From: Pseudomonadales bacterium
GTDB lineage: Bacteria > Pseudomonadota > Gammaproteobacteria > Pseudomonadales > Azotimanducaceae
Assembly: GCA_023300545.1 (NCBI GenBank)
Contig: JALZVT010000002.1
Coordinates: forward strand, 1 to 64,000
Direction of reading: 5' to 3'
DNA length: 64,000 nt
Every line of letters begins with the position of its first letter. Positions within the stretch are counted from its first letter, which is position 1. Of the stretch, positions 1 through 64,000 are shown one piece after another. The notes beneath the pieces are model-generated. The model did no database searches, was not told where the DNA came from, and was given only the letters and a program-made list of their open reading frames with translations. The position numbers and the translations under genes were made by a program.

Positions 1-1427
1 CCAAACAACCGGCCATTGGCCCAGTTAGAAAGCCCCAACTCTGGCTTGTTCAAGGCAAACTGGCCATCTACCCAGCGCGTATGGTCATCGCCAACAAAAG
101 GGGCATCAACGCCTGCAAAAAACTGGTCTTGCTCGCACGAATCTTCCGCAAGTAATGTCGTAACCAGGCGCGGACTGTATTGGTTAAATGCAGCAATGCA
201 ATCCGCAAGATCTGCAAACACAGCAAGCGTTACTTCGGGTGAGTCTTCCCATTCCCACTCGACGCCCAGTTCGCTGTCTTCTATCAGTACGGCCTGTGGT
301 TCTTCACCAACACCCTCGGCGCGTGCAATGCCCACCATTCGCTCAAACAACGCATCGGGCACATAGTCTTGGGCTGCAGCGGTGACGTGCAACTTGAACG
401 CGTAACCTCGATTGATTGCCGCGGCCTCAAGACCGGCCAACATCACCGGCACCAGCTCGCGAGCTCGACTGGCAGGAATCGCGCACACGTTCATGGTGTT
501 GCATACCTTGCGATCAAGGGAGCGAATCACCGCGGCTTGAAACCGCGGGGCATAGGCGGTATCGCCCGCAACCAGCCAACCGCCGCCGGTACCGTGCAGA
601 CTGACCGGCGTGCCAACGCTCTGCGCCAGCGACCCCAACAGATCAACCGCCCAGCCTGAACCACGGGCAACCGCAAGTGCGAGGCGTTGATCTAAAAACA
701 GCGACCAACCCGCCGCGTGTTCAGCCGAATCGATAAGCACCACAGCGCCAGCAGGCAAGCCATTGGCGGCAAGCGCGGGCGCGATGGCACGCTGCATCAG
801 TGTTTGTGCGGTTTTCAGCGCGTCACTGCCAATGCGGAACACCACCGTGTTGCCACCGCGCAACACGCCACAGGCATCAGCCAATACATTGGGTCGACCT
901 TCGAATACAAAACCGACTGGGCCCAGTGCGGCACCAACAAGATCAACATCAAATTCTTCGTGGGCCACAGACTCGATTACAGCATTGCGCTGCGAGGGCA
1001 TGTCAGCCCAGCCAAGCAGACCAGCGATCATGCCTTCGCGCATGGTTTGGGACACTTCAAGTCGAGTGACAGAACGCCCGCGCGTACGCGCATCGCTCAC
1101 GTCTTGAAGATTGGTTTCACAGACATCAGTCCAAACGGCGTCATCAGCAATATTGGCGGCGGCCGCGCGGAAAAAGCCGACAATCTGCTCGTCACTGATG
1201 CCGCTCATCTCAACAAACGCCTGGCTAACGGCCTGCATGGCGGTGTCGACAACCGCTGTAATCGCGGAGGGAATGTGCAACAAGCCAGCCACCGGATTGG
1301 CGATCAGCGTGTCGCCGCGTTGGAACGCGGCTGCCAGTGAAGCGTCAACTCGAAAAACCTCGCCCGTGGGCGACAGCACCGGCATACCGGGCTCGAGTGA
1401 TGTGAGGCGTTCGGGCGAACTACTCAT
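1..1427 (-). CDS. Glutamate-5-semialdehyde dehydrogenase-like protein (ProA family), 3' end cut by window
   Basis: Reverse-strand reading from ATG at 1427 is open to the window edge (475 codons). It resembles ProA, the NADPH-dependent reductase of gamma-glutamyl phosphate in proline synthesis. Visible family motifs are GPVGFVFEGRPNV (nucleotide-binding region), LRGGNTVVFR, GLPAGAV, and DRKVCNTMN with the catalytic cysteine. The last visible residues (TRWVDGQF...GLSNWANGR) match the ProA segment about 30 residues from the C-terminus, so the full protein would be near 505 aa against about 417 for E. coli ProA. About 50 of the extra residues are at the N-terminus. Family assignment is firm; whether it is the housekeeping ProA or a divergent paralogue cannot be decided here. 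Confidence 0.85.
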   Translation of the reverse strand, partial: MSSSPERLTSLEPGMPVLSPTGEVFRVDASLAAAFQRGDTLIANPVAGLLHIPSAITAVVDTAMQAVSQAFVEMSGISDEQIVGFFRAAAANIADDAVWTDVCETNLQDVSDARTRGRSVTRLEVSQTMREGMIAGLLGWADMPSQRNAVIESVAHEEFDVDLVGAALGPVGFVFEGRPNVLADACGVLRGGNTVVFRIGSDALKTAQTLMQRAIAPALAANGLPAGAVVLIDSAEHAAGWSLFLDQRLALAVARGSGWAVDLLGSLAQSVGTPVSLHGTGGGWLVAGDTAYAPRFQAAVIRSLDRKVCNTMNVCAIPASRARELVPVMLAGLEAAAINRGYAFKLHVTAAAQDYVPDALFERMVGIARAEGVGEEPQAVLIEDSELGVEWEWEDSPEVTLAVFADLADCIAAFNQYSPRLVTTLLAEDSCEQDQFFAGVDAPFVGDDHTRWVDGQFALNKPELGLSNWANGRLF

Positions 1428-1479
1428 GGTGCGTCTCTGCAAAAACAGGACGGCGATTATGCCTCAGGAAGGCAAAAAT

Positions 1480-1758
1480 TTAGGCGCTTTCGCGCGGCCG
1501 ATGCTGCGAGCGCCACAACTCTTCCAGAAAACCACTGGGCAGCATCGCGCTAACCTCCGGAGACACTGGCTCGCCCTTGAGCAGGCCAGGCAGCGACATC
1601 GTGATGGTGAGCGCGTTTAACACCTCGGGACTCGCACCCTTTACGGCCGCAACCAACTGATCAAAGGGCTCATCGTAGGTGCTGACGATGCTCTGCATCT
1701 CGGCGCACTGCTCTGGCGTCAATCGATCAAGCAAGGAATCTATTAGCTGGTCTGTCAC
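1480..1758 (-). CDS. Small hypothetical protein upstream of the ProA-like gene
   Basis: A 92-aa reading frame lies 52 bp upstream of the ProA-like gene on the same strand. It has protein-like composition (DRLTPEQCAEMQSIVSTYD..., LPGLLKGEPVSPEV) but I do not recognise a family. No ATG is available. GTG at 1758 is chosen because the residues before it (to another GTG at 1824) look non-coding, and neither start has a strong ribosome-binding site. It has no signal peptide or membrane segment and is mostly helical. It could be co-transcribed with the dehydrogenase. Confidence 0.5.
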   Translation of the reverse strand: MTDQLIDSLLDRLTPEQCAEMQSIVSTYDEPFDQLVAAVKGASPEVLNALTITMSLPGLLKGEPVSPEVSAMLPSGFLEELWRSQHRPRESA

Positions 1759-1898
1759 TGAAACTGCGCTCAACTGTAGGCAAAAAACTAGTCTACTTGT
1801 CCCGCCAGAGATCGCTGTAAGCACTTATCGGCATATTGTTCGGCTAATTGCCGTTTAACTGGACTGGATGTGCTGATCGGGCGTTTAACCCAGCACCA

Positions 1899-2135
1899 CT
1901 AGCAGCCGGCGGGGTTGTGTACGCGAACGGTCGATGCCGGGAATTTCTTAAGGGCGCTTGTCGGACGAACCGGCCGGGGCGAAAAATTACCGCTGCAATT
2001 AGGACACACACCCTGCAGGCGGTTGTCGACACAGTCTTTGCAGAAGGTGCATTCAAAGGTGCAAATCATGGCGTTAGGCGCATCGGGCGGCAGCTCGGTG
2101 TCGCAGCATTCACAGCTCGGTCGAAGTTCTAGCAT
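1899..2135 (-). CDS. DUF1272 zinc-ribbon-like small protein
   Basis: A 78-aa protein starting MLELRPSCECCDTELPP with four CxxC-type pairs (CECC, CTFECTFCKDC, CPNC), characteristic of the DUF1272 family; the cysteines probably bind zinc. Family members begin MLELRP and are about this long, so ATG at 2135 is preferred over the upstream in-frame start at 2213; AAGGAT precedes it. The function of the family is unknown. It stands alone, divergent from the SDR gene at 2208. Confidence 0.85.
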   Translation of the reverse strand: MLELRPSCECCDTELPPDAPNAMICTFECTFCKDCVDNRLQGVCPNCSGNFSPRPVRPTSALKKFPASTVRVHNPAGC

Positions 2136-2207
2136 GGGTAATCCTTTTTGCCGTTCGAGGCGTGATCTGACATAAAGAATACCCGAGAAGTAACCCGGCC
2201 AGTGATT

Positions 2208-3059
2208 ATGCAAACAGCCAGCACCGCCCAGCCGATCGCCGACCGATCCATCATCGTTACCGGCGCCGCCAGCGGCTTCGGCAAACTCGTTTGCGAGAAG
2301 TCAGCCGCTCTCGGTGCGCGGGTGCTCTGCGCCGACATCAACGAAGACGGCGCCAAAGAAACAGCGGCCAGCATCAATACGGCAGGCGGCACCGCTGATG
2401 CCATCGCTGTCGACGTCCGCGATCTGGCCACAACCCAGGCAATGGCGGCAAAGGCCCAGGCCTTGTGGGGTGACATCGATGTGTTGATTAATAACGCTGG
2501 CATCATGCCGCTGGCGTTCTACGCTGATCATGCACAGGCCGCCGATTCCTGGTCGCGCTGTATCGATATCAACATTAAAGGTGTCATGAACGGCATCATT
2601 AGCGTGCATGACCAAATGCTCGCCCAGGGTCGAGGACACGTGGTGAACCTGTCATCAATCTACGGCAATCACCCGGTGGCCGGTGCCGCCGTCTATGGCG
2701 CCACCAAAGCAGCCGTAAATTTTCTGTCTGAAGCACTCCGGGTGGAATCACAGGGGCGCATCAAAGTGACCACCATAAAACCAACGGGCGTACCCGGCAC
2801 CGCGCTTGGCTCTGGCATTGTTAACCCAGAAGCGATTGTGGGCATTCTCGGACAGAACGCACCCGGCTATATGCAGCAAATGCAGGCGCACATGGCCGGT
2901 GAGCTGCCACCAGAAAACTCCGACCCACAGCACATTGAATATTATGCGCTGGAGCCAGAATACCTCGCGGATCAGATCATCTACGCCATCAACCAACCCT
3001 GGGGCGTATCGATTAGCGATATCACGGTTCGCGCAGCAGGTGATGCCTACATCATCTAG
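2208..3059 (+). CDS. Short-chain dehydrogenase/reductase (SDR)
   Basis: A 283-aa classical SDR: TGAASGFG cofactor motif near residue 18, NNAG near residue 95, and catalytic Ser/Tyr/Lys in SSIYGNHPVAGAAVYGATK. An aspartate at the end of the second beta strand (LCADIN) suggests NAD(H) preference. The C-terminal third (LEPEYLADQIIYAINQPWGVSISDITVRAAG) is typical of oxidoreductases acting on alcohols or ketones. Substrate is unknown. ATG at 2208 is preferred to GTG at 2202. Its TAG stop (3057-3059) overlaps the stop of the convergent enoyl-CoA hydratase gene. Confidence 0.9.
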   Translation: MQTASTAQPIADRSIIVTGAASGFGKLVCEKSAALGARVLCADINEDGAKETAASINTAGGTADAIAVDVRDLATTQAMAAKAQALWGDIDVLINNAGIMPLAFYADHAQAADSWSRCIDINIKGVMNGIISVHDQMLAQGRGHVVNLSSIYGNHPVAGAAVYGATKAAVNFLSEALRVESQGRIKVTTIKPTGVPGTALGSGIVNPEAIVGILGQNAPGYMQQMQAHMAGELPPENSDPQHIEYYALEPEYLADQIIYAINQPWGVSISDITVRAAGDAYII

Positions 3060-3898
3060 CCCGCGCTAACAGACGGGTCGTTGTAGTCAGCGGCGCGCTT
3101 TTCAAAATTCGACATAACCGCTTCTTTCTGGTTTGGAGAACCGATCAGACCAAGCTGAAGTTTTTCTTCCAGCTCAAGGCCGGTTTGTTCGTCAGCGTGC
3201 CAGGTTGTTTCAAACAGTTCTTTGCCCGCACGAATGGCGTCTGGCGATTTATCCGCAATCTCCCGCGCCAACTCCATCGCCACTTCCAGCGGTTGGTCTG
3301 CGACGCGAGTGGCAAGGCCGTAGCTCTTCGCTTCTTCACCCGACAGTATTCGACCGGTAAACGTTAGCTCCTTGGCAACATCCATTGGCACTAGATCGCG
3401 CAGGGTTTGAGTCAGGCTCATGTCCGGAATAAGCCCCCACTTGATCTCCATCACCGACATCTTGGCATCGGGCGCGATCACGCGAATGTCAGCGCCTAGC
3501 GCGATCTGACAACCGCCACCAAAGGCAACACCGTGAATCGCGGCAATCACTGGCACCGGCAGACGCTTCCAGACGAGCCCCGGCAATTGTGCGTGGTTGC
3601 CCGGCAACTTGGCACCGTCTTTCTTCGCAACCAGCGACGGTGTGGATTGCTCGTTTTTTCGGGGGCCATCGCTTGAACCCATCTTCTGAAAGTTGCCCAT
3701 GTCGAGACCGGCACAGAAGCCTGGGCCATTACCAGACAGCACAACAACGCGCACGTCAGCACGCTTGGCCAACGACTCACCCGCAGCAACAACCGCTGTA
3801 AACATTTCGTGGGTCAGTGAGTTGTACTTGTCGGGGCGATTTAGCCGCACGTCGGCAATGCCTTCAGGGCTCACGTCGATGGTTACTAATTCAGTCAT
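3056..3898 (-). CDS. Enoyl-CoA hydratase/isomerase (crotonase family)
   Basis: A 280-aa crotonase-fold protein starting MTELVTIDV after AGGAGAG. GFCAGLDMGN and GVAFGGGCQIALGADIR supply the oxyanion hole. Both glutamates used by classical enoyl-CoA hydratases appear conserved (VMEIKWGLIPD and AKELTFTG), so hydration of a 2-enoyl-CoA in beta-oxidation is plausible. A polar insertion (roughly residues 80-105, SSDGPRKNEQSTPSLVAKKDG) is longer than in housekeeping hydratases. The chain-length substrate is unknown. Confidence 0.9.
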   Translation of the reverse strand: MTELVTIDVSPEGIADVRLNRPDKYNSLTHEMFTAVVAAGESLAKRADVRVVVLSGNGPGFCAGLDMGNFQKMGSSDGPRKNEQSTPSLVAKKDGAKLPGNHAQLPGLVWKRLPVPVIAAIHGVAFGGGCQIALGADIRVIAPDAKMSVMEIKWGLIPDMSLTQTLRDLVPMDVAKELTFTGRILSGEEAKSYGLATRVADQPLEVAMELAREIADKSPDAIRAGKELFETTWHADEQTGLELEEKLQLGLIGSPNQKEAVMSNFEKRAADYNDPSVSAG

Positions 3899-3946
3899 AG
3901 GTCTCTCCTGGTTGATTCTCTCTGCGACCCATACTAGCAAGCGGAT

Positions 3947-4516
3947 TCACTCAGCGGCAGCAATCACCGTTGCAAGGTAATCAGCACGCTGGGCCACCGA
4001 ACCTTTGGGCAACTCCGTAACGGCGTAGCCATACTGGGGGTAGATCAAGCGCAGATGGTCAAATTCGATAACAGCCTCATCAAACGAGTGTTTGCGTTGG
4101 GAGTCGTCAGCGCCCGCGGCGTACAGCTCAGGCCATGGGGGCGCCAGCATAACGCCGGTTGCATAGCGGTAACGCTCGAGCAAGCCCAGGTAGCCCTCAG
4201 CAGAAGTTGTGTCGCGCTCTAATTGCGCCAGACGAACCAAGCCAGCCACAGTATCGACAAGAGATCGATCGAACAGAGTGACCTCGGCACTGGCGCTGGC
4301 GGCTACGTGATCTTCAATGGCCAATTCCAGACACAGCTGCAAAAATTTCTCTGGATTACTCCAGGGCAGCCCGTCGCCGCCGATCAGCTCCTGTTGCGCA
4401 ACCACCCGGCGGCCGGGCTCTGCGCAGACGCGCACGCCGCGTTTGGCCATTTCATCCAAGACCGTCGATTTACCACCGGCAGAGCAACCCGACAGCACAA
4501 TCAGCCGATCGCTCAT
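3947..4516 (-). CDS. P-loop AAA-type ATPase/kinase-like protein
   Basis: A 189-aa protein with Walker A GCSAGGKST at residues 10-18 and a probable Walker B/lid region (TLFDRSLVDTVAGL). The pattern matches small predicted ATPases of the AAA_28 type that resemble nucleoside kinases. ATG at 4516 (MSDRLIVLSG) is chosen because the upstream extension to 4585 reads through the end of the rhomboid gene. Short gaps suggest it lies in a minus-strand unit with the rhomboid and RraA genes upstream. Substrate unknown. Confidence 0.8.
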   Translation of the reverse strand: MSDRLIVLSGCSAGGKSTVLDEMAKRGVRVCAEPGRRVVAQQELIGGDGLPWSNPEKFLQLCLELAIEDHVAASASAEVTLFDRSLVDTVAGLVRLAQLERDTTSAEGYLGLLERYRYATGVMLAPPWPELYAAGADDSQRKHSFDEAVIEFDHLRLIYPQYGYAVTELPKGSVAQRADYLATVIAAAE

Positions 4517-4535
4517 GTCCCACACGCTCGAGGCA

Positions 4536-5090
4536 TCACTTTCGATCCAACGTTTTGGGGTGCAGCAGCTTTGCACTACCAACACCTGCTAGAAGCCCTG
4601 CCAAATGACCGTCCCAGGAAATGGATGCATCAGTAGGCAAGACGCCCCAAATAATTCCGCCATACCCAAGCATCACAGCGGCTGCGATCAACATCGATTC
4701 AACGCTGCGCGCATAAACCGCCCGTGCCACCAACAAACCAAACAACCCAAACACCAAACCACTAGCACCAATATGTGCCGCACTTCGACCAAACAACCAC
4801 AGCAGCAACCCACCACCAAGCGTCACTAGCACGACAGCACGCAGAAAATAGTCGGCTCCACGCGTTAGCAACAACAGCCCAAAGGCAATCAGTGGCAGTG
4901 TGTTAGCAATCAGATGCCCAAAGCCCTGATGCAAAAACGGCATTGTGATAATGCCGGGCAAATGCCAAAGGTCACGCGGCACCAAAGCAAAGGTGTAGGT
5001 AAAGCTATCGAAGACAAAGCCGACAATCGACAATGCCCAGATACAAACGACTAAAGCCGCCAGCAACAACAGATTTTGTTTGAGTTTCAC
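4536..5090 (-). CDS. Rhomboid-family intramembrane serine protease
   Basis: A 184-aa membrane protein with about six hydrophobic segments. The nucleophile motif GASGLVFG (near residue 108) and the later histidine in SWDGHLAGLLAG form the rhomboid Ser-His dyad, and FLHQGFGHLIANTLPL matches the conserved HxxxN segment. It is predicted to cleave transmembrane substrates in the inner membrane. Its natural substrate is unknown, as for most bacterial rhomboids. It lies 9 bp downstream of the RraA-family gene and 19 bp upstream of the ATPase gene on the same strand. Confidence 0.9.
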   Translation of the reverse strand: MKLKQNLLLLAALVVCIWALSIVGFVFDSFTYTFALVPRDLWHLPGIITMPFLHQGFGHLIANTLPLIAFGLLLLTRGADYFLRAVVLVTLGGGLLLWLFGRSAAHIGASGLVFGLFGLLVARAVYARSVESMLIAAAVMLGYGGIIWGVLPTDASISWDGHLAGLLAGVGSAKLLHPKTLDRK

Positions 5091-5099
5091 AGCCTGGTA

Positions 5100-5801
5100 T
5101 TAGTGAATTTCAGCCGCCTCACCCTGAGCTTCACGCAGTTTGTTCATGTTGAAACCGGGCGCCTGAGCCGCACTGATAATTACTTGCTCACGACGCCCAA
5201 TCTCTTCGGCCGCGGCCTTAATCTTGTCTGCAACATCATGCGGAATAACCACTGCGCCATGCTGGTCAGAGTGAATCAGATCACCATGTGCCACACGCAT
5301 GCCCGCAACGGTTACTGGCCGTGAATAATCGACGATGTGAACAAACGCATGCGACGGGCCAACGCGATCCGCCATCATTTGAAACCCGTCCGCGATATCG
5401 GGCAGGTCGCGCACACTACCGTCGGTAATGACGCCCAAGCAGCCAAAGCCACTGTGTATATTGCTGTTCACCTCACCCCACCAGCTACCGTAGCCACGTT
5501 CGTCATCGAGATCTTGAATCACAATGATGCTGGGCTTCTGGCCTTCATCGATATAGGCGTAATAGCCATCTGACAACTCTCTCGCGGCGGCACCACGCAG
5601 ATCACTCGGGTGAGCGGCTCGCATCGTCGCCGTACGCGCAATGCCCACCATCGGTTTGAGTTCGGGTCGAGTACACACTAAGGGCTTGGTCGTGAAACCA
5701 TAGCCACGACGCTTGGGCGCAACAATCTCTAGCGCGTTACACACGGTGGGAGTATCAAATTGCTGCAGTTCTTCGATTAACTGCGAAGTGAGCTCAAACA
5801 T
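5100..5801 (-). CDS. RraA-family protein (4-hydroxy-4-methyl-2-oxoglutarate aldolase-like)
   Basis: A 233-aa protein. FDTPTVCNALE at the N-terminus and GCLGVITDGSVRDLPDI in the middle carry the substrate- and metal-binding Arg-Asp pair of the RraA/HMG aldolase superfamily; GDLIHSDQHGAVVIP is the other family signature. Members either cleave or decarboxylate 4-carboxy-4-hydroxy-2-oxoacids or inhibit RNase E. The extended length and retained catalytic motif favour an aldolase/decarboxylase of unknown substrate over a regulator of RNase E. Confidence 0.85.
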   Translation of the reverse strand: MFELTSQLIEELQQFDTPTVCNALEIVAPKRRGYGFTTKPLVCTRPELKPMVGIARTATMRAAHPSDLRGAAARELSDGYYAYIDEGQKPSIIVIQDLDDERGYGSWWGEVNSNIHSGFGCLGVITDGSVRDLPDIADGFQMMADRVGPSHAFVHIVDYSRPVTVAGMRVAHGDLIHSDQHGAVVIPHDVADKIKAAAEEIGRREQVIISAAQAPGFNMNKLREAQGEAAEIH

Positions 5802-5944
5802 GACTTCTATCTCTTGGCTGGCGAGTTCAAAACGAATAACACGATCAATATAGCGCGTATCACCGCCACCTTCTTGCTGGCGATTATTTGCGGGGTGCTT
5901 GCTAGACTATGGCTTCCAGACAGAGACAACCGGAACTACAGAAA

Positions 5945-6673
5945 ATGATTGACCTACAACGCGACGGCGCTATTTTCACTCTCACCATGAACGCCGGTGA
6001 GAACCGCTGGAACACCACCTTTGTGCGCGCCTTTGCTGAAGTTCTTGATGAGATTGAAGGCTCTGAAGGCCCTGCTGCTGTTGTTACCACCTCAGCCAAC
6101 GAAAAGTTTTTCTCCAACGGTCTCGACCTCGACTGGATCAGAGATAACGACGCAGGCGCTGATCATCCCGGCGGAGACCGTGCTGCGTTTGGCGCTGAGT
6201 TCATGAATGTGATGAGCCGCATCATTACCCTGTCGGTGCCCACCGTTGCTGCGATCAATGGTCATGGCTTTGGCGCCGGGTTCATGACAGCGATGTGTCA
6301 CGACGTTCGCCTGATGCGTGAAGATCGCGGCTTTGTGTGTGCCAACGAAATGCAGTTAGGCATGCTTATTCCACCACCAGAACTCGCGCTGTTCAAACAC
6401 AAGCTGCCCGCCAACGTGTTCTTCGAAACCGTGCAACTCGCGCGTCGTTGGACCGGCCCCGCCGCACAGGCTGCCGGCATTGTGCAGCAGACAGCAAGCG
6501 CCGAGAACTTACTCGACGTTGCACGAGCGCGCGCCGAAGAACTGGCGCCACTGGGCGCAAATCGAAAGATCTACAAAGCGCAGAAAGAAAGTTTGTTTGG
6601 CGAGAATGCCGCTATCAACGAAGTGCACGGGGCGGCGTGGATGTTGCGCAACAGCGACAAGTACCGACACTAA
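5945..6673 (+). CDS. Enoyl-CoA isomerase-like crotonase
   Basis: A 242-aa crotonase-fold protein. FFSNGLDLDWI and INGHGFGAGFMTAMCHDVRLM form the acyl-CoA pocket. FVCANEMQLGMLIPPPELALFKHKLP resembles delta3,delta2-enoyl-CoA isomerases (including plant peroxisomal ones) more than hydratases, with one candidate catalytic glutamate (ANEMQLG). It would shift double bonds during unsaturated fatty-acid oxidation. ATG at 5945 (MIDLQRDG) fits the family N-terminus; ATG at 5909 would add 12 residues. Neither has a strong ribosome-binding site. Confidence 0.85.
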   Translation: MIDLQRDGAIFTLTMNAGENRWNTTFVRAFAEVLDEIEGSEGPAAVVTTSANEKFFSNGLDLDWIRDNDAGADHPGGDRAAFGAEFMNVMSRIITLSVPTVAAINGHGFGAGFMTAMCHDVRLMREDRGFVCANEMQLGMLIPPPELALFKHKLPANVFFETVQLARRWTGPAAQAAGIVQQTASAENLLDVARARAEELAPLGANRKIYKAQKESLFGENAAINEVHGAAWMLRNSDKYRH

Positions 6674-6690
6674 ACTCTAGAGCACATCGG

Positions 6691-7263
6691 TCAGCAATCA
6701 ACGCTGACCACTTCGACCGTACATTGAGGTAACGCAAACGAATCATAGCGAACGTAACAGCCTGAGGTTGAGCTGTTGGAGAGCTGAAAGCCAACCCGCG
6801 TAAATTGGTTGTCAGTGATAATTTCCATGTCTCGGGTCAGGCTGAGCGACATGTAATCTGCCATATCGAGAGCATCGCCCAACTCAGCGCTGCTTTCCGG
6901 ACAGAGGTTGCTAAATTGTACCTCTGAACGCCCAAGGCCGGTTTCGATAATAAGGGCGCTTTGACCGCCGTTTCCAGGGTTAGCATTCAGCGCCTTTAGG
7001 CCAGCAAGCCGGGCCTTGGCTTGAACAAGATTGATTGTTGATCGCATCGAACCGGCAATGCTGGACAGGCTTGCAATACGCGCCTCGCGACTGACCGATG
7101 TAAATCTCGGCAGCGCCACCGCCGCAAGAATCCCAAGCATAACGATTACCGCGATCAACTCGACCAGAGTGAAGCCCGCGCTTCGCTGGCTTCGAGTCTT
7201 CGGCGTTACTACTCCTTGATCTGTTTGGCGAGAAGCTAACTGTGTTAACACAGGAAAATCCAA
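6691..7263 (-). CDS. Type IV pilin-like/pseudopilin protein
   Basis: The protein carries the prepilin signature SAG|FTLVELIAVIVMLGILAAVALP: cleavage after glycine, glutamate at mature +5, then the hydrophobic assembly helix. The C-terminal part is a small globular domain with cysteines (CPES, SGCYVRYD, CTVEVVSVDC) that could form disulfides, like MshA-type pilins. The pre-leader is unusually long at about 30 residues if ATG at 7263 is used, though GTG four codons in is an alternative. No pilus assembly genes or prepilin peptidase are nearby, so it is an orphan subunit or minor pilin. Confidence 0.85.
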   Translation of the reverse strand: MDFPVLTQLASRQTDQGVVTPKTRSQRSAGFTLVELIAVIVMLGILAAVALPRFTSVSREARIASLSSIAGSMRSTINLVQAKARLAGLKALNANPGNGGQSALIIETGLGRSEVQFSNLCPESSAELGDALDMADYMSLSLTRDMEIITDNQFTRVGFQLSNSSTSGCYVRYDSFALPQCTVEVVSVDC

Positions 7264-7352
7264 TAAACGTTGTTCTGCCTGTAAGTAATAGAACAGCCGT
7301 CAAATTGTGCAACCTGCGTCTAGCTGCACCAGCGAACGCATTGATCAGAGGG

Positions 7353-8186
7353 CTAGCCTCCGCCGATCCTGTTAAATCCAGGCGCCCGCTTCTCGACAAA
7401 CGATGCCACGCCTTCCTTAAAATCTTCGCGCTTTAAGCTCTGCGCCATCCATTCGTTCGACTCCGTCATGGCGTCATGCAGGTCCATGTTCATGTGCCTG
7501 TAAATCTGCTTTTTCATCATCATGATCGATGTGGGTGAGCAGTTCGCAGCAAGGTTTTCGATGTAGGCTTTGCACTCGGTAAGTAACTCATCCGCCGCCA
7601 CTACGCGATCCAGCAATCCAATCCGCAACGATTCATCCGCGCCTACCTTGCGCGAACTCCACAGCAGGTCGAGCGCACGAGAACTACCAATCAAGCGCGG
7701 CAATATCCAACTCTGACCGTGCTCTGCAATCAGTCCACGCTGCGCAAACGCCGTAACAAACTTTGACTTCTCAGTGCCAAAGCGCATATCACCCAGCAAT
7801 GCGATCGACATGCCAAGCCCGGCGCAGGCGCCATTAACGCCTACAATAACCGGCTTGCGAATAGCCATGATGTAGGTGAAGGCGACCTTAAAGTTAGCAC
7901 CCATAGATTTGTCGCCGGGGTCTGCATCGAGATTTTTTCGCTCTTCACCGCCGCTTGAATCACCACGCGATTGGGCAGACAGATTGTTCATGTCCATGCC
8001 CGCGCAAAATCCGCGGCCTGCGCCGGTGAGTACCATGCCCACAACTGCCGGATCTTGCTCCGCTTGCGCGAAGGCGTGCTTGAGTTCGACCAGCATGGTC
8101 GTGGTTAGCGCGTTCAGTGCGTCGGGTCGGTTGAGCGTGATAACGGCTGACGCACCGTCTACTTCGTAGGTTAGTTGGTCGTACAT
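7353..8186 (-). CDS. Crotonase-family protein, probable non-hydratase
   Basis: A 277-aa crotonase-fold enzyme with GFCAGMDMNN and GVNGACAGLGMSIALLGDMR for CoA thioester binding. At the sites of the two hydratase glutamates it reads AFAQRGLIAEHGQSW and RALDLLWSSR, so the usual Glu pair is missing and an acid sits one turn away in AEHG. This pattern occurs in a large subfamily of uncharacterised enoyl-CoA hydratase/isomerase relatives. It probably acts on an acyl-CoA but classical hydration is doubtful. A SSGGEERKNLDADPGDK insertion follows the first loop. Confidence 0.85.
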   Translation of the reverse strand: MYDQLTYEVDGASAVITLNRPDALNALTTTMLVELKHAFAQAEQDPAVVGMVLTGAGRGFCAGMDMNNLSAQSRGDSSGGEERKNLDADPGDKSMGANFKVAFTYIMAIRKPVIVGVNGACAGLGMSIALLGDMRFGTEKSKFVTAFAQRGLIAEHGQSWILPRLIGSSRALDLLWSSRKVGADESLRIGLLDRVVAADELLTECKAYIENLAANCSPTSIMMMKKQIYRHMNMDLHDAMTESNEWMAQSLKREDFKEGVASFVEKRAPGFNRIGGG

Positions 8187-8244
8187 ATGGGCTCCCCTTT
8201 AAAGACTGTTTGCCCCTTAAATGTACTCCCGCCGGCCACACCAC

Positions 8245-9396
8245 TCAATGCGAGGCAAGCAATTCGAACGACCGCCTACCTCGCGCCACGCCATTGACCA
8301 CTACCTCGACGTGGTGCGACCCGGGGTAAAGAACACGCGTTGTCATTGCCTTAAAGGGCAGGCGCTTACGCAGCTCAATGCTGTCGCCTTTTTGGGCAGT
8401 GAGGTCTTTTAGCGCAAACACCTTGGCTGCGTGACGTCCATTGCTTTTCAAAAAGTGCACCCGCAACATCACTTTCAATTTTTGGTTGGCACTCGACGTC
8501 AGCGTAGCCGACCACTCAAGTTGCTCCCCTACTCGCACACTATCAGCACAAACAACGCCTGCTATCTTAAACCCGGGCTTTGTGGGGTAACCCAGCAGCG
8601 CTAACGCGCCAGTGTGGTCCGCCTTGATCAGTCCTCGCAGCGCGTGCCGCGTCATCCACTCAAGCTCTGCGGGTTTTTGTTGCTTGCGCTTCTTCCAGCG
8701 TTTGAGCGTGTCCAATACCAATTCGGGTTGAGACTTTGAAACGTCGTTAAGCGTGTTTGCCACAGAGCGAGTGACAAAGCGCGTCGAATCAGCGTGCAAC
8801 ACATCCAGCATCTCGATCACGCGCTCAGCGGGTAGGTCGATGCGTAAGCCCCAGGGCAATAACGGCCGAATGCCCTCACTGGCAAGGCGCCGCACGTGGT
8901 AGTTGTCATCCTCGGCGCACACTTTAAGAAACGCATAGGTCTCCTCTGGAAACGCCTTCAGAAACGGTCGAATGGCAAACTCCGCCGAAAACCGTTGGGT
9001 AACCACTTTCAGCAACAGCAAAGACAGATCGAGGCGCTCGGGTGTACAGCCCTTAAGCGCCGCAAATTCGCTGGGCACCGCCCAGATAAACTGACCAAAA
9101 TCGTCGTCACCCAGGCTCGGGTCGAGCGGCGGAGGCAGCCCCCGCTCGAGCAGCGCAACCGCAGCCGCGTAATCGCTGGGTAGGTAATCCACCAAGGTCA
9201 GGGCCATACATTCAATACAGGCTTTCAGCTCAAGCTGCGGAAACTGCGCGAGCACCTGCTTATTAAACGCCTTAGCTCGAAACTCAGGCCACGCGGCTTG
9301 CAGCCCCGCACTCAGCAGACCGACCGTTGTCCCGTTGAACAGACGATCTTTCAGCGAAAACGTCTTATCTGCCTTCACGCTTGGGGGTTTGCTCAT
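8245..9396 (-). CDS. DNA alkylation repair protein, AlkC-like with C-terminal Ig-like domain
   Basis: A 383-aa protein starting MSKPPSVKADKTFSLKDRLFN. Residues 20-270 are helical HEAT-like repeats with the family pattern DDNYHVRRLASEGIRPLLPWG and HADSTRFVTRSVANTLNDVSK. The last ~110 residues form a beta-rich segment (EWSATLTSSANQKLKVMLRVHF...) resembling the Ig-like domain of some AlkC glycosylases. It is predicted to excise N-alkylated purines such as 3-methyladenine without base flipping. The start at 9396 replaces an upstream one at 9456 because family proteins begin near this sequence. Confidence 0.85.
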   Translation of the reverse strand: MSKPPSVKADKTFSLKDRLFNGTTVGLLSAGLQAAWPEFRAKAFNKQVLAQFPQLELKACIECMALTLVDYLPSDYAAAVALLERGLPPPLDPSLGDDDFGQFIWAVPSEFAALKGCTPERLDLSLLLLKVVTQRFSAEFAIRPFLKAFPEETYAFLKVCAEDDNYHVRRLASEGIRPLLPWGLRIDLPAERVIEMLDVLHADSTRFVTRSVANTLNDVSKSQPELVLDTLKRWKKRKQQKPAELEWMTRHALRGLIKADHTGALALLGYPTKPGFKIAGVVCADSVRVGEQLEWSATLTSSANQKLKVMLRVHFLKSNGRHAAKVFALKDLTAQKGDSIELRKRLPFKAMTTRVLYPGSHHVEVVVNGVARGRRSFELLASH

Positions 9397-9611
9397 TCTC
9401 GGTCTACTCTCAGTACGCAAGCAGTATGGCAGACCTTCTAAAGCGGCAAGTGCCATAACTTAAGAGCTCTCAACACTACCTTGCCATGCATTTGTCATCT
9501 AGAAGCCGGTGAGCCATTGTAGGGCCGGATGCAAGGAGAGAGGCACCCAACGCGCCACGCTAACCCGCCAGTGCCCACGCACTGACGAGGGGAGAAGCCG
9601 CAAAAATCAGC

Positions 9612-9639
9612 GGGGTCGGTCAGCAGTATTACCGACCCC
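9612..9639 (-). terminator. Hairpin terminator after the MFS gene
   Basis: A perfect 9-bp inverted repeat (GGGGTCGGT / ACCGACCCC) with a 10-nt loop lies 6 bp beyond the MFS stop codon. On the minus strand it is followed after a few bases by GATTTTTG, a short T run. It probably ends the MFS transcript and insulates the AlkC-like gene. Confidence 0.65.
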
Positions 9640-9645
9640 GTTGAC

Positions 9646-10932
9646 CTAAATTTCAGTCCGCGGTGAGCCTGCAGACAGCGGCAGTTTCCACAACGCCGCA
9701 AACGCCAGCACATAGCCGAACAACAGCGCCGCATAAGCGGGCGCGTAACTCCCCGTTCGCTCAAACACCAGATTCGCAATCGGCAAACCGATCACGTTAA
9801 ACGGCATGATCATGGGCGACATCGCACCCATGACCCGAGAAAACGATTGGCGGCCAAACAACTCGCCAACCAGCACCGCCCATAACGTGGCCATACCGCC
9901 GTAACCCAGACCAAAAAACAAACCGCTCAGCGCGAGTCCAAAATAGTTGTCCGCGACCAGCAACAAGCCGATACCTATGGTTTGCAAGATCAGTGAACAG
10001 GCAACCACGCGCTTGCTGCTGAAGAAGTCGGTCAGGGCCCCAAAAATTGGCTTGGCAAAAGCACCCAGCAAAGTCGCAAAAAACACGACGCCCGCCGCCT
10101 GCATGTCGCTCAAACCAATATCAGTACCATAGGCCGGCAATGTGATGAGTATGGTCGCAATAGCGAGAAAGCTCGGGCCAATGGTGAGTGCCAGCAACCA
10201 GATGTTGCGGTCGCCCAGAGCGCGCCTGACTGTCCAGGGTTGCTCAGCATCTAGCAGCGTCTGTTCTGCTGATAACTCTACAGCGCCAAACGGAGCAACC
10301 CCATCCGGATGCAGCCCTACCTCTTCTGGTGTCTTGATCGCAAACTTGAGAATCAAAGGGACAAGCACGATAGGGATAGCGATTGCATAGACGCGGAAGG
10401 TGAACAAGAGGCCTTCTTGCAACACCAACCAGGTTGTCAGCGGCACTAATGCCGCACCCGAAATAGTAAGCCCAAACTGTGAGATACCCAGCGCTGTACC
10501 GCGGTTCTTCTCAAACCAGTTCGCCACTAAGGTGTTGCTCGGCAGAGCGCCCAGCAGTGTCATACCGGTCGAGACAACAAGCCCAAACGCGATATAGATG
10601 TGCCACAGCGATGTCGACCACGACAGCAGCCAAAACCCAACGGACATCAACGCGCAGCCCCCAAGCAGCAGCCCGCGTAACGAGCGTTCTGCAAGTGCAC
10701 GGCCAATGGCAGGGCTCAGCAACCCCATCACAATCGTTTGCAGGGTCATTGCCAATGACACGGAGAAGCGACTCGTATCCAGCAGTTCTGGCAAGTGTTG
10801 CAGATACACGCCAAAGGCGTAATACGCCGACCCGACGGACACAAACTGCAACACAAAGGTGAACCCGACAATGGTCATGCCGGGACGGAAGTGCCAGATT
10901 CTCGATGTTACAGCGATACGATCCGATTCCAT
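9646..10932 (-). CDS. MFS transporter, monocarboxylate/oxalate-formate type
   Basis: A 428-aa inner-membrane carrier with about 12 hydrophobic segments. The N-terminal half has ALAERSLRGLLLGG and NWFEKNRGTALGISQFG (the family RG.A.GI pattern of the loop before TM5); a charged central loop (KTPEEVGLHPDGVAPFGAVE) separates the halves. It resembles MFS monocarboxylate/oxalate:formate antiporter relatives, so an organic acid is a plausible substrate, but this is inference. ATG at 10932 (GGGG 8 nt upstream) is preferred to TTG at 10962. Confidence 0.85.
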   Translation of the reverse strand: MESDRIAVTSRIWHFRPGMTIVGFTFVLQFVSVGSAYYAFGVYLQHLPELLDTSRFSVSLAMTLQTIVMGLLSPAIGRALAERSLRGLLLGGCALMSVGFWLLSWSTSLWHIYIAFGLVVSTGMTLLGALPSNTLVANWFEKNRGTALGISQFGLTISGAALVPLTTWLVLQEGLLFTFRVYAIAIPIVLVPLILKFAIKTPEEVGLHPDGVAPFGAVELSAEQTLLDAEQPWTVRRALGDRNIWLLALTIGPSFLAIATILITLPAYGTDIGLSDMQAAGVVFFATLLGAFAKPIFGALTDFFSSKRVVACSLILQTIGIGLLLVADNYFGLALSGLFFGLGYGGMATLWAVLVGELFGRQSFSRVMGAMSPMIMPFNVIGLPIANLVFERTGSYAPAYAALLFGYVLAFAALWKLPLSAGSPRTEI

Positions 10933-11040
10933 TAACGCTACCCCAGAGGCACCCAGACTCAAACACGCATTAATACAGGGAATCGTGCGTTACGCCATTG
11001 GCACCTGCGTTGGGGCACACGCATAATGACGCGCACCAAT

Positions 11041-11053
11041 TAAAGGAGGCAGC
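11041..11053 (+). promoter_or_regulatory. Strong ribosome-binding site of trpS
   Basis: AAAGGAGG followed by CAGC and ATG at 11054 is a near-perfect Shine-Dalgarno sequence and fixes the start of the tryptophanyl-tRNA synthetase. Confidence 0.8.
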
Positions 11054-12055
11054 ATGTCAGGGCAGCCAACCATTCTCAGCGGCATCGCGCCGTCTGGCGA
11101 GTTAACACTCGGCAACTATCTCGGCGCCATTCGTAACTGGGTTGCCATGCAGGACGATTACGACTGCTATTACGTGCTGGTCGATCTGCACGCCATCACA
11201 GTCCGCCAAGATCCTGCGACTTTTGCCAGCCGCTGCCTTGATTTCATCGCGCTCTACATAGCCTGCGGCATCGATCCGGCAAAAAGCTCGATCTTTATCC
11301 AATCCCACGTACCCCAACACAGTGAACTCGCCTGGGTGCTGAACTGCTATACCCAGATGGGCGAGCTGAATCGCATGACTCAGTTCAAAGACAAATCGAA
11401 AAGTCATAGCGAGAACATCAATGCGGGCCTGTTCACCTACCCCGCTCTCATGGCTGCCGACATTCTGCTCTACCAGGCTACTGCCGTCCCAGTAGGCGAC
11501 GACCAAAAACAACACTTAGAATTAACTCGGGATGTTGCCGGCCGCTTTAACGGCCTCTATGGCGATGTCTTCACCGTGCCGGAGCCCTTTATTCCAACCG
11601 TTGGGGCGCGTGTAATGAGCCTGCAAGACCCAACCAAGAAAATGTCGAAATCAGACACAACTGAAACCAACATTGTTGGGCTGCTGGAAGAACCAAAACG
11701 CATTCTCCGAAAAATCAAACGCGCCGTTACCGACAGCGACAACGAAATCCGCTTCGGCGCTGACAAGCCTGGCGTATCGAACTTGCTGTCTATTTCTTCA
11801 GCCGTTACCGGCGAGAGTATCGATACGCTGGTTGCAAACTACGCAGGCAAAGGCTACGGCGCCCTGAAGGTAGACGTTGCCGAACAGGTTGTTGCACTGC
11901 TCGAGCCCGTGCAAGAGCGGTATCGCGAGATTCGCCAAGATCAAGCGCTGCTCGACACGATTCTCGCTGAGGGTGCGGCAAAAGCCCAAGCACGCGCGCA
12001 AGACACTCTCGACAAGGTGTATAACGCGTTGGGGTTTGTACCGCCCCGCCGCTAA
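11054..12055 (+). CDS. trpS: Tryptophanyl-tRNA synthetase
   Basis: A 333-aa class Ic aminoacyl-tRNA synthetase that charges tRNA-Trp in the cytoplasm. The HIGH-type motif appears as [11 protein letters not shown] near residue 13, and the KMSKSD loop near residue 196 binds [22 protein letters not shown] and [13 protein letters not shown] are diagnostic of bacterial TrpS. Length is normal. The stop codon (TAA, 12053-12055) overlaps that of the convergent photolyase gene by 3 bp. Confidence 0.97.
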
Positions 12056-13602
12056 AGCGTCTGCAGAAAGTCAGCCGCACTGTTCAGATAACTTTGCTGC
12101 TTGTCTTCGCTCATCCGGCGCCACGTAGCGTAGGTTTGCCCCATGCGCGGGTTGCTCGCGAGCAACCGCTCGTTACGAGCGAGGAAGTCCCAATACAGGG
12201 CGTTTAGCGGACACGCATCCGGGCCGGTTTTGTGTTTGACGTTGTAACGACAGTTGCCACAGTAATCCGACATTTTATTAATGTAGTTGCCACTCGCTGC
12301 ATAGGGTTTTGAGCCCAATAACCCGCCGTCAGCAAACTGACTCATACCCAGGGTATTCGGCAACTCCACCCATTCATAAGCATCCACGTAGACCTGCAGA
12401 TACCATTCGTGCACCGCTACCGGATCAACCCCAGCCAACAAGGCGAAATTCCCTGTCACCATCAGCCGTTGGATATGATGCGCGTAGCCGTGCTCTTTGG
12501 TTTGCGTAATCGCTGCAGCCATACAAGCCATGTTGCTCTCACCCGTCCAATAGAACTCGGGGAGCGGCCGAGTGGCCGAAAAATAATTAAGACCTACGTA
12601 CTCCGGCATTTTCAACCAGTAGATTCCTCGCACGTACTCGCGCCAACCAATAATCTGCCGAATAAACCCTTCGGCTGCGTTCAGCGGAACGCGACCGTTG
12701 CGATACTCCTGATCAATTCGCTGGCAAACTTCCAAAGGATCAAGCAAGCCTAGATTGATATAAGGCGACAGCAGCGAATGATATAAAAACGGCTCCCCCT
12801 CAAGCATCGCGTCTTGATAATCACCAAAGTTCGCCAGTGCCGAAGACACAAAATGCTCAAGTGCCGTCAGCGCGCCTGCTCGATCGACGGCAAAAAAGAA
12901 GTCGTCGATATCACCAAAGTGTTGACTGAAGCGCCGCTGCACCAACTCGACAACCTGTTGGGTAATCTCGTCCATTTCGCAACGCCACGGCGATGGCATA
13001 AACAGATCTGCCTTTGCCGCCTTGCGATTGTCCGAATCAAAATTCCATTTGTCGCCGCAAGGCTTGTCATCCGCCATCAGCAAACCCGTCTTCTTCCGCA
13101 TCTCACGGTAGAAGTACTCCATGCGCAATTGCTTCCGAGAGTCCGCCCAATTTGCAAATTCGGTACGACTGCAAACAAATCGATCGTCAGCCCGTATGTG
13201 TACTGGCAGCGAAAACGTGCTCGACCATTGGTCAAATTCTTGCCGCAGACGCCATTCACCAGGCTCAGTAACAACAACCTGCGAAACACTCTGAGTTAAA
13301 GATTGCTCAAGTAAGGCAGCCATCGCCTCGGTGAAGTTGTTTGGCTCACCAACCGTCGCGTCACCTTGCGCGACAAGCTCATGATAATGCACCCGCCATC
13401 CCAGCTCGCGCAATTCGCGCGCAAAATGACGCATGGCCGACAACACCAACACCAGTTTTTTCTTGTGATGACGGACGTAGGTCGCCTCACTAACCAATTC
13501 AAACATGACAATCAGGTCAGTGCTTTTATTAGCATCACTCAACGAAGAAATCGTTTGGGTAAGTTGATCACCCAGAATCAAAATGAGGCGCTGCGGGTTC
13601 AT
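12052..13602 (-). CDS. Cryptochrome/photolyase-family protein with Fe-S cluster (prokaryotic (6-4) photolyase type)
   Basis: A 516-aa FAD protein of the deoxyribodipyrimidine photolyase-related group (FeS-BCP/PhrB). The N-terminal Rossmann-like domain starts [10 protein letters not shown]; the C-terminal helical domain binds FAD. Cysteines at FGDY-LEGE-distal positions, notably [20 protein letters not shown] near the C-terminus, match the ligands of the [4Fe-4S] cluster typical of this group. It probably repairs UV (6-4) photoproducts using light. ATG at 13602 overlaps the upstream PhyH stop as ATGA; ATG at 13608 adds two residues. Confidence 0.92.
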
Positions 13603-14564
13603 TGACATAGCTTGGTTAGGTTCTGATCGGCAGAAATATCGGCCGAGTAGTCTGTGCCTGCCTCTTGCAGCGCTTCTGACCAGTCACGCCACATATCATT
13701 ATCTGGCGGAATCGTTCGCGCGACATCTAGATCGGTTTTACAAAAGTCGTAGAGAACAGCCTGACGCATAACGTCTGAGTAATTGTGCCCTGCCATATGT
13801 GCCAGCCGATGATGCCACAGCACCACATCGCCCGCATTACCCCAGCAATCCGTTGGCGTTGTGTCTTCCAGTAAACATACAATCTCAGCGCAGTATTCCG
13901 GCGTGTGCAGTATGCCTTTGTGAGTGGGGAGGTGATCGTAATAAGGAATGCGCGGCTGGTCGTACATCATCGAAAATGTCGGATACAAGCGTCGATGTGA
14001 ACCCGGCCAAACTTTGAATGCCCCACCATCAGCAGGCACATCACTCAGCAAACCGACAATACCTAAGTTAAACGGGTGACCATCTGTGTGGCAGGCGTCG
14101 GGCTCCCGGGGCTTGTCGCCGTAAGGCAATGTGCAATAAATACCCCGAACCCCTTCGGTACCCATCGCCGGATCAACTGGCCCGCCAGGCCAGGCGGGAC
14201 CCACGGTACCCATTGGCGTGCCTCCGACTACTGGCGTTCGCAACGTGTTTGCGCCTAAAAGTTGCTCGGCAATGCCGCACAATGTTGGGTTAAAGACCAG
14301 ATCGATCATGAGTTGTTCGGTACCAAACTGGCGTTGCTGCCAGCGGTAACCCGAACGCAGATGTAACGAACTGAAGGATTCTTCCTGTTGGCGGAAAGGC
14401 CCAACATGAGTGGCTGGGTCGTGACGCTTCAACAGCGAGTCAGCAGGCAACTCTTGCCACATTCGATCCTGCGCTTCCGCACAGAGTTGCGCATCAAGGC
14501 CACCTCGAATGATCAGGTAACCATTGTGTTTAAAGAACGCGAGCTGTTCGGAGTTGAGCACCAA
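13599..14564 (-). CDS. Phytanoyl-CoA dioxygenase (PhyH) family Fe(II)/2-oxoglutarate oxygenase
   Basis: A 321-aa double-stranded beta-helix oxygenase. The iron ligands are visible as HTD in ACHTDGHPFN and the distal histidine in WHHRLAHMAGHN. The family hydroxylates small molecules with O2 and 2-oxoglutarate; the substrate is not predictable. It is translationally coupled (ATGA) to the downstream photolyase gene, an unexpected pairing. ADGGAFKVWPGSHRRLYP is the conserved turn before the second half of the barrel. Confidence 0.9.
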   Translation of the reverse strand: MVLNSEQLAFFKHNGYLIIRGGLDAQLCAEAQDRMWQELPADSLLKRHDPATHVGPFRQQEESFSSLHLRSGYRWQQRQFGTEQLMIDLVFNPTLCGIAEQLLGANTLRTPVVGGTPMGTVGPAWPGGPVDPAMGTEGVRGIYCTLPYGDKPREPDACHTDGHPFNLGIVGLLSDVPADGGAFKVWPGSHRRLYPTFSMMYDQPRIPYYDHLPTHKGILHTPEYCAEIVCLLEDTTPTDCWGNAGDVVLWHHRLAHMAGHNYSDVMRQAVLYDFCKTDLDVARTIPPDNDMWRDWSEALQEAGTDYSADISADQNLTKLCQ

Positions 14565-14573
14565 CCGACTCGC

Positions 14574-15443
14574 TTAGCGTTTTGGGGGAGACATGAACAA
14601 CACGGGCGTATTGGCGACATATTCTTGATACGCAGGATCGTTGCCCCAACGTTTCTTACCCTGCCGTTCGAGCAACGTCACACCACTCACGTAATTCAAC
14701 AACACGTAAACAAATACCGGCGATATGAGAGCCGCGTATTGCCAACCCTGCATCACGGGAACCGCAATGATTGCGATGCCCGTCCAAAGTACGATTTCAC
14801 CAAGGTAGTTGGGATGCCGCGACCACGACCACAGGCCCGTGTGAATGAACTGCCCGTCATTGATCGGATCCGCCCGGAACGCCGTTTTTTGGCGATCTGC
14901 AATCACCTCGATGGAGAACCCGGCAATCCACACCAGCGCGCCAAGAGCGGCAGCCCAATCGAGCGGCACGGCAAAGGCCGTTGTCATTGCGACTAATCCA
15001 GCGGCGAGCGTGAGTGATACCCAAAGCCCCTGCAGCGTCCAGGTCATCAGAAACCACCAGAAGCTGTACTTCATCTTCACAAAGCGTGAGTCAGCGCCGG
15101 CCGCACGCACCCGACCAAACAAAAAGCTGCCCAGACGCGCAGCCCAGATGATCACCAACACTCCTATCAACATCGCGCGAGGATCCGCCGGGCCAAAGAA
15201 CAGTGCCAGCGCAATAACGCTCAGATAGGTCAGACTACCTGTGAGGTCAAAAAAGTGTTCCGTGTGCGCAACAAAAGATGGCAGAAAAATCAGCCAGTTA
15301 ACCGCATAGGCAAACAGCACGCAGGTACCAAACAGTGGCCAGCCGATGCTTAGCGGCACGCTGCCCTGGCTGCCTGCCCAGGCAATACCTGCGCCCAATA
15401 TCAGGCCTATCAGAATCCCGATAATCGATTGACTGTTCTTCAC
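14574..15443 (-). CDS. DUF1295 / steroid 5-alpha-reductase-like membrane protein
   Basis: A 289-aa polytopic membrane protein. The C-terminal signature RHPNYLGEIVLWTG (near residue 210) is shared by DUF1295, steroid 5-alpha reductases and ICMT-type methyltransferases. It is likely an NADPH-dependent reductase or lipid-modifying enzyme in the inner membrane. Start is GTG at 15443 with GGAG six bases upstream. It lies 9 bp upstream of the PhyH gene and probably heads a DUF1295-PhyH-photolyase transcript. Confidence 0.88.
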   Translation of the reverse strand: MKNSQSIIGILIGLILGAGIAWAGSQGSVPLSIGWPLFGTCVLFAYAVNWLIFLPSFVAHTEHFFDLTGSLTYLSVIALALFFGPADPRAMLIGVLVIIWAARLGSFLFGRVRAAGADSRFVKMKYSFWWFLMTWTLQGLWVSLTLAAGLVAMTTAFAVPLDWAAALGALVWIAGFSIEVIADRQKTAFRADPINDGQFIHTGLWSWSRHPNYLGEIVLWTGIAIIAVPVMQGWQYAALISPVFVYVLLNYVSGVTLLERQGKKRWGNDPAYQEYVANTPVLFMSPPKR

Positions 15444-15783
15444 TCACTTCTCCGGTCAGGTAGTTGGCTGCGTGATCGCGGGGGTAATATTGCATGGTAC
15501 CTTTTACGAATCATCTTATAAGGCACCGACCGCCGCAAAAGCGGTGTGAATCGGCAGAGCATTTTATCGCTAGCCCCCAGTAGCCACCTACTTTGGTAGT
15601 TTTCCTAACATCACAGAAACGTCATTTAATTGACGCTAGAAAACCGGGTCCAAAGCCACAGTCAATGACGCTTTTCCAGATAGGAGAGTGACGCCGCAGC
15701 CCGACCTCTATAGGCTGCACTCTTGTCATTTTCACGCGCATTCCAAGAGTGCTATAAGGGCTCATACAGTCCGGGAGACTCAT
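15444..15783. promoter_or_regulatory. Divergent promoter region with a palindrome
   Basis: This 340-bp gap separates divergent genes. It holds a perfect inverted repeat CGTCA-TTTAAT-TGACG at 15620-15635, which could be a repressor operator, and a small hairpin CCGC-AAAA-GCGG near 15534. CCGGGAGA just before 15784 is the ribosome-binding site of the oxidoreductase gene. I see no convincing coding sequence. Confidence 0.45.
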
Positions 15784-16758
15784 TTGAAGATTTACGTGTG
15801 TCGCGAGTTTGGGCCTCCTTCAGGCCTCGAAGAAATAGAGATCGACACCCCCAACCCACGCAGTCATGAACTGCGGGTTGAGGTATGCGCCAGCGGTATC
15901 GGCTTTGTCGACGGTTTGATGATTCAAGGCCTGTATCAGGTCAAACCGCCGCTGCCCTACTATCCGGGTAGCGAATTTGCGGGTGTTGTCAGCGCCGTTG
16001 GTGATGCCGTCAGCCACGTTAAGGTCGGCGACCGAGTGCTCGGCACCACCAACTCGGGCGCTCTGGCGGAACAAACCTGCGCCGTCGCGCAGCACTGTTT
16101 TGTAATCCCCAGCGCAATGACCGACGCGATAGCCGGTGGTTGGTACATCAACTACCTCACCGCAATTTATGGTCTGCAAGCCTGCGGGGATCTGCAACCG
16201 GAGGAAACGGTACTCATTCTCGGCGCAGCCGGTGGCGTTGGCTCGGCAGCTATTGCGGTCGCCAAGGCGATGGGCGCGCGGGTGATTGCAGCGGCCTCAA
16301 CCGACGAGAAGCGCCGTGCTGCGCGGGCCAACGGCGCAGACGAGGTGATCGACTACAGCAAAGACAACTGGCGCGAGCAGCTAAAAGTGCATACCGCGCA
16401 AACCGGTTTAAACATGGTTTACGACCCCGTGGGCGGCACAGCAACCGAGCTTGCGTTGCGCTCTCTGGCTCCAGACGGGCGCCTGCTGGTCGTAGGTTTT
16501 GCCAGCGGTATTATTCCAAAAATTCCACTGAACCTTGCATTGTTAAAGCGCTGTTCGATTATCGGTGTCGACTGGGGTGGCGACAGCCGCGCCAATCCGG
16601 AGCTAAACCAACCATTGATGCACACGTTGCTCGATTGGTTTGAAGACGGCCGACTGGTGCCAGCAAATGTTGTGGAGAGAAAACTTGTTGATGTTCGCAA
16701 CGCACTCACAGATCAACTCGCTGGCAAAATCCCGGGCAAACTGGTGCTGACTCGCTAG
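15784..16758 (+). CDS. NADPH:quinone oxidoreductase-like zinc-independent MDR protein
   Basis: A 324-aa medium-chain dehydrogenase/reductase. The N-terminal GroES-like domain (YYPGSEFAGVVSAVGDAV) lacks the catalytic zinc cysteine set. The Rossmann domain has LILGAAGGVGSAAIAVAKAMGARV, and the later YDPVGGTATELALRSLAPDGRLLVVGFASG typifies quinone oxidoreductases. It probably reduces a quinone or enoyl substrate with NADPH. TTG at 15784 (LKIYVCREFG) is chosen from GGGAG six bases upstream and homology; the 32 residues before it look non-coding. Confidence 0.88.
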   Translation: MKIYVCREFGPPSGLEEIEIDTPNPRSHELRVEVCASGIGFVDGLMIQGLYQVKPPLPYYPGSEFAGVVSAVGDAVSHVKVGDRVLGTTNSGALAEQTCAVAQHCFVIPSAMTDAIAGGWYINYLTAIYGLQACGDLQPEETVLILGAAGGVGSAAIAVAKAMGARVIAAASTDEKRRAARANGADEVIDYSKDNWREQLKVHTAQTGLNMVYDPVGGTATELALRSLAPDGRLLVVGFASGIIPKIPLNLALLKRCSIIGVDWGGDSRANPELNQPLMHTLLDWFEDGRLVPANVVERKLVDVRNALTDQLAGKIPGKLVLTR

Positions 16759-16776
16759 ACGCTCGCTACCCGTTAA

Positions 16777-17421
16777 CTAATCGAAAACAGTTGGCATGCC
16801 GGGCTCTGCAGCCATCTTAAATGCCAACTCGATGTCTGCACGAATAACCCTGCCTGTAGACAACTCCGGCAGCTCGTCAAGCCTGAAAAAGCCAGCACCG
16901 CTGGTTTCGAGCCCAGGCTTTGGCTCACTCGAATCAACTTTTTCGCAAAGATAAAACAGTTTATAGAAATCTCGTAAATCGGGAGCGTATGCGTGCTTTG
17001 CTTTATGTCGTACGGCAAACAGTCTAGACACCGTTACCTCGACGCTTGCCTCTTCACTAATTTCTTTGGCTGCGTTCTCTGCACCACTATAGCCAATATC
17101 CGCGAAGCCCCCCGGCATGGTCCAACGGCCGTCTCGATTTTCCTGCACCAGCAGTATTTTATCGCCTTCGACAACCGCCCCACGCACATCTATCTGCGGG
17201 GTGCTGTAGCCCGCATTGCTCTCAGTAAACAGTTCTGCAACCTGCTCAATGGGCAAGCCGCCAACGTCTGCGAGCATCTCAAGCGCGATATCGGCAATTT
17301 CTTGATAGCGCTCGTGGTCAAACTCATCTTCACTGAAGAATAGCCCGGTGACACCAAGCGCATGCAGGCGCCGGGCGCGACGCAACCACGACGATTCATT
17401 CACTGTTTTCAACTCACTCAC
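16777..17421 (-). CDS. Nudix hydrolase with N-terminal helical domain
   Basis: A 214-aa protein. Residues 1-65 are a helical domain like that of YjhB-type Nudix proteins (SWLRRARRLHALGVTGLFFSEDEFD), and the rest is a Nudix fold. The box reads GGFADIGYSGAENAAKEISEEASV: the REUxEE core is kept as KEISEE, but the first Glu of GX5E is replaced by Tyr and the last Gly by Ser. It probably hydrolyses an ADP-sugar-like nucleoside diphosphate. Substrate is unknown, and the altered box could change its metal use. Confidence 0.87.
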   Translation of the reverse strand: MSELKTVNESSWLRRARRLHALGVTGLFFSEDEFDHERYQEIADIALEMLADVGGLPIEQVAELFTESNAGYSTPQIDVRGAVVEGDKILLVQENRDGRWTMPGGFADIGYSGAENAAKEISEEASVEVTVSRLFAVRHKAKHAYAPDLRDFYKLFYLCEKVDSSEPKPGLETSGAGFFRLDELPELSTGRVIRADIELAFKMAAEPGMPTVFD

Positions 17422-17444
17422 TGCGTCAGAACCATCATTAATTA

Positions 17445-18074
17445 TTAATAGAGATTGTTTTTATAGTCGTCAGCAATAGCGGTATCAATTTGCTTAGCGG
17501 CCGCCTCATCGCCACCGGTTAACTTTGCAAACTGACGCCCAAAACTAACCCGACGCTCTTCGGCCCAGCTGTCGGGTTGCCATAGCTTCGAACGAATCAG
17601 TGCCTTACCACAGTGAAAGAAACACTCCTTAACAGTAACAACTGTACACAGCAGAGCGGGCTTGCCGTTCACAGCGTGGCGTTCAAGTATCGCCGGATCG
17701 CGTGTAATCTGCGCCGTGCCGTTGATGCGCAACGTTTCTTTCATACCTGGGCGAACAAAAATAAGACTAATCTGCGAGCTTTCAATCAGGTTAGTAAAAC
17801 CAAAAGCGAGTTTGTTTCCCGGGCGATCTGGAATCACCAGCGTTGAGTCATCTGCAATCTCCACAAAACCAGGCGCATCACCTTTTGGCGACACGTCCAT
17901 TGTGCCTTGTGCGTCTTGGGTACACAGGAATACCAGTGGCGACTCTTGCAAAAATTCGACGGCGTCATCAACTAGCGTGGTAAAGACTTTAAGTCGCAAC
18001 ACCTCTGGCGGCTCCGCAATAACATCACGCAGTTGAGCAGTGGTGGTTACAAGGTAATCCGCTTTTAGCTCCAT
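17445..18074 (-). CDS. PPOX-type FMN-binding flavoprotein (MSMEG_1061-like)
   Basis: A 209-aa split-barrel protein of the pyridoxamine-phosphate-oxidase fold. SPLVFLCTQDAQGTMDVSPKGDAPGFV, LVIPDRPGNKLAFGFTNLIESSQISLIFVRPGMKETLRINGTA and the C-terminal ECFFHCGKALIRSKLWQPD are signatures of the MSMEG_1061-type family, which probably binds FMN and may reduce or oxidise small molecules. It precedes the Nudix gene by 23 bp and follows the YceI gene by 2 bp, so all three are probably co-transcribed. Confidence 0.88.
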   Translation of the reverse strand: MELKADYLVTTTAQLRDVIAEPPEVLRLKVFTTLVDDAVEFLQESPLVFLCTQDAQGTMDVSPKGDAPGFVEIADDSTLVIPDRPGNKLAFGFTNLIESSQISLIFVRPGMKETLRINGTAQITRDPAILERHAVNGKPALLCTVVTVKECFFHCGKALIRSKLWQPDSWAEERRVSFGRQFAKLTGGDEAAAKQIDTAIADDYKNNLY

Positions 18075-18076
18075 CG

Positions 18077-18781
18077 CTATTTGGCCTCTGCCGCACGATC
18101 AAGCATTAACACAAAGGTCACGGGCACGGCTTTACTGATGCTTGGCAAGCCGGCTAACTCGCGCAACTTTTCCACACCCGCAACAAGGCCATAGCTTGCA
18201 GCATTCACAACCACCGGCTTTACGCTGGCCACCATGATGCGGCTATCACCCAACCGTGACACCAGCACTTCAGCTGCAACCGGCGCCTTGATGCCGTGCA
18301 GATCAAGCATGAGCTTGAGTGTCGCCTTCACTGAGCTACCTATGGGCAAATCGAGATAGTCTTGAATAGGAAATTGACCGTGCACAACCGCCTCTGGAAA
18401 CGTCGCCGTTTCAAACAGATGCTCGCGTATGCGTTCGTCGCGCACCGCAATGTTAGTGTTCACCGTTGCCAGATCTATTTTGATATTGAGGTTACCAGCG
18501 GCGGCGCCCGCATCACTCGATCGAATCACCAACCCACCACTAAGCGCCCCAAACTTGTGCGCCTCTGCAACGTCACCTGCTTTTACGCTGACAAACGACA
18601 AACTCGAATCAGCACTATCGAGCTGCCAAAGAGTAGGGTGCCCACTCTCATGATGAGCAGCATTTGTCACGGCGCTAAACACCACAAGCAACCCCAGCAG
18701 GAGCGTCGACAACAGGGGTTTACCTGCTGACTCTTTATAGGTTGTGCGGGTTGTGCGGGACGTGGGAAAAAATGTGTACAT
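18077..18781 (-). CDS. YceI-family lipid-binding protein
   Basis: A 234-aa protein with a long basic n-region, a hydrophobic signal segment (LLSTLLLGLLVVFSAVTNAA) and a YceI lipocalin-like domain: WQLDSADSSLSFVSVKAG at the start and KIDLATVNTNIAVRDERIREHLFETATFPEAVV in the middle. Family members bind polyisoprenoid or amphiphilic ligands in the periplasm. ATG at 18781 is preceded by GAGG; a longer frame to 18883 would overlap the NIPSNAP gene. Confidence 0.88.
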   Translation of the reverse strand: MYTFFPTSRTTRTTYKESAGKPLLSTLLLGLLVVFSAVTNAAHHESGHPTLWQLDSADSSLSFVSVKAGDVAEAHKFGALSGGLVIRSSDAGAAAGNLNIKIDLATVNTNIAVRDERIREHLFETATFPEAVVHGQFPIQDYLDLPIGSSVKATLKLMLDLHGIKAPVAAEVLVSRLGDSRIMVASVKPVVVNAASYGLVAGVEKLRELAGLPSISKAVPVTFVLMLDRAAEAK

Positions 18782-18791
18782 GGTCAATCCT

Positions 18792-19133
18792 CTAAACTGG
18801 GGTAGCAAAACGCGATTCCATTTGCAGATAGCCTTTCGGATCAGGAATGCGTTTGAAAATCTCTTGAAACTCGTCGGCGCCAAACACCGAAGCCAGCAGC
18901 TCTGCTCGCGACTCCATACTGTCCCAACGAATAATCCAGGTCACGTTAGCAACCCCCAACGGCATTTCGCTGGGCTGCTCGCCAGCAAGCTCTGGCGCTG
19001 TTCCAGCGTCGAGCCAAAAGCCAACAAGATTGAGGTGTTGTTTCAGATAGGGAACCGCATGATTCACCGCCCATGCCTTATATTCGTTGAATAGTTCGGG
19101 GGCGTAATGATAGCTGCGTATCTCGTCAATCAT
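18792..19133 (-). CDS. NIPSNAP-family protein
   Basis: A 113-aa single-domain dimeric alpha/beta-barrel protein: EIRSYHYAPELFNEYKAWAVNHAVPYLKQH is the first strand-helix, and VTWIIRWDSMESRAELLAS with DPKGYLQMESRF completes the fold. NIPSNAP proteins are often encoded near oxidoreductases; no enzymatic role is established. It lies 10 bp upstream of the YceI gene and probably opens the four-gene minus-strand unit that ends with the Nudix gene. Confidence 0.8.
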   Translation of the reverse strand: MIDEIRSYHYAPELFNEYKAWAVNHAVPYLKQHLNLVGFWLDAGTAPELAGEQPSEMPLGVANVTWIIRWDSMESRAELLASVFGADEFQEIFKRIPDPKGYLQMESRFATPV

Positions 19134-19184
19134 GAGGGGGCCTTGCGTGAGCAGAACGGTCTCACGAGCCTAACACGATGACTA

Positions 19185-19212
19185 GGGCTGCCAGCACCAT
19201 GCAGGGCAGCCC
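19185..19212. terminator. Terminator-like hairpin after the RRM gene
   Basis: GGGCTGCC (19185-19192) pairs perfectly with GGCAGCCC (19205-19212) around a 12-nt loop, 27 bp beyond the RRM stop. GCGTTTTT follows on the plus strand, but no T run follows on the minus strand, so its role for the RRM transcript is uncertain. Confidence 0.45.
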
Positions 19213-19239
19213 AGTAGCGTTTTTAGAAGCAGCGCGTAG

Positions 19240-19500
19240 CTACCAGCGATTAGGGCGCTTGCGCTCGTTCGCTTCGTTGACACGCAATGGGCGACCGCCC
19301 ATGTCTTTGCCGTTCAGCTCTGCAATCGCCTTGTTGGCAGCGGCCTCGTCATTCATTTCAACAAAGCCAAAACCGCGCGAGCGGCCAGTTTCACGATCAG
19401 TGATAACGGCAGCGCTCTCTACTTCGCCTGCACTACTAAACATCTCGGAAAGTTCCTGGTCGGTGCAGCTCCAAGGCAGATTACCAACGTAGATCTTCAT
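19240..19500 (-). CDS. RRM-type RNA-binding protein
   Basis: An 86-aa protein that is a single RNA recognition motif. RNP2 is KIYVGNLPW at the N-terminus and RNP1 is RGFGFVEM near residue 45, followed by a basic tail (NEANERKRPNRW). Such small RRM proteins are found in many marine and cyanobacterial genomes, and the cyanobacterial ones are cold-induced RNA chaperones. The gene is monocistronic with a 410-bp untranscribed or leader region upstream. Confidence 0.92.
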   Translation of the reverse strand: MKIYVGNLPWSCTDQELSEMFSSAGEVESAAVITDRETGRSRGFGFVEMNDEAAANKAIAELNGKDMGGRPLRVNEANERKRPNRW

Positions 19501-19910
19501 AGTTTCTCCAAGCCCGACTCTATACGGGCAACAAGTGTGTGCACTTCCAACGCATCAATCGAATGCACACAGAATACAAGGACATCGCTATCAACGAAGC
19601 TACTTACGGGTATGCTACCCACAGGCAGACGTCGAGTTTTGACAGAGAGTAGAGGCGATTGCCGACATTCGAAGGAAACAAACACTAAGGGGCCGTGGCA
19701 GGAACTCGATAATTCGGAGTATAGGTCGTTTGTAAACGAATACAACCAAGTGCTTATTCCGTTCGGAAATAGCAACAGAGTTTTAATACAACGTTCGGAA
19801 ACACCCTTAATCTGCTAAATCTGAACAACATAAATCAGCTGTCAGGCCGACTAATAACCTATCGAAACACTCATCCAAGCTCCCGACTTACATCCATACG
19901 TGAACAAATC
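19501..19910. other. Non-coding gap between the RRM gene and surE
   Basis: 410 bp between divergent genes, somewhat AT-richer toward surE. Frames of about 90 aa exist on both strands, but their composition (Cys/Ser/Thr-rich, no family resemblance) looks like chance. A long 5' leader for the RRM gene would be in keeping with cold-regulated RNA-binding proteins, but I see no specific element. Confidence 0.4.
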
Positions 19911-20684
19911 ATGCTCCAACCTCGACCCCACTTATTGCTTACCAACGACGATGGCATCGACTCGCCACTGTTTGAGTTGCTCATAAAAGCACTGCTGCCC
20001 TATGGCGATCTAAGCATTGCCGTACCAGCGAAAGAACAAAGCTGGCAAGGCAAATCGATGACCCGACATGGTCATGTCGACGTGCAAGAAACCGAGATTG
20101 CAGGACAACCTGCATTTGCAATTGGGGGCACCCCCGCCGATTGCGTGAACATCGCACTGTACAACTTGTTAGACAGCAAACCTGATCTTGTCGTGTCCGG
20201 CATCAACGTCGGTCTAAACGCCGGCCTGTCGCTGGTGTGGGCATCGGGCACCATCGGTGCCTGTCTTGAAGGCAACATTGCCGGCGTACCCGGCATCGCT
20301 CTATCGCAGCAACTTAGCCCTGAGACGTACCAGCATTGGGACAAGCACCGTGAATTCGAGCCCGTTGTATTCGACCGCCTGCAACGTGCCTTCGAACAAA
20401 TGTTACCAGCGATCTGGAAGGAGCTTGTGACACCTCAGGCAGACAACATCACCTACAACGTTAATATGCCGTTTCATCTCGAATCACCCGAACTGGTTAA
20501 CAGCTACCTCGGTCACTCTTGGTATCAACAGTGCTTCATCGGCAACAAGGCCGACGGCTACGACCATCGCATGCAACCCTTCGAACTCGACACTGCCGAC
20601 AACGCTGACATCAACGTATTGAAGAGCGGACGCGTTAGCGTGTCACGGCTCGACATCAAGACGTTTGGCAGGCTCGAAAAATAA
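19911..20684 (+). CDS. surE: 5'/3'-nucleotidase SurE
   Basis: A 257-aa SurE-family phosphatase. The N-terminal TNDDGIDSPLF carries the metal-binding Asp pair, and SGINVGLNAG and GTPADCVNIAL complete the active site. It dephosphorylates nucleoside 5'- and 3'-monophosphates. Length is normal. In E. coli surE neighbours pcm and rpoS; here it stands alone between the RRM gene and cystathionine beta-synthase, so a stationary-phase operon is not indicated. Confidence 0.92.
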   Translation: MLQPRPHLLLTNDDGIDSPLFELLIKALLPYGDLSIAVPAKEQSWQGKSMTRHGHVDVQETEIAGQPAFAIGGTPADCVNIALYNLLDSKPDLVVSGINVGLNAGLSLVWASGTIGACLEGNIAGVPGIALSQQLSPETYQHWDKHREFEPVVFDRLQRAFEQMLPAIWKELVTPQADNITYNVNMPFHLESPELVNSYLGHSWYQQCFIGNKADGYDHRMQPFELDTADNADINVLKSGRVSVSRLDIKTFGRLEK

Positions 20685-20699
20685 TCGTCCAGACCAGCG

Positions 20700-22088
20700 T
20701 TAGCTTGCTGAGCGCGAAGCGGCACCTTGATGCTGACGACGCAGATAGTTCAGCACATCAGAACGAGTAATCAGACCAAGGAACTCAGCGCCACTCATCA
20801 CCGCGGCATAGGGCCGAACCTCGAGCATAGACACCAGATTGTTTACGGAACAATCTGGCTCTACTTGCAGAAAGGTGCGTCGCATAACGTCTTCGACTGA
20901 ATCCGAGAATCGTTCAGGGCGCTTAAATGCATACCCCATGATGTCGTCTTCGGTCAAAATACCCACAAGCTTGCCGTCATCTATAACCGGCAGCTGCGAA
21001 AACCCTGCATTTCTAAGACGGTTGTGCGCCGTCGCCAAATGGTCGGCAATCCCTACGGTAACGGTGGCAAGTTTGTCATGCGGACGACCAATCAAATCAC
21101 GCAAGTCACCCTGAGGCTCTCGTGTAATAAACCCCTGATCTTCCATCCAGAAATCGTTGTACTGTTTCGATAGATATTTGTTGCCGGTGTCGCAGACAAA
21201 CGCCACTACTGTTTTGGGTTCAGTTTGCTCCCGACAAAAGCGTAACGCTGCAGCAAGCAGCGTACCCGTTGAAGAGCCACCGAGTACGCCAGTCTTGGCA
21301 AGCAGTTCGCGAGCGGTTGCAAACGACTCAGCGTCATCAATGGTGTAGGCGTTCTTGGTGCTCGAGAAATCACAAATCTCCGGTATAAAATCTTCACCAA
21401 TGCCTTCTACTAACCAGCTACCGCCCTCGGTGAGCTTACCGCTGGCAATATACTCTGCAAGAATTGACCCTTTAGGGTCGGCAAGAACCAACTCAACGTC
21501 CCGATCCTTTGCTTGAAAGTATTTACTCAGGCCGCTGACAGTACCGCTTGATCCAACACCGACCACCACAGCGTCCACTAAACCCTCCGTTTGCTCCCAA
21601 ATCTCTGGTCCCGTGGTTTGCACGTGAGCCTCTGCATTGTCTGGGTTGGCGAACTGATTAATGAAATAGGCGCCGCGTTCTTTTGAGATACTTTCTGCCA
21701 GGTCTTGGTAGTACTGCGGGTGACCTTTGAGCACGTCTGATCGGGTGAGCACAACCTCCACCCCCATCGCCTTTAGATTGAACACTTTCTCGGGGCTCAT
21801 CTTGTCAGGCACAACCAGCATCAGGTGGTAACCCAGCTGACCGGCGGCAAGCGCCAATCCCAACCCGGTATTGCCCGCAGTAGCCTCGATAAGTGTGTCG
21901 CCCGGTTTGATGTCACCACGAGCTTCTGCAGCCCGGATCATCGTAAGACCAATACGGTCTTTGATAGAGCCGCCCGGATTGGTGTTCTCAAGCTTCAGCA
22001 ACAGCTCGCACGGGCCCGTATCATAGTCTTTCAGGCGCAGCATTGGTGTCTGGCCGATCATGTCCAGCACACTGTCGTAAACGTGCAT
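20700..22088 (-). CDS. Cystathionine beta-synthase (PLP enzyme with CBS domain pair)
   Basis: A 462-aa fold-type II PLP enzyme. Residues 1-320 form the catalytic domain: NPGGSIKDRIGL carries the PLP lysine, EATAGNTGLGLAL binds the substrate carboxylate, and GVGSSGTVSG binds the PLP phosphate. Residues 335-455 are two CBS motifs (FSQLPVIDDGKLVGILTEDDIMG; AVMSGAEFLGLITRSDVLNYL), as in cystathionine beta-synthase, where they regulate the enzyme. It would join serine and homocysteine for transsulfuration; a cysteine-synthase role is possible. ATG at 22088 follows GAGGA. Confidence 0.9.
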   Translation of the reverse strand: MHVYDSVLDMIGQTPMLRLKDYDTGPCELLLKLENTNPGGSIKDRIGLTMIRAAEARGDIKPGDTLIEATAGNTGLGLALAAGQLGYHLMLVVPDKMSPEKVFNLKAMGVEVVLTRSDVLKGHPQYYQDLAESISKERGAYFINQFANPDNAEAHVQTTGPEIWEQTEGLVDAVVVGVGSSGTVSGLSKYFQAKDRDVELVLADPKGSILAEYIASGKLTEGGSWLVEGIGEDFIPEICDFSSTKNAYTIDDAESFATARELLAKTGVLGGSSTGTLLAAALRFCREQTEPKTVVAFVCDTGNKYLSKQYNDFWMEDQGFITREPQGDLRDLIGRPHDKLATVTVGIADHLATAHNRLRNAGFSQLPVIDDGKLVGILTEDDIMGYAFKRPERFSDSVEDVMRRTFLQVEPDCSVNNLVSMLEVRPYAAVMSGAEFLGLITRSDVLNYLRRQHQGAASRSAS

Positions 22089-22220
22089 AGCAAATTCCTC
22101 ATATAGGGTCGGGCCGGCAACAGAATAAGCTCCCCGCGAACCACAGGGTACCAGCACGGAAAAGCGCCGGTAACTGCTATGATCTCCATGTTACTTCTAT
22201 ACTAGGACTCCAGACTCTAC

Positions 22221-23735
22221 ATGCAGCGCAACATCGACGATCTCGGCCAAGAGCACTATGACGTGCTGGTTATTGGCGCTGGCGCGCATGGAATATTCGC
22301 AGCTCTAGACGCGACGCGGCGTGGCCTGTCAGTAGCGCTAATCGACCGCGGTGACCTCTGCGGTGAAACCTCAAGTAATTCTCTCCGCACATTGCACGGC
22401 GGAATCCGTTATCTGCAATATCTACAACTCGGTCGCACCATAGAGTCGATTCGCGAGCAGGCTATCTTACGCAAGATGGCTCCTGGGCTTACCCAGATTC
22501 TACCCTTTGTGATGCCGTGCACCGGCCACGGTATGCGCGGGCCCGCTGTCATGTTTGCGGGAATGCAAGGCCATCAAGCGTTGCGCATTGCGAGCACGCT
22601 TGATGTCAACGGGCTGCAGCATCTGCCCATGAACCGCGTCAGCGGGCCCACGGCGTACAACGAATTCGCACCCGGTGTGTTAACCGACAATCTGACCGGC
22701 ACGGCAATCTGGAGCGAAGTGCAGCTGCTCGACACCAATGCGTTGCTGATCGCTTGCGCGCAAGAGGCCGATAAAGGGGGTGCGACCATAGCCAACTATG
22801 TACAGGCCGATACGCTGCTACACGAGAACAACACATTTACCGGCGCTCGCTGCACCGACCGCCTGAGTGGTCGTGAGCTCACCATCACAGCCAGCACCTG
22901 CATTAACACCACCGGACCTTGGATCGAATCGTTTCTGCACAAGGCTGGCGGAAACCACATCAAGCCCATGCCTATTGCGCTAAACGACAGCATGAACATC
23001 GTGCTGAAACGAGCGCTGTTCGATGACAAGGCGATCGCGATTGCGAGCACTAAAAAAGTGGAAGGCGAAGCGGTAGCTGACGCCAATCGCATGTATTTTG
23101 CTGTGCCTTGGCGAGGTCACAGCGTTGTGGGAACAGTGCAAGAGCCCTGGGTCGACAAAGCGACGTCCAAGCGCAATCGGGTAGGCTTTCTGGAAGAGTT
23201 TCTAAATGAGCTTAATATCGCGTGCCCCGACGCAGAACTCACACGCAACGATATCCAGCATATCTACTGGGGCCGGGTGCCTACCGAAGACGCGCTGGAC
23301 GAAAACGGTGTTCTGCGTCGTCGTGCACACGAAGTTATTGATCATGGCGAGCGAGACCAGATAGAGGGCCTGTTCTCTCTTGTGGGCGTGAAGCTAACAA
23401 CGGCACGAGCCATCGCAAAAAAAGCGGTAGACGCCGCGATGGGCAAAACCAACAGAGCCTTTGTTGGCTGCAGCACACACAACGTTAAACTGGCATTGCC
23501 CGAACACGACCCTAATCAACCGTGTTCTGCGTACCTGAAGACCGAGCGACGTTTCAAAGAACGTCTGCAACAGGCGCTCAAAGCCGAAATGGTTATGACC
23601 GCCAGCGACTTCCTCCATCGCCGCACAGACCTTGCCGTATTAAGTAGCCCAACGAAGCAACAACAACAGTGGCTGAGTAGCGCGCTACCTGAACACGTTG
23701 CGCACGCAGCTATGGATATACCGATTGCCGATTGA
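22221..23735 (+). CDS. FAD-dependent glycerol-3-phosphate dehydrogenase-like protein
   Basis: A 504-aa GlpD-family flavoprotein. VLVIGAGAHGIFAALDATRRGLSVALIDRGDL is the FAD-binding beta-alpha-beta unit, and TSSNSLRTLHGGIRYLQ matches the GlpD signature (SSRSTKLIHGGVRYLE) with variations. INTTGPWIES and YFAVPWRGHSVVGTVQEPW also match. It would oxidise glycerol-3-phosphate or a related hydroxy acid to a ketone, passing electrons to quinone. Context with an epimerase rather than glycerol genes suggests a non-standard substrate. Confidence 0.82.
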   Translation: MQRNIDDLGQEHYDVLVIGAGAHGIFAALDATRRGLSVALIDRGDLCGETSSNSLRTLHGGIRYLQYLQLGRTIESIREQAILRKMAPGLTQILPFVMPCTGHGMRGPAVMFAGMQGHQALRIASTLDVNGLQHLPMNRVSGPTAYNEFAPGVLTDNLTGTAIWSEVQLLDTNALLIACAQEADKGGATIANYVQADTLLHENNTFTGARCTDRLSGRELTITASTCINTTGPWIESFLHKAGGNHIKPMPIALNDSMNIVLKRALFDDKAIAIASTKKVEGEAVADANRMYFAVPWRGHSVVGTVQEPWVDKATSKRNRVGFLEEFLNELNIACPDAELTRNDIQHIYWGRVPTEDALDENGVLRRRAHEVIDHGERDQIEGLFSLVGVKLTTARAIAKKAVDAAMGKTNRAFVGCSTHNVKLALPEHDPNQPCSAYLKTERRFKERLQQALKAEMVMTASDFLHRRTDLAVLSSPTKQQQQWLSSALPEHVAHAAMDIPIAD

Positions 23736-24738
23736 TCAGCATTCTACCGTTCTAGTAACGGGCGCCACCGGCTTTGTCGGGCGCTCATTGGTGCACCAAC
23801 TACGCAAGCGTAGCTGTCGTATCAAAGTGCTTGCCCGCGAGGGTTCAGCGGTTGACGCACTGGCTAGCAACTATCAGGCAGAAATAGTACACGGCAATAT
23901 TTTGTCAAAAGCTGCGGTGCAAATGGCCTGTGAGAAGGTGACTCATGTTTTTCATCTCGCTGGACGCGGACAAAGTGGAGAAAGCGCTGAATCCGCAGAA
24001 GTAACTCGCCAGATTAATGTTGACGGCACAAAACTGCTCGCCGAGGCCGCGGCTAAAGCACCTGATCTCGAGCGATTTCTACACCTCTCTACCATCGCCG
24101 TCCACGGCAACGTTACCAACGGCCCCGCAGACGAGACGGCTGATTTTTCGGCCATAAGCAGCTACGAACTAAGCAAACTGGAAGCCGAGCTTTGGCTAAC
24201 AAACTTTGCAACGCAGAACCAGCTGCCAGTTACCATACTGCGACCTTGCGCCATCGTCGGGCCAGGCGATCAGCGCCTGTTGAAGCTATTCAAACTGGCA
24301 AATCAGTGGCTTGTTCCGCTACCTGGCAGCGGTCGGAATCGTTATCAGATTATTCACATCGATGATTGTATTGCGGTGATGCTTGCTGCCGCACAGGCAA
24401 ACAATACGATCGGCGAAACCTACGTTTGTGGGAATTCCGCAACGCTAACACTGCGGGAAATTCTGCGACTCACTCGCAGCGATGCTCACAAACGCGAAGC
24501 GCTGCTGGTACCACTGCCTATTCAACCTGCAAAATGGGTACTCAGTGTGATGGAAAAACTGTGTTCAACACTTGGCATCTCAACCCCCTTACCGGCATCG
24601 AGGCTCGCGTTTTTCGAACAAAGTCACTGGTTCGATACGGGGAAAATACTCAAGGATTTAGGCGTTGAGCTAAGTCACGACAATGAGTCGGCGTTGCGCA
24701 CGACTCGAGATTGGTACATCGAAAGCCAATGGCTGTAG
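23725..24738 (+). CDS. NAD-dependent epimerase/dehydratase (extended SDR)
   Basis: A 337-aa extended SDR: VLVTGATGFVGRSLV at the N-terminus, HLAGRG, and the YELSK catalytic Tyr-Lys near residue 150. ILRPCAIVGPGDQRLLKLF and HIDDCI are the usual substrate-domain signatures of sugar epimerases and 3-beta-hydroxysteroid dehydrogenases. No ATG exists; TTG at 23725 is chosen, overlapping the preceding gene by 11 bp, with TTG at 23698 as alternative. The overlap suggests translational coupling. Substrate is unknown (sugar nucleotide or sterol-like). Confidence 0.85.
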   Translation: MPIDQHSTVLVTGATGFVGRSLVHQLRKRSCRIKVLAREGSAVDALASNYQAEIVHGNILSKAAVQMACEKVTHVFHLAGRGQSGESAESAEVTRQINVDGTKLLAEAAAKAPDLERFLHLSTIAVHGNVTNGPADETADFSAISSYELSKLEAELWLTNFATQNQLPVTILRPCAIVGPGDQRLLKLFKLANQWLVPLPGSGRNRYQIIHIDDCIAVMLAAAQANNTIGETYVCGNSATLTLREILRLTRSDAHKREALLVPLPIQPAKWVLSVMEKLCSTLGISTPLPASRLAFFEQSHWFDTGKILKDLGVELSHDNESALRTTRDWYIESQWL

Positions 24739-24742
24739 CGCA

Positions 24743-24769
24743 GCTGCGCAACCTTGTGAGTTGCGCAGC
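24743..24769. terminator. Bidirectional terminator-like hairpin
   Basis: GCTGCGCAAC and GTTGCGCAGC pair perfectly (10 bp) around the 7-nt loop CTTGTGA between two convergent genes. No T run follows on either strand, so termination might need Rho, but the position and stability fit a shared 3' end. Confidence 0.55.
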
Positions 24770-24786
24770 CACAAAACAGCAACGCT

Positions 24787-25185
24787 CTATTTAAAGAGTT
24801 TGCCCGCCATACCGGCCAAACCACCCAGCAGATCACCGCCGCTTGAGTTTTGATCGATGAGGTTAGGAATCAGATCTGACAGGCCACCTGCGGCTTCGTC
24901 CTGACCAATTCCCAGTTTGCTTGCAAACTCTGCAACCTGATCCGCACCCAGCGCTGAGGTCACCTGCTCTGCAGAGACGGCTTCGTTATCGCCGTCACCC
25001 AGCCAAGACTGCAGGGCGCCGCCCATGTCGCCGCCTGTAAGCTTGCCGACAAGCCCGCCGATGTCGAGATCACTGTCGCCGCCGCCGCCGCCAAGTAAGG
25101 AACTGAGCGCACTGCCCATAGCGCCTTCGTCACCGCCGCCCATTTTTTGCATCAACATTTGAATTGCCATGCTTTTAAGATCCAT
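24787..25185 (-). CDS. YidB-like (DUF937-type) protein
   Basis: A 132-aa glycine-rich protein. LTGGDMGGALQSWLGDGDNEAVSAEQVTSALGADQVAEFASKLGI followed by LSDLIPNLIDQNSSGGDLL matches YidB/DUF937 proteins. Their function is unknown. Low-complexity Gly-Asp stretches (LLGGGGGDSDLDIGG) precede the conserved helical domain. It has no signal peptide. Convergent with the epimerase gene and separated by a hairpin. Confidence 0.82.
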   Translation of the reverse strand: MDLKSMAIQMLMQKMGGGDEGAMGSALSSLLGGGGGDSDLDIGGLVGKLTGGDMGGALQSWLGDGDNEAVSAEQVTSALGADQVAEFASKLGIGQDEAAGGLSDLIPNLIDQNSSGGDLLGGLAGMAGKLFK

Positions 25186-25327
25186 AAGCTCTTAAGCTCC
25201 TTTCTTAGGTAGTAAATAGTTTGTGCCTCAAGTGCTTTAAGTATACCCCCACAGTGATGGTGACTTTGTTACGTCGAGGAAAAATACTCGTAAGTATCTT
25301 TACGTGAGTTTTACAGTTTTTGGCGCA

Positions 25328-25924
25328 TCAGGCGGCCATTGCTCGAACGCAAGCGTCGCGCTCACGGACTCGCGCAAGGTATGTCTGAATCGCCGGGTAG
25401 CGGTCATCCAAAAGCCTCTCAAGCAGCCCGAGCGAATACCCCATCATGATATCCGCAGCGCTAAAGTCTGCGCCTAACAGGTAGTCACTCGCCTCCAAGG
25501 CGGCTTCGACAACCGCCAACGCGTCGTGCGCCTTGCGTACACCTTCATCTACTAGCACCGATGCCTCTGCGTTACCGGCCCGCAAAATTCGATGCAGACC
25601 CACTGGCCGAGTGAGGGTCGCCTCAGCAAACCAGCACCACTGGTGAAAGTGGGCACTAGCCGCGGTAGCGGGCTTGGGATGCAATCGGCCATTACCATAG
25701 CGTTCGAGAAGATAGCTCAGCATCGCGCCCGACTCGAACATGGTGAGGTCGCCGTCGCGCAAGGCCGGCACCTTGCCGGCCGGACTGATAGCCCGCCACT
25801 GAGGAGTGTCTCGATAAGCGCGAGAGAAATCGATGCTAACGACCTCAATCTCGAGCTCCAGTTCGTAGCAGAGCCATAGAGGTCGAACCGATCGAGTTCC
25901 ACGCACATGAAAGACGGTTAGCAT
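25328..25924 (-). CDS. Glutathione S-transferase family protein
   Basis: A 198-aa GST. The N-terminal thioredoxin-fold domain has RSVRPLWLCYEL (the catalytic Ser/Cys region), SPAGKVPALRDGD (cis-proline that binds glutathione) and ESGAMLSYLLERYG. The C-terminal helical domain includes LLGADFSAADIMMGYSLGL, the N-capping box of GSTs. It conjugates glutathione to electrophiles or acts as a glutathione-dependent isomerase/peroxidase; the substrate cannot be read from the sequence. Confidence 0.9.
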   Translation of the reverse strand: MLTVFHVRGTRSVRPLWLCYELELEIEVVSIDFSRAYRDTPQWRAISPAGKVPALRDGDLTMFESGAMLSYLLERYGNGRLHPKPATAASAHFHQWCWFAEATLTRPVGLHRILRAGNAEASVLVDEGVRKAHDALAVVEAALEASDYLLGADFSAADIMMGYSLGLLERLLDDRYPAIQTYLARVRERDACVRAMAA

Positions 25925-26076
25925 CAGCTACTCCTCTAGCGGTTAAGACCTCGATTCATTGGATACGGCTGCCAACACTCTAACGACACTTTGGGCCACA
26001 CCCAAGCTCCCTACAGCAGATAAAACGTCAGTTCTCGCGCTAACATAACCGGCTTGGGGAAAAGTAGAGAGAATTC

Positions 26077-26574
26077 ATGACAATCGAAGTCAACGGCATT
26101 GCGCACATTCAGCTCACCGTCACTAATGCCGCAGAGTGCCTGCCGTTCTGGGAGAAGCTCTGTACTTTTCTCAAAATGGAGACGCTGGTGAGAAACGACA
26201 CGACGGTCTATTGCATCGGCAGTCGAACGGGCATTCTCGTGAAAGAGGTTCCCGAGGGAGGCGACACCAGTGCGTTCAATCAATACCGGCCCGGTCTGCA
26301 CCACCTGTGTTTCCGAGCACGATCAAACGAAGATGTGCTGGGCATTTACGAGTTCGTGAAACGGGAACTCAACCCTAAATTCATTCATGGTCCTGAAGAC
26401 GGCGAGCACTTTGCTCCCGGCTATTACTCAATATTATTCGAAGACCCCGACGGTATTCGTGTTGAGTTCAATCACGTGCCCGGGCGTGGGCACTTCGGTG
26501 ACAAAGGTCGCCTAGGGCCCGGCGGAAAAGGCACAGCCAGTCGTTATGGCGACGACGGACTGACTGATCGATAG
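26077..26574 (+). CDS. VOC-family (glyoxalase/dioxygenase fold) protein
   Basis: A 165-aa vicinal-oxygen-chelate protein: GIAHIQLTVTNAAECLPFWEKL begins the first beta-alpha-beta-beta-beta module, and GLHHLCFRARSNEDV with YYSILFEDPDGIRVEFNHVPG the second. Candidate metal ligands are His (AHIQL), His (LHHLCF) and Glu (VEFNH). Function ranges from glyoxalase to ring dioxygenase. The C-terminal 31 bp overlap the end of the convergent PhyH gene. Confidence 0.87.
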   Translation: MTIEVNGIAHIQLTVTNAAECLPFWEKLCTFLKMETLVRNDTTVYCIGSRTGILVKEVPEGGDTSAFNQYRPGLHHLCFRARSNEDVLGIYEFVKRELNPKFIHGPEDGEHFAPGYYSILFEDPDGIRVEFNHVPGRGHFGDKGRLGPGGKGTASRYGDDGLTDR

Positions 26575-27593
26575 GGTGTCATGTCCATGCCGTACATGCC
26601 GTAGCGCGCATGTACGGCAGCAACAGTCTGATCACACCAATAGCTCGAACCTGGTTGCGGAAAACCGAGCACTGCCCGCTGATCAAGCGATGCGGTCGCG
26701 ATCAGCTTAGCCAGAGTCTTTTGTTGCTCGTACAAACTCCAGGCCCAACCGGTATGCACCGTGCTAATCCACTCGCATTCAGCGCGACGAAAGCTCAGGT
26801 TATGCGCCATACGAAGCGCACCCGGTAACATCGGCGTACCTCGATGCCAGGTGTCGTGCCGATACAACAGCAAGGTTCCAGGCCGATACGACACGTATTG
26901 TTCACGTGCATATAGCTGCTCACGCAGCGCCACCGCCTCCGGCCGAGCCTTCTGCAGATAGGCCTCTGCACTGGCTTTGTCGTTGACGTAGTCCAGCTCG
27001 CCCACGCCAGGCGTATCAATAATTGGCCAGGGATAGGCAGGGTCGTCATCACCTTCGCGAGCCACCACCGCAGTTGCACCACCACAGTCATCAACGTCGC
27101 TCAAATACAAAATGGCCTCTACGGCTTCGGGGCGATGCCAGGGCGTGGGGTGCGCCAGCAGATGGTTCGGGTAATCGACATGAATGCGTTGGTCTTGATT
27201 GTTAAACGCAGTTCGATCGGTTGTACTGTTACCGTACTTCGGCCAAAGATCACTTTGGGTCAACCGCAGATCGCTAACCGCAACAGCCAGCAACTGCGCA
27301 ACGGCTGCCAATAACTTGGGATGCAGGGTGACGGCATTGAACGCCATACTCGTGCTGGGAAACACAAAGCCACCTTCGCTACCAAAGTCGTTAATGGTTT
27401 CGGCCGCGGCGCTATTCGCAGCCGGAAAACGTTGCAACGCATCAGTTTGCAGTTCACCAATTAGCCCCGCAGAAAACACCCCATCGACTAGCGTAAATCC
27501 TGCGTTACGCCAGCTGCTAACCTGCGCGTCTGATAGCACGCCTTTAGTCGCGGGTTCGTTCACGGGCGTCGGGGTAAGGACGCGTGCACTCAT
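26544..27593 (-). CDS. PhyH-family Fe(II)/2-oxoglutarate dioxygenase
   Basis: A 349-aa oxygenase. The iron-binding triad is HVD in QRIHVDYPNHLL and the distal His in LLYRHDTWHRGTPM. YLSDVDDCGGATAVVAREGD is the typical connector, and RYRPGT-like SYRPGTLLLYRHD precedes the second ligand. It is predicted to hydroxylate or otherwise oxidise the product handled by the methyltransferase encoded upstream, with which it shares an ATGA stop/start overlap (27590-27593). It is last in the acylase operon. Confidence 0.88.
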   Translation of the reverse strand: MSARVLTPTPVNEPATKGVLSDAQVSSWRNAGFTLVDGVFSAGLIGELQTDALQRFPAANSAAAETINDFGSEGGFVFPSTSMAFNAVTLHPKLLAAVAQLLAVAVSDLRLTQSDLWPKYGNSTTDRTAFNNQDQRIHVDYPNHLLAHPTPWHRPEAVEAILYLSDVDDCGGATAVVAREGDDDPAYPWPIIDTPGVGELDYVNDKASAEAYLQKARPEAVALREQLYAREQYVSYRPGTLLLYRHDTWHRGTPMLPGALRMAHNLSFRRAECEWISTVHTGWAWSLYEQQKTLAKLIATASLDQRAVLGFPQPGSSYWCDQTVAAVHARYGMYGMDMTPYRSVSPSSP

Positions 27594-28366
27594 CGGGGTC
27601 GCGTCACGATAAAGGCGTAGGAGAAATACTCCCCATAGTTTCGCCAGGCGTCGATTTCTTGCTGACCTTCGTTGATCACCTGCCTACCGTCCGCATCGTT
27701 TACGTACTTGGTGCGCAGTGCATCAACGCGCTTCTGCAGCGGATCGTAGTAAGCCGCCCAGGCGGCCGGCGGTAAAATGAAGCTCTCCAACAGCTCAAAC
27801 CCAGCATCAGCAACGCGCGCAGCAATGCCGTCTTCATCTGACATTTCTGCGTACTCCGCCCAATTCTCAACAACCGGCTGGGGTAATTGTGCTGACAGAA
27901 AAACCGGTTCACTCAGGGCTATGAATCCTTGTGCCGGATCAGCTCGCAAATAAGGCTGCCAGGTTTGCAACGCCGCCCCAACGCCCAACATATAGGCGGC
28001 ACCTTCGCACCAGATCAAATCAAAACTGCCCGTAGCGACCGGTGGTTGTTTCATATCCCCGTGTACGGTGGTCACTTGTTGCTCAAGATTGTTTTGCGCA
28101 ATCCAACCCTCCAGCTCCGCAAGGAATGCAGGGTGAATATCGAGCGCCGTGATGTGAGAGGTCGGCAATAATTCAGCCAGATACCGCGTCTGCATACCGG
28201 GACCGCACGCCAGATCAAGCACAGACTCTATTTGCCTGTCACCAGCGGCGGCTGTTACCGCAGCCAGCGCCCGCGCCGTACTCGCCTTGTCACCCGGACC
28301 TTCACGCGGGTTGCCCGAATGCAAATCCATAAAGGCGGCAACCTGTTTTGGGTTGCTCCAATCCAT
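27590..28366 (-). CDS. Class I SAM-dependent methyltransferase
   Basis: A 258-aa methyltransferase. VLDLACGPGMQTRYLAELLPTSHITALDIHPAFL is SAM motif I plus the acidic residue at the end of strand 2, and FDLIWCEGAAYMLGVG is motif II with ligands. The C-terminal cap (ILPPAAWAAYYDPLQKRVDALR) is of the small-molecule type. It could methylate an N, O or C atom. It sits third in the acylase operon, 13 bp after the NIPSNAP-like gene and 4 bp overlapping the PhyH gene. Confidence 0.88.
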   Translation of the reverse strand: MDWSNPKQVAAFMDLHSGNPREGPGDKASTARALAAVTAAAGDRQIESVLDLACGPGMQTRYLAELLPTSHITALDIHPAFLAELEGWIAQNNLEQQVTTVHGDMKQPPVATGSFDLIWCEGAAYMLGVGAALQTWQPYLRADPAQGFIALSEPVFLSAQLPQPVVENWAEYAEMSDEDGIAARVADAGFELLESFILPPAAWAAYYDPLQKRVDALRTKYVNDADGRQVINEGQQEIDAWRNYGEYFSYAFIVTRPR

Positions 28367-28379
28367 GACTGACTCCTAT

Positions 28380-29006
28380 TCAGGCCCCAGGCATGAGTAG
28401 CCGTGTTGCAGTGGCTCCAGAACGCGTTGTCAGTGCATGCCGCTGACGAAAGTTATCTGCCGCCTCTGGATGAGGCTTACGAGACAATTCCCAAGATTCA
28501 AAGCTGTCGTACCAAGTAAGGAGCAGCATATTTTCATCTTGGCTGACCTCGGGTTCGATCACTTCGAACAAACCCAGCGGCGCTGCCTGATAACTGCGAT
28601 CAGCCTCAAAGGTCTCCCACGCTTGCCGCGACAAGCGCACGGTGGCGTCAACAGAACCAGGCTTTAAGCGGAACGTTCGAAACACGTATAGACCGTTTTT
28701 ACTGAGCGGCCCAAACGAAGTAGGGCGTGCAGTAGGGCGCAACCGAACCGCTCGCAACACATGAGCGCTATCGACAGGTTTCGCAAGCGCTACCGGGCTC
28801 GCGTTTGCCGGATTGTGCAAAATCACAAACAGCTCATTGGAATCGAGGCCAAATAGACCTGCGAACATTCCCCAAACTTTCGCACCACGCTCTTCCCAAG
28901 CACGCTCGGCGCTTTGGCCGTTGGTTACCGTGCGCAAACCCTGCGCCAGATCAGCCCAGCTGCGACCTCGAGCAGCCAGATGCAATAACGTATATTCCTC
29001 GCTCAT
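28380..29006 (-). CDS. Tandem dimeric alpha/beta-barrel (NIPSNAP-like) protein
   Basis: A 208-aa protein that looks like two related ferredoxin-like domains. The first half is YTLLHLAARGRSWADLAQGLR...WGMFAGLFGLDSNELFVILHNP. The second half is GLYVFRTFRLKPGSVDATVRLSRQAWETFE...LLLTWYDSFESWELSR. The layout suits the EthD/NIPSNAP superfamily, but I do not recognise a named family. ATG at 29006 is used because it forms an ATGA overlap with the acylase stop; a frame start at 29018 exists. Confidence 0.75.
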   Translation of the reverse strand: MSEEYTLLHLAARGRSWADLAQGLRTVTNGQSAERAWEERGAKVWGMFAGLFGLDSNELFVILHNPANASPVALAKPVDSAHVLRAVRLRPTARPTSFGPLSKNGLYVFRTFRLKPGSVDATVRLSRQAWETFEADRSYQAAPLGLFEVIEPEVSQDENMLLLTWYDSFESWELSRKPHPEAADNFRQRHALTTRSGATATRLLMPGA

Positions 29007-31342
29007 CGACACGACCACTCACTTGCAACAATCAATTCTTCACGCTTAAGACAAAGGGTAAAGTAGTTTCCCGCCAACCAGGCGGGGTATTGGTTCGCAA
29101 CAAAGGGGCTATCAGCCTGGCCCCCGTTACCACCGGCAATAACAAACTGGGCATGGTCTGGATCACCCAGATCAACCACCAGTCGATACGCCGGCCCATG
29201 GTACACCCGACACAACGCAGCGTCCCCAGTCGACTGCCTAGCTGACCCATCTACTGAATTGACTACGTGCATCGCCATCGCCAACGTCGTTGGACTGCCG
29301 CCCAAGGGATCAGGTCCCACGCGCATGTCTTCCCAGCGCTGAAATTTCGCCAGGCTGTGTTTGAAACTAATCTGTTGCAGATCACCCCAACGCCAACGCG
29401 TCGCATCGTCGCCGAGGGCCGCAGACACCGTGGACAAGGCAGCCGTCATTGCCGCACGAACACAGGCGCGCAGTTCAAAGTGATGTTTTTTCCAGAGGCT
29501 GCCCTCGGCCAGAAAGCGACTGATGTCAAAGCGGTTGAGACCCGGCGCGCCAACCGGCAACAGATTGAGCACGGGGTCGCCCAACACCTCTTGCATAAAA
29601 TCGCGTTGCCAGAAATTACCCATAAACAGATAGTAGATGCAGGCAGCTCGCGAACTCAGGGTCGCCTTGCAATCCCACTCGCCGAGCAACTCGCAGGCAA
29701 GTAGCAGCTGGGGGTCTGCGCTACCACGCAGCTGCGCGATCAGTTGCGGCACCAACTCCACCGCCTGCAGATCCAGTAAATCGAGCTGCATCGCTGTGAA
29801 GTCATCGACGCTAAATCGATCTGCCGAAGTAAGCAGTTGCTCAATACGATCAGCTCGAGCGCTGTTAATCGGAAAGTTGTGAATATAGAACTCGCCGCGC
29901 TCTTCCATCGTGTCGTTGTTGGCCGTAAAGCTGTAACCACGAGTAGGGTTAACCTCCGCGACCAGCTGCGCAGCCGTCGATAACGAAAACTCACAGTCTT
30001 TGCGCCAGCCGGCCAGCGGCACACTGCCCGTGGCACCCTGTCTGGCTGGCGTGGTGGTGGCCACAAATCGCCGCAAATTATCGTCTGCGTCGACACAGAT
30101 AATGTTGTTTACCAACGGGCATACGTCGTTTTCAAACAGCAGCTCGCCAAACTCCTCTGCGCTTTTGGCCAGTGGTAAGCGCGCCAAGGCCCCGGCCGAG
30201 GTTGGCACTTGATCGAACGACCAGTACAAGGCGGTTTGCACATCTGGCGCTGGTGAATCACGCATGCCCAAAGACTCTTGCAGGCTTTCGAGCAAGACAC
30301 CGTGACTGGTTTGCACAACCTCAACCTCGCGCGAGGCGCCGCCTTTGACGGCAATGGTTTCGATACGCCGCTTAAGTGGCTGCCAGCCGCTGTGCACCCG
30401 GTGCTCTGAAAAGTCTGCTTCTGTAGTCGCCCCCACAGGCCGACGCAGTTGTTCTACGAACACGTCGTAGCAATCGACAAAGCCGGTAGTCAGACCCCAG
30501 GCCACATCACGGGTATAGCCCATCATAAAATACGGCACTCCCGGGAACGCGGCGCCAAAGACATCCCAACCGGGCGCGTGCAGGTGCACATAAAAGAAGG
30601 TGTTGGGAATAGAGTGCGGTTGATGCGGATCTGTCGCCAGCATGGGTTTGCCCGAAGCGCTCAGGCGCCCTTGAACGGCCCAGTTGTTGCTACCTGACAA
30701 AGAGGACAAAGCCTGTGCTGCAGTGGGGTCGCCATTAACTTCCGGGTAAGCCAGCTCAACCGCACCCAAATCAAGCGCGCGCAATGGCTCCCTCAGCTCT
30801 GCAATCAACGCCTCGTCCGTCGCCGAAAAATGCAGCGCATAGTCGCGAAAATAATCGACACCATGGGTGGCCATAAGGCGGCCCAGCAGCATCTTCTCGG
30901 TCCAGCTCTTATGCTGAAACCAGGATGTGAAGCGATAACGCGCCGCAACGTCTGCACGCGTGAATTCTCTGGGCTCGGCATCAGCGTGCAGAAACTCTGG
31001 CGGCACTTCAGCGAGCCCCTGCACCCAGCTGTTCAAACCTTGCAGATAAGCGTCGACCACCCAATCACCATCGCTGGCTAGCAGCTTGGTCTCGCCGCCG
31101 TGCACGTTACAGGCGCGCTGCGTAGCATCTTGCCGCACCCAGCGTTCGCCCAGCAGGGCAGCCGCTTCACCATTGGCAAACGCACAACTCAGATGGGTCT
31201 GCCAGAGCCGCTCTGACCCTGCTGCATAACCCATGCCGCGATACGCATCAGCAATTGTGGTGGCGTAAACGTGCGCAACACCCAACGAATCCCAAACAAT
31301 ATCAAACGGCGCATCCGCGCCTTCGACTAGATGCTGCATCAA
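29003..31342 (-). CDS. Penicillin acylase-family Ntn amidohydrolase
   Basis: A 779-aa Ntn hydrolase precursor. The A-chain begins near residue 10 (FDIVWDSLGVAHVYATTIADAYRGMGYA). The B-chain starts at Ser218 in SGSNNWAVQG, the self-cleavage site and nucleophile. TDPHQPHSIPNTFFYVHLHAPG, NPTRGYSFTANND and MRVGPDPLGGSPTT supply the other family elements. Members hydrolyse amides of penicillins, acyl-homoserine lactones or lipopeptides. There is no signal peptide although relatives are usually periplasmic. It is first in a four-gene operon. Confidence 0.9.
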   Translation of the reverse strand: MMQHLVEGADAPFDIVWDSLGVAHVYATTIADAYRGMGYAAGSERLWQTHLSCAFANGEAAALLGERWVRQDATQRACNVHGGETKLLASDGDWVVDAYLQGLNSWVQGLAEVPPEFLHADAEPREFTRADVAARYRFTSWFQHKSWTEKMLLGRLMATHGVDYFRDYALHFSATDEALIAELREPLRALDLGAVELAYPEVNGDPTAAQALSSLSGSNNWAVQGRLSASGKPMLATDPHQPHSIPNTFFYVHLHAPGWDVFGAAFPGVPYFMMGYTRDVAWGLTTGFVDCYDVFVEQLRRPVGATTEADFSEHRVHSGWQPLKRRIETIAVKGGASREVEVVQTSHGVLLESLQESLGMRDSPAPDVQTALYWSFDQVPTSAGALARLPLAKSAEEFGELLFENDVCPLVNNIICVDADDNLRRFVATTTPARQGATGSVPLAGWRKDCEFSLSTAAQLVAEVNPTRGYSFTANNDTMEERGEFYIHNFPINSARADRIEQLLTSADRFSVDDFTAMQLDLLDLQAVELVPQLIAQLRGSADPQLLLACELLGEWDCKATLSSRAACIYYLFMGNFWQRDFMQEVLGDPVLNLLPVGAPGLNRFDISRFLAEGSLWKKHHFELRACVRAAMTAALSTVSAALGDDATRWRWGDLQQISFKHSLAKFQRWEDMRVGPDPLGGSPTTLAMAMHVVNSVDGSARQSTGDAALCRVYHGPAYRLVVDLGDPDHAQFVIAGGNGGQADSPFVANQYPAWLAGNYFTLCLKREELIVASEWSCR

Positions 31343-31426
31343 TGCACTCCCCAGTTGAATCGTGCTCCCACACCCATAAGCAGGTTGGTAAAAAAGTATA
31401 CCGCGGGCGCGCTATGATGATTGGCT
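31343..31426. promoter_or_regulatory. Divergent promoter between the acylase operon and the MFS gene
   Basis: Only 84 bp separate the two divergent starts, so both promoters must lie here. A TATGAT hexamer at about 31412 could be the -10 of the MFS gene, although no good -35 with correct spacing is visible. No clear operator was found. Confidence 0.4.
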
Positions 31427-32743
31427 ATGTCAGATTTCCGAAACAAGCCCCCACCCCCAACCGCGGGTCCGTTGCAACGCTTAGACGGCGTTATACGACC
31501 GGCCGGGTACGTTTTCTATGGTTGGTGGATTGTGCTCGCTTCGGCCGGCATTCAAATGCTCGGCGCCCTGTTTTCCGCACACAGCTTTGCGGTCTATGTC
31601 GTGGAACTCAAAGCCGAGTTTGGCTGGTCAAACACGGTACTCTCGTTTGCCTTCGCCATGATGCGCTTGGAGAGCGGAATACTGGGGCCGCTGCAAGGCT
31701 GGCTTGCAGACCGCTTTGGGCCGCGAATAGTACTCATCGTGGGCACCCTGCTGCTTGGTGGCGGGTTGATGCTGTTTAGCTATACCTGGTCGATACCCAG
31801 TTACTACGGCAGCGTGTTGCTGATCGCCCTCGGCGCAAGTCTGGGTGGATTTGCGACCTTAATGGTGGCCCTGGTGAGCTGGTTTAACCGTCATCGCTCA
31901 AAGGCCATCGCGGGCTCACAACTGGGCTACGCAGTCGGCGGTCTTGGGTTGCCGCTCATGGCGCTGTCTATCGAAAACTTTGGTTGGCGCCCGACCGCAT
32001 TTGCCACCGGCCTTATTGTGCTTGCCGTTTGCCTGCCGCTATCGATGCTAGTCAGGCACCGCCCAGAGGACATCGGCGAGCAGATGGACGGGGCCCCGCC
32101 ACCGTCGCAAGGCGCCGGCTCTGAGGGCGGGGCTGCGCAGAGTCCAATCGACTTCACCGCCAAGCAGGCTATCCGCACCTCAGCATTTTGGTTGTTATCG
32201 CTTGGCCATGCATTCGCATTGCTTGCTGTTTCGGCGGTCATGCTGCACGCCATACCTCACCTGACAACCGGCATGAATTACAGCCTTGTAGAAGCTGCCT
32301 GGTTCATGACCATTGTGATGGGCTGTCAGATTATCGGGCAAGTTCTTGGCGGCTACCTCGGTGACCGTTTTGACAAACGTTGGATCTCCATCGCCTGCAT
32401 GGCGGGGCACTCCTCCGCATTGCTGCTGCTTGCCTATGCCGCCAACACCACCATGCTGGTCGCATCCGCCGTTATCCACGGCATTGCCTGGGGCGCAAGA
32501 GGCCCACTAATGGTGGCGTTACGTGCTGACTATTTTGGCACCCGGGCGTTTGGCATGATCATGGGCATTTCATCAATGGTCATCATGTTCGGCATGATGG
32601 GCGGCCCCATCGTTGGTGGGGTTCTTTCAGACTATTACGGCAACTATGTGAACGCGTTCGCAATCCTCGGGCTAGTGTCGTTGCTCGGCGCAATCTGCTT
32701 CTATTTTGCGACCCCACCCACACCGCCTCACGACCAAATGTGA
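31427..32743 (+). CDS. MFS transporter divergent from the acylase operon
   Basis: A 438-aa major facilitator permease with about 12 membrane segments. YGWWIVLASAGIQMLGALFSAHSFAVYVVELKAEFGWS opens the protein; GWLADRFGPR is the TM2-3 loop motif, and WFNRHRSKAIAGSQLGYAVGGLGLP is the TM4-5 loop. A long central loop (EQMDGAPPPSQGAGSEGGAAQSPID) separates the halves. It resembles monocarboxylate/oxalate-formate-type carriers. Its divergent position suggests it moves the substrate or product of the acylase operon, as an importer or exporter. Confidence 0.88.
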   Translation: MSDFRNKPPPPTAGPLQRLDGVIRPAGYVFYGWWIVLASAGIQMLGALFSAHSFAVYVVELKAEFGWSNTVLSFAFAMMRLESGILGPLQGWLADRFGPRIVLIVGTLLLGGGLMLFSYTWSIPSYYGSVLLIALGASLGGFATLMVALVSWFNRHRSKAIAGSQLGYAVGGLGLPLMALSIENFGWRPTAFATGLIVLAVCLPLSMLVRHRPEDIGEQMDGAPPPSQGAGSEGGAAQSPIDFTAKQAIRTSAFWLLSLGHAFALLAVSAVMLHAIPHLTTGMNYSLVEAAWFMTIVMGCQIIGQVLGGYLGDRFDKRWISIACMAGHSSALLLLAYAANTTMLVASAVIHGIAWGARGPLMVALRADYFGTRAFGMIMGISSMVIMFGMMGGPIVGGVLSDYYGNYVNAFAILGLVSLLGAICFYFATPPTPPHDQM

Positions 32744-32821
32744 CCTCCGACGCGGCAGTTTTCTGACAGGCCACTAGACTGATCTCCGTTCGCAACCGAC
32801 GTTAGTCACGGAAACAGAGAC

Positions 32822-33196
32822 ATGTATCGCCCGTCAATCAAAACCACTCTTTCGCCTACCATCGCAGTGGCCATTACACTCGTCAGTGTACTGATCGCTC
32901 CAACCAGTGTTAGTGCTGACTATCAGCAAACTTTGGCTGCCCGGGGCGCTGACGCCTTCGCACAACCGCCGATCACGATCGATATCGACAACAAAGCTCT
33001 TGCCGCGACCTTCGCCAACAACATTGTCGAAGCAAATCCCGCGTTAAGCGATCAGGAAGTCATGATTGATCTGCAAGCGCGAATGTTGGCAGAACAACGT
33101 CTGGCCGAGGCTGCCGCCAACCTCGAACCCGTTGCACCGGCCGCAGAATCGGCAAACGAACTCGAAAGCGCACCCGTGGCCGTCGCAGCGCGCTAA
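32822..33196 (+). CDS. Small exported hypothetical protein
   Basis: A 124-aa protein with a signal peptide (LSPTIAVAITLVSVLIAPTSVSA, cleavage probably after VSA near residue 32). The mature part is acidic-to-neutral, helical and Ala/Glu-rich (RMLAEQRLAEAAANLEPVAPAAESANELES). I do not recognise a family. The N-terminal mature segment DYQQTLAARGADAF may be conserved. It probably lies in the periplasm. Confidence 0.7.
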   Translation: MYRPSIKTTLSPTIAVAITLVSVLIAPTSVSADYQQTLAARGADAFAQPPITIDIDNKALAATFANNIVEANPALSDQEVMIDLQARMLAEQRLAEAAANLEPVAPAAESANELESAPVAVAAR

Positions 33197-33267
33197 AATT
33201 CGAGGTTTCCCGCAGATTTTCCGAGAGCTTGCTATGCTTTCAGCTGAAGCAGTGTCGGAAGAAGTAG

Positions 33268-33678
33268 ATGAAATGGGTTGAGCGTCTCGCATTATTTGCG
33301 GTACTGGCAATCGTGACCATGATTGGCCTGCAGTACATCGCCTCTGAGACTACTGGTGAAGTTGTCGTGTTGACCACAACCGACGACGCTGGCACCACCC
33401 ACGAGACCCGCCTGTGGGTGGTCGATAACGGTGCAGAGGTTTGGCTACGCGCCGGCATAGATCAGGCCGGCTGGTACAGCCGCATTCTCGAAAACCCAGC
33501 AGTGAGCTTGCGGCGCAATGACCGCTCAGCAAATTACACCGCTGTGCCCATACCCGCAGCAACCGCTGCTATTGCCAACCTTGTTCGTGAAAAGTACGGC
33601 TGGGGCGATGCGCTGATTTCCTGGGCTTTGGGTCGTAACGCATCCGTAGCCGTCCGTCTAGATCCTAGCGAACCGTAA
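33268..33678 (+). CDS. Membrane-anchored split-barrel-like protein
   Basis: A 136-aa protein with an N-terminal hydrophobic anchor (ALFAVLAIVTMIGLQYIA). The remainder, TRLWVVDNGAEVWLRAGIDQAGWYSRILENPAVSLRRND..., resembles the nitroreductase/PPOX-like split-barrel proteins that bind flavin or F420, but the match is to pattern only. It ends 14 bp inside the convergent M20 peptidase gene. It could be an envelope oxidoreductase; confidence in function is low. Confidence 0.65.
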   Translation: MKWVERLALFAVLAIVTMIGLQYIASETTGEVVVLTTTDDAGTTHETRLWVVDNGAEVWLRAGIDQAGWYSRILENPAVSLRRNDRSANYTAVPIPAATAAIANLVREKYGWGDALISWALGRNASVAVRLDPSEP

Positions 33679-35110
33679 AGTCGTACAACAACTCAAGCAT
33701 AGCCGCCGTACCCTGCTTAAGATTTTCTACCCCAAGCCGCTCGTCATTGCCGTGTACTCCGCGAAAATCTTCTGCCGGAATCACAAAAAAACCAAGGCCA
33801 TAGCTAGTGATGCCCATGTCGCGAAAAAAGTGACTGTCGGTGAAGCCCGTCGACACGCTCGGTATCACTCGCGCATTTTTGTAGCGACGCTGCGCCAGCT
33901 TTTCGATCTGTGACCACAGTTTGCCACTTGCCGGCGACACCGCAGGACTGAAACTCATAATCTTAGAAATCTCGATCTGCGGGTCGTTAACAATGGCCTC
34001 AATCTGTGCCAGAAATTCAGCCTCGTTCTGATCGGGCAATATACGACAGTCGAGCTCAAGAGCAGCCTGTGGCGGAATCACATTGATTTTGCTGCTGCCC
34101 TCGAGCGTCGTCAACGAACAGGTGTTACGCACAAGCGCATGCTGAAACGGGCTAACCGCTTCGAGGTACCGCACAAACAGATCGTCTTTTATCGCCTCAC
34201 CAATATCTGCGAAGCCCGCTCGCAACTGGGGGTCGACTTGGTAAGGGGCGAGACCAGCAAACAGCTCCGCCACGGCCGGAATAGCACGCACCGGAAAACG
34301 GCTGTCAGCAAGCCGCGCACCGGCTCGCAATATACGGGTAACAGCCGTGGTTTGTGTTGGCGCAGAGCCATGGCCAGGTTGATCGGTTGCCACCAGACGC
34401 ACCCAGACCGGTACCTTTTGCGTAACCTCAACCATAATCAGGGTGTCATCGCCTGCGGTGTTAGCGGAGCCGCCTTCGTTCAACAAAAAGCCAGCGCCGG
34501 CAAAGATCTCGGGGCGATTTTTGGCAAGCCAGCCCGCACCAAAAGCGCCTCCGGCTTCTTCATCAGCGGTGGCAACAAAGACCACATCACGCGACAACTT
34601 TGCACCATTTTCAACGGCTTGGTGTAACGCAAGAAACGCTTGCAGTTGTGCAATCGCGGTGCCTTTCATATCCAGCGCACCACGACCCCAGACGTAACCA
34701 TCTTTTATCAGGCCTGCAAACGCATCGACGCTCCAGTGGCGAGGATCAGCCGGAACAACATCGATATGGTTCAGTAACACAATACCGGGCTGGCGCCCGC
34801 CCTGTATACGCGCCCAAATATTGCCTCGGCCGGGGGCTGACTCGGCGATCTCATATTCGATTCCCGCAGCCTCAAATATCGTGGCGAAAAATTCAGCACC
34901 ACGCACCTCGTTGCCCGGTGGATTGGTTGTATCGACCTTTATGTAGGCGGCCAGTCGATCAGGAGCAGCGTCTATAAACGCCTGTGTAACTGAGGTACCA
35001 GAAGTATCTGCAGCCGCTGCGGCAGACCCGGGCGCAGCAGTCAAACTTGTTAGGGCCACTACCAGACAGGTTATTCGCAGCACTGAAAAGACTTGTTCGC
35101 TAAAGGTCAC
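33665..35110 (-). CDS. M20-family metallopeptidase, exported
   Basis: A 481-aa zinc peptidase. It begins with a signal peptide (VLRITCLVVALTSLTAAPGSAAAA). Metal-binding motifs follow: LLNHIDVVPADP (His/Asp), GRGALDMKG, and ATADEEAGGAFGAGWL (Glu-Glu). The dimerisation domain starts near DQPGHGSAP, and a final metal histidine appears in GVHGNDERLG. Members include carboxypeptidases, aminoacylases and succinyl-diaminopimelate desuccinylases; this one is periplasmic. Its substrate is not predictable. Confidence 0.9.
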   Translation of the reverse strand: MTFSEQVFSVLRITCLVVALTSLTAAPGSAAAAADTSGTSVTQAFIDAAPDRLAAYIKVDTTNPPGNEVRGAEFFATIFEAAGIEYEIAESAPGRGNIWARIQGGRQPGIVLLNHIDVVPADPRHWSVDAFAGLIKDGYVWGRGALDMKGTAIAQLQAFLALHQAVENGAKLSRDVVFVATADEEAGGAFGAGWLAKNRPEIFAGAGFLLNEGGSANTAGDDTLIMVEVTQKVPVWVRLVATDQPGHGSAPTQTTAVTRILRAGARLADSRFPVRAIPAVAELFAGLAPYQVDPQLRAGFADIGEAIKDDLFVRYLEAVSPFQHALVRNTCSLTTLEGSSKINVIPPQAALELDCRILPDQNEAEFLAQIEAIVNDPQIEISKIMSFSPAVSPASGKLWSQIEKLAQRRYKNARVIPSVSTGFTDSHFFRDMGITSYGLGFFVIPAEDFRGVHGNDERLGVENLKQGTAAMLELLYDFTVR

Positions 35111-35178
35111 ACTCGGGTTCCTTTTCTTTTTATTGAGATATGATGGTGACGAGAGACATCATCGATGCAGGGAACACT

Positions 35179-36354
35179 ATGACCGATTTTCGTACCGAAG
35201 TACGCGCCTGGCTCGAAGCCAACTGCCCACCCAGCATGCGCACACCCATGCCGGCCGATGAGCATCCGGGTGGCGGCAAAAATGCGATTTGGAAAAACCC
35301 CGAGAGCAAACTGTGGCTAGACCGCATGGCAGAGCGGGGTTACACGGTTCCAACTTGGCCCAAAGAATATGGCGGCGCAGGTCTAGACGCTGCGCACAAC
35401 CGCATATTGCAACAAGAGTTGCGCAACATTAACGCAAGGCCAGCCCACCTCGGCATGGGCATTAGTATGATTGGCCCTGCACTGCTTGAGTTTGGTACTG
35501 CAGAACAAAAAGCTGAGCACCTGCCAAAAATTGCGCGCGGCGATATCTGGTGGTGTCAGGGCTACAGCGAACCCAACGCCGGTTCAGACCTTGCAAGCCT
35601 GCGCACCAGCGCCGTTTCGGATGGCGATGAGTACATCATCAATGGTCAAAAAGTCTGGACCTCGGGGGCAGATCACGCTGATTGGATTTTCTGCCTGGTA
35701 CGAACCGATCCCGACGCACCAAAGCACGACGGCATCACCTTCATTCTTTTCAACATGACCGACCCCGGTGTCACCGTGAAGCCGATTCTGCTTATCAGCG
35801 GGCTCTCCCCTTTCTGCGAAACCTTTTTCGACAACGTGCGCGCACAAAAGAAAAATGTGATTGGCGAAGTAAACAAAGGTTGGACCGTTGCCAAGCGGCT
35901 ACTGCAGTACGAGCGCACATCGATTGGCAGCATTGGCCGCAGCAGTCAAAAGTCGGCGTCGATCGAAGAATTAGCCAAACAGTATGTTGGCGTTGTTGAC
36001 GGCAAGCTGGCCGACACCTCAGTGCGCAACGACATTCTTGCTCACCGTATGAACGATGCGTCTTACGCGCTCACCATGCGCAGAAACGCAGAACAGATGA
36101 AGGCCGGCATAGCGCCCGGCGCCATTTCATCCATGTTCAAGTACTACGGCACCGAGCAAAACAAGAAACGCTTTGAACTGCTGCTCGACATGATGGGTAC
36201 TCAGGGCGTCGGCTGGACCGGCGAGTCATTTGCCGGCGACGAAATAGACACCACCCGCGGTTGGCTACGATCAAAAGCAAACTCGATCGAAGGTGGCACG
36301 TCTGAAGTGCAATTGAATATTCTGGCCAAGCGAGTGCTCGAACTGCCCGAGTAA
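35179..36354 (+). CDS. Acyl-CoA dehydrogenase
   Basis: A 391-aa FAD acyl-CoA dehydrogenase starting MTDFRTEVRAWLEANCPP (AGGGA upstream of ATG 35179). YSEPNAGSDLASLRTSAV binds FAD/substrate, YIINGQKVWTSGADHADW is the mid-domain signature, and SIEGGTSEVQLNILAKRVLELP is the FAD-binding C-terminal motif. It introduces an alpha,beta double bond into an acyl-CoA, substrate unknown. It opens the operon containing the UGSC selenoprotein, with a 37-bp gap before it. Confidence 0.92.
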   Translation: MTDFRTEVRAWLEANCPPSMRTPMPADEHPGGGKNAIWKNPESKLWLDRMAERGYTVPTWPKEYGGAGLDAAHNRILQQELRNINARPAHLGMGISMIGPALLEFGTAEQKAEHLPKIARGDIWWCQGYSEPNAGSDLASLRTSAVSDGDEYIINGQKVWTSGADHADWIFCLVRTDPDAPKHDGITFILFNMTDPGVTVKPILLISGLSPFCETFFDNVRAQKKNVIGEVNKGWTVAKRLLQYERTSIGSIGRSSQKSASIEELAKQYVGVVDGKLADTSVRNDILAHRMNDASYALTMRRNAEQMKAGIAPGAISSMFKYYGTEQNKKRFELLLDMMGTQGVGWTGESFAGDEIDTTRGWLRSKANSIEGGTSEVQLNILAKRVLELPE

Positions 36355-36391
36355 GCGCCCCCCTACATAACCGAACCAACCGGAGAATCTG

Positions 36392-36940
36392 ATGCTTGAG
36401 TTTCATGACCCAAGAGCCGCAAAAGGCGGCGAGCCCGATGCGTACACACTAGGCATCGATCTGAGCCGACAAAATACGGCTCGAATCGTCTGCCTGGCCA
36501 ACGGCTTTCCAGATTCGGATCGATTCCTGCAAAAAATCGAAGAGGTACTGCTTGAGCAACTGCCGACGGCCGACGTTTTGCAGTTGAACAAAAACAACGC
36601 TTCCAGCATTGCCTCCGACGCGATGCTCGATGAAATGGACGGCTTTCAAGCCGCCATTGCTGCCTACGGGCACTGAGGCAGCTGCACAACCGGCACCGTG
36701 CGTGACGGCATCAACATCGCAAAACGCGGCATTCCAGCCGTTGCTTTAGTCACCGAAGACTTCTGGCCCCAAGGTGACTTTGTGGCCGAGAGTTTTGGCA
36801 TGCCTGACGTCCCGAGGGTTCGCATTCCACACCCTATTGCTGGCAGTGGCGATGCCAATATGCGGCGAGTGGCTGAACAGGTAGTTCCTGCCATCATCGA
36901 CGCACTCAAACAGGCGCACGTGCCGCCCCAGAATCTATGA
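36392..36940 (+). CDS. UGSC-family selenoprotein with in-frame UGA (Sec95)
   Basis: Two ORFs, 36392-36676 and 36698-36940, share one frame and are joined by a single TGA at 36674-36676 followed by GGC AGC TGC. Reading it as selenocysteine gives U95-G-S-C, the motif of the UGSC (seleno)protein family, whose other members have Cys there (CGSC). The 182-aa product runs MLEFHDPRAAKGGEPD...AAYGH-U-GSC-TTGTVRDGINIAKRGIP...IPHPIAGS. GGAG precedes the ATG. The family is a predicted thiol or seleno-redox enzyme. The gene is second in a five-gene operon and overlaps the next gene by ATGA. Confidence 0.88.
36677..36712 (+). promoter_or_regulatory. Candidate bacterial SECIS region after the UGA codon
   Basis: Bacterial SECIS hairpins lie just 3' of the UGA with an apical loop 16-37 nt away. 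Here CCGT (36696-36699) pairs with ACGG (36705-36708) around a GCGTG loop starting 24 nt downstream of the UGA; an alternative pairs GCAC (36684-36687) with GTGC (36698-36701). Both stems are short, and I cannot fold the RNA here, so this is only a candidate. Confidence 0.4.
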
Positions 36941-38049
36941 ACGCTAAGAGCGCTATGAACGATATTGCCGTAACCCATCTATCCGCAACAGACGAGAGTG
37001 CGGCGTTGGAACAGCTGCATGAACTTGGCTGCACCGATGGTCTGCCCGTTATCATTCCAACACCTGAACGCGTGGCCCGCATGGTTCTCGCTTCGGGCTA
37101 CGACGCTGAGCTCGCGCTGGGCAGCATGGGTCCGGGCGGTGGTGTTGCCAGCATAGAAAAGGTGGCAATCGCGGCCGTGATGGCCGGCTGCAAAACCGAC
37201 TACATGCCCATTGTGCTTGCCGCCGTACGTGCAGTGATTGATCCACAGTTCGACCTAACGGAAATGCAAGCCACCACCCACTGCACCGCGCCGTTGATTA
37301 TTGTTAATGGTCCGGCTCGGCACAGCTGTGGCCCCATCGCCTGCAGCTTTGGTGCACTCGGACCGGGCTTTCGACCCAACGCAAGCATCGGCCGAGCACT
37401 GCGCCTCGCCATGATAAATATCGGCGGCGCAAAACCCGGCGTCTCAGACATGGCCTTGCTCGGACACCCCGGCAAGTTCACTTACTGCCTGGGCGAAGAC
37501 GAAGAAAACAGTCCGCTGCCACCCCTGCACAGTGCTCGTGGCTTTAGCCCCGAAGACAGTACGGTTACCGTCATTGGCGCAGAAGCCCCGCACTCGGTGA
37601 TGTTCAGCGGCGACGCTGACAACCCCGAATCACCCAACGCCCTACTCGACGTGCTAGCCATTGGCCTTGCTAACCTCGCCACCAACAACGCCATACTCCG
37701 TGGCGGCAATGCGGTGGTGGTGCTTAACCCCGATCACGCCAACGTGCTGGCCGGTGCTGGACTTGATCGCGCAGCGATCCAACAGGCGCTGTTCGAGCGC
37801 GCCGCACATCCGGTCGAAGATATGATGCGGGTAGCACCAGGCCTCGCTAGTCGCTCTAAAGACGGCGAACAAGCTCCCAAACGAGCCTTTCGTCAGGCTG
37901 ACGATATCCTCGTATTGATGGCCGGCGGCTCTGGTCTGTACTCGATGGTCATGCCCAGCTGGTGCGCCGGCCCCAACAAAAACTCCGCCGTTACCGTGGC
38001 CATCGAAATCGATCAGTTTTGCGAAGTACCCGGCATGAGCAGTAACTGA
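36937..38049 (+). CDS. Conserved protein of unknown function encoded next to the UGSC selenoprotein
   Basis: A 370-aa protein I do not assign to a named family. It is rich in conserved-looking Gly, Pro and Cys motifs: GCTDGLPVIIPTPERVARM, GGGVASIEKVAIAAVMAGCKTDYMPIVLAAVRAV, ATTHCTAPLIIVNGPARHSCGPIACSFG, and FTYCLGEDEENSPLPPLH. There is no signal peptide or membrane segment. The Cys-containing motifs and the 4-bp ATGA overlap with the selenoprotein gene suggest the two act together, perhaps as partner subunits or successive enzymes. This inference comes from context only. Confidence 0.75.
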   Translation: MNAKSAMNDIAVTHLSATDESAALEQLHELGCTDGLPVIIPTPERVARMVLASGYDAELALGSMGPGGGVASIEKVAIAAVMAGCKTDYMPIVLAAVRAVIDPQFDLTEMQATTHCTAPLIIVNGPARHSCGPIACSFGALGPGFRPNASIGRALRLAMINIGGAKPGVSDMALLGHPGKFTYCLGEDEENSPLPPLHSARGFSPEDSTVTVIGAEAPHSVMFSGDADNPESPNALLDVLAIGLANLATNNAILRGGNAVVVLNPDHANVLAGAGLDRAAIQQALFERAAHPVEDMMRVAPGLASRSKDGEQAPKRAFRQADDILVLMAGGSGLYSMVMPSWCAGPNKNSAVTVAIEIDQFCEVPGMSSN

Positions 38050-38093
38050 GATCGCGGGGTAAACTCAAGGGCCGCAATCAAACGGTCCGATTG

Positions 38094-39815
38094 ATGCTTG
38101 CAACGATCCACACCTCCCGTCATCTCACAAGCCTACTGCTGATCACGGCGTTACTGAGCGCCTGTGGTGGTCCTGCACAAGGCCCTGAACTCGCTACGCC
38201 ATTGGGTGTGGCCCAAGGCACCTTTGCTGACGGCGTACACGTTTTTCGCGACCTACCCTATGCCAGCCCGCCAATCGGTGAACGCCGCTGGCAACGCCCG
38301 GCGCAGGTAGAAGCCTGGGAAGGCGTTCGCGACGCCACCAGCAACCGCGCGATCTGCGAACAGCCCCTGGGTGATAACGATCTGGGTGGCGGCTTTTTGG
38401 AGAGACTGTTGGCAGGTGCTGGATTCTCCAGCTTCGGCAAATTCATGATCGGCACCTTCGCGGGCCTCGCCGGCAATGAACCCATGAGCGAAGATTGCCT
38501 GACGCTCACCGTGCGCACCCAGTCTCTCGACACCAACGCAAAGCTTCCGGTCATGGTCTGGATTCACGGCGGCGCACACCGCTACGGTTACGGCAATCAG
38601 GGCTTCAGCGACTCCAATGCGCTGGCCGACAAAGGCGTGGTGCACGTTTCAATTAACTACCGCCTTGGCATTTGGGGCTTCTTTGCGCACAGCGAACTGG
38701 CGGCGGAAGACGCCAACGGCAGCACCGGCAACTACGGTTTGCTGGATCAGATACAGTCATTGCGCTGGGTACAGGCAAACATTGCCAGCTTTGGTGGTGA
38801 CCCTGACAACGTCACCATTTTTGGCGAGTCAGCAGGCGGCCATTCGGTCGGGCAAATCATCGCGTCACCCCTGTCACGCGGTCTCGTGCACGGCGCCATC
38901 GCCCAGAGCGGTACCGGCAATCAGCAAATGCTGCACAACAGCGAACACGTCGAAGGCCTTTCTGGGTTTGCGGCAGGGGCTCGCTTTGCCGAACTGCAAG
39001 GCATTAGCGGAACCGATCAGCTAGCCCGTCTTCGCGCGCTTAGTGTCGAACAGATACGCGAGTTCGAAAATGCAGATACTGAAATGAGCCGCACCTATCA
39101 TCCCCAGGTTGACGGCTATGCGTTACCTAAAACCGTGGCTGAAATTTTTACCGCCGGTGAACAGGCCCATGTGCCCCTGCTGCTTGGCAGCAACGCTGAC
39201 GAAGGCTCCGTGCTCGGCTACATCATTCCTATCTCAATCGACGGAGTGGCGGAGTTGCGACCTAAGACCGTTGCAGGTTGGGACCGCTACCTTGCACAAC
39301 ACGCCCCCGAACTACACGACGAATACGCGGTAGAGAACGCAGCAGACTTACAGAACGCGCATTTTCGTTTGGTTGGCGACGCCATGTTCGGTCGGCATGC
39401 GTTTTACACCGCCGAAAATCACTTTATAACCGGCTCACCCACCTGGCTGTATTTTTTCGAACGCACACCAGATTCAGCCGAGCAAACTATCGGCGCCACT
39501 CACGCGCTAGAGCTGCAGCCTCTATTCAATAGTTTCATCCCATTCTGGCCCAAGGGCGATCGCGACGATGAGCTTGCGCAGCAAATGAGCTCTTACTGGA
39601 CCAACTTTGCCAAAGTGAAAAACCCAAACGGCGAAGGCCTGCCAAAATGGCCCGGATTTGATCCAGCTCTTGCCCAAGAAATGGCGCTCGGCCATCAAGT
39701 CACGCAAGCACGCAGAGTCGCACGCCAGAATATTTACGAAGGCCTGCGTGCCCAACAAGAAACGCGCCTAGAAAAACTACAGGCTCTTCGCAGTCAATCA
39801 ACAGGAGCACGCTAA
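38094..39815 (+). CDS. Lipoprotein carboxylesterase type B
   Basis: A 573-aa alpha/beta-hydrolase of the COesterase family with a lipoprotein signal (LLLITALLSAC, lipidated Cys near residue 23). FGESAGGHSVG carries the nucleophilic serine, WIHGGAHRYGYG the oxyanion hole, SEDCLTLTV the conserved N-terminal Cys loop, and EGSVLGY and GATHALELQPLF the Glu/His region. It hydrolyses esters at the cell envelope. It follows the 370-aa gene by 44 bp and ends directly at the ThDP start (TAAATG). Confidence 0.9.
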   Translation: MLATIHTSRHLTSLLLITALLSACGGPAQGPELATPLGVAQGTFADGVHVFRDLPYASPPIGERRWQRPAQVEAWEGVRDATSNRAICEQPLGDNDLGGGFLERLLAGAGFSSFGKFMIGTFAGLAGNEPMSEDCLTLTVRTQSLDTNAKLPVMVWIHGGAHRYGYGNQGFSDSNALADKGVVHVSINYRLGIWGFFAHSELAAEDANGSTGNYGLLDQIQSLRWVQANIASFGGDPDNVTIFGESAGGHSVGQIIASPLSRGLVHGAIAQSGTGNQQMLHNSEHVEGLSGFAAGARFAELQGISGTDQLARLRALSVEQIREFENADTEMSRTYHPQVDGYALPKTVAEIFTAGEQAHVPLLLGSNADEGSVLGYIIPISIDGVAELRPKTVAGWDRYLAQHAPELHDEYAVENAADLQNAHFRLVGDAMFGRHAFYTAENHFITGSPTWLYFFERTPDSAEQTIGATHALELQPLFNSFIPFWPKGDRDDELAQQMSSYWTNFAKVKNPNGEGLPKWPGFDPALAQEMALGHQVTQARRVARQNIYEGLRAQQETRLEKLQALRSQSTGAR

Positions 39816-41492
39816 ATGCGCGGCAGACAGATATTCATGGACGCCCTTCGAGCTCACGGTGTCGACAAAATTTTTGGCAACCCGGGCACAACCGAAAACC
39901 CACTGCTCGACAGCCTGATCGACTACCCGGACATCGATTACGTCACCTCACTGCATGAGGGCGTCGCGGTGTCTGCTGCAAGTTTTTACACCCAGTCTGC
40001 CAACAAACCCGCTGTGGTAAATCTGCACGTCGCACCGGGCCTGGGCAACGGTCTTGGCGCGATTTACGGTGCGCTGAAGGCTCGCTCCCCCGTAGTGATT
40101 ACCGCTGGCCAACAAGACACCCGCATGCGCATGCGCTCACCGCTGTTATCCCACGATCTAGTAGCGATGGCTGCACCCGTCACCAAGTGGAGTGTGGAAC
40201 CGGCAAGCGCTGACGAAATAGGCCCCATCATGCAACGCGCGTTCAAGATCGCCCAGGAACACCCGGCGGGCCCCGTGTTTGTTGCGCTGCCGATCAATGT
40301 CATGGAACAAGAAAGCAGCGTTGCCGCCACAACAATGGGTCATGCTTTTGACGCGGTAACTCCAGACGCTGGCGGCATCGAACAACTGCAGGAGCTGCTT
40401 ACCGCGGCACAATCGCCCGTGATCATCGCCGGCGACGAGGTCGCTCGCACCGGCGCGTTTCACACACTGGTCTTGCTGGCAGAACAGCTGGGCGCGCCGG
40501 TGTACAACGAGCCGCTGCGTGCGCAGGTCGCGTTCCCGAACAACCACCCCAGTTACGCGGGCCGACTTGGGCTTGAAGCCAGCAGCATCAAACGCGCGCT
40601 TGCCGGTCACGATCTGGTTTTAATGATTGGCGGCGTGCAACTGGAAGAGGTCTGGTACGACGACTGCGAACCCTTTCCAGACAATGCCAAGCGCGTTCAG
40701 ATTGAATGCACCCGCGCCGAACTCGCCGTCGATCATCGCATCGACCTTGGGCTCTACGGCGATCTTGCAGAAACTCTGGCGCTCACCGTTAACGCCATTC
40801 AAACCCTACCCGGTGACTACGCCAAAAACGCCCGCGCTCGCAGCCAGCAAATAGCCCAACGCCGAGAGAAAACCCAGGCAGCGGCACAGGCAAGCCTCGA
40901 CAAAACCTGGGACGCATCACCCATGGCGCCCGCGCGCGCACTGCATGAACTTGCAAACGCACTACCAAACAACAGCATTGTGGTCGACGAATCGATCACC
41001 GCATCGGTTGAACTGGCGCGAGTATTCAATTTCAAACAGCCCGGCGACTACATTGGTGGCCGCGGTGGCGGTATTGGCCAGGGCATTGCCGGCGCGATTG
41101 GTGTACAGGTTGCACAGCCTGATCGCGCTGTCATTGCACTCACCGGTGATGGCTCCGCCATGTACAGCATCGCCGCGCTGTGGAGTGCAAGTCATCACAA
41201 CCTGCCCATCCTGTTTGTGGTTTTGTCGAATCGCGAATACCGCGTACTCAAGCACAACATGGATATCTATCGCGCGCGCTTCGACACCAACTCGAACAAG
41301 CCCTATCCCAACATGGACCTGACTAACCCTACGCTGGGCTTTGTCGATATCGCCAAAGGCTTTGGGCTAGAAGCGCAACAGATAACCGATGCAGATGACA
41401 TTGGCGAACGGGTCAGCGCACTTCTTGCTGCAAAGCGTCCCGCGTTGCTCGATATTGTGGTTTCGGGCAAAGACTTCGGTATGGAGAACTAA
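39816..41492 (+). CDS. ThDP-dependent 2-oxoacid decarboxylase, benzoylformate decarboxylase-like
   Basis: A 558-aa ThDP enzyme. The Pyr domain has FGNPGTTENPLL and the activating Glu in SLHEGVAVSAA. LHVAPGLGNGLGAIYGALKARSPVVITAGQQDTR closely parallels benzoylformate decarboxylase, including the conserved histidine. The PP domain has GDGSAMYSIAALWSASHHNLPILFVVLSNREYRVL, the diphosphate-binding GDG...N motif. It would decarboxylate a 2-oxoacid to an aldehyde or ligate aldehydes. AGGAG precedes the ATG. It ends the selenoprotein operon and is followed by a hairpin. Confidence 0.9.
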   Translation: MRGRQIFMDALRAHGVDKIFGNPGTTENPLLDSLIDYPDIDYVTSLHEGVAVSAASFYTQSANKPAVVNLHVAPGLGNGLGAIYGALKARSPVVITAGQQDTRMRMRSPLLSHDLVAMAAPVTKWSVEPASADEIGPIMQRAFKIAQEHPAGPVFVALPINVMEQESSVAATTMGHAFDAVTPDAGGIEQLQELLTAAQSPVIIAGDEVARTGAFHTLVLLAEQLGAPVYNEPLRAQVAFPNNHPSYAGRLGLEASSIKRALAGHDLVLMIGGVQLEEVWYDDCEPFPDNAKRVQIECTRAELAVDHRIDLGLYGDLAETLALTVNAIQTLPGDYAKNARARSQQIAQRREKTQAAAQASLDKTWDASPMAPARALHELANALPNNSIVVDESITASVELARVFNFKQPGDYIGGRGGGIGQGIAGAIGVQVAQPDRAVIALTGDGSAMYSIAALWSASHHNLPILFVVLSNREYRVLKHNMDIYRARFDTNSNKPYPNMDLTNPTLGFVDIAKGFGLEAQQITDADDIGERVSALLAAKRPALLDIVVSGKDFGMEN

Positions 41493-41515
41493 CGGCTCAA
41501 CACCTGGTTGAGCCG
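41493..41515 (+). terminator. Hairpin terminator after the ThDP gene
   Basis: CGGCTCAAC and GTTGAGCCG pair perfectly (9 bp) around the ACCTG loop starting just after the stop codon. A T run is absent (GATTAG follows), so it may be a Rho-assisted or bidirectional terminator of the selenoprotein operon and the convergent TonB receptor gene. Confidence 0.55.
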
Positions 41516-41549
41516 ATTAGCACTGAGCGCCATGCCGGGCTGGGCTGTT

Positions 41550-43604
41550 CTAAAACAGCAGCCGAGCCCCTAGCTCAAAGGTTCGCCCGGGCGCAGGAGC
41601 AAAATCTTTGATAAACGAGGTGTGACTGCGCTGTTCGTCGTCCGTTAGATTTTTCCCAGCGACGAAGAGGTTTAGCGAGCTCTCGCCGAACGGGAAAGTC
41701 GCGCCAACATACACACTCAAATCATCATAGTCAGACGTAGTCAGCTCATCAGGAGAAACGTCGTCCTGATCATCAACATGCAGATAGTCGAGGGTTGCCG
41801 TTAAAACACCGCTGTTCAGCTCGACACCAAAGCCGTACCTGAGTGGGGGAATGCGCGGTATGTTGTCATTACCACTCACATCAAGCTCTGCCTCAACAAA
41901 GTCAGCCAATACACGCAGTTTTGCATTACCACCTTCCCACTGCGCAACCTGCACACTGGCTTCCAGATCAACACCAAAAAACAGCGCATCTTCCTGTTGA
42001 AACTGGAACACCGGCAACCCATCTTCGATGCCACCTGTGGCCTGCTCGTAGATAAAGTCGGTAAAGCTGGTGACATAGGTGGTCACGGTGGTATCCCAAA
42101 TGTCGCCATCGAACTTCAGGGTCGCGGCGATGCTAACAGCACGCTCGTTATCGAGATCCGGGTCGCCTAGTTCAAAAGCGTTGGTGACGAGATGGGGTCC
42201 GTTAGAAAAAAGCTCTTCGCTCACTGGTGCTCGTGATGAATAGTCCGCCACCACCCCAAGATTCCAACCGTCACCGAATGGTGCTACCACACCCAGTGAG
42301 ACAGAGTAGGTGGTGAAGTCTTCGTCGTCGCCATTTTGTGGCTCGTGCTCGACTCGGCCGACCCGCAACCCACCTTCAAGATCGAAATTAGCAAAGGATC
42401 GTTCCGCTACCCAAAACACGCCGGTATCACGGGTATCAACCGGCGGCACAAACGCCTCTTCACCAATAGCTGAAAACTCCCGATCGGTGTGTTGGAAACC
42501 AATCGCTCCCGCCCAGTTGCCTTTTTCGTAGAGCAACTCGGTGCGCAATTCCCAGGCTTCATTGGAAAAATCTGTCGCCACCTCACCATTGGGTTCAATT
42601 TCTTGATGCTCGTAATCGTTGATGCCCAGACGGACATTCAGGCCCGAAAACACACCAAAAGGATTGCTAATGCCCAACTCCAGATCGACTCGAGTTTGCT
42701 CAAGCTCCAGCAGCGGGTTGCCTTCCTCTTCCTCCGCGCCTTCGTCTTCGCCTTCCTCTTCTGCGTGTCCACCCGGCAAGCCATATTCGGAATCGATTCG
42801 ACCAACAGAAACCCCAAAGAAGCCACCATCAAATACGTAGGATGCACCACCTGCATAGGACGTAGACTCAAACTGCGAGCCCGGCAGAATTCCACGAACT
42901 TCGTCGTCGTCACCCTCTTCACCACCTGCTTCTGCTGCTTCAAGCGCTCGCAATTGAGCAGACTCGGCAAACCCCGGAATCTCATACTCATCGCCGTCTT
43001 TGAACGTACCATCCAGGTGCCAGGCAAACCGGCCACTACCACCGTTGAACTTCGCAGCAGTGCTATTGCCATTAGTGTTGGTGTCAAAGCGCGTTTCAAT
43101 ACCGCCAGAAATTTTATGTTCGGGTACCGCGTGAGGAATCCGACCGGTGTGGACATCAACCACGCCACCGATAGCGCCGGACCCATACAACAAAGTAGAC
43201 GGGCCTTTCAGAACTTCGATGCGTTCCGCGATAAAGGGCTCAACCGACACGGCATGGTCAGCACTGGTCACCGACACATCCAATGTATCAATACGGTCTT
43301 CCATGATGCGGACCCGAGGTCCGCCCAAGCCATGAATGACGGGACGGCCAACGGCTTTACCAAATTGCGCAGAACGAATACCGGGTTCGCGGCCTAGCGT
43401 GTCGCCAATACTCGCGGAACGCTTGCGATCAAGCTCTGCACCCTGAAGCACCTCGGACGCCTGAGACAAACCTTCCCCCGACAACGGATGGGCCACAACA
43501 ACAACTTCTTCAATAACATCGCTGCGCTCCTGGGCGCCCACTGGCCCAAGGGCCAAAATAGGTCCAATCAATGCCGCAGACAGCACTACATTTTCGATTT
43601 TCAT
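41550..43604 (-). CDS. TonB-dependent outer-membrane receptor, ZnuD-like
   Basis: A 684-aa receptor with signal peptide (MKIENVVLSAALIGPILALGPVGAQE), TonB box region (EEVVVVAHPLSGEGL), plug domain (DTLGREPGIRSAQFGKAVGRPVIHGLGGPRVRIMEDRI; ERIEVLKGPSTLLYGSGAIGGVVDVHTGRIPH), and a beta-barrel ending in FELGARLLF. Two acidic loops are inserted, near residues 224-235 and 275-297 (GGHAEEEGEDEGAEEEEGN), suggesting binding of divalent metal such as zinc. ATG at 43604 follows GAGGA. It is co-directional with the small HxH/CxxC protein upstream. Confidence 0.9.
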   Translation of the reverse strand: MKIENVVLSAALIGPILALGPVGAQERSDVIEEVVVVAHPLSGEGLSQASEVLQGAELDRKRSASIGDTLGREPGIRSAQFGKAVGRPVIHGLGGPRVRIMEDRIDTLDVSVTSADHAVSVEPFIAERIEVLKGPSTLLYGSGAIGGVVDVHTGRIPHAVPEHKISGGIETRFDTNTNGNSTAAKFNGGSGRFAWHLDGTFKDGDEYEIPGFAESAQLRALEAAEAGGEEGDDDEVRGILPGSQFESTSYAGGASYVFDGGFFGVSVGRIDSEYGLPGGHAEEEGEDEGAEEEEGNPLLELEQTRVDLELGISNPFGVFSGLNVRLGINDYEHQEIEPNGEVATDFSNEAWELRTELLYEKGNWAGAIGFQHTDREFSAIGEEAFVPPVDTRDTGVFWVAERSFANFDLEGGLRVGRVEHEPQNGDDEDFTTYSVSLGVVAPFGDGWNLGVVADYSSRAPVSEELFSNGPHLVTNAFELGDPDLDNERAVSIAATLKFDGDIWDTTVTTYVTSFTDFIYEQATGGIEDGLPVFQFQQEDALFFGVDLEASVQVAQWEGGNAKLRVLADFVEAELDVSGNDNIPRIPPLRYGFGVELNSGVLTATLDYLHVDDQDDVSPDELTTSDYDDLSVYVGATFPFGESSLNLFVAGKNLTDDEQRSHTSFIKDFAPAPGRTFELGARLLF

Positions 43605-43674
43605 CGATTTTCCTCGTTTACTACATAACAGCCAGACACTACCGCCCGGCATTCAACGCTTGGGTTCTCTTTGG

Positions 43675-43950
43675 TTACAAGTGTTGCTGTAGGTCGGGAG
43701 GTCCGCGGACGCGGGGAGCTGTGCCGGGTGCGCTGTTGATGCACACCACGTCAGCCGCAATAAACTCGGTTCTTGCGCAGAGAATAGCGCTCGGGGTTTG
43801 CAGGGAGTTTAGGGTCGGCGTGTTATCCCCATGCGCGCACACCAGACAGGACGTTGAGGTGTCCTCTGAGTGTACGTGCTGCTGGGCGAACACTTGGCTC
43901 ACCAAGGTCGCCGTCAGAAGCAATGCGATTAAAAGCCGACTGGTAGTCAT
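43675..43950 (-). CDS. Small exported HxH/CxxC metal-binding-type protein (DUF2946-like)
   Basis: A 91-aa protein with a signal peptide (LLIALLLTATLVSQVFA, cleaved before QQHVHSED). The mature part contains HVHSEDTSTSCLVCAHGDNTP, an HxH plus CxxC-H cluster, and ends RGPPDLQQHL. Such proteins occur next to TonB receptors for copper or zinc and likely bind metal in the periplasm. It lies 70 bp upstream of the receptor gene and is probably co-transcribed. I found no recognisable Zur box upstream. Confidence 0.75.
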   Translation of the reverse strand: MTTSRLLIALLLTATLVSQVFAQQHVHSEDTSTSCLVCAHGDNTPTLNSLQTPSAILCARTEFIAADVVCINSAPGTAPRVRGPPDLQQHL

Positions 43951-44206
43951 AGTGGCTACTGGGCATCTGGGGTGCGAAGAAAGCTATGCTACTCGCTCGG
44001 TATCTGCATTTCTACAGATCCGTTTTTGCGATCATCGGACAGTCGCCATCACCCAAGCGGGATCGACAGCCTGCGAGCAGACCTACCTTGAAGAGCCCAG
44101 CTACAAAACTCAGTACAATTTTTTAGTCGGCACCGTTACCCCTACAATCTGAAACCGAGCAATTCCACAGTCCGCAAACAAACACAGCAACGAAGGAACT
44201 CCCTGC

Positions 44207-44797
44207 ATGAAAATCTACGGCGACAAGATTTCCGGTAACTGTTTGAAGGTGCTCTACACCGCTGACTATCTAAACTTGCCCTATGAGTGGGTGGATATCG
44301 ACATCAGCACCGGGGGCTCGCGCACCGCTGGCTTCCTCGCCAAAAACCCCCAAGGCCAGGTGCCTATTATTGAACTGGACGACGGCCGGGTGCTGGGTCA
44401 ATCAAATGCCATTATTCGCTATCTGGCTCATGACACGGCGTTGTTACCCACCGAACCTTTTGAGGCTGCCAAAGTCGACGAGGCGTTGTTCTGGGAGCAG
44501 TACTCCCACGAGCCCTACATCGCAGTCAGTCGCTTCCAGATGCTCTACGAAGGCAAGGCACCCAATGAGCGTGACAGCTGGCGCGTGGCGCGCGGCGAGT
44601 CTGCCCTGGAGCAGATGAACGCCCATCTGAGTAGCCGCGACTATTGGACAGACAGTGGTTTCAGCATTGCCGACATCGCCCTGCTGGCTTACACCCGGGT
44701 CAGTACAGAAGGTGGGTTTGACCTAAGCACGCGCCCGCATGTTCGCCGCTGGATCACTCAGTGCGAGAGGCTACTGCGTTTGTCTGCCGTTAAATAA
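44207..44797 (+). CDS. Glutathione S-transferase family protein
   Basis: A 196-aa GST. KISGNCLKVLYTADYL is the N-terminal active-site helix (Ser/Asn region), NPQGQVPIIELDDGRVLGQSNAIIRYLA the glutathione-binding segment with cis-Pro and the Gln-Ser-Asn pair, and YWTDSGFSIADIALLAYTRV the C-terminal N-capping box. It resembles bacterial GSTs that detoxify electrophiles. It ends 40 bp inside the convergent DUF2834 gene. Confidence 0.9.
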   Translation: MKIYGDKISGNCLKVLYTADYLNLPYEWVDIDISTGGSRTAGFLAKNPQGQVPIIELDDGRVLGQSNAIIRYLAHDTALLPTEPFEAAKVDEALFWEQYSHEPYIAVSRFQMLYEGKAPNERDSWRVARGESALEQMNAHLSSRDYWTDSGFSIADIALLAYTRVSTEGGFDLSTRPHVRRWITQCERLLRLSAVK

Positions 44798-45066
44798 AGG
44801 TACAGCGGTACCGCACACGACATACCAATCGTCAGATTGAGCAGCACATACATCCACAGCTTTGATTCACCACGCTCGTACAGATAGATCCAGAACACGA
44901 GGCTCGTGATCAACAGATCAGCCGTAAAGCCTCCCGCGGCGCCGTTCGCGAACAGCCCGCTGATAAAGGCGGGCAGATTGACGCCGTAGTCAGCAAAGAA
45001 GTCGAAAAAGAACAGATAGGGCACCACCGTGCCGATGATCGTCAGTAACAGATAGACGTTTTTCAT
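44758..45066 (-). CDS. DUF2834 membrane protein
   Basis: A 102-aa protein with three hydrophobic segments (YLLLTIIGTVVPYLFFFDFF, FTADLLITSLVFWIYLYERG, LWMYVLLNLTIGMSCAVPLYLYL). The FANGAAGGFTADLLITS pattern and final TIGxSxAxPLYLYL match DUF2834, of unknown function. ATG at 45066 gives the family's usual length. It lies downstream of the XRE regulator and membrane protein genes. Confidence 0.82.
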   Translation of the reverse strand: MKNVYLLLTIIGTVVPYLFFFDFFADYGVNLPAFISGLFANGAAGGFTADLLITSLVFWIYLYERGESKLWMYVLLNLTIGMSCAVPLYLYLTADKRSSLSH

Positions 45067-45100
45067 GGGGTCGTCTCCTTCCGAGCCGATAACGGCTGGT

Positions 45101-45334
45101 TTAGTGAGTGGTGTTGGACTCGTATTGAAAGACCGCATCCACCGTGGTGCCGAACACCAAGGCTATTTTAAATGCGACTTCTAGCGAGGGTGAGTACTTA
45201 CCTTTCTCGATCGCTATGATGGTTTGACGGGTGACGCCCACCCGCTCAGCCAGCACTTGCTGAGTCATTTCGTCACTCTCAAATCGCAATCGACGAATGT
45301 GATTGGTGAGGCTGGTTGGCTTGCTGCGCCCCAC
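45101..45334 (-). CDS. XRE-family HTH transcriptional regulator
   Basis: A 77-aa Cro/CI-type DNA-binding protein: [59 protein letters not shown] is a complete helix-turn-helix domain. Small stand-alone regulators like this occur beside predicted membrane proteins and repress their own operon. It lies between two membrane-protein genes. The palindrome at 45826-45841 upstream of the operon is a good operator candidate. Confidence 0.9.
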
Positions 45335-45336
45335 CG

Positions 45337-45777
45337 TTAACGCCGATAGCCAAGCAGCGCGACACCAAAACGGGTGAGTTCTGCACTGACAAGACTGGCA
45401 AGAATCAGGTGTACTTCGAATAACGGCCAGCTGAACAGGGGCTCCCCACCGGCCGCAACGCTGCGGGTGCTTAACAGGTGCGCAACCAAGGCCAAGAGCA
45501 CGCCCAGCGCAAACACGCCGTAAGCCACTCGCGCCGCACGGGCTGCAATGGCCTCATCGCGCTCATCCATCGGCTCGCGCCGGCGGCGATTGCCAAGCAC
45601 AAACACCAGTTCGATGCCGATCAACACCCCAGCGATTATCAGCAGTAACAACATTAGCCCGTCCGCGGTTAGCGGCGAACCCACAACAACACCGCGGAAC
45701 ACCAACGCAAAATACAGCGTATCGACCAGCGCCACTGCCAGCAGAGACACCCACAGACTTCGTTCGCGATACCCCAT
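45337..45777 (-). CDS. Predicted membrane protein (DUF2178-like) co-transcribed with an XRE regulator
   Basis: A 146-aa polytopic protein starting [27 protein letters not shown] (GGAGA upstream). Four hydrophobic segments surround a cytoplasmic [26 protein letters not shown] stretch; the MDERDE motif recurs in membrane proteins paired with small XRE regulators. Function is unknown. It is the first gene in the unit, 2 bp before the regulator's start. Confidence 0.78.
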
Positions 45778-45825
45778 GCAGTCTCCTGTTGGTTCGGCCA
45801 AGTCAATTTTCTATCCAGGGTCAAT

Positions 45826-45841
45826 GTATATAATTATATAC
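45826..45841. promoter_or_regulatory. Palindromic operator candidate upstream of the XRE operon
   Basis: A perfect 16-bp palindrome GTATATAATTATATAC contains TATAAT on either strand and lies 49 bp upstream of the membrane-protein start. A repressor bound here would block the -10 element, so it could mediate autoregulation by the XRE protein. Confidence 0.55.
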
Positions 45842-45952
45842 TTTGAGTAAAGAATTTTAGACCAACACAAGCAGCAGATCCGACTGGACTTCCTACAACC
45901 ATTGCTGGTCGGACTACCCTAGATCGCTTACACCAGACCCGGCGGGGCCTTT

Positions 45953-46005
45953 CCGGCTAGGCGCTACGCCCGTCTCAAGCCGGGGTCAGAATTAATTCTG
46001 ACCCC
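45953..46005. repeat. Nested REP-like palindromes
   Basis: CCGGCT (45953-45958) pairs with AGCCGG (45978-45983) and encloses GGCG-CTA-CGCC. Directly beyond it, 45982-46005 form a perfect 24-bp palindrome with arms GGGGTCAGA and TCTGACCCC. Such compact nested palindromes are typical of dispersed extragenic repeats and also fit a terminator after the M48 gene (minus strand). I cannot test copy number here. Confidence 0.6.
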
Positions 46006-46022
46006 TCCGTTCCGCTCAATCG

Positions 46023-47234
46023 CTAATCTGGCTCAACGTCCGCTTCAAGACTGGTGCAGACAAAGCTGTGTGCAATGCCAAGGCCGTCAGCAATGCGCTC
46101 GAGCACGTCAATCTCTTCATCCGCTGCATCGCCTTCAGCGCGCGCTACCAGACAAAGATCACGCAGCACTTGCATGGCTTGCGGCAAACTTGCCAGCTCT
46201 TTTACGGTTTCAATTCGCTCATCGAGGTCACGATCAAGCGCATCAAGATCCAGCCCGTCAGAAAATGCGCCCTTACCAAAGAATTTTTCGAACAACGCAA
46301 CTTCTTCTTCGCTAATCCCTTCGTGCGCATTGGCAACCACCAGCGCACCTGCGAACAGCAGGCGGCGCATGGCTTCGGCAGTGTCAGTGCGGCCCTCGAG
46401 GTAGCTGGGCTCCATCAAACTCATCAAGCCCGTTACGCCCACTTCCAGATCAACGGGCTTGGTGCCGTCTTTCTTCATGAACGAAGACTCATCAAACAGC
46501 TTTAGCGCACGAACACGCAGTGGGCTGAACGGATGGGTAGAAAACCAGTCTTCCTTTGGCGCGCCTTGGCCGGGCTCTGCGTCTTCAAGTTGCATCTCGT
46601 CAACCTGCTTAAGAAAATCTTCCATATTGAATTTTATGGTTTTTGACGACAGACCCGATGCGAGTTTAAACAGCGCGCTCGCAACACCATGCATGTCTTG
46701 CGCGCAGTGAGCGCCAGCGCGGTCGGCAGAGATTTCTGCGTAGCGTGACCAGGTGAACAGCTGCATCGCGAGTCTAGGGTCTGGGCGTGTTTCACCACGA
46801 AGTATGTAACCGATCGGAATGTCGTGATGCTCATAAACGTGGTGACCTAATTCATGACCCATCACAAAGCGCAGTTCCGAATCGGTGAACGCCTCCAACA
46901 GGCTCGATGCAAACATCACAAACAATCGGCCGTCTTGAGGCTTAAAGCACATAGCGTTGTATTGCGGGCTGGCAAAAACGTAGAGCTCAAGAGGAATATC
47001 CATACCCAACTTTTCGACACAGCTGTCGGCCATCTTATGCAGGTCAGGCGCCATCCGCTGACTCAGGCGCACCGACGTGGCGAGCAGCCGACGTCGGACA
47101 CCGCTAGGGGTTTTCTCTTCCATGCGGGTGATCTGTTCGTTCACCTTTTTGACCGTACGATCTTTCAGCAACAGCTCGCTGAGATCTCGATCGTTAACGC
47201 AACGGATAAGATCGGCTTCGGTGGAAATAGACAT
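46023..47234 (-). CDS. M48-family metallopeptidase with TerB-like C-terminal domain
   Basis: A 403-aa protein. RFVMGHELGHHVYEHHDIPIG carries the zinc motif HExxH, and SRYAEISADRAGAHCAQ provides the Glu and Asp that complete the M48 active site. From about residue 270 an acidic helical domain (EGISEEEVALFEKFFG..., EGDAADEEIDVLERIADGLG) resembles TerB/tellurite-resistance-like domains. There is no signal peptide or membrane helix, so it is probably cytoplasmic. ATG at 47234 fits the conserved start. Confidence 0.85.
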   Translation of the reverse strand: MSISTEADLIRCVNDRDLSELLLKDRTVKKVNEQITRMEEKTPSGVRRRLLATSVRLSQRMAPDLHKMADSCVEKLGMDIPLELYVFASPQYNAMCFKPQDGRLFVMFASSLLEAFTDSELRFVMGHELGHHVYEHHDIPIGYILRGETRPDPRLAMQLFTWSRYAEISADRAGAHCAQDMHGVASALFKLASGLSSKTIKFNMEDFLKQVDEMQLEDAEPGQGAPKEDWFSTHPFSPLRVRALKLFDESSFMKKDGTKPVDLEVGVTGLMSLMEPSYLEGRTDTAEAMRRLLFAGALVVANAHEGISEEEVALFEKFFGKGAFSDGLDLDALDRDLDERIETVKELASLPQAMQVLRDLCLVARAEGDAADEEIDVLERIADGLGIAHSFVCTSLEADVEPD

Positions 47235-47310
47235 GCACAAACTCCTGAATGCTCGCAAAATTCAGAACAGATAATACCGGGTTAGCGCCGCCGGGGCGCG
47301 GCTGTCGAAA

Positions 47311-47691
47311 TCAGTGACCAAAGCCTCCTCCAAAGACATTAAGAAAGGCCTTGTCGAGAGGCGCCAGCGCCAAACCCTGTGCTTCTTCAGGCAGATACCA
47401 GCCTAACGCTGCATGCTCGACCGCAATCGGCGCGCCATCGGAGTGCACAATCATAAAGTGCAATTCGAGGTTGCGCGGTCGATCGCGCTGCACCCCAAGC
47501 ACCTCGCCCACCTCGACATCACGCAACACCAGCTCTTCATCAAGCTCCCGCGCTAGGGCCGCTGCCAAAGATTCGCCCGCATCGACCTTGCCGCCGGGAA
47601 ACTCCCACAGACCAGCGTGCGCCTTGCCAGTTGGCCGCTGGGCCAGCAAATAGCGCCCACGCCGCTCAATGACAGCGGCCACCACACACAA
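47311..47691 (-). CDS. MutT-like Nudix pyrophosphatase
   Basis: A 126-aa Nudix protein with an intact box GGKVDAGESLAAALARELDEELV near residue 34. RYLLAQRPTGKAHAGLWEFPGGKVD is the MutT signature, suggesting cleavage of 8-oxo-dGTP or another damaged nucleotide. The start is TTG at 47691 since no upstream ATG is in frame; GTG codons two and three residues later are alternatives. It stands between the M48 gene and the divergent glycerophosphodiesterase gene. Confidence 0.9.
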   Translation of the reverse strand: MCVVAAVIERRGRYLLAQRPTGKAHAGLWEFPGGKVDAGESLAAALARELDEELVLRDVEVGEVLGVQRDRPRNLELHFMIVHSDGAPIAVEHAALGWYLPEEAQGLALAPLDKAFLNVFGGGFGH

Positions 47692-47764
47692 TGGGCCGTC
47701 GAGATGAGGTGTTATGGGAATGGTAGCGATAGCGGTTAGCCGTTTAATCTTCTAGCCTGTCTCT

Positions 47765-49033
47765 ATGATAACCGCTTCAAAACTATTGCTTAAGCCCTTT
47801 GGCCTTGCCGTCACCACTGCCCTGTCTCTAACCGCGGGGTTTCTGAGCGCCTGCACGCCAGTGGCAACAGCACCCGAGGCGCTAGCGCTCACGCCACAAC
47901 CTCCGTTCCTGATCATTGCTCACCGCGGCGCCAGCGGTTATCGGCCGGAACACACACTAGCGGCCTATCAGCTCGCCATCGATCAGGGCGCTGACTTTAT
48001 CGAACCTGACCTGGTCCCCACTCGCGATGGTCACCTGATAGCGCGTCATGAAAATGCACTCGCGGTTGTCGAATTGACCAAGGCCGGCGAGTTGCCCAGC
48101 AACGGCAGCTGGGTTGTTCGCTCGGCCACCACAGACGTCGCCGAACGGGCAGAATTCGCCCACTTGCTGACCGTGCGAGAGATCGACGGCCGCCGTGTTG
48201 GCGGCTGGTTCAGTGAAGACTTCACATTGGCACAAATCAAAACCCTACGAGCGCGAGAACGCATTCCAACATTGCGGCCAGCTAATACGAATTATCTCGA
48301 CGAATCGATTCCTAGCCTGCAGGACGTGCTGGCACTGACTCGCCAACCCGGCAACAGGCGTATCGGGCTGTACCCGGAGTTAAAACACCCCACCCACTTT
48401 CGTTATGGCCGCAGAGCCGGTGAGCACTCACTGCTCAACATCGACACCGCACAACTGCTGGTTGACGCACTGCAAGGCTCTGACTTCGCCCAGCGGCTAT
48501 TTATTCAGTGTTTTGAGGTCGAGACGTTGCGTCGCCTACGCCACCAACTTCTACCTAAGGCGCAGTTAACGGGAGTGGAGGTAAAGCTGGTGCAGCTGTT
48601 TGGACCGATGCACGTGCCACCCGCAGATGTGGCTTACCACCAGCATGCGGCGACCTTTGCACAGGTGTACGGGCCACTGGCCGAACCCTTGTCGCAAACG
48701 CCAAGCTACGCAGGCCTGGCCGATGTTCTGCCAATCATTGCCGCAGACTACGCCAACGGCGTCGGTCCGCGCAAAGGCGACGCCAAGCGACTGGCCAAAA
48801 CCAGCAGAGCTTTAAACCTCGAACTGCACCCTTACACGGTCAGAGCCGAGGCGTTCTTTCTGTCGCCGTTGCGCGGCGCGCTGGCCGACAGCGTCGCTGG
48901 TGAATTGGCTGCGCTGCAACAACTCGGCGCTACGGGAGTTTTCATCGACCAGCCAGATCTTGCGGTTAGCTGGCGAGCGGCCGCCGCCCGACAAACTGCG
49001 CCAGCGCCATCAGTCGATCGTCAGGATCAGTGA
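47765..49033 (+). CDS. Glycerophosphodiester phosphodiesterase, lipoprotein
   Basis: A 422-aa GDPD enzyme. A lipoprotein signal (LTAGFLSACTPV, Cys near residue 30) precedes the TIM-barrel catalytic motifs: IIAHRGASGYRPEHTLAAYQLAIDQGADFIEPDLVPTRDGHLIARHE carries the two His, the Glu and the metal ligands. It converts glycerophosphodiesters to glycerol-3-phosphate in the periplasm, supplying phosphorus and carbon. Its 3' end overlaps the convergent methyltransferase gene by 68 bp. Confidence 0.92.
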   Translation: MITASKLLLKPFGLAVTTALSLTAGFLSACTPVATAPEALALTPQPPFLIIAHRGASGYRPEHTLAAYQLAIDQGADFIEPDLVPTRDGHLIARHENALAVVELTKAGELPSNGSWVVRSATTDVAERAEFAHLLTVREIDGRRVGGWFSEDFTLAQIKTLRARERIPTLRPANTNYLDESIPSLQDVLALTRQPGNRRIGLYPELKHPTHFRYGRRAGEHSLLNIDTAQLLVDALQGSDFAQRLFIQCFEVETLRRLRHQLLPKAQLTGVEVKLVQLFGPMHVPPADVAYHQHAATFAQVYGPLAEPLSQTPSYAGLADVLPIIAADYANGVGPRKGDAKRLAKTSRALNLELHPYTVRAEAFFLSPLRGALADSVAGELAALQQLGATGVFIDQPDLAVSWRAAAARQTAPAPSVDRQDQ

Positions 49034-49559
49034 TTTGAGCCTCACAGGAATGCAACACCTCCAGTGACTCGCAGGCCGCCGCTAACTCGCCGGGCGCCAG
49101 CCGAAAGCGCTCACTACCCGGGCCACCCACAGCAGCCGTAAACAGCTCACCACCAAGATGAGCTTCAACCACCAGCACGCCACCAGGCGCTAGCTGCTCC
49201 AGAAGCGAGCTCACCAGCGCGGTATCAGCGTAACGAATCAAGGTGATCAATTCGTAGGGCGGCCCCGCGGGTAAGGGCTGATCCAAATCGTGCTCATGCC
49301 AGTTGATTGCAAGTCCTGCTGCTTCTGCCCGCTGGGCGGCACGCGCAAGGGCTTCGCTGGAGATATCTACCCCATCAACAGCAAACCCACATTCAGCAAG
49401 ATAAAGCGCGTTGCGACCGGCACCACAGGCAACGTCAAGAGCTCGCCCTCGCGGCGCCGCGTCTGCCCAGCTCGCAAGCAACACAGCAGGATGACTGCGT
49501 TCGCCATAAGCGCCCTCAGCGTAGCGCGCGTTCCAGCGCTCTCGATCTCGTTCACTCAT
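48966..49559 (-). CDS. SAM-dependent methyltransferase (TehB/thiopurine-type)
   Basis: A 197-aa class I methyltransferase. ERDRERWNARYAEGAYGE is the N-terminal signature, RALDVACGAGRNALYLAECGFAVDGVDIS motif I, and HEHDLDQPLP motif II. It resembles TehB or small methyltransferases that modify thiols or metalloids; the substrate is unknown. It overlaps the end of the GDPD gene. Confidence 0.85.
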   Translation of the reverse strand: MSERDRERWNARYAEGAYGERSHPAVLLASWADAAPRGRALDVACGAGRNALYLAECGFAVDGVDISSEALARAAQRAEAAGLAINWHEHDLDQPLPAGPPYELITLIRYADTALVSSLLEQLAPGGVLVVEAHLGGELFTAAVGGPGSERFRLAPGELAAACESLEVLHSCEAQITDPDDRLMALAQFVGRRPLAS

Positions 49560-49708
49560 CGTATTGCGTCACTATCTGTTCAACTCTTAGCCTTTGCGCA
49601 GCCTCGAAGGCGGCGACTGTTGCATTCACAGGCCACGGCGGCATCATTGCAAACCTCTGCCGTCAAACCAACTTAAAGACCCAAACAACTACAGAAGAGC
49701 GTGTAACC

Positions 49709-50692
49709 GTGCCGTTGGATAGAGATACCGCTGATATGCTTCGCCAGCTCGAACTAGCTGGCATGCCAGAACTGAGCGAACTGTCGCCTATTGCGGCTCG
49801 CGGTCTGTCTTTTGCCGCCCCGCCGGATGAGCCTGTGCCCGTAGCCAGCGCCATCGACCGACTGATTAAGGCCCACGAACTGCCCGGCAGCAATGATCCG
49901 AGCATAGCCTCAGAGTTTCTTGGTCCCACCAAAAACTATCCAGATATTCCAGTACGCATCTACCGGCCGCTGGTACCCACCGGCAAAGGGGCACTCGTGT
50001 ATTTCCATGGCGGTGGCTGGATCTTGGGCGACCTAGACAGCCACGACGACATCTGCAGACGACTGGCGGGTGGCGCCGGCATCACCGTGATCTCTGTCGA
50101 CTATCGACTGGCACCCGAAACACCCTTTCCGGGCCCACTTAAAGATTGCTACGCGGCAACTCGATGGGCGGCACACAACGCTGCTGAACTCGACATCGAC
50201 CCCCACCGAATTGCCGTTGGCGGAGACAGTGCCGGCGGCAACCTTGCGGCGGCCGTTGCCTTGCTTGCACGCGACGAGTCCTGGCCTACCATTCGTTTTC
50301 AACTGCTGATCTACCCCGTCACCGACGCTCGGTTCGACACCCCGTCATACCGCGACAACGCCCAGGGCTATCTACTGACTCGACAAAGCATGAAGTGGTT
50401 CTGGAATCACTACGTACCCAACGAAGACGATCGAACGCTCGCTTACGCCTCTCCCCTGCGTGCTGACTACTACGGCGCACTGCCCGAAGCTCTGGTACAA
50501 ACGGCGGAGTACGACCCGTTACGTGATGAAGGCGAGGCCTACGCAAACGCGATGCTCAGCGCTGGGGTAACGGTTAAACACACTCGCTACACCGGGCTGA
50601 TTCACGGCTTTTTTGGCATGTCTGAAACAGTGGCCGCAAGTAGGGCGGCCATTCGCGAAGCCACCGCGGCATTACATAACGCGCTGTCCTAA
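49709..50692 (+). CDS. Alpha/beta hydrolase, hormone-sensitive lipase family
   Basis: A 327-aa HSL-type esterase. VYFHGGGWILGD is the oxyanion motif, GGDSAGGNLAAAV the nucleophile elbow, EYDPLRDEGEAYA the catalytic Asp and GLIHGFFGM the catalytic His. It hydrolyses short to medium acyl esters in the cytoplasm. GTG at 49709 (VPLDRDTADMLRQLE) is chosen with AGAAGAG upstream; the upstream 130 residues of the open frame lie opposite the methyltransferase and look non-coding. Confidence 0.9.
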   Translation: MPLDRDTADMLRQLELAGMPELSELSPIAARGLSFAAPPDEPVPVASAIDRLIKAHELPGSNDPSIASEFLGPTKNYPDIPVRIYRPLVPTGKGALVYFHGGGWILGDLDSHDDICRRLAGGAGITVISVDYRLAPETPFPGPLKDCYAATRWAAHNAAELDIDPHRIAVGGDSAGGNLAAAVALLARDESWPTIRFQLLIYPVTDARFDTPSYRDNAQGYLLTRQSMKWFWNHYVPNEDDRTLAYASPLRADYYGALPEALVQTAEYDPLRDEGEAYANAMLSAGVTVKHTRYTGLIHGFFGMSETVAASRAAIREATAALHNALS

Positions 50693-50697
50693 CTCTG

Positions 50698-51552
50698 GTG
50701 GCAAACCACAGTTTCTGGAGCGATCCGCCTTGGGCTAACGGCCTCGGTGGATACCAGATGGGACTAACACCATTTGAGTTAAAGCATTGGTGTGCACGCC
50801 CCATCGATCCCCACGAACTCAGCGCAAAGCTCAGTCTCCTGCAGCACAACTACGCAGAGGTTGTGCAAGCCACACCCGGCTCTACTGACGCGCAGAACCT
50901 GCTGCAGGAACACATTGGCGCGATACATCCTGAATCGAATGCCCACAGAGCATTCGGTCAACTCCCAAGTGCCGCCAAGAATCGTCCGCTGCTAATAGCA
51001 GCGCTCAGCGTGCCGGAAGACCTCTGCCTGCTGCAGCGTGGCAACAACGGGTACACCCTTATCGCTGGCTGCGTTACCGCTCCGTCGTATTGGCGTTTAA
51101 GTGATAAGTTAGGCAAAGACTTAGCTGCCGTGCACAACAACGTCCCAGGCCTGAATGATGCGCTGGGACAACGTATGGCTGACTTTTTTGAACGCCTCCC
51201 TCTAGAGCGTTGCCTGCTCAGACGTAACTGGTTTTTCCACGGCTCAAGCGAACGGTTTCAACCCCAACCAGAGCACAGAACCCGCATAACGGATGCCACT
51301 GTTGCGGCCAAACTGACGCTGCGCAGTGAAACCCAAACCTTAAGACGCTTGAGCGATGACGTTATCGCTTTCACGATTGCCGTTGATTGCTATCCATTGC
51401 AAGAAATCGAGAGTTATCCGGCAGCAGCGCGCGCACTGCATCGCGCGCTTCTGAGTCGCGTAGCGCCGGAGCAGCTTGCAGCCAGTCAGAGTTATTACGA
51501 AACAGGCGTACTCGCCTTTCTAGAACGCTGCTTCCCTGTCGACTCTGCGTAA
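50698..51552 (+). CDS. Haem-dependent oxidative N-demethylase-family protein (DUF3445)
   Basis: A 284-aa DUF3445 protein. QMGLTPFELKHWCARPIDPHELSAKLSLLQHNYAEVV and LERCLLRRNWFFHGSSERFQP with RSETQTLRRLSDDVIAFTIAVDCYPL match the family of the alpha subunit of a haem-dependent dimethylamine demethylase. A stand-alone copy may be an unrelated oxidase. GTG at 50698 begins just 6 bp after the esterase stop, suggesting an operon; ATG at 50758 is possible but would remove conserved residues. Confidence 0.78.
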   Translation: MANHSFWSDPPWANGLGGYQMGLTPFELKHWCARPIDPHELSAKLSLLQHNYAEVVQATPGSTDAQNLLQEHIGAIHPESNAHRAFGQLPSAAKNRPLLIAALSVPEDLCLLQRGNNGYTLIAGCVTAPSYWRLSDKLGKDLAAVHNNVPGLNDALGQRMADFFERLPLERCLLRRNWFFHGSSERFQPQPEHRTRITDATVAAKLTLRSETQTLRRLSDDVIAFTIAVDCYPLQEIESYPAAARALHRALLSRVAPEQLAASQSYYETGVLAFLERCFPVDSA

Positions 51553-51602
51553 ACTCTCACAACACTAACTGACAATAACGACTGCTGACTGGGCCAGCAG
51601 CC

Positions 51603-52112
51603 ATGCACACTTCTCCCATGAAAACCCACCAGCAAATTCTTTACCGCTTAGCCTGCTTTGTCACTAGTGCAGCCGTGATACTGCTGGTCAGCGAGGGAGA
51701 TTCTTTCGCTAGTGCACCCGCTAATGGCACCACAGTCTTTCGTTGCATCGATATCAGTGGGGTAGTGAGCTTCGCTGATGCCCCCTGCAAACACAGCGCC
51801 TCAACTCGCCTGCGCATCGAACATTCAATGATCCAGAGTGCGCCCATCAGCATGGGCGAGCAACAACGCTTGCGAGCATTGGAACAACGACTAAAAACCA
51901 GTCGCGCTGCCCGAAAATCAAACAATCTGAGCGACCATAAACACAAACTGGCAGCTGCCCAGGCGAGCAAAGAACGCTGCCATCAAGCGACACTCGGGCT
52001 TGAAGAAATTCGCTCGCGCAAGCGCCACGGCTACCCGGCAAGCCAGGCACAGCGCATCGACAACGAAGAACAGGCGTTGCGAAACGAAATCAGCACCTAT
52101 TGCCCGAAGTAA
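51603..52112 (+). CDS. Exported DUF4124-like hypothetical protein
   Basis: A 169-aa protein with a signal peptide (LACFVTSAAVILLVSEGDSFA). NGTTVFRCIDISGVVSFADAPC is the DUF4124-type domain with two cysteines. The rest is basic and helical (EQQRLRALEQRLKTSRAARKSN..., CHQATLGLEEIRSRKRHGYP). Such proteins are common in gammaproteobacterial envelopes; function unknown. Confidence 0.75.
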   Translation: MHTSPMKTHQQILYRLACFVTSAAVILLVSEGDSFASAPANGTTVFRCIDISGVVSFADAPCKHSASTRLRIEHSMIQSAPISMGEQQRLRALEQRLKTSRAARKSNNLSDHKHKLAAAQASKERCHQATLGLEEIRSRKRHGYPASQAQRIDNEEQALRNEISTYCPK

Positions 52113-52194
52113 ATTCCAGGGGCCAATTCGCACCACCATCGTTAGTCAATTTGCAGTAGGCTCAATGGTTCGCGATATTGCCTGAGGACTCCTG

Positions 52195-53571
52195 TTGGAA
52201 CGTCTGGCCTCCCGGATTGCACGCGGTGCAGCCAAGCCCTTTGTTACCTTTGTCGAACGTTATTACCCAGACCCGTTTGTCTTTCTCATAGCGCTCACTT
52301 CAATCACGTTTGTCTTGGCGGTGCTGCTCACAGACTCGACGCCGATTACCGCGCTCACCGCCTGGGGCGAGGGGCTGTCAGGGTTACTCAGTTTTATGGC
52401 GCAGATCGCCATCACGCTGTTAACCGCCCACGCGCTGGCGCACACCGACGCCGTTAGCAACGGCCTGCAACGACTGGCACGAATTCCACGCACGGTGACC
52501 GGCTGTTACAGCCTGGTGGTATTGATCTCCTGCCTGTCGAGCCTGATGGCCTGGTCGTTTGGCCTTGTCGCGGGCGCGCTCATCGCCCGCGCCGTCGCGC
52601 AAGAAGCGGTGCACCGTGGCCTGAGCGTTCACTACCCCTTGCTGGTCGCTGCCGCGTATTGCGGCTTGGCCGTGTGGCATATGGGCTACAGCGGCAGTGC
52701 ACCGTTGCTGGTCGCCACTCCCGGACACGCAATGGAATCACTAACCGGCCTCATGCCCGTCAGTGAGACTCTGCTAACTCACTGGAATCTGCTGGCGATC
52801 GTTGCAACCATCGCAGTGCTGACGGTGGTCTGCCCGCTACTACACCCGCTAGAGCACGACGTGCGAGGCATTGATATCGACGCACTGTCGAGTCCTGACA
52901 CTGCGCCAAGCCCGGCAGAGCCCAGCAACCTTCCGATCAGCACACCCGCCAACCGTCTCGACAATGCCCGCTGGCTCACTACCGGGTTCGGCATTTTATT
53001 AAGCGCTTATCTGCTGAGCTACTTCGCGCGCGCGGGCTTCGCATTGAATCTCGATATCGTCAACTGGACGTTCCTTGCGCTCGGACTCTTACTGACACGC
53101 TCTCCCGCTCACTACGTTGAGCTCGTGTTAAACGCCGGGAAGACGGTGGGTGCCGTGTTTATCCAATACCCCTTCTACGCGGGCATCATGGGCTTAATGG
53201 CAGGAACCGGGCTCGTGAATGAAATGGCCAGTTGGTTTACCGAAATCGCTACTGCAGAAACTCTCGGTTTCTGGGCGTTTCTCGCCGGCGGTCTGGTCAA
53301 TCTATTTATACCCTCAGGCGGTGGCCAATGGGCAGTACAGGGTCCGATTTTTCTGCAGGCGGCAGAAGCGCTCGGAACCGACCCTGCGGTTATTGTGATG
53401 GGCATTGCCTATGGTGATCAGTGGACAAATTTGATCCAGCCGTTCTGGACCATTCCACTTCTCGCCATTGCGGGTCTGCATATGCGCGACATCATGGGTT
53501 ATTGCTTTGTTCTGTTTCTGGCCAGTGGTGTCACGCTGGGTGGCGCTATTCTCTACGCAGGCGCCCTATAG
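52195..53571 (+). CDS. atoE: Short-chain fatty acid transporter, AtoE family
   Basis: A 458-aa polytopic membrane protein. MAWSFGLVAGALIARAVAQEA, YCGLAVWHMGYSGSAPLLVATPGH and NLFIPSGGGQWAVQGPIF are signatures of AtoE, which takes up short-chain fatty acids such as butyrate. Start is TTG at 52195 with GAGG upstream. No atoDAB CoA-transferase genes are nearby, so the substrate may differ. It converges with the P450-reductase gene. Confidence 0.9.
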   Translation: MERLASRIARGAAKPFVTFVERYYPDPFVFLIALTSITFVLAVLLTDSTPITALTAWGEGLSGLLSFMAQIAITLLTAHALAHTDAVSNGLQRLARIPRTVTGCYSLVVLISCLSSLMAWSFGLVAGALIARAVAQEAVHRGLSVHYPLLVAAAYCGLAVWHMGYSGSAPLLVATPGHAMESLTGLMPVSETLLTHWNLLAIVATIAVLTVVCPLLHPLEHDVRGIDIDALSSPDTAPSPAEPSNLPISTPANRLDNARWLTTGFGILLSAYLLSYFARAGFALNLDIVNWTFLALGLLLTRSPAHYVELVLNAGKTVGAVFIQYPFYAGIMGLMAGTGLVNEMASWFTEIATAETLGFWAFLAGGLVNLFIPSGGGQWAVQGPIFLQAAEALGTDPAVIVMGIAYGDQWTNLIQPFWTIPLLAIAGLHMRDIMGYCFVLFLASGVTLGGAILYAGAL

Positions 53572-53599
53572 TGGGTGGCGCAATGGTGGTTGGCGCACA

Positions 53600-56500
53600 T
53601 TAGGCCCAAGCATCCACTAAAAAACGCGATTTCGTTTCAAGGTTTAGCAACCAGGCATCAGCTTCCGCACTAGTTTGCCCGATAGGTTTGCCAGCAAAGC
53701 GTGCATCGTACTTTTGCGCAAGACCGGCAAGCGTACGCCGCACGTCAGGCAGCATCTTTGCGGCATCTCCGCAGACGTAAATAACTGCTCCTTGCTCCAG
53801 CAAACTCCAGACCCGTTCGCCTTTGGTTTCAATCGCGTTCTGCACATAGCCGCCAATTTGAAAATAGTCGGCGGTTGGTAAGGGGTCATCGCCCATACGA
53901 GAGTAGGCAACCGACAACTCCACCAGGGATGCCCCGTGCGCTCGTTCCAGTTCTTCTTGATACAGAAAGTCAGCATCCGGGTGTCGGCAACCAAAAAACA
54001 ACATCGCGTCACCCAGATTGGTAGCACCGCTTTGTTGATGCCACAGACGATCTTGCAGAAAACCACGAAAAGGCGCCAAACCGGTGCCGGGGCCAATCAT
54101 GATGATGGGTGTTGTCAAATCAGACGGCGGCAGAAAATGCGAATCCACCGAACGCACGCGAGCCGTCACATGACTCCCTGACTTACGCTGCGCCAAATAG
54201 TGTGAGCAGGAACCAGCAAACATCGCGTCAGCATCTTGCTCTACAGAAGCAGAAAGCTGCTGCGGCGAGTTGAGCACACTGATCGTCAAGTCGACACTGC
54301 GAGGCTCAACAAGAGCACTAGAAGAAATTGAGTAGTAGCGCGGACGCATCGGCGCCACGTATTCAAGGAACAGCTCAAACGGCAACTCGCACTCTGGCGC
54401 CGACTCCAGATATTGCAACAGGCTCACTCGCGGGGCAGCTATCTCCTGCTCAAAGCGCTCGCCGTCAGCGGCCAATGCCTCTGCTTCGGCTCGCCGATTT
54501 GGGCAACCGATGTGGTCAGCCAACTTTTTTAGAATCCGCATTGAGAGTGGATCTTGCAGCTCGACATAATGCCCAAGCAATTCCGCAATGGTGAGTTCTT
54601 GCCCAACCGGTAGCGGATCGTCTCCCGGCGTATTGCGCATCACGGCCAGCATCTGATCGAGCGGCATCGAAAATCGTTTAGCAACTCGCTGCACCAGTGC
54701 CGAACGATTGCGTGGCATCACCAGCAGATGATCACCCGTCTTGTAGGAAACATCATCAGGCAGACGCAAGCTGATGTGATGCTTCGCTTCACCAAAGGCC
54801 GCACTGGCTTCTGCCAAGCGTGCATTTTCAACAACCTCGAGCGAGTCCATGTCAGGGAAGCGCTGCTCTTGGGTACCTTGGTGCAAGGTGTCCACCCGAT
54901 ATCTCGAAATCGCCTGGGCGGGCGCAGCCGTTGCTCCGCTCGCATCCAGCAGATCAAAGCTGACAGCGGCCGCGTGCCAAGCCTGGGGCACAAAGTCGTC
55001 CACCTGGCCAAAGAAATCACTGCGGGCATCCGCTTCGCCGCGCGGCAGAAGGCGTTCGCTTCCTGCGCGCTCAAACCAGTCGTCGAGCAATCTTGGCACC
55101 CGTTGATAGGTGGCGGCCCAATCTTGATTACCCACCCCTAGCACCGCAAACTTAAGCTCTTTACTGATCAAGGTTGTGTTGCCGGCTGTCGTCGCTTCAG
55201 CCTCTAGCCAAGTAAAAAACTCGTCTGCATTATCAGGTGGCTGGCCGTTGTAGGATGCACAAACCACAAGCAATACTCCGCTCATCGGCAATGCGTTGAC
55301 CGAGTCATTAAGAGTGGCAAGTGTTGTCGCATAACCCTGAGCGTCACCTTCGTCGGCCAAGCGCTGCGCAATCTGTCGTGCCGAACCCATGTTCGAACCA
55401 TAGAGAATAGTCAGCGGCGTCCTATGATCGCTGCGTACCGCAAGCGCTGGATTTGTCGCCTGACTAACTTGTCGGTCTGTCGCTTCCAACACTTCTTCAC
55501 GATCGGCATCTGAACGCTCCCGCACCTGCAGGAAAAAATTGTCCGGCTTAAACGTCAGCGTTTCCTTAATTCGCAATTGGTAGTCGGTGTGGTCGACCAG
55601 ATTGAACCGCTGCAGCATCATGCCAATCACTAGCGTCGATTCTTGCATGGCAAACTGACTACCAATACAGGCTCGCTGGCCGTTACCAAACGGCTTAAAC
55701 GAGTGCGGCGGCCGACCTTTTTCCCTCGCAGGCGTAAAATTCTCGGGATCAAACAGGTGCGCGTTATCGCCCCACACCTTCGGGTCGCGGTGCAGCTGCG
55801 TGGTTAGCGCCAACAACGGATAACCTTTCTTAACTTTGTACTTCCCACCAATCACAGTGTCTTCGTGTGGGGTGAGCTGCATCGCAGGAGCTGTCGGATG
55901 CAAACGCAACGCCTCATTTAGTATTTGTCGAATATAGGCAAGCCCGGCCACATCGCGCAGTGTCGGCTGCTTGGTCAAATCGTGCCCCAGCACACGATCC
56001 ACCTCGGCTCGCGCACGGGTCATAACCGCAGGGTGCTTCAGTAGGTGATTAACAGTAAAGGCAAGCAGGCCACTGGTGGTTTCATGACCTGCAATCAAAA
56101 ATGTAATGATCTGATAGCGAATGTTCTCATCAGAGAGCCCGCTTGCCGGGTCTTGTTGGCTTTGCAGCATAAGATCGAGCAGGTCGCCAACCTCACCGAC
56201 CTTACCCGTTGCTTTGCGCTCTTTGATGACTGTGTCGACCACTGAGTTCATATACTCAATGCCATCTTCGTAAGCCCGATTCTTGTTCACAGCAAGTTTG
56301 GTAAAGATGGGCAGGCGGACGCTGCGCGCCATGGCTTCGCCCAGACACAGCCCCATCGCAGCAACAAAGGGGTGGGCGTCTTCTCGACCAAACGAATCAA
56401 ATCGATAATCAAACCCACATAAGCCAATCACTTCGAGTGTCAGGCGGACCATTTCGTCAGGCACATCTACTGACTCACTGTGATTCAGCCGCTGCCAGCG

Positions 56501-56938
56501 ATCGCACAGCTGCGTCGTGACATCCAGCATTTTGGGAAAATAGTCTTGCATCGACCCCATAGAAAAAGCGGGCGCAAGCAACTGATGAGCGCGCTGCCAA
56601 TTGTCTTCCCGCGTGTGGGCGGTAAACAGGCCATCGAGTGCAAAGTCGCGAATTTTATACAGCGCACCACTAACCATTTTGTCGAACCGACTCTCGTCGC
56701 ACAGTTCTTCAATAAGCTGCTGGCTGGACACGACCACAAGCTCAGCTCCACCTGGAAACTTAAGCTTGTAGATTTCGCCGTACTTGTTGGCCAGCGCCCC
56801 CATAGATTCGATGGGTTTATCCAGATCCAGCAGATGCGCATGTCCACCGAAAGGGCGCTCACCATCCGGCTCTGGAATTCTTTGGGTCTGCTGGCCCGTC
56901 GCGTTTGTGGGAGAGCCCAATAATTTATCGTTCGCCAT
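53600..56938 (-). CDS. Self-sufficient cytochrome P450/NADPH-P450 reductase fusion (CYP102/BM3-like)
   Basis: A 1112-aa fusion. Residues 1-470: P450 domain with IAGHETTSG (I helix) and FKPFGNGQRACIGSQFA (haem Cys). Linker, then an FMN flavodoxin domain (LTILYGSNMGSARQIAQRL; ASYNGQPPDNADEFF), FAD domain (RPRYYSISSS) and NADPH site (IGPGTGLAPFRGFLQDRL), ending with the stacking aromatic in FLVDAWA. It hydroxylates or epoxidises lipophilic substrates. The BM3 Phe in DGLFT is kept, but the carboxylate-binding Arg47/Tyr51 pair of BM3 is absent (Ala/Val region of GGAELVVVSSQ). Confidence 0.95.
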   Translation of the reverse strand: MANDKLLGSPTNATGQQTQRIPEPDGERPFGGHAHLLDLDKPIESMGALANKYGEIYKLKFPGGAELVVVSSQQLIEELCDESRFDKMVSGALYKIRDFALDGLFTAHTREDNWQRAHQLLAPAFSMGSMQDYFPKMLDVTTQLCDRWQRLNHSESVDVPDEMVRLTLEVIGLCGFDYRFDSFGREDAHPFVAAMGLCLGEAMARSVRLPIFTKLAVNKNRAYEDGIEYMNSVVDTVIKERKATGKVGEVGDLLDLMLQSQQDPASGLSDENIRYQIITFLIAGHETTSGLLAFTVNHLLKHPAVMTRARAEVDRVLGHDLTKQPTLRDVAGLAYIRQILNEALRLHPTAPAMQLTPHEDTVIGGKYKVKKGYPLLALTTQLHRDPKVWGDNAHLFDPENFTPAREKGRPPHSFKPFGNGQRACIGSQFAMQESTLVIGMMLQRFNLVDHTDYQLRIKETLTFKPDNFFLQVRERSDADREEVLEATDRQVSQATNPALAVRSDHRTPLTILYGSNMGSARQIAQRLADEGDAQGYATTLATLNDSVNALPMSGVLLVVCASYNGQPPDNADEFFTWLEAEATTAGNTTLISKELKFAVLGVGNQDWAATYQRVPRLLDDWFERAGSERLLPRGEADARSDFFGQVDDFVPQAWHAAAVSFDLLDASGATAAPAQAISRYRVDTLHQGTQEQRFPDMDSLEVVENARLAEASAAFGEAKHHISLRLPDDVSYKTGDHLLVMPRNRSALVQRVAKRFSMPLDQMLAVMRNTPGDDPLPVGQELTIAELLGHYVELQDPLSMRILKKLADHIGCPNRRAEAEALAADGERFEQEIAAPRVSLLQYLESAPECELPFELFLEYVAPMRPRYYSISSSALVEPRSVDLTISVLNSPQQLSASVEQDADAMFAGSCSHYLAQRKSGSHVTARVRSVDSHFLPPSDLTTPIIMIGPGTGLAPFRGFLQDRLWHQQSGATNLGDAMLFFGCRHPDADFLYQEELERAHGASLVELSVAYSRMGDDPLPTADYFQIGGYVQNAIETKGERVWSLLEQGAVIYVCGDAAKMLPDVRRTLAGLAQKYDARFAGKPIGQTSAEADAWLLNLETKSRFLVDAWA

Positions 56939-57026
56939 TGCGATCAACCACAGTAATTTCAGCAAGGCGTATTGTAGCTGGCTCAGCGGCGCCTACTAGA
57001 GAAATCGACCGATCCACCCAGACACG

Positions 57027-58187
57027 CTAGTTGCCGACGTATTGTGCGGCGGGACGAATGATCCGACTGTTATCCCGGCTTTCCAGTACATGCGCGACGT
57101 AACCAAACACCCGCGCCATCGCGAACAGTGCGGTGAAGGCTCGATCCGGCGCCCCTAATGCGCGGTACACAACGCCTTTATAAAACTCGAGATTGGCATG
57201 TAACGCTTTGTTTTTAAGGCGCATTTCTTCGGAAAAGGCGGCCTCAACCGCCTCCAGAGTCGCGTAGGTAACCTCGTGCTGCGTGCCCTGAGATACCTCC
57301 CGGGCAAGCGCTTTTACGTGCACCGCGCGGGGGTCGACAACCTTGTACTCCCGGTGCCCCATACCCATCACTTTTAGGCCGCTGGCAAGCGCCTGAGCCA
57401 CAAAGTCTTTGGCCCCGGCCGGGTTACCCACCTCGTCCGCCATCTCAATCGCCGCCTGATCAGCCCCACCGTGCAAAACCCCCGACAGTGCGCCAAAAGC
57501 GCCACTCACCGCGGCTGGCAGCGAGGCCTGAGTGCTCGCGACCACCCGGGCGGCAAAGGTGCCCGCATTGAGGCTGTGCTCCAGTTGCAATATTTGCGTG
57601 ACCCGCAGCGCGCGCAGCTGCACAGGGCTGGGATCTGTCACGCCAAGCATCTGCAAGAAACGTTTGATGTAATCCGGCTGGTTCGGATAGCGGGCCACAC
57701 TCGTCGTCCCTGACTCAGCGCAAGCATTGATGAGCGTGGCAACCACCTGAGGTAACTTCGCGGCAATCAGCACCCCCGCCAACGCCTCACGCTGCCGAGC
57801 GCTGGTCCAGCCGTTGCGCGCAGCGAGCTCGTCCGCCTTGTCGAGCTCAAGCAAAGGTACAAGACTCTGCAACACGATCATTGGGTGGCGACGAGGCGAA
57901 TCGCCACGGACTTGGGCCCGCACAAATGCTTCCTCGGAGGGCGACAGCTCACCCGTTTCAAACAGCACCTGGGCAAGATCAAGGTCGATCCCCAGCGCTG
58001 GTAAATCCAGAATGGCCGCCGCGGCAACAGAAAATTCCTGTTCTACCCAATAGTCGATAGAGCGGCCGCGATAGCGCAGGTCTCCCACCTGTCCGCGGAC
58101 ATCACAGATCGCAGTGGCCGCAACGGTGACGCCGTCTAGGCCCGTGTTTATCGATGGCTGTGCTGTGTGCAAAGGTTGGCTCGTCAT
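57027..58187 (-). CDS. Citrate/2-methylcitrate synthase-family protein
   Basis: A 386-aa citrate-synthase-fold enzyme. Catalytic histidines are visible in QLEHSLNAGTFAARVV and GMGHREYKVVDPR, and GVLHGGADQAAIEM binds CoA. The position of the third catalytic residue, Asp in NVDFYSG-type motifs, reads ANLEFYKGVVYRALG, i.e. Glu. It condenses an acyl-CoA with oxaloacetate. Divergent from a LysR regulator and not linked to other TCA genes, so a methylcitrate or secondary role is possible. Confidence 0.88.
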   Translation of the reverse strand: MTSQPLHTAQPSINTGLDGVTVAATAICDVRGQVGDLRYRGRSIDYWVEQEFSVAAAAILDLPALGIDLDLAQVLFETGELSPSEEAFVRAQVRGDSPRRHPMIVLQSLVPLLELDKADELAARNGWTSARQREALAGVLIAAKLPQVVATLINACAESGTTSVARYPNQPDYIKRFLQMLGVTDPSPVQLRALRVTQILQLEHSLNAGTFAARVVASTQASLPAAVSGAFGALSGVLHGGADQAAIEMADEVGNPAGAKDFVAQALASGLKVMGMGHREYKVVDPRAVHVKALAREVSQGTQHEVTYATLEAVEAAFSEEMRLKNKALHANLEFYKGVVYRALGAPDRAFTALFAMARVFGYVAHVLESRDNSRIIRPAAQYVGN

Positions 58188-58259
58188 AGGGCTTCTACCT
58201 GAAATTGTTCACGAGCTACCAGCCTAGAATCGCACGCGCACAAATCCCATCAAGCTGCA

Positions 58260-58275
58260 CTTATTGGGACATAAG
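58260..58275. promoter_or_regulatory. LysR-type operator candidate
   Basis: In the 144-bp divergent region between the citrate-synthase-family gene and the LysR gene lies a perfect interrupted repeat CTTAT-TGGGAC-ATAAG. Its T-N11-A geometry fits LysR-type activator sites. Confidence 0.5.
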
Positions 58276-58331
58276 CACGGCTTACCGACGAGCGCGCGAG
58301 GTTACGTTAAGCTGGGCCAGTACTGTGAAAG

Positions 58332-59252
58332 ATGGCCAACGTGACAACCACCGAAAAAACCGACCCACAAATAGAACGCCAAGAGATTCGTGTGTTTGCC
58401 GCTGTTGTCGAGTCCAGCGGGTTTGGCCGGGCGGCTGAGCAACTCGGCCTGTCGCAATCCGCGGTTAGCCAGACCGTTGCAAAACTGGAGCACAAACTCT
58501 CCACCGTGTTGCTGTTACGTAAAGCCAAGCCCGAACTAACCGAGTCTGGATTGCGCTTTATGAAGTTCGCTCAAACCGTGATTAACGAAGAAGCCAACAC
58601 CCTTGAAGATCTGGCCTCGCTGCGTTCCGGCGCGCTATCAACGCTGAACCTTGCAATGAACAGCATGGTTAATCGCATTTATGGGCATAAGTTGCTGCTG
58701 GAATTCTGCGACCAAAACCCACTAACGCGCCTGAAGCTCGACGTCGCACCCAGCCGGGAAATTATTTACGGCGTAGACGACGGCCGCTGGGAACTTGGCT
58801 TTGGTCCGTTTTTACATCGTATGCCAGGGCACTTCACCAGCATGCCGTTTTTTTCTGAACAGCGAACACTTGTGGTACACGAGGCGCACCCGTTAGCGAG
58901 CCAGCTCAAAAACTCACCGCAGCAGGTACTGGGACAAGTGCCACTACTCACCTCTTATCTTGACGACGCCGCAAAACGCCCCGGACTTGAACGCCTGCGC
59001 AATCAGTTCGCCAGCGTGTGGGAAATCTCTAATCTAGAGTTACGTTTGGCTCTGGCCGCCTCGGGCAAGGGCCTGGTGTATTTGTCGAACCATCTGCTGC
59101 AGGAGCTTGAAGGCTTTGAGCCCGTGCAGGATCTGGACATTTCACTAATCGAACGTGAGGTCGGCCTGTGCTACAAAACCGACGCAGCCCTTAGCGAAGG
59201 GGCAAAGCGCTTTATTGGAATTTGCCAGCGGCGCTTTCCACCACAGCTATAA
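58332..59252 (+). CDS. LysR-family transcriptional regulator
   Basis: A 306-aa LTTR. The N-terminal winged HTH (RQEIRVFAAVVESSGFGRAAEQLGLSQSAVSQTVAKLEHKLSTVLLLRK) is followed by an effector domain beginning near residue 95 (LRSGALSTLNLAMNSM...). Divergent from the citrate-synthase-family gene, so it probably controls it, with a small acid or CoA-linked metabolite as effector. The 3' 41 bp overlap the convergent ketopantoate-reductase-like gene. Confidence 0.92.
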   Translation: MANVTTTEKTDPQIERQEIRVFAAVVESSGFGRAAEQLGLSQSAVSQTVAKLEHKLSTVLLLRKAKPELTESGLRFMKFAQTVINEEANTLEDLASLRSGALSTLNLAMNSMVNRIYGHKLLLEFCDQNPLTRLKLDVAPSREIIYGVDDGRWELGFGPFLHRMPGHFTSMPFFSEQRTLVVHEAHPLASQLKNSPQQVLGQVPLLTSYLDDAAKRPGLERLRNQFASVWEISNLELRLALAASGKGLVYLSNHLLQELEGFEPVQDLDISLIEREVGLCYKTDAALSEGAKRFIGICQRRFPPQL

Positions 59253-60219
59253 CCTCTGACCAACGCATACTGCGCGGCTCGCGACGCCCTTCGATCACAT
59301 CCCGGGCAAGTGTCTGCAACAATTGGTTGTAGGGTGTTGCGACATCGTGCAAACGACCAAGCAGCACAATCTCGCCATTCAAATAGTCGGTTTCCACGTC
59401 AGCCGCGCCGCGTTGCAAACTCTGCAGCGTTGAACCGCCCGCTCGCGGTGCATCGGCTAAATCAACCGGCGTGTAGAGTTCGCTGTTGCGTGCTACATAG
59501 TCTCGCAGCGATACAAAATCTATCTTTGCAGCGATGTAACAGGCCTGAGCTTCGGTACGCAGCATGCGCCCGGCATCGCGAAAATCGGTGCTATCGTCAT
59601 TTCCTGGCACCAGCACAAGCTCAAGAGCATTACTGAGGTTGCTTAACAGTTTTGCATATTTTTGACTCATCACCGCCGCGTCTGCACTGGCTGCAAAGCC
59701 TGCACGGCGTAAGCCTGCACATATTTTCTCGGCAACATCGTCAACGCCTACGGGGTAGCTGCCCGTATCGAGCACACCACCCGCGGCGGTTGTCGTACCC
59801 GCATAAGTCGCAACAACTCCAGGTTCGAGGTGCATCGCGGGCAGATTTACCACACTGGTGTAAACGCGGCGACAAAGGCGTGCTGCAAGGCGCTCGTTCG
59901 CCACGCCATTTTGCACACAGACAATCGGCAGATCTTGCAAACCAAGCGAGCACAGGTCAGCGAGCGCCGCTGTGGTGTGCTGTGTTTTCATGCACAACAG
60001 TATGACGTCGTCATTGGCCGCTGTTAGCTTGTCTGGATGATCCACTACCGGAATATTAAGAAATTCGTTACCCAGTGGGTGAATGAATTGCAGCCCGTCA
60101 CTGGCTATTTTTTTGGCGTGCTCACCACGCGCAATCAGAACGACATTTTCACGAGCCTTGTACAGACGCGCACCAATGGTGCCGCCGATCGCACCTGCTC
60201 CGTAAACTATCCAACGCAA
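59212..60219 (-). CDS. 2-dehydropantoate 2-reductase-like protein (PanE/ApbA family)
   Basis: A 335-aa NADP-dependent reductase. IVYGAGAIGGTIGARLYKARENVVLIARGEHA is the Rossmann motif; VQNGVANERLAARL and KYAKLLSNLSNALELV contain the catalytic lysine and Asn of ketopantoate reductase. It could make pantoate for CoA synthesis, but many homologues act on other 2-oxo acids. It follows the acyl-CoA dehydrogenase gene by 54 bp on the same strand. Confidence 0.88.
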   Translation of the reverse strand: MRWIVYGAGAIGGTIGARLYKARENVVLIARGEHAKKIASDGLQFIHPLGNEFLNIPVVDHPDKLTAANDDVILLCMKTQHTTAALADLCSLGLQDLPIVCVQNGVANERLAARLCRRVYTSVVNLPAMHLEPGVVATYAGTTTAAGGVLDTGSYPVGVDDVAEKICAGLRRAGFAASADAAVMSQKYAKLLSNLSNALELVLVPGNDDSTDFRDAGRMLRTEAQACYIAAKIDFVSLRDYVARNSELYTPVDLADAPRAGGSTLQSLQRGAADVETDYLNGEIVLLGRLHDVATPYNQLLQTLARDVIEGRREPRSMRWSEVIAVVESAAGKFQ

Positions 60220-60273
60220 TTTTTTATCTACCTTTTGGTTTTAGTGCGGCTATGACAACACAGCACTAGCCGC

Positions 60274-61419
60274 TCAACGCAATAGTAATGGGTAGTCGAG
60301 CGACGAGCCCCACATTTGTTGCGCGACACTCGCGTAACGATTTTCGCTGGCAAAACCATGGTGGCGCAACACCTCCATGTCTCGTACCAATCGAGCCAGC
60401 TCGCCGCTCTCGTAAATCCCAGAGGTACCCGCCGCATCCGCCACCAGCCGAACGGCTTCGGCTGACGCCTGTACGCCATGGGTTCCGGCCAGATAGAGTT
60501 CAGCCCGCTGCGTGTCGGTTGCAACCTCACCGCGAACTGCGCGCTGCCAGACCGTGTTCAGGGTCTCGAAAAAATACGTTCGGGCCGCACGAAATGTAGC
60601 GAGTGCACGACCAAACTTTAGCTGCGCAATCTGTCGCTCGCGGAGCAGCCCCGACGCCGCCGCCGGTGTTTTTACCCGCGCCAACTTATCGAGTTCATCA
60701 AGCGCCCGCCCGGCGACAGCCAATGAAATGGGCACGTAAGTCGCGAACAAAACCCGCCCAGGGCAACGATACAGCGCACCGCTGTAATAAGGGTTAGCCA
60801 CATGCAGTTGCGCCGCTATCGGCGCGGTGAGACTGCATGGAATGACCACCTCGTCGAGCACCACCGAATTGCTGCCGGTACCGCGCATACCCATTACCTG
60901 CCAATCGTCTTCGATGTTGACCAGTTCAGCGGGCACTAAAGCCATGCAACGCAACCCAGTGGGCTCAACCATTTGCGCCGGAGCGCCAATAAAATCCGCG
61001 TGATGACAACCGCTGGAGAAACCCACCTTGCCACTCAAAACCACATTGTCGCCGTCAATACGCCCCGACAGCATGGTGTGCCCGCTCGCGGCGATCAGGG
61101 TATGCGGGTTATCAAGCCAGAGTCGTTCTACCAACTGCTGCGGCCAGCTCGCGGCCATTAGCCGCGGCGCATTGGCAACCATGACAAACCAGGCGGCAGC
61201 GGTATCGACCCGAGCAATGCGCTCAGTAATTAATGCACAGGTGACAGGGTCAACCTCTTCACCGCCCAGGGATTGGGCGAGAAACAGGTTGTCTACGCCG
61301 TGTTGGCGCAACGCCGCAACCGCTTCAGGCATTAGTTTACTGGCCTGCTCTGAGGCCTGCGCGTGACGTCTCAGAATAGGTTCAAGCGCGTCTAGGCGAT
61401 CAGCCCAATCGCCTTGCAG
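60274..61419 (-). CDS. Acyl-CoA dehydrogenase-family protein, probable CTG start
   Basis: A 381-aa flavoprotein of the acyl-CoA dehydrogenase/flavin monooxygenase (type 2 C-terminal) group: FSSGCHHADFIGAPA, WQVMGMRGTGSNSVVLDEVVIP and the helical C-domain with GTSGIYESGELARLVRDMEVLRHHGFASENR. The first ATG (61332) truncates the N-terminal helix. In-frame upstream codons encode WADRLDALEPILRRHAQAS, which looks like the family N-terminus. No ATG/GTG/TTG is available; CTG at 61419 has GGGGAG six bases upstream. Confidence 0.8.
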   Translation of the reverse strand: MQGDWADRLDALEPILRRHAQASEQASKLMPEAVAALRQHGVDNLFLAQSLGGEEVDPVTCALITERIARVDTAAAWFVMVANAPRLMAASWPQQLVERLWLDNPHTLIAASGHTMLSGRIDGDNVVLSGKVGFSSGCHHADFIGAPAQMVEPTGLRCMALVPAELVNIEDDWQVMGMRGTGSNSVVLDEVVIPCSLTAPIAAQLHVANPYYSGALYRCPGRVLFATYVPISLAVAGRALDELDKLARVKTPAAASGLLRERQIAQLKFGRALATFRAARTYFFETLNTVWQRAVRGEVATDTQRAELYLAGTHGVQASAEAVRLVADAAGTSGIYESGELARLVRDMEVLRHHGFASENRYASVAQQMWGSSLDYPLLLR

Positions 61420-61561
61420 TTGCTGCTCCCCGGCCCCCAGAACTGTTCCCCTATTTGATGAAAGAGTGGCGCGTTAAAAAAAGATTACCACAGCCACTTT
61501 AATGCCAAGTTCTGCCACTCAGGGCACAGAGTCGAATGGCCTGTTTGGCTAACCTGTTCTA

Positions 61562-62059
61562 ATGACGATCGAATACCATATTAATCAGCGTGACGAACTC
61601 ATCACGTTCACGATGAAAGGCAGCATCAGCCCGTCTGAAGCCTGCGTGCAGGTTGACGAAATGCTCAACGATGCCGATTTCGATGCCAACCTGCCCCAAT
61701 TGGTTGACCTACGAGAAGCGCACATCGCAGGATCAAAAACCAACCGATTGCGCTTTGAGAAGTTTCTTCTGGGTGACTATCGGCCGCGGCTAAAGGCCAG
61801 CGTTGCCATTGTGGTCAATCCACAATGGGACGAGGACACCTGCGCCCAGGCTTTCCTGCTGAGTTGCGCTCTGCACCGCGCCGAACTCTTTGACGATTGG
61901 GGCCAAGCCTGCAAATGGTTGATCAAGAAAGAGTTTTCTTCCTCACTGGCTGACATTGATGCGATCGTCAATGAGCCAAGCGACAGCCTGTCTAACAGTG
62001 ACGAAGACCCAGACAACCCTCCGGAAGATTCAGAGCATCAGGCTGAACACAGCCATTAG
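61562..62059 (+). CDS. STAS/SpoIIAA-like hypothetical protein
   Basis: A 165-aa protein with an N-terminal STAS-like fold pattern (IEYHINQRDELITFTMKGSISPSEACVQVDEML; LPQLVDLREAHIAGS) and a strongly acidic C-terminal tail (SLSNSDEDPDNPPEDSEHQAEHSH). Similar proteins are common in marine gammaproteobacteria; function is unknown. Its last 30 bp overlap a small membrane-protein gene on the opposite strand. Confidence 0.7.
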   Translation: MTIEYHINQRDELITFTMKGSISPSEACVQVDEMLNDADFDANLPQLVDLREAHIAGSKTNRLRFEKFLLGDYRPRLKASVAIVVNPQWDEDTCAQAFLLSCALHRAELFDDWGQACKWLIKKEFSSSLADIDAIVNEPSDSLSNSDEDPDNPPEDSEHQAEHSH

Positions 62060-62173
62060 CACCGCCATGACCAACCAGAACAGGTAACGACTGAGGTAGG
62101 CGAGGGTTTCATCGCGGGTTGCTGATGAATTGGCAAACGGCTCTTTGGTGTCTGAAATCGGAGCGTTGGACAT
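62030..62173 (-). CDS. Small (47-aa) single-pass membrane protein
   Basis: Reverse-strand ATG at 62173 is preceded by AGGAAAGG and opens a frame MSNAPISDTKEPFANSSATRDETLAYLSRYLFWLVMAVLMAVFSLML. The first 27 residues are polar, and the rest is one transmembrane helix. I do not recognise it. The good ribosome-binding site and coding-like first half support translation. It overlaps the 3' end of the STAS-like gene by 30 bp. Confidence 0.6.
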   Translation of the reverse strand: MSNAPISDTKEPFANSSATRDETLAYLSRYLFWLVMAVLMAVFSLML

Positions 62174-62541
62174 GAGAAGCCTTTCCTGATGAAGGGCAAC
62201 AGTCTTGCTCGTAAAGTTATTTGCTTCAATCCGATCTGGTGGGGATCTTGTCTGGTCAATGTAACTGACAAGCCCGTGAGCCCGTCTGAGTTACTGCATA
62301 CATCACCTGGCAAACAGCCCAAATTCCCTCGCGCACCCCTCTGAAATAGACCAGATAGGCCCTCAATAAGGCGCCTTAAATGCGCAAAACAAGCGACCTA
62401 ACAGCCGCTAAAAGTGAAAGAACTATGGAACCTTGAACCAAGAGCGTTGCTAACGCATTGAAGTGGCAGAGGATTTCAAATGCTGGGAGTTAGCTAACAT
62501 AAAACGGCTTTTTTTCGCCGAACAGAGGCGCTATATTGAAC

Positions 62542-62628
62542 GCCTCACTAGCCGGGACTGTATGAATATACAGTGTAATTCTCCTCGGCAGGGTAATGAC
62601 ACCACCGTACAGCCCGGCTAGTTGAGGC
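62542..62628. repeat. Imperfect inverted repeat with bulges
   Basis: The arm at 62542-62562 (GCCTCA-CTAGCCGGG-ACTGTA) is complementary to 62608-62628 (TACAG-CCCGGCTAG-TTGAGGC) apart from a single unpaired base in each arm. It encloses 45 nt. It resembles a folded recombination site or an RNA stem but fits no consensus I know. Confidence 0.65.
62557..62574. promoter_or_regulatory. LexA-box-like palindrome
   Basis: ACTGTATGAATATACAGT is a perfect inverted repeat with a 4-nt centre, and contains CTGT-N8-ACAG, the gammaproteobacterial LexA operator pattern. No gene starts nearby on either strand, so SOS control is unproven. It partly overlaps the left arm of the larger inverted repeat. Confidence 0.4.
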
Positions 62629-62641
62629 CACTCTTTATCAT

Positions 62642-62721
62642 AAGCCGCCGCAGGCGCTCTATCTTAAGCCGCCGCTTTCTATCATAAGCCGCCGCAGGCG
62701 CTTTCCTTATACAAGCCGCCG
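62642..62721. repeat. Four-copy short tandem repeat with AAGCCGCC core
   Basis: AAGCCGCCG occurs at 62642, 62666, 62686 and 62713, spaced 24, 20 and 27 bp, with CAGGCGCT or CTTTCTATC between copies. The array ends next to the cysQ stop codon. Its GC-rich core could form small hairpins with GGCGGCGTT at 62731 of the cysQ end. Confidence 0.6.
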
Positions 62722-62724
62722 TCG

Positions 62725-63573
62725 CTAGTCGGGCGGCGTTAGGGTCGGTAGCCGGCTCATCCAATCGTAGCTTGCATCACCTAAGGCGAGAAACTCTGGG
62801 TTTAGCAGAGAATCTTTGGTGTTGTAGCGCATCGGCTTGCCATCAAACGTCACCACGCAACCACCCGCAGCAACCAGCACGGCATCCGCTGCAGCAATGT
62901 CCCACTCAGAGGTTGGTCCAAGACGCGGGTAGATGTCCGCCTCGCCTTCCGCCAGCGTGCACAACTTCAGCGAGCTGCCCATCGGCTTGCGATCGACACC
63001 ACCAAACTCGGTACTCACTGCGTCCAGATAGGCCTCCAGTCGCTCACCGCCATGACTACGGCTCGCAACTGCTGTGACACTTGAATGCTGCGCAATCTGG
63101 GTCTCTGCCTTACGGCCGGCCAACGGAGTTTGCTTGCCATTCTGGAACAACAACGCCTGACCCGAGTTGACGTCGCCAAAAAAGACGCGATCCTGCACAG
63201 GTACGCCCACCACGCCGAGAACACTCTGGTGGCCATCGATTAGGGCAACGTTAACGGTGAATTCGCCATTGCGGTTCACAAACTCCTTGGTGCCATCTAA
63301 CGGATCAATAATCCAGTAACGCGACCAACTCTGTCGTACCGCAAACTCCGGCGCCTTCTCCTCCTCTGACAGCACAGGGATATCCGGGGTGAGCTCTGCA
63401 AGACCGGCGACAAGCACGTTATGCGCTGCGAGATCAGCCTGGGTGAGCGGTGAATCGTCCGCTTTGTCCATCACCTCAAAGTCAGTCTCATATATTGCAA
63501 GAATGGCGCGACCCGCCTTCTCAGCCAGATCTACCAGCTGTTGCGGGGTTGGTAAGTCAGTATGTGTTGTCAT
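62725..63573 (-). CDS. cysQ: 3'(2'),5'-bisphosphate nucleotidase CysQ
   Basis: A 282-aa inositol-monophosphatase-superfamily enzyme. PVLSEEEKAP, WIIDPLDGTKEFVNRNGEFTVNVALI and GPTSEWDIAAADAVLVAAGG are the metal-binding motifs. It converts 3'-phosphoadenosine 5'-phosphate to AMP, recycling the by-product of sulfate assimilation. ATG at 63573 follows AAGGA; a longer frame to 63822 overlaps nudE. It lies 16 bp downstream of nudE, as in E. coli-type neighbourhoods where the two are linked. Confidence 0.92.
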   Translation of the reverse strand: MTTHTDLPTPQQLVDLAEKAGRAILAIYETDFEVMDKADDSPLTQADLAAHNVLVAGLAELTPDIPVLSEEEKAPEFAVRQSWSRYWIIDPLDGTKEFVNRNGEFTVNVALIDGHQSVLGVVGVPVQDRVFFGDVNSGQALLFQNGKQTPLAGRKAETQIAQHSSVTAVASRSHGGERLEAYLDAVSTEFGGVDRKPMGSSLKLCTLAEGEADIYPRLGPTSEWDIAAADAVLVAAGGCVVTFDGKPMRYNTKDSLLNPEFLALGDASYDWMSRLPTLTPPD

Positions 63574-63589
63574 GTGAAATCCTTTTTTC

Positions 63590-64000
63590 TTATGTTGATT
63601 GATCGGCTTGGGCAGAGAGCGCTTCGGGGTAAGTGGCTGTATTTGCAAATGGCGCCCCCTGAACAAGGCGGCGTTGGGCGAGATGCACAGCGGCGAGCGC
63701 CCGCGCCTCGTCAAACTCTTCACAGTCGTAAAGCTGCTCAATGGCCGCCAGTGGCCAGGGCACCAGCTGTAACTCTTCAGGCTCATCACCCACCAGAGGT
63801 GCGGCGTACAAGCCCTGGGCAAGAATGACGTGAATGGTAAAGCCCATATGACTAGGGGCGATGTTCAAGTGGCGTAAATAGGTGAGTTGCTTCGCGCCAA
63901 AGCCTATCTCTTCGCGCAACTCGCGCTGCGCGGCCTGCTCTAGCGTTTCGCCTTGTTCACTGGTCCCTTTAGGCAATGTCAGCTGATAACGATGCACGCC
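63590..64000 (-). CDS. nudE: ADP compounds hydrolase NudE, 5' end cut by window
   Basis: The frame is open to the window end (at least 136 residues). The Nudix box KGTSEQGETLEQAAQRELREEIGFGA is intact, and LTYLRHLNIAPSHMGFTIHVILAQGLYAAPLVGDEPEELQLVPWPL closely resembles NudE. It hydrolyses ADP-ribose, NADH and similar ADP compounds. It is co-directional with cysQ 16 bp downstream. The start codon lies beyond the window. Confidence 0.9.
   Translation of the reverse strand, partial: GVHRYQLTLPKGTSEQGETLEQAAQRELREEIGFGAKQLTYLRHLNIAPSHMGFTIHVILAQGLYAAPLVGDEPEELQLVPWPLAAIEQLYDCEEFDEARALAAVHLAQRRLVQGAPFANTATYPEALSAQADQST

Follow-up and report, generated by a model that had tools for sequence, protein, structure and literature searches.

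The window, the whole stretch of 64,000 nucleotides analysed here, carries a gene for a member of the UGSC protein family, situated between an acyl-CoA dehydrogenase gene and the gene for a partner protein (Table 1). The UGSC reading frame of 182 residues is interrupted solely by a TGA at codon 95, directly followed by codons for Gly-Ser-Cys, and ends with a terminal TGA of its own. An earlier note on this DNA had read two consecutive ORFs as one frame split by a single TGA and had expected automated callers to report two fragments or a pseudogene; the translation agrees, and mechanical ORF calling delivered pieces of 94 and 80 aa. The family assignment made in that note is equally borne out, as the joined protein matches the Pfam model PF24696 (UGSC) with 138.8 bits at a curated cut-off of 25 bits over residues 6-173, that is on both sides of the TGA, and conservation spans the UGA in 30 aligned sequences, in line with the claim that the protein continues across it.

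Table 1. Features at the UGSC locus, positions as in the window.
Feature	Position	Strand	Basis
Acyl-CoA dehydrogenase, 37 nt upstream of UGSC, possible operon member	35140..36354	+	context
GGAG ahead of the UGSC ATG, candidate ribosome binding site	36382..36385	+	by eye
Gene for the UGSC selenoprotein; 182 codons with UGA95 decoded as Sec, coordinates include the stop	36392..36940	+	translation, family match, relatives
In-frame UGA, Sec95	36674..36676	+	TGA in 23/26, TGC in 3/26 relatives
Cys98, the C of the UxxC motif	36683..36685	+	no variation among 30 aligned sequences
Predicted SECIS hairpin of 19 nt, +14 to +32 after UGA	36690..36708	+	sequence identity, fold, codon freeze
Constant partner (370 aa), ATG overlapping the UGSC stop (ATGA)	36937..38049	+	synteny, co-occurrence, fusions

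The window protein adds a new member to an already known family, with which it shares the match over the whole domain, the U/C-G-S-C motif and the existence of Sec and Cys forms. In contrast to the family as modelled by NCBIfam NF041046 (UGSC_fam equivalog), its subtype, recognizable by the motif AYGHUGSC, falls below the cut-off of 125 bits, and its partner is a separate gene. As not only the window protein (110 bits), but also all ten relatives scanned (L009, L010, L012, L017, L019, L022, L028, L030, L031 and L032; 97.2-118.4 bits) stay under this value, annotation based on NF041046 would leave the AYGHUGSC subtype unnamed. An in-frame UGA combined with low NCBI scores illustrates how automatic annotation can miss or split such genes, and this in one of the commonest selenoprotein families of ocean surveys, with 255 Sec forms in the table of the GOS paper (PMC2398784).

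One scan of genome contigs retrieved 26 UGSC relatives, of which 23 carry TGA and three (L032-L034, with L033 stemming from Sphingobium subterraneum) TGC at the position of Sec95, so that the Cys of Cys homologues aligns with residue 95, as had been anticipated. Within the matched stretch the TGA is the sole stop in all TGA relatives except L013, which has two stops (22 of 23). When Sec is counted as Cys, only columns 95, 98, 124 and 136 are invariant among the 30 aligned sequences. The Cys form L032 is probably derived from a Sec form, because a tree of 37 UGSC sequences places it next to L031 and L054, both Sec forms, with a support of 0.987. L031 (CAMATU010000045.1), which groups with L054, stems from a record titled as a 'Klebsiella pneumoniae' metagenome-assembled genome, a title that may be a misassignment.

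The genome of the window (G000; 4.78 Mb, 99.1% complete, 3.2% contamination) also possesses the sel genes on which the earlier note had made its reading depend. Contig C22 carries, next to one another and all over their cut-offs, a tRNA-Sec with the anticodon UCA (70.3 bits), selB (388.9 bits) and selA (519.4 bits), complemented by selD on contig C176 (248 bits, over cut-off). In a survey of 369 genomes of the class, SelB exceeds the cut-off in 17 and UGSC is present in six, five of them with a TGA form, and in four of these five (G000, G091, G314 and G332) both SelB and SelA are over cut-off. The fifth, G135, is 97% complete and encodes a TGA-form UGSC at C55:599-1075 (L056), yet neither SelA nor SelB is over cut-off, for which missing pieces, contamination or unusual decoding are candidate explanations. 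The sixth, G337 (75% complete), encodes a Cys form, and here the SelB match of 229.9 bits lies just below the cut-off and SelA gave no match. With respect to gene order, a UGSC gene fused to the partner is located between selB and selA in G332 (C2:142688-147974, L074), and in G314 (C69:107908-118258) UGSC is found approximately 6.5 kb from selA-selB.

Downstream of the UGA, nucleotides +14 to +32 read CCGGCACCGTGCGTGACGG in 24 of the 25 Sec forms compared (the window, L009-L031 and L054), a set that contains near-duplicates such as L021, L022 and L025. The exception, L030, differs by a single change at position 25, within the loop of the predicted hairpin, and nucleotides 12, 13 and 33, which flank the frozen block, are variable. 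The same stretch deviates at 5, 7 and 5 of 19 positions in the three Cys forms, and the 19-mer is unique within the window at up to three mismatches. In the fold of minimum energy (−4.9 kcal/mol) it forms a hairpin whose loop measures 5 nt. Folding energy as such is not significant compared to shuffles (199 of 200 fold at least as well) or to synonymous recodings (mean z +0.19 over 21 sequences, no better than controls), which is why codon conservation was used instead. Among 21 of these sequences and 43 degenerate columns between −30 and +53 with one amino acid in at least 90%, each of the five codon columns from +6 to +10 is restricted to one codon, versus none of the other 38. Covariation was assessed in eight hairpins from genes of the fused type. 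Both bases have changed in one pair and a single base in another, which was given no weight, since only three rows are distinct and 166 of 500 shuffles are as good. Rfam reported nothing above the gathering threshold over the window. The conserved codon usage and the predicted fold suggest that the frozen block is likely a SECIS element. That the joined gene encodes a selenoprotein is near certain, because TGA and TGC alternate at one column, the product matches the UGSC family, the genome holds the Sec machinery and the hairpin block is frozen.

What goes beyond the earlier note, besides the SECIS block, are the partner gene, a paralogue in the same genome and a similarity to selenoprotein B. 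All 26 relatives, also those with Cys, have a homologue of the partner gene immediately downstream of UGSC, cut by the locus end in L020 and L031. Its start codon overlaps the UGSC stop in 12 of 27 rows, with an invalid row for L013. UGSC and partner occur in the same six of the 369 genomes, and form a single chain, with UGSC first, in all nine genes of G332 and in the one gene of G135. Downstream position, co-occurrence and fusions elsewhere make it very probable that both proteins constitute an obligate unit. The window partner has no match in Pfam or NCBIfam, and partner sequences of 19 relatives gave only scattered single weak matches to Pfam. Fusion of a UGSC protein to a conserved unnamed domain, UGSC/Unknown_1, has been described in the GOS paper (PMC2398784), and Unknown_1 is likely the present partner, even though in the window the partner is a separate gene.

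The structure model of the UGSC protein (pLDDT 90.9, pTM 0.85) consists of alternating strands and helices, with Sec95 positioned between the strand 87-93 and the helix 96-111. The best Foldseek match is the azoreductase 4n65_A (E 4.8e-4, TM 0.47); with VIA, the designed protein 8ju8 (Z 10.7, rmsd 4.3, 130 aligned) and 8s7v_H (Z 10.0, rmsd 4.2, 137 aligned) are followed by many CheY-like and other Rossmann-like chains with Z of about 9. As modelled, UGSC would be a Rossmann-like domain, in contrast to the Trx-like fold proposed in the GOS paper (PMC2398784). No thioredoxin is named among the 50 structure matches listed for UGSC, an absence that does not amount to exclusion.

On the sequence level, some of 22 diverse UGSC members matched models of the reductase family around selenoprotein B in NCBIfam at E<=1, namely gly_red_sel_B (8 members), sarcosine GrdF (8), various_sel_PB (4), betaine GrdH (3) and PrdB (3), with a best E of 2.6e-6 for gly_red_sel_B. 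Scanned singly, six of ten members matched gly_red_sel_B within model residues 323-419 and four were without match; the window protein itself reached only E 0.13 with the GrdF model, and the best UGSC member scored 26.6 bits against a cut-off of 602.2 bits of the GrdB family model TIGR01917. The alignment of 22 UGSC proteins with three Sec-bearing GRDB-like proteins by hhalign places Sec on Sec (E 2e-4, probability 46.7%), a result that depends on the alignment, as the probability ranges from 1% (A3, narrower) over 11.9% (A1) to 46.7% (A5, wider). PF07355 (GRDB) had no match at E<=10 among 30 UGSC members, and PDB sequence searches with UGSC, the partner and the GRDB-like set gave no convincing match, two unrelated chains appearing at E 0.002-0.003.

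Common to UGSC and the selenoprotein B components of the glycine, sarcosine, betaine and D-proline reductases (GrdB, GrdF, GrdH and PrdB), whose Sec region is weakly matched, are the Sec with a Cys three residues on and a similar GIP stretch, and the motif UxxCxxC is shared by two of 22 UGSC members (L035 and L058). On the other hand, UGSC is much shorter, does not match PF07355 and has a different partner without Pfam match, and the window protein (UGSCTTG) lacks the third Cys. UGSC is likely, but not proven, to be remotely homologous to the Sec-bearing part of selenoprotein B, a relation that is based on the NCBIfam matches, their confinement to model residues 323-419, the hhalign superposition of Sec on Sec and the members with UxxCxxC. 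A link of UGSC with GrdB was not found in the literature passages on UGSC consulted here, and we do not claim it as unpublished.

By analogy with glycine reductase, where GrdB binds the substrate and contains UxxCxxC and thioredoxin supplies the reducing power (PMC13188914), UGSC and its partner would most likely be a two-subunit Sec-dependent reductase fed by thioredoxin. SelB and the UCA tRNA-Sec would, with good confidence, read UGA95 as selenocysteine directed by the downstream hairpin, and, equally firmly, UGSC and the 370-aa partner would act jointly as a unit, with tandem translation in the window and a single chain in some other genomes. UGSC may then be a small protein of Rossmann-like fold that is related to the C-terminal, Sec-bearing part of selenoprotein B. 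The UGSC selenolate may attack an electrophilic bond of a partner-held substrate, with Cys98 resolving the product as a Se-S bond that a thioredoxin or thioredoxin-like protein may reduce. The substrate could conceivably be a small organic compound, perhaps tied to acyl-CoA metabolism, for which the acyl-CoA dehydrogenase upstream is only a hint. These steps up to the reduction of the Se-S bond, taken together, have a little less than an even chance of being right, as has, considered separately, GrdB-like reductive chemistry of UGSC. We assign a probability of roughly 0.4 to the full reading, in which the pair is a two-subunit relative of the glycine and proline reductases, the partner is a new family of substrate-binding subunits, the Sec enzyme reductively cleaves a bond of an organic substrate and the system has expanded to nine TGA copies, all fused, in G332.

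The connection to thioredoxin is suggested by redoxin-like domains and a neighbouring gene. In the G000 paralogue (L050) the partner gene precedes UGSC, in reverse of the window's order, and the partner has a CPTC redoxin-like domain at its N-terminus (Pfam AhpC-TSA 24.9 bits at a cut-off of 26); the L017 partner has the same domain with 27 bits, over cut-off, the CPTC motif is present in L081 without a Pfam match, and a flavin disulphide-reductase-like gene adjoins a fused UGSC gene in G332. Counted against the reading were the folding energies, the E value of 0.13, the 110 bits with NF041046, the missing PF07355 match, the low hhalign probabilities, the redoxin score of L050 below cut-off, the missing Pfam match of the L081 redoxin-like domain, and G135.

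Alternatively, the UGSC selenoprotein could be a general thiol oxidoreductase or peroxidase acting on protein disulphides or peroxides, with the partner as client or helper. UxxC is a common redox motif and a Trx-like fold, as put forward by the GOS paper (PMC2398784), would fit such a role, but the structure model points to a Rossmann-like domain, its matches being flavodoxin- and CheY-like; in addition, the NCBIfam matches of the relatives at E<=1 are GrdB and not thioredoxin models, and the partner recurs as constantly as UGSC does. This alternative is considered rather unlikely.

A role of the partner as the actual enzyme, for example a lyase or hydrolase that UGSC merely activates or protects, is still more improbable. 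Asp, Arg, Asn, Glu and His, but no Cys, are invariant among 19 partner sequences, and fumarate hydratases and cyclic amide hydrolases come up as the best, though weak, structure matches of the partner. The matches are poor, as the partner model (pLDDT 83.8), which shows no clear fold, has no Foldseek match at E<=0.001 and no VIA match with a Z of 8 or more, and it is Sec and Cys98 that are invariant features of UGSC. A class I fumarate hydratase or cyclic amide hydrolase fold of the partner was considered on the basis of these best matches and is not believed. A pseudogene, a sequencing error or a genetic code with TGA as an ordinary residue throughout would account for the stop interrupting the frame and the split by ORF calling, but is very improbable in view of the recurrence of this TGA in 23 of 26 relatives, the gene's own terminal TGA, the frozen hairpin block and the Sec machinery in the genome.

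In a 2026 review UGSC is listed among the selenoproteins with largely uncharacterised functions (PMC13188914), and the GrdB-like similarity gives the family a testable functional lead. With the constant partner and the similarity to selenoprotein B at hand, the pair can be purified and assayed for thioredoxin-dependent reduction of small organic compounds. Partner, SECIS block and GrdB similarity are the parts of use to the specialist.

Among 39 UGSC loci, genes for CoA-transferase III (13), fumarase (8) and luciferase-like proteins (5) are found nearby, which, recurring largely among related genomes, perhaps reflects plain synteny. The same may hold for a thioredoxin-reductase-like cluster near UGSC in 7 of the 39 loci, except for the two of them in G332.

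The second TGA-bearing UGSC gene of the window's genome (C11:20498-22746, L050), which lies behind the partner gene fused to the redoxin-like domain, encodes ADUGSCTTC and with it UxxCxxC. The same genome encodes two GRDB-like (PF07355) proteins (C32:14839-15228 and C26:34942-35301; L071 and L072) in which PIC and PVC, respectively, come after an in-frame TGA. Since these two frames run through an in-frame TGA, at least four selenoproteins are probably made by this organism. The nine TGA-bearing UGSC genes of G332 (L055, L059-L066) are all fused to the partner, and six of them start, as judged by eye, with a signal-peptide-like stretch, so that some UGSC proteins of G332 may be exported selenoproteins.
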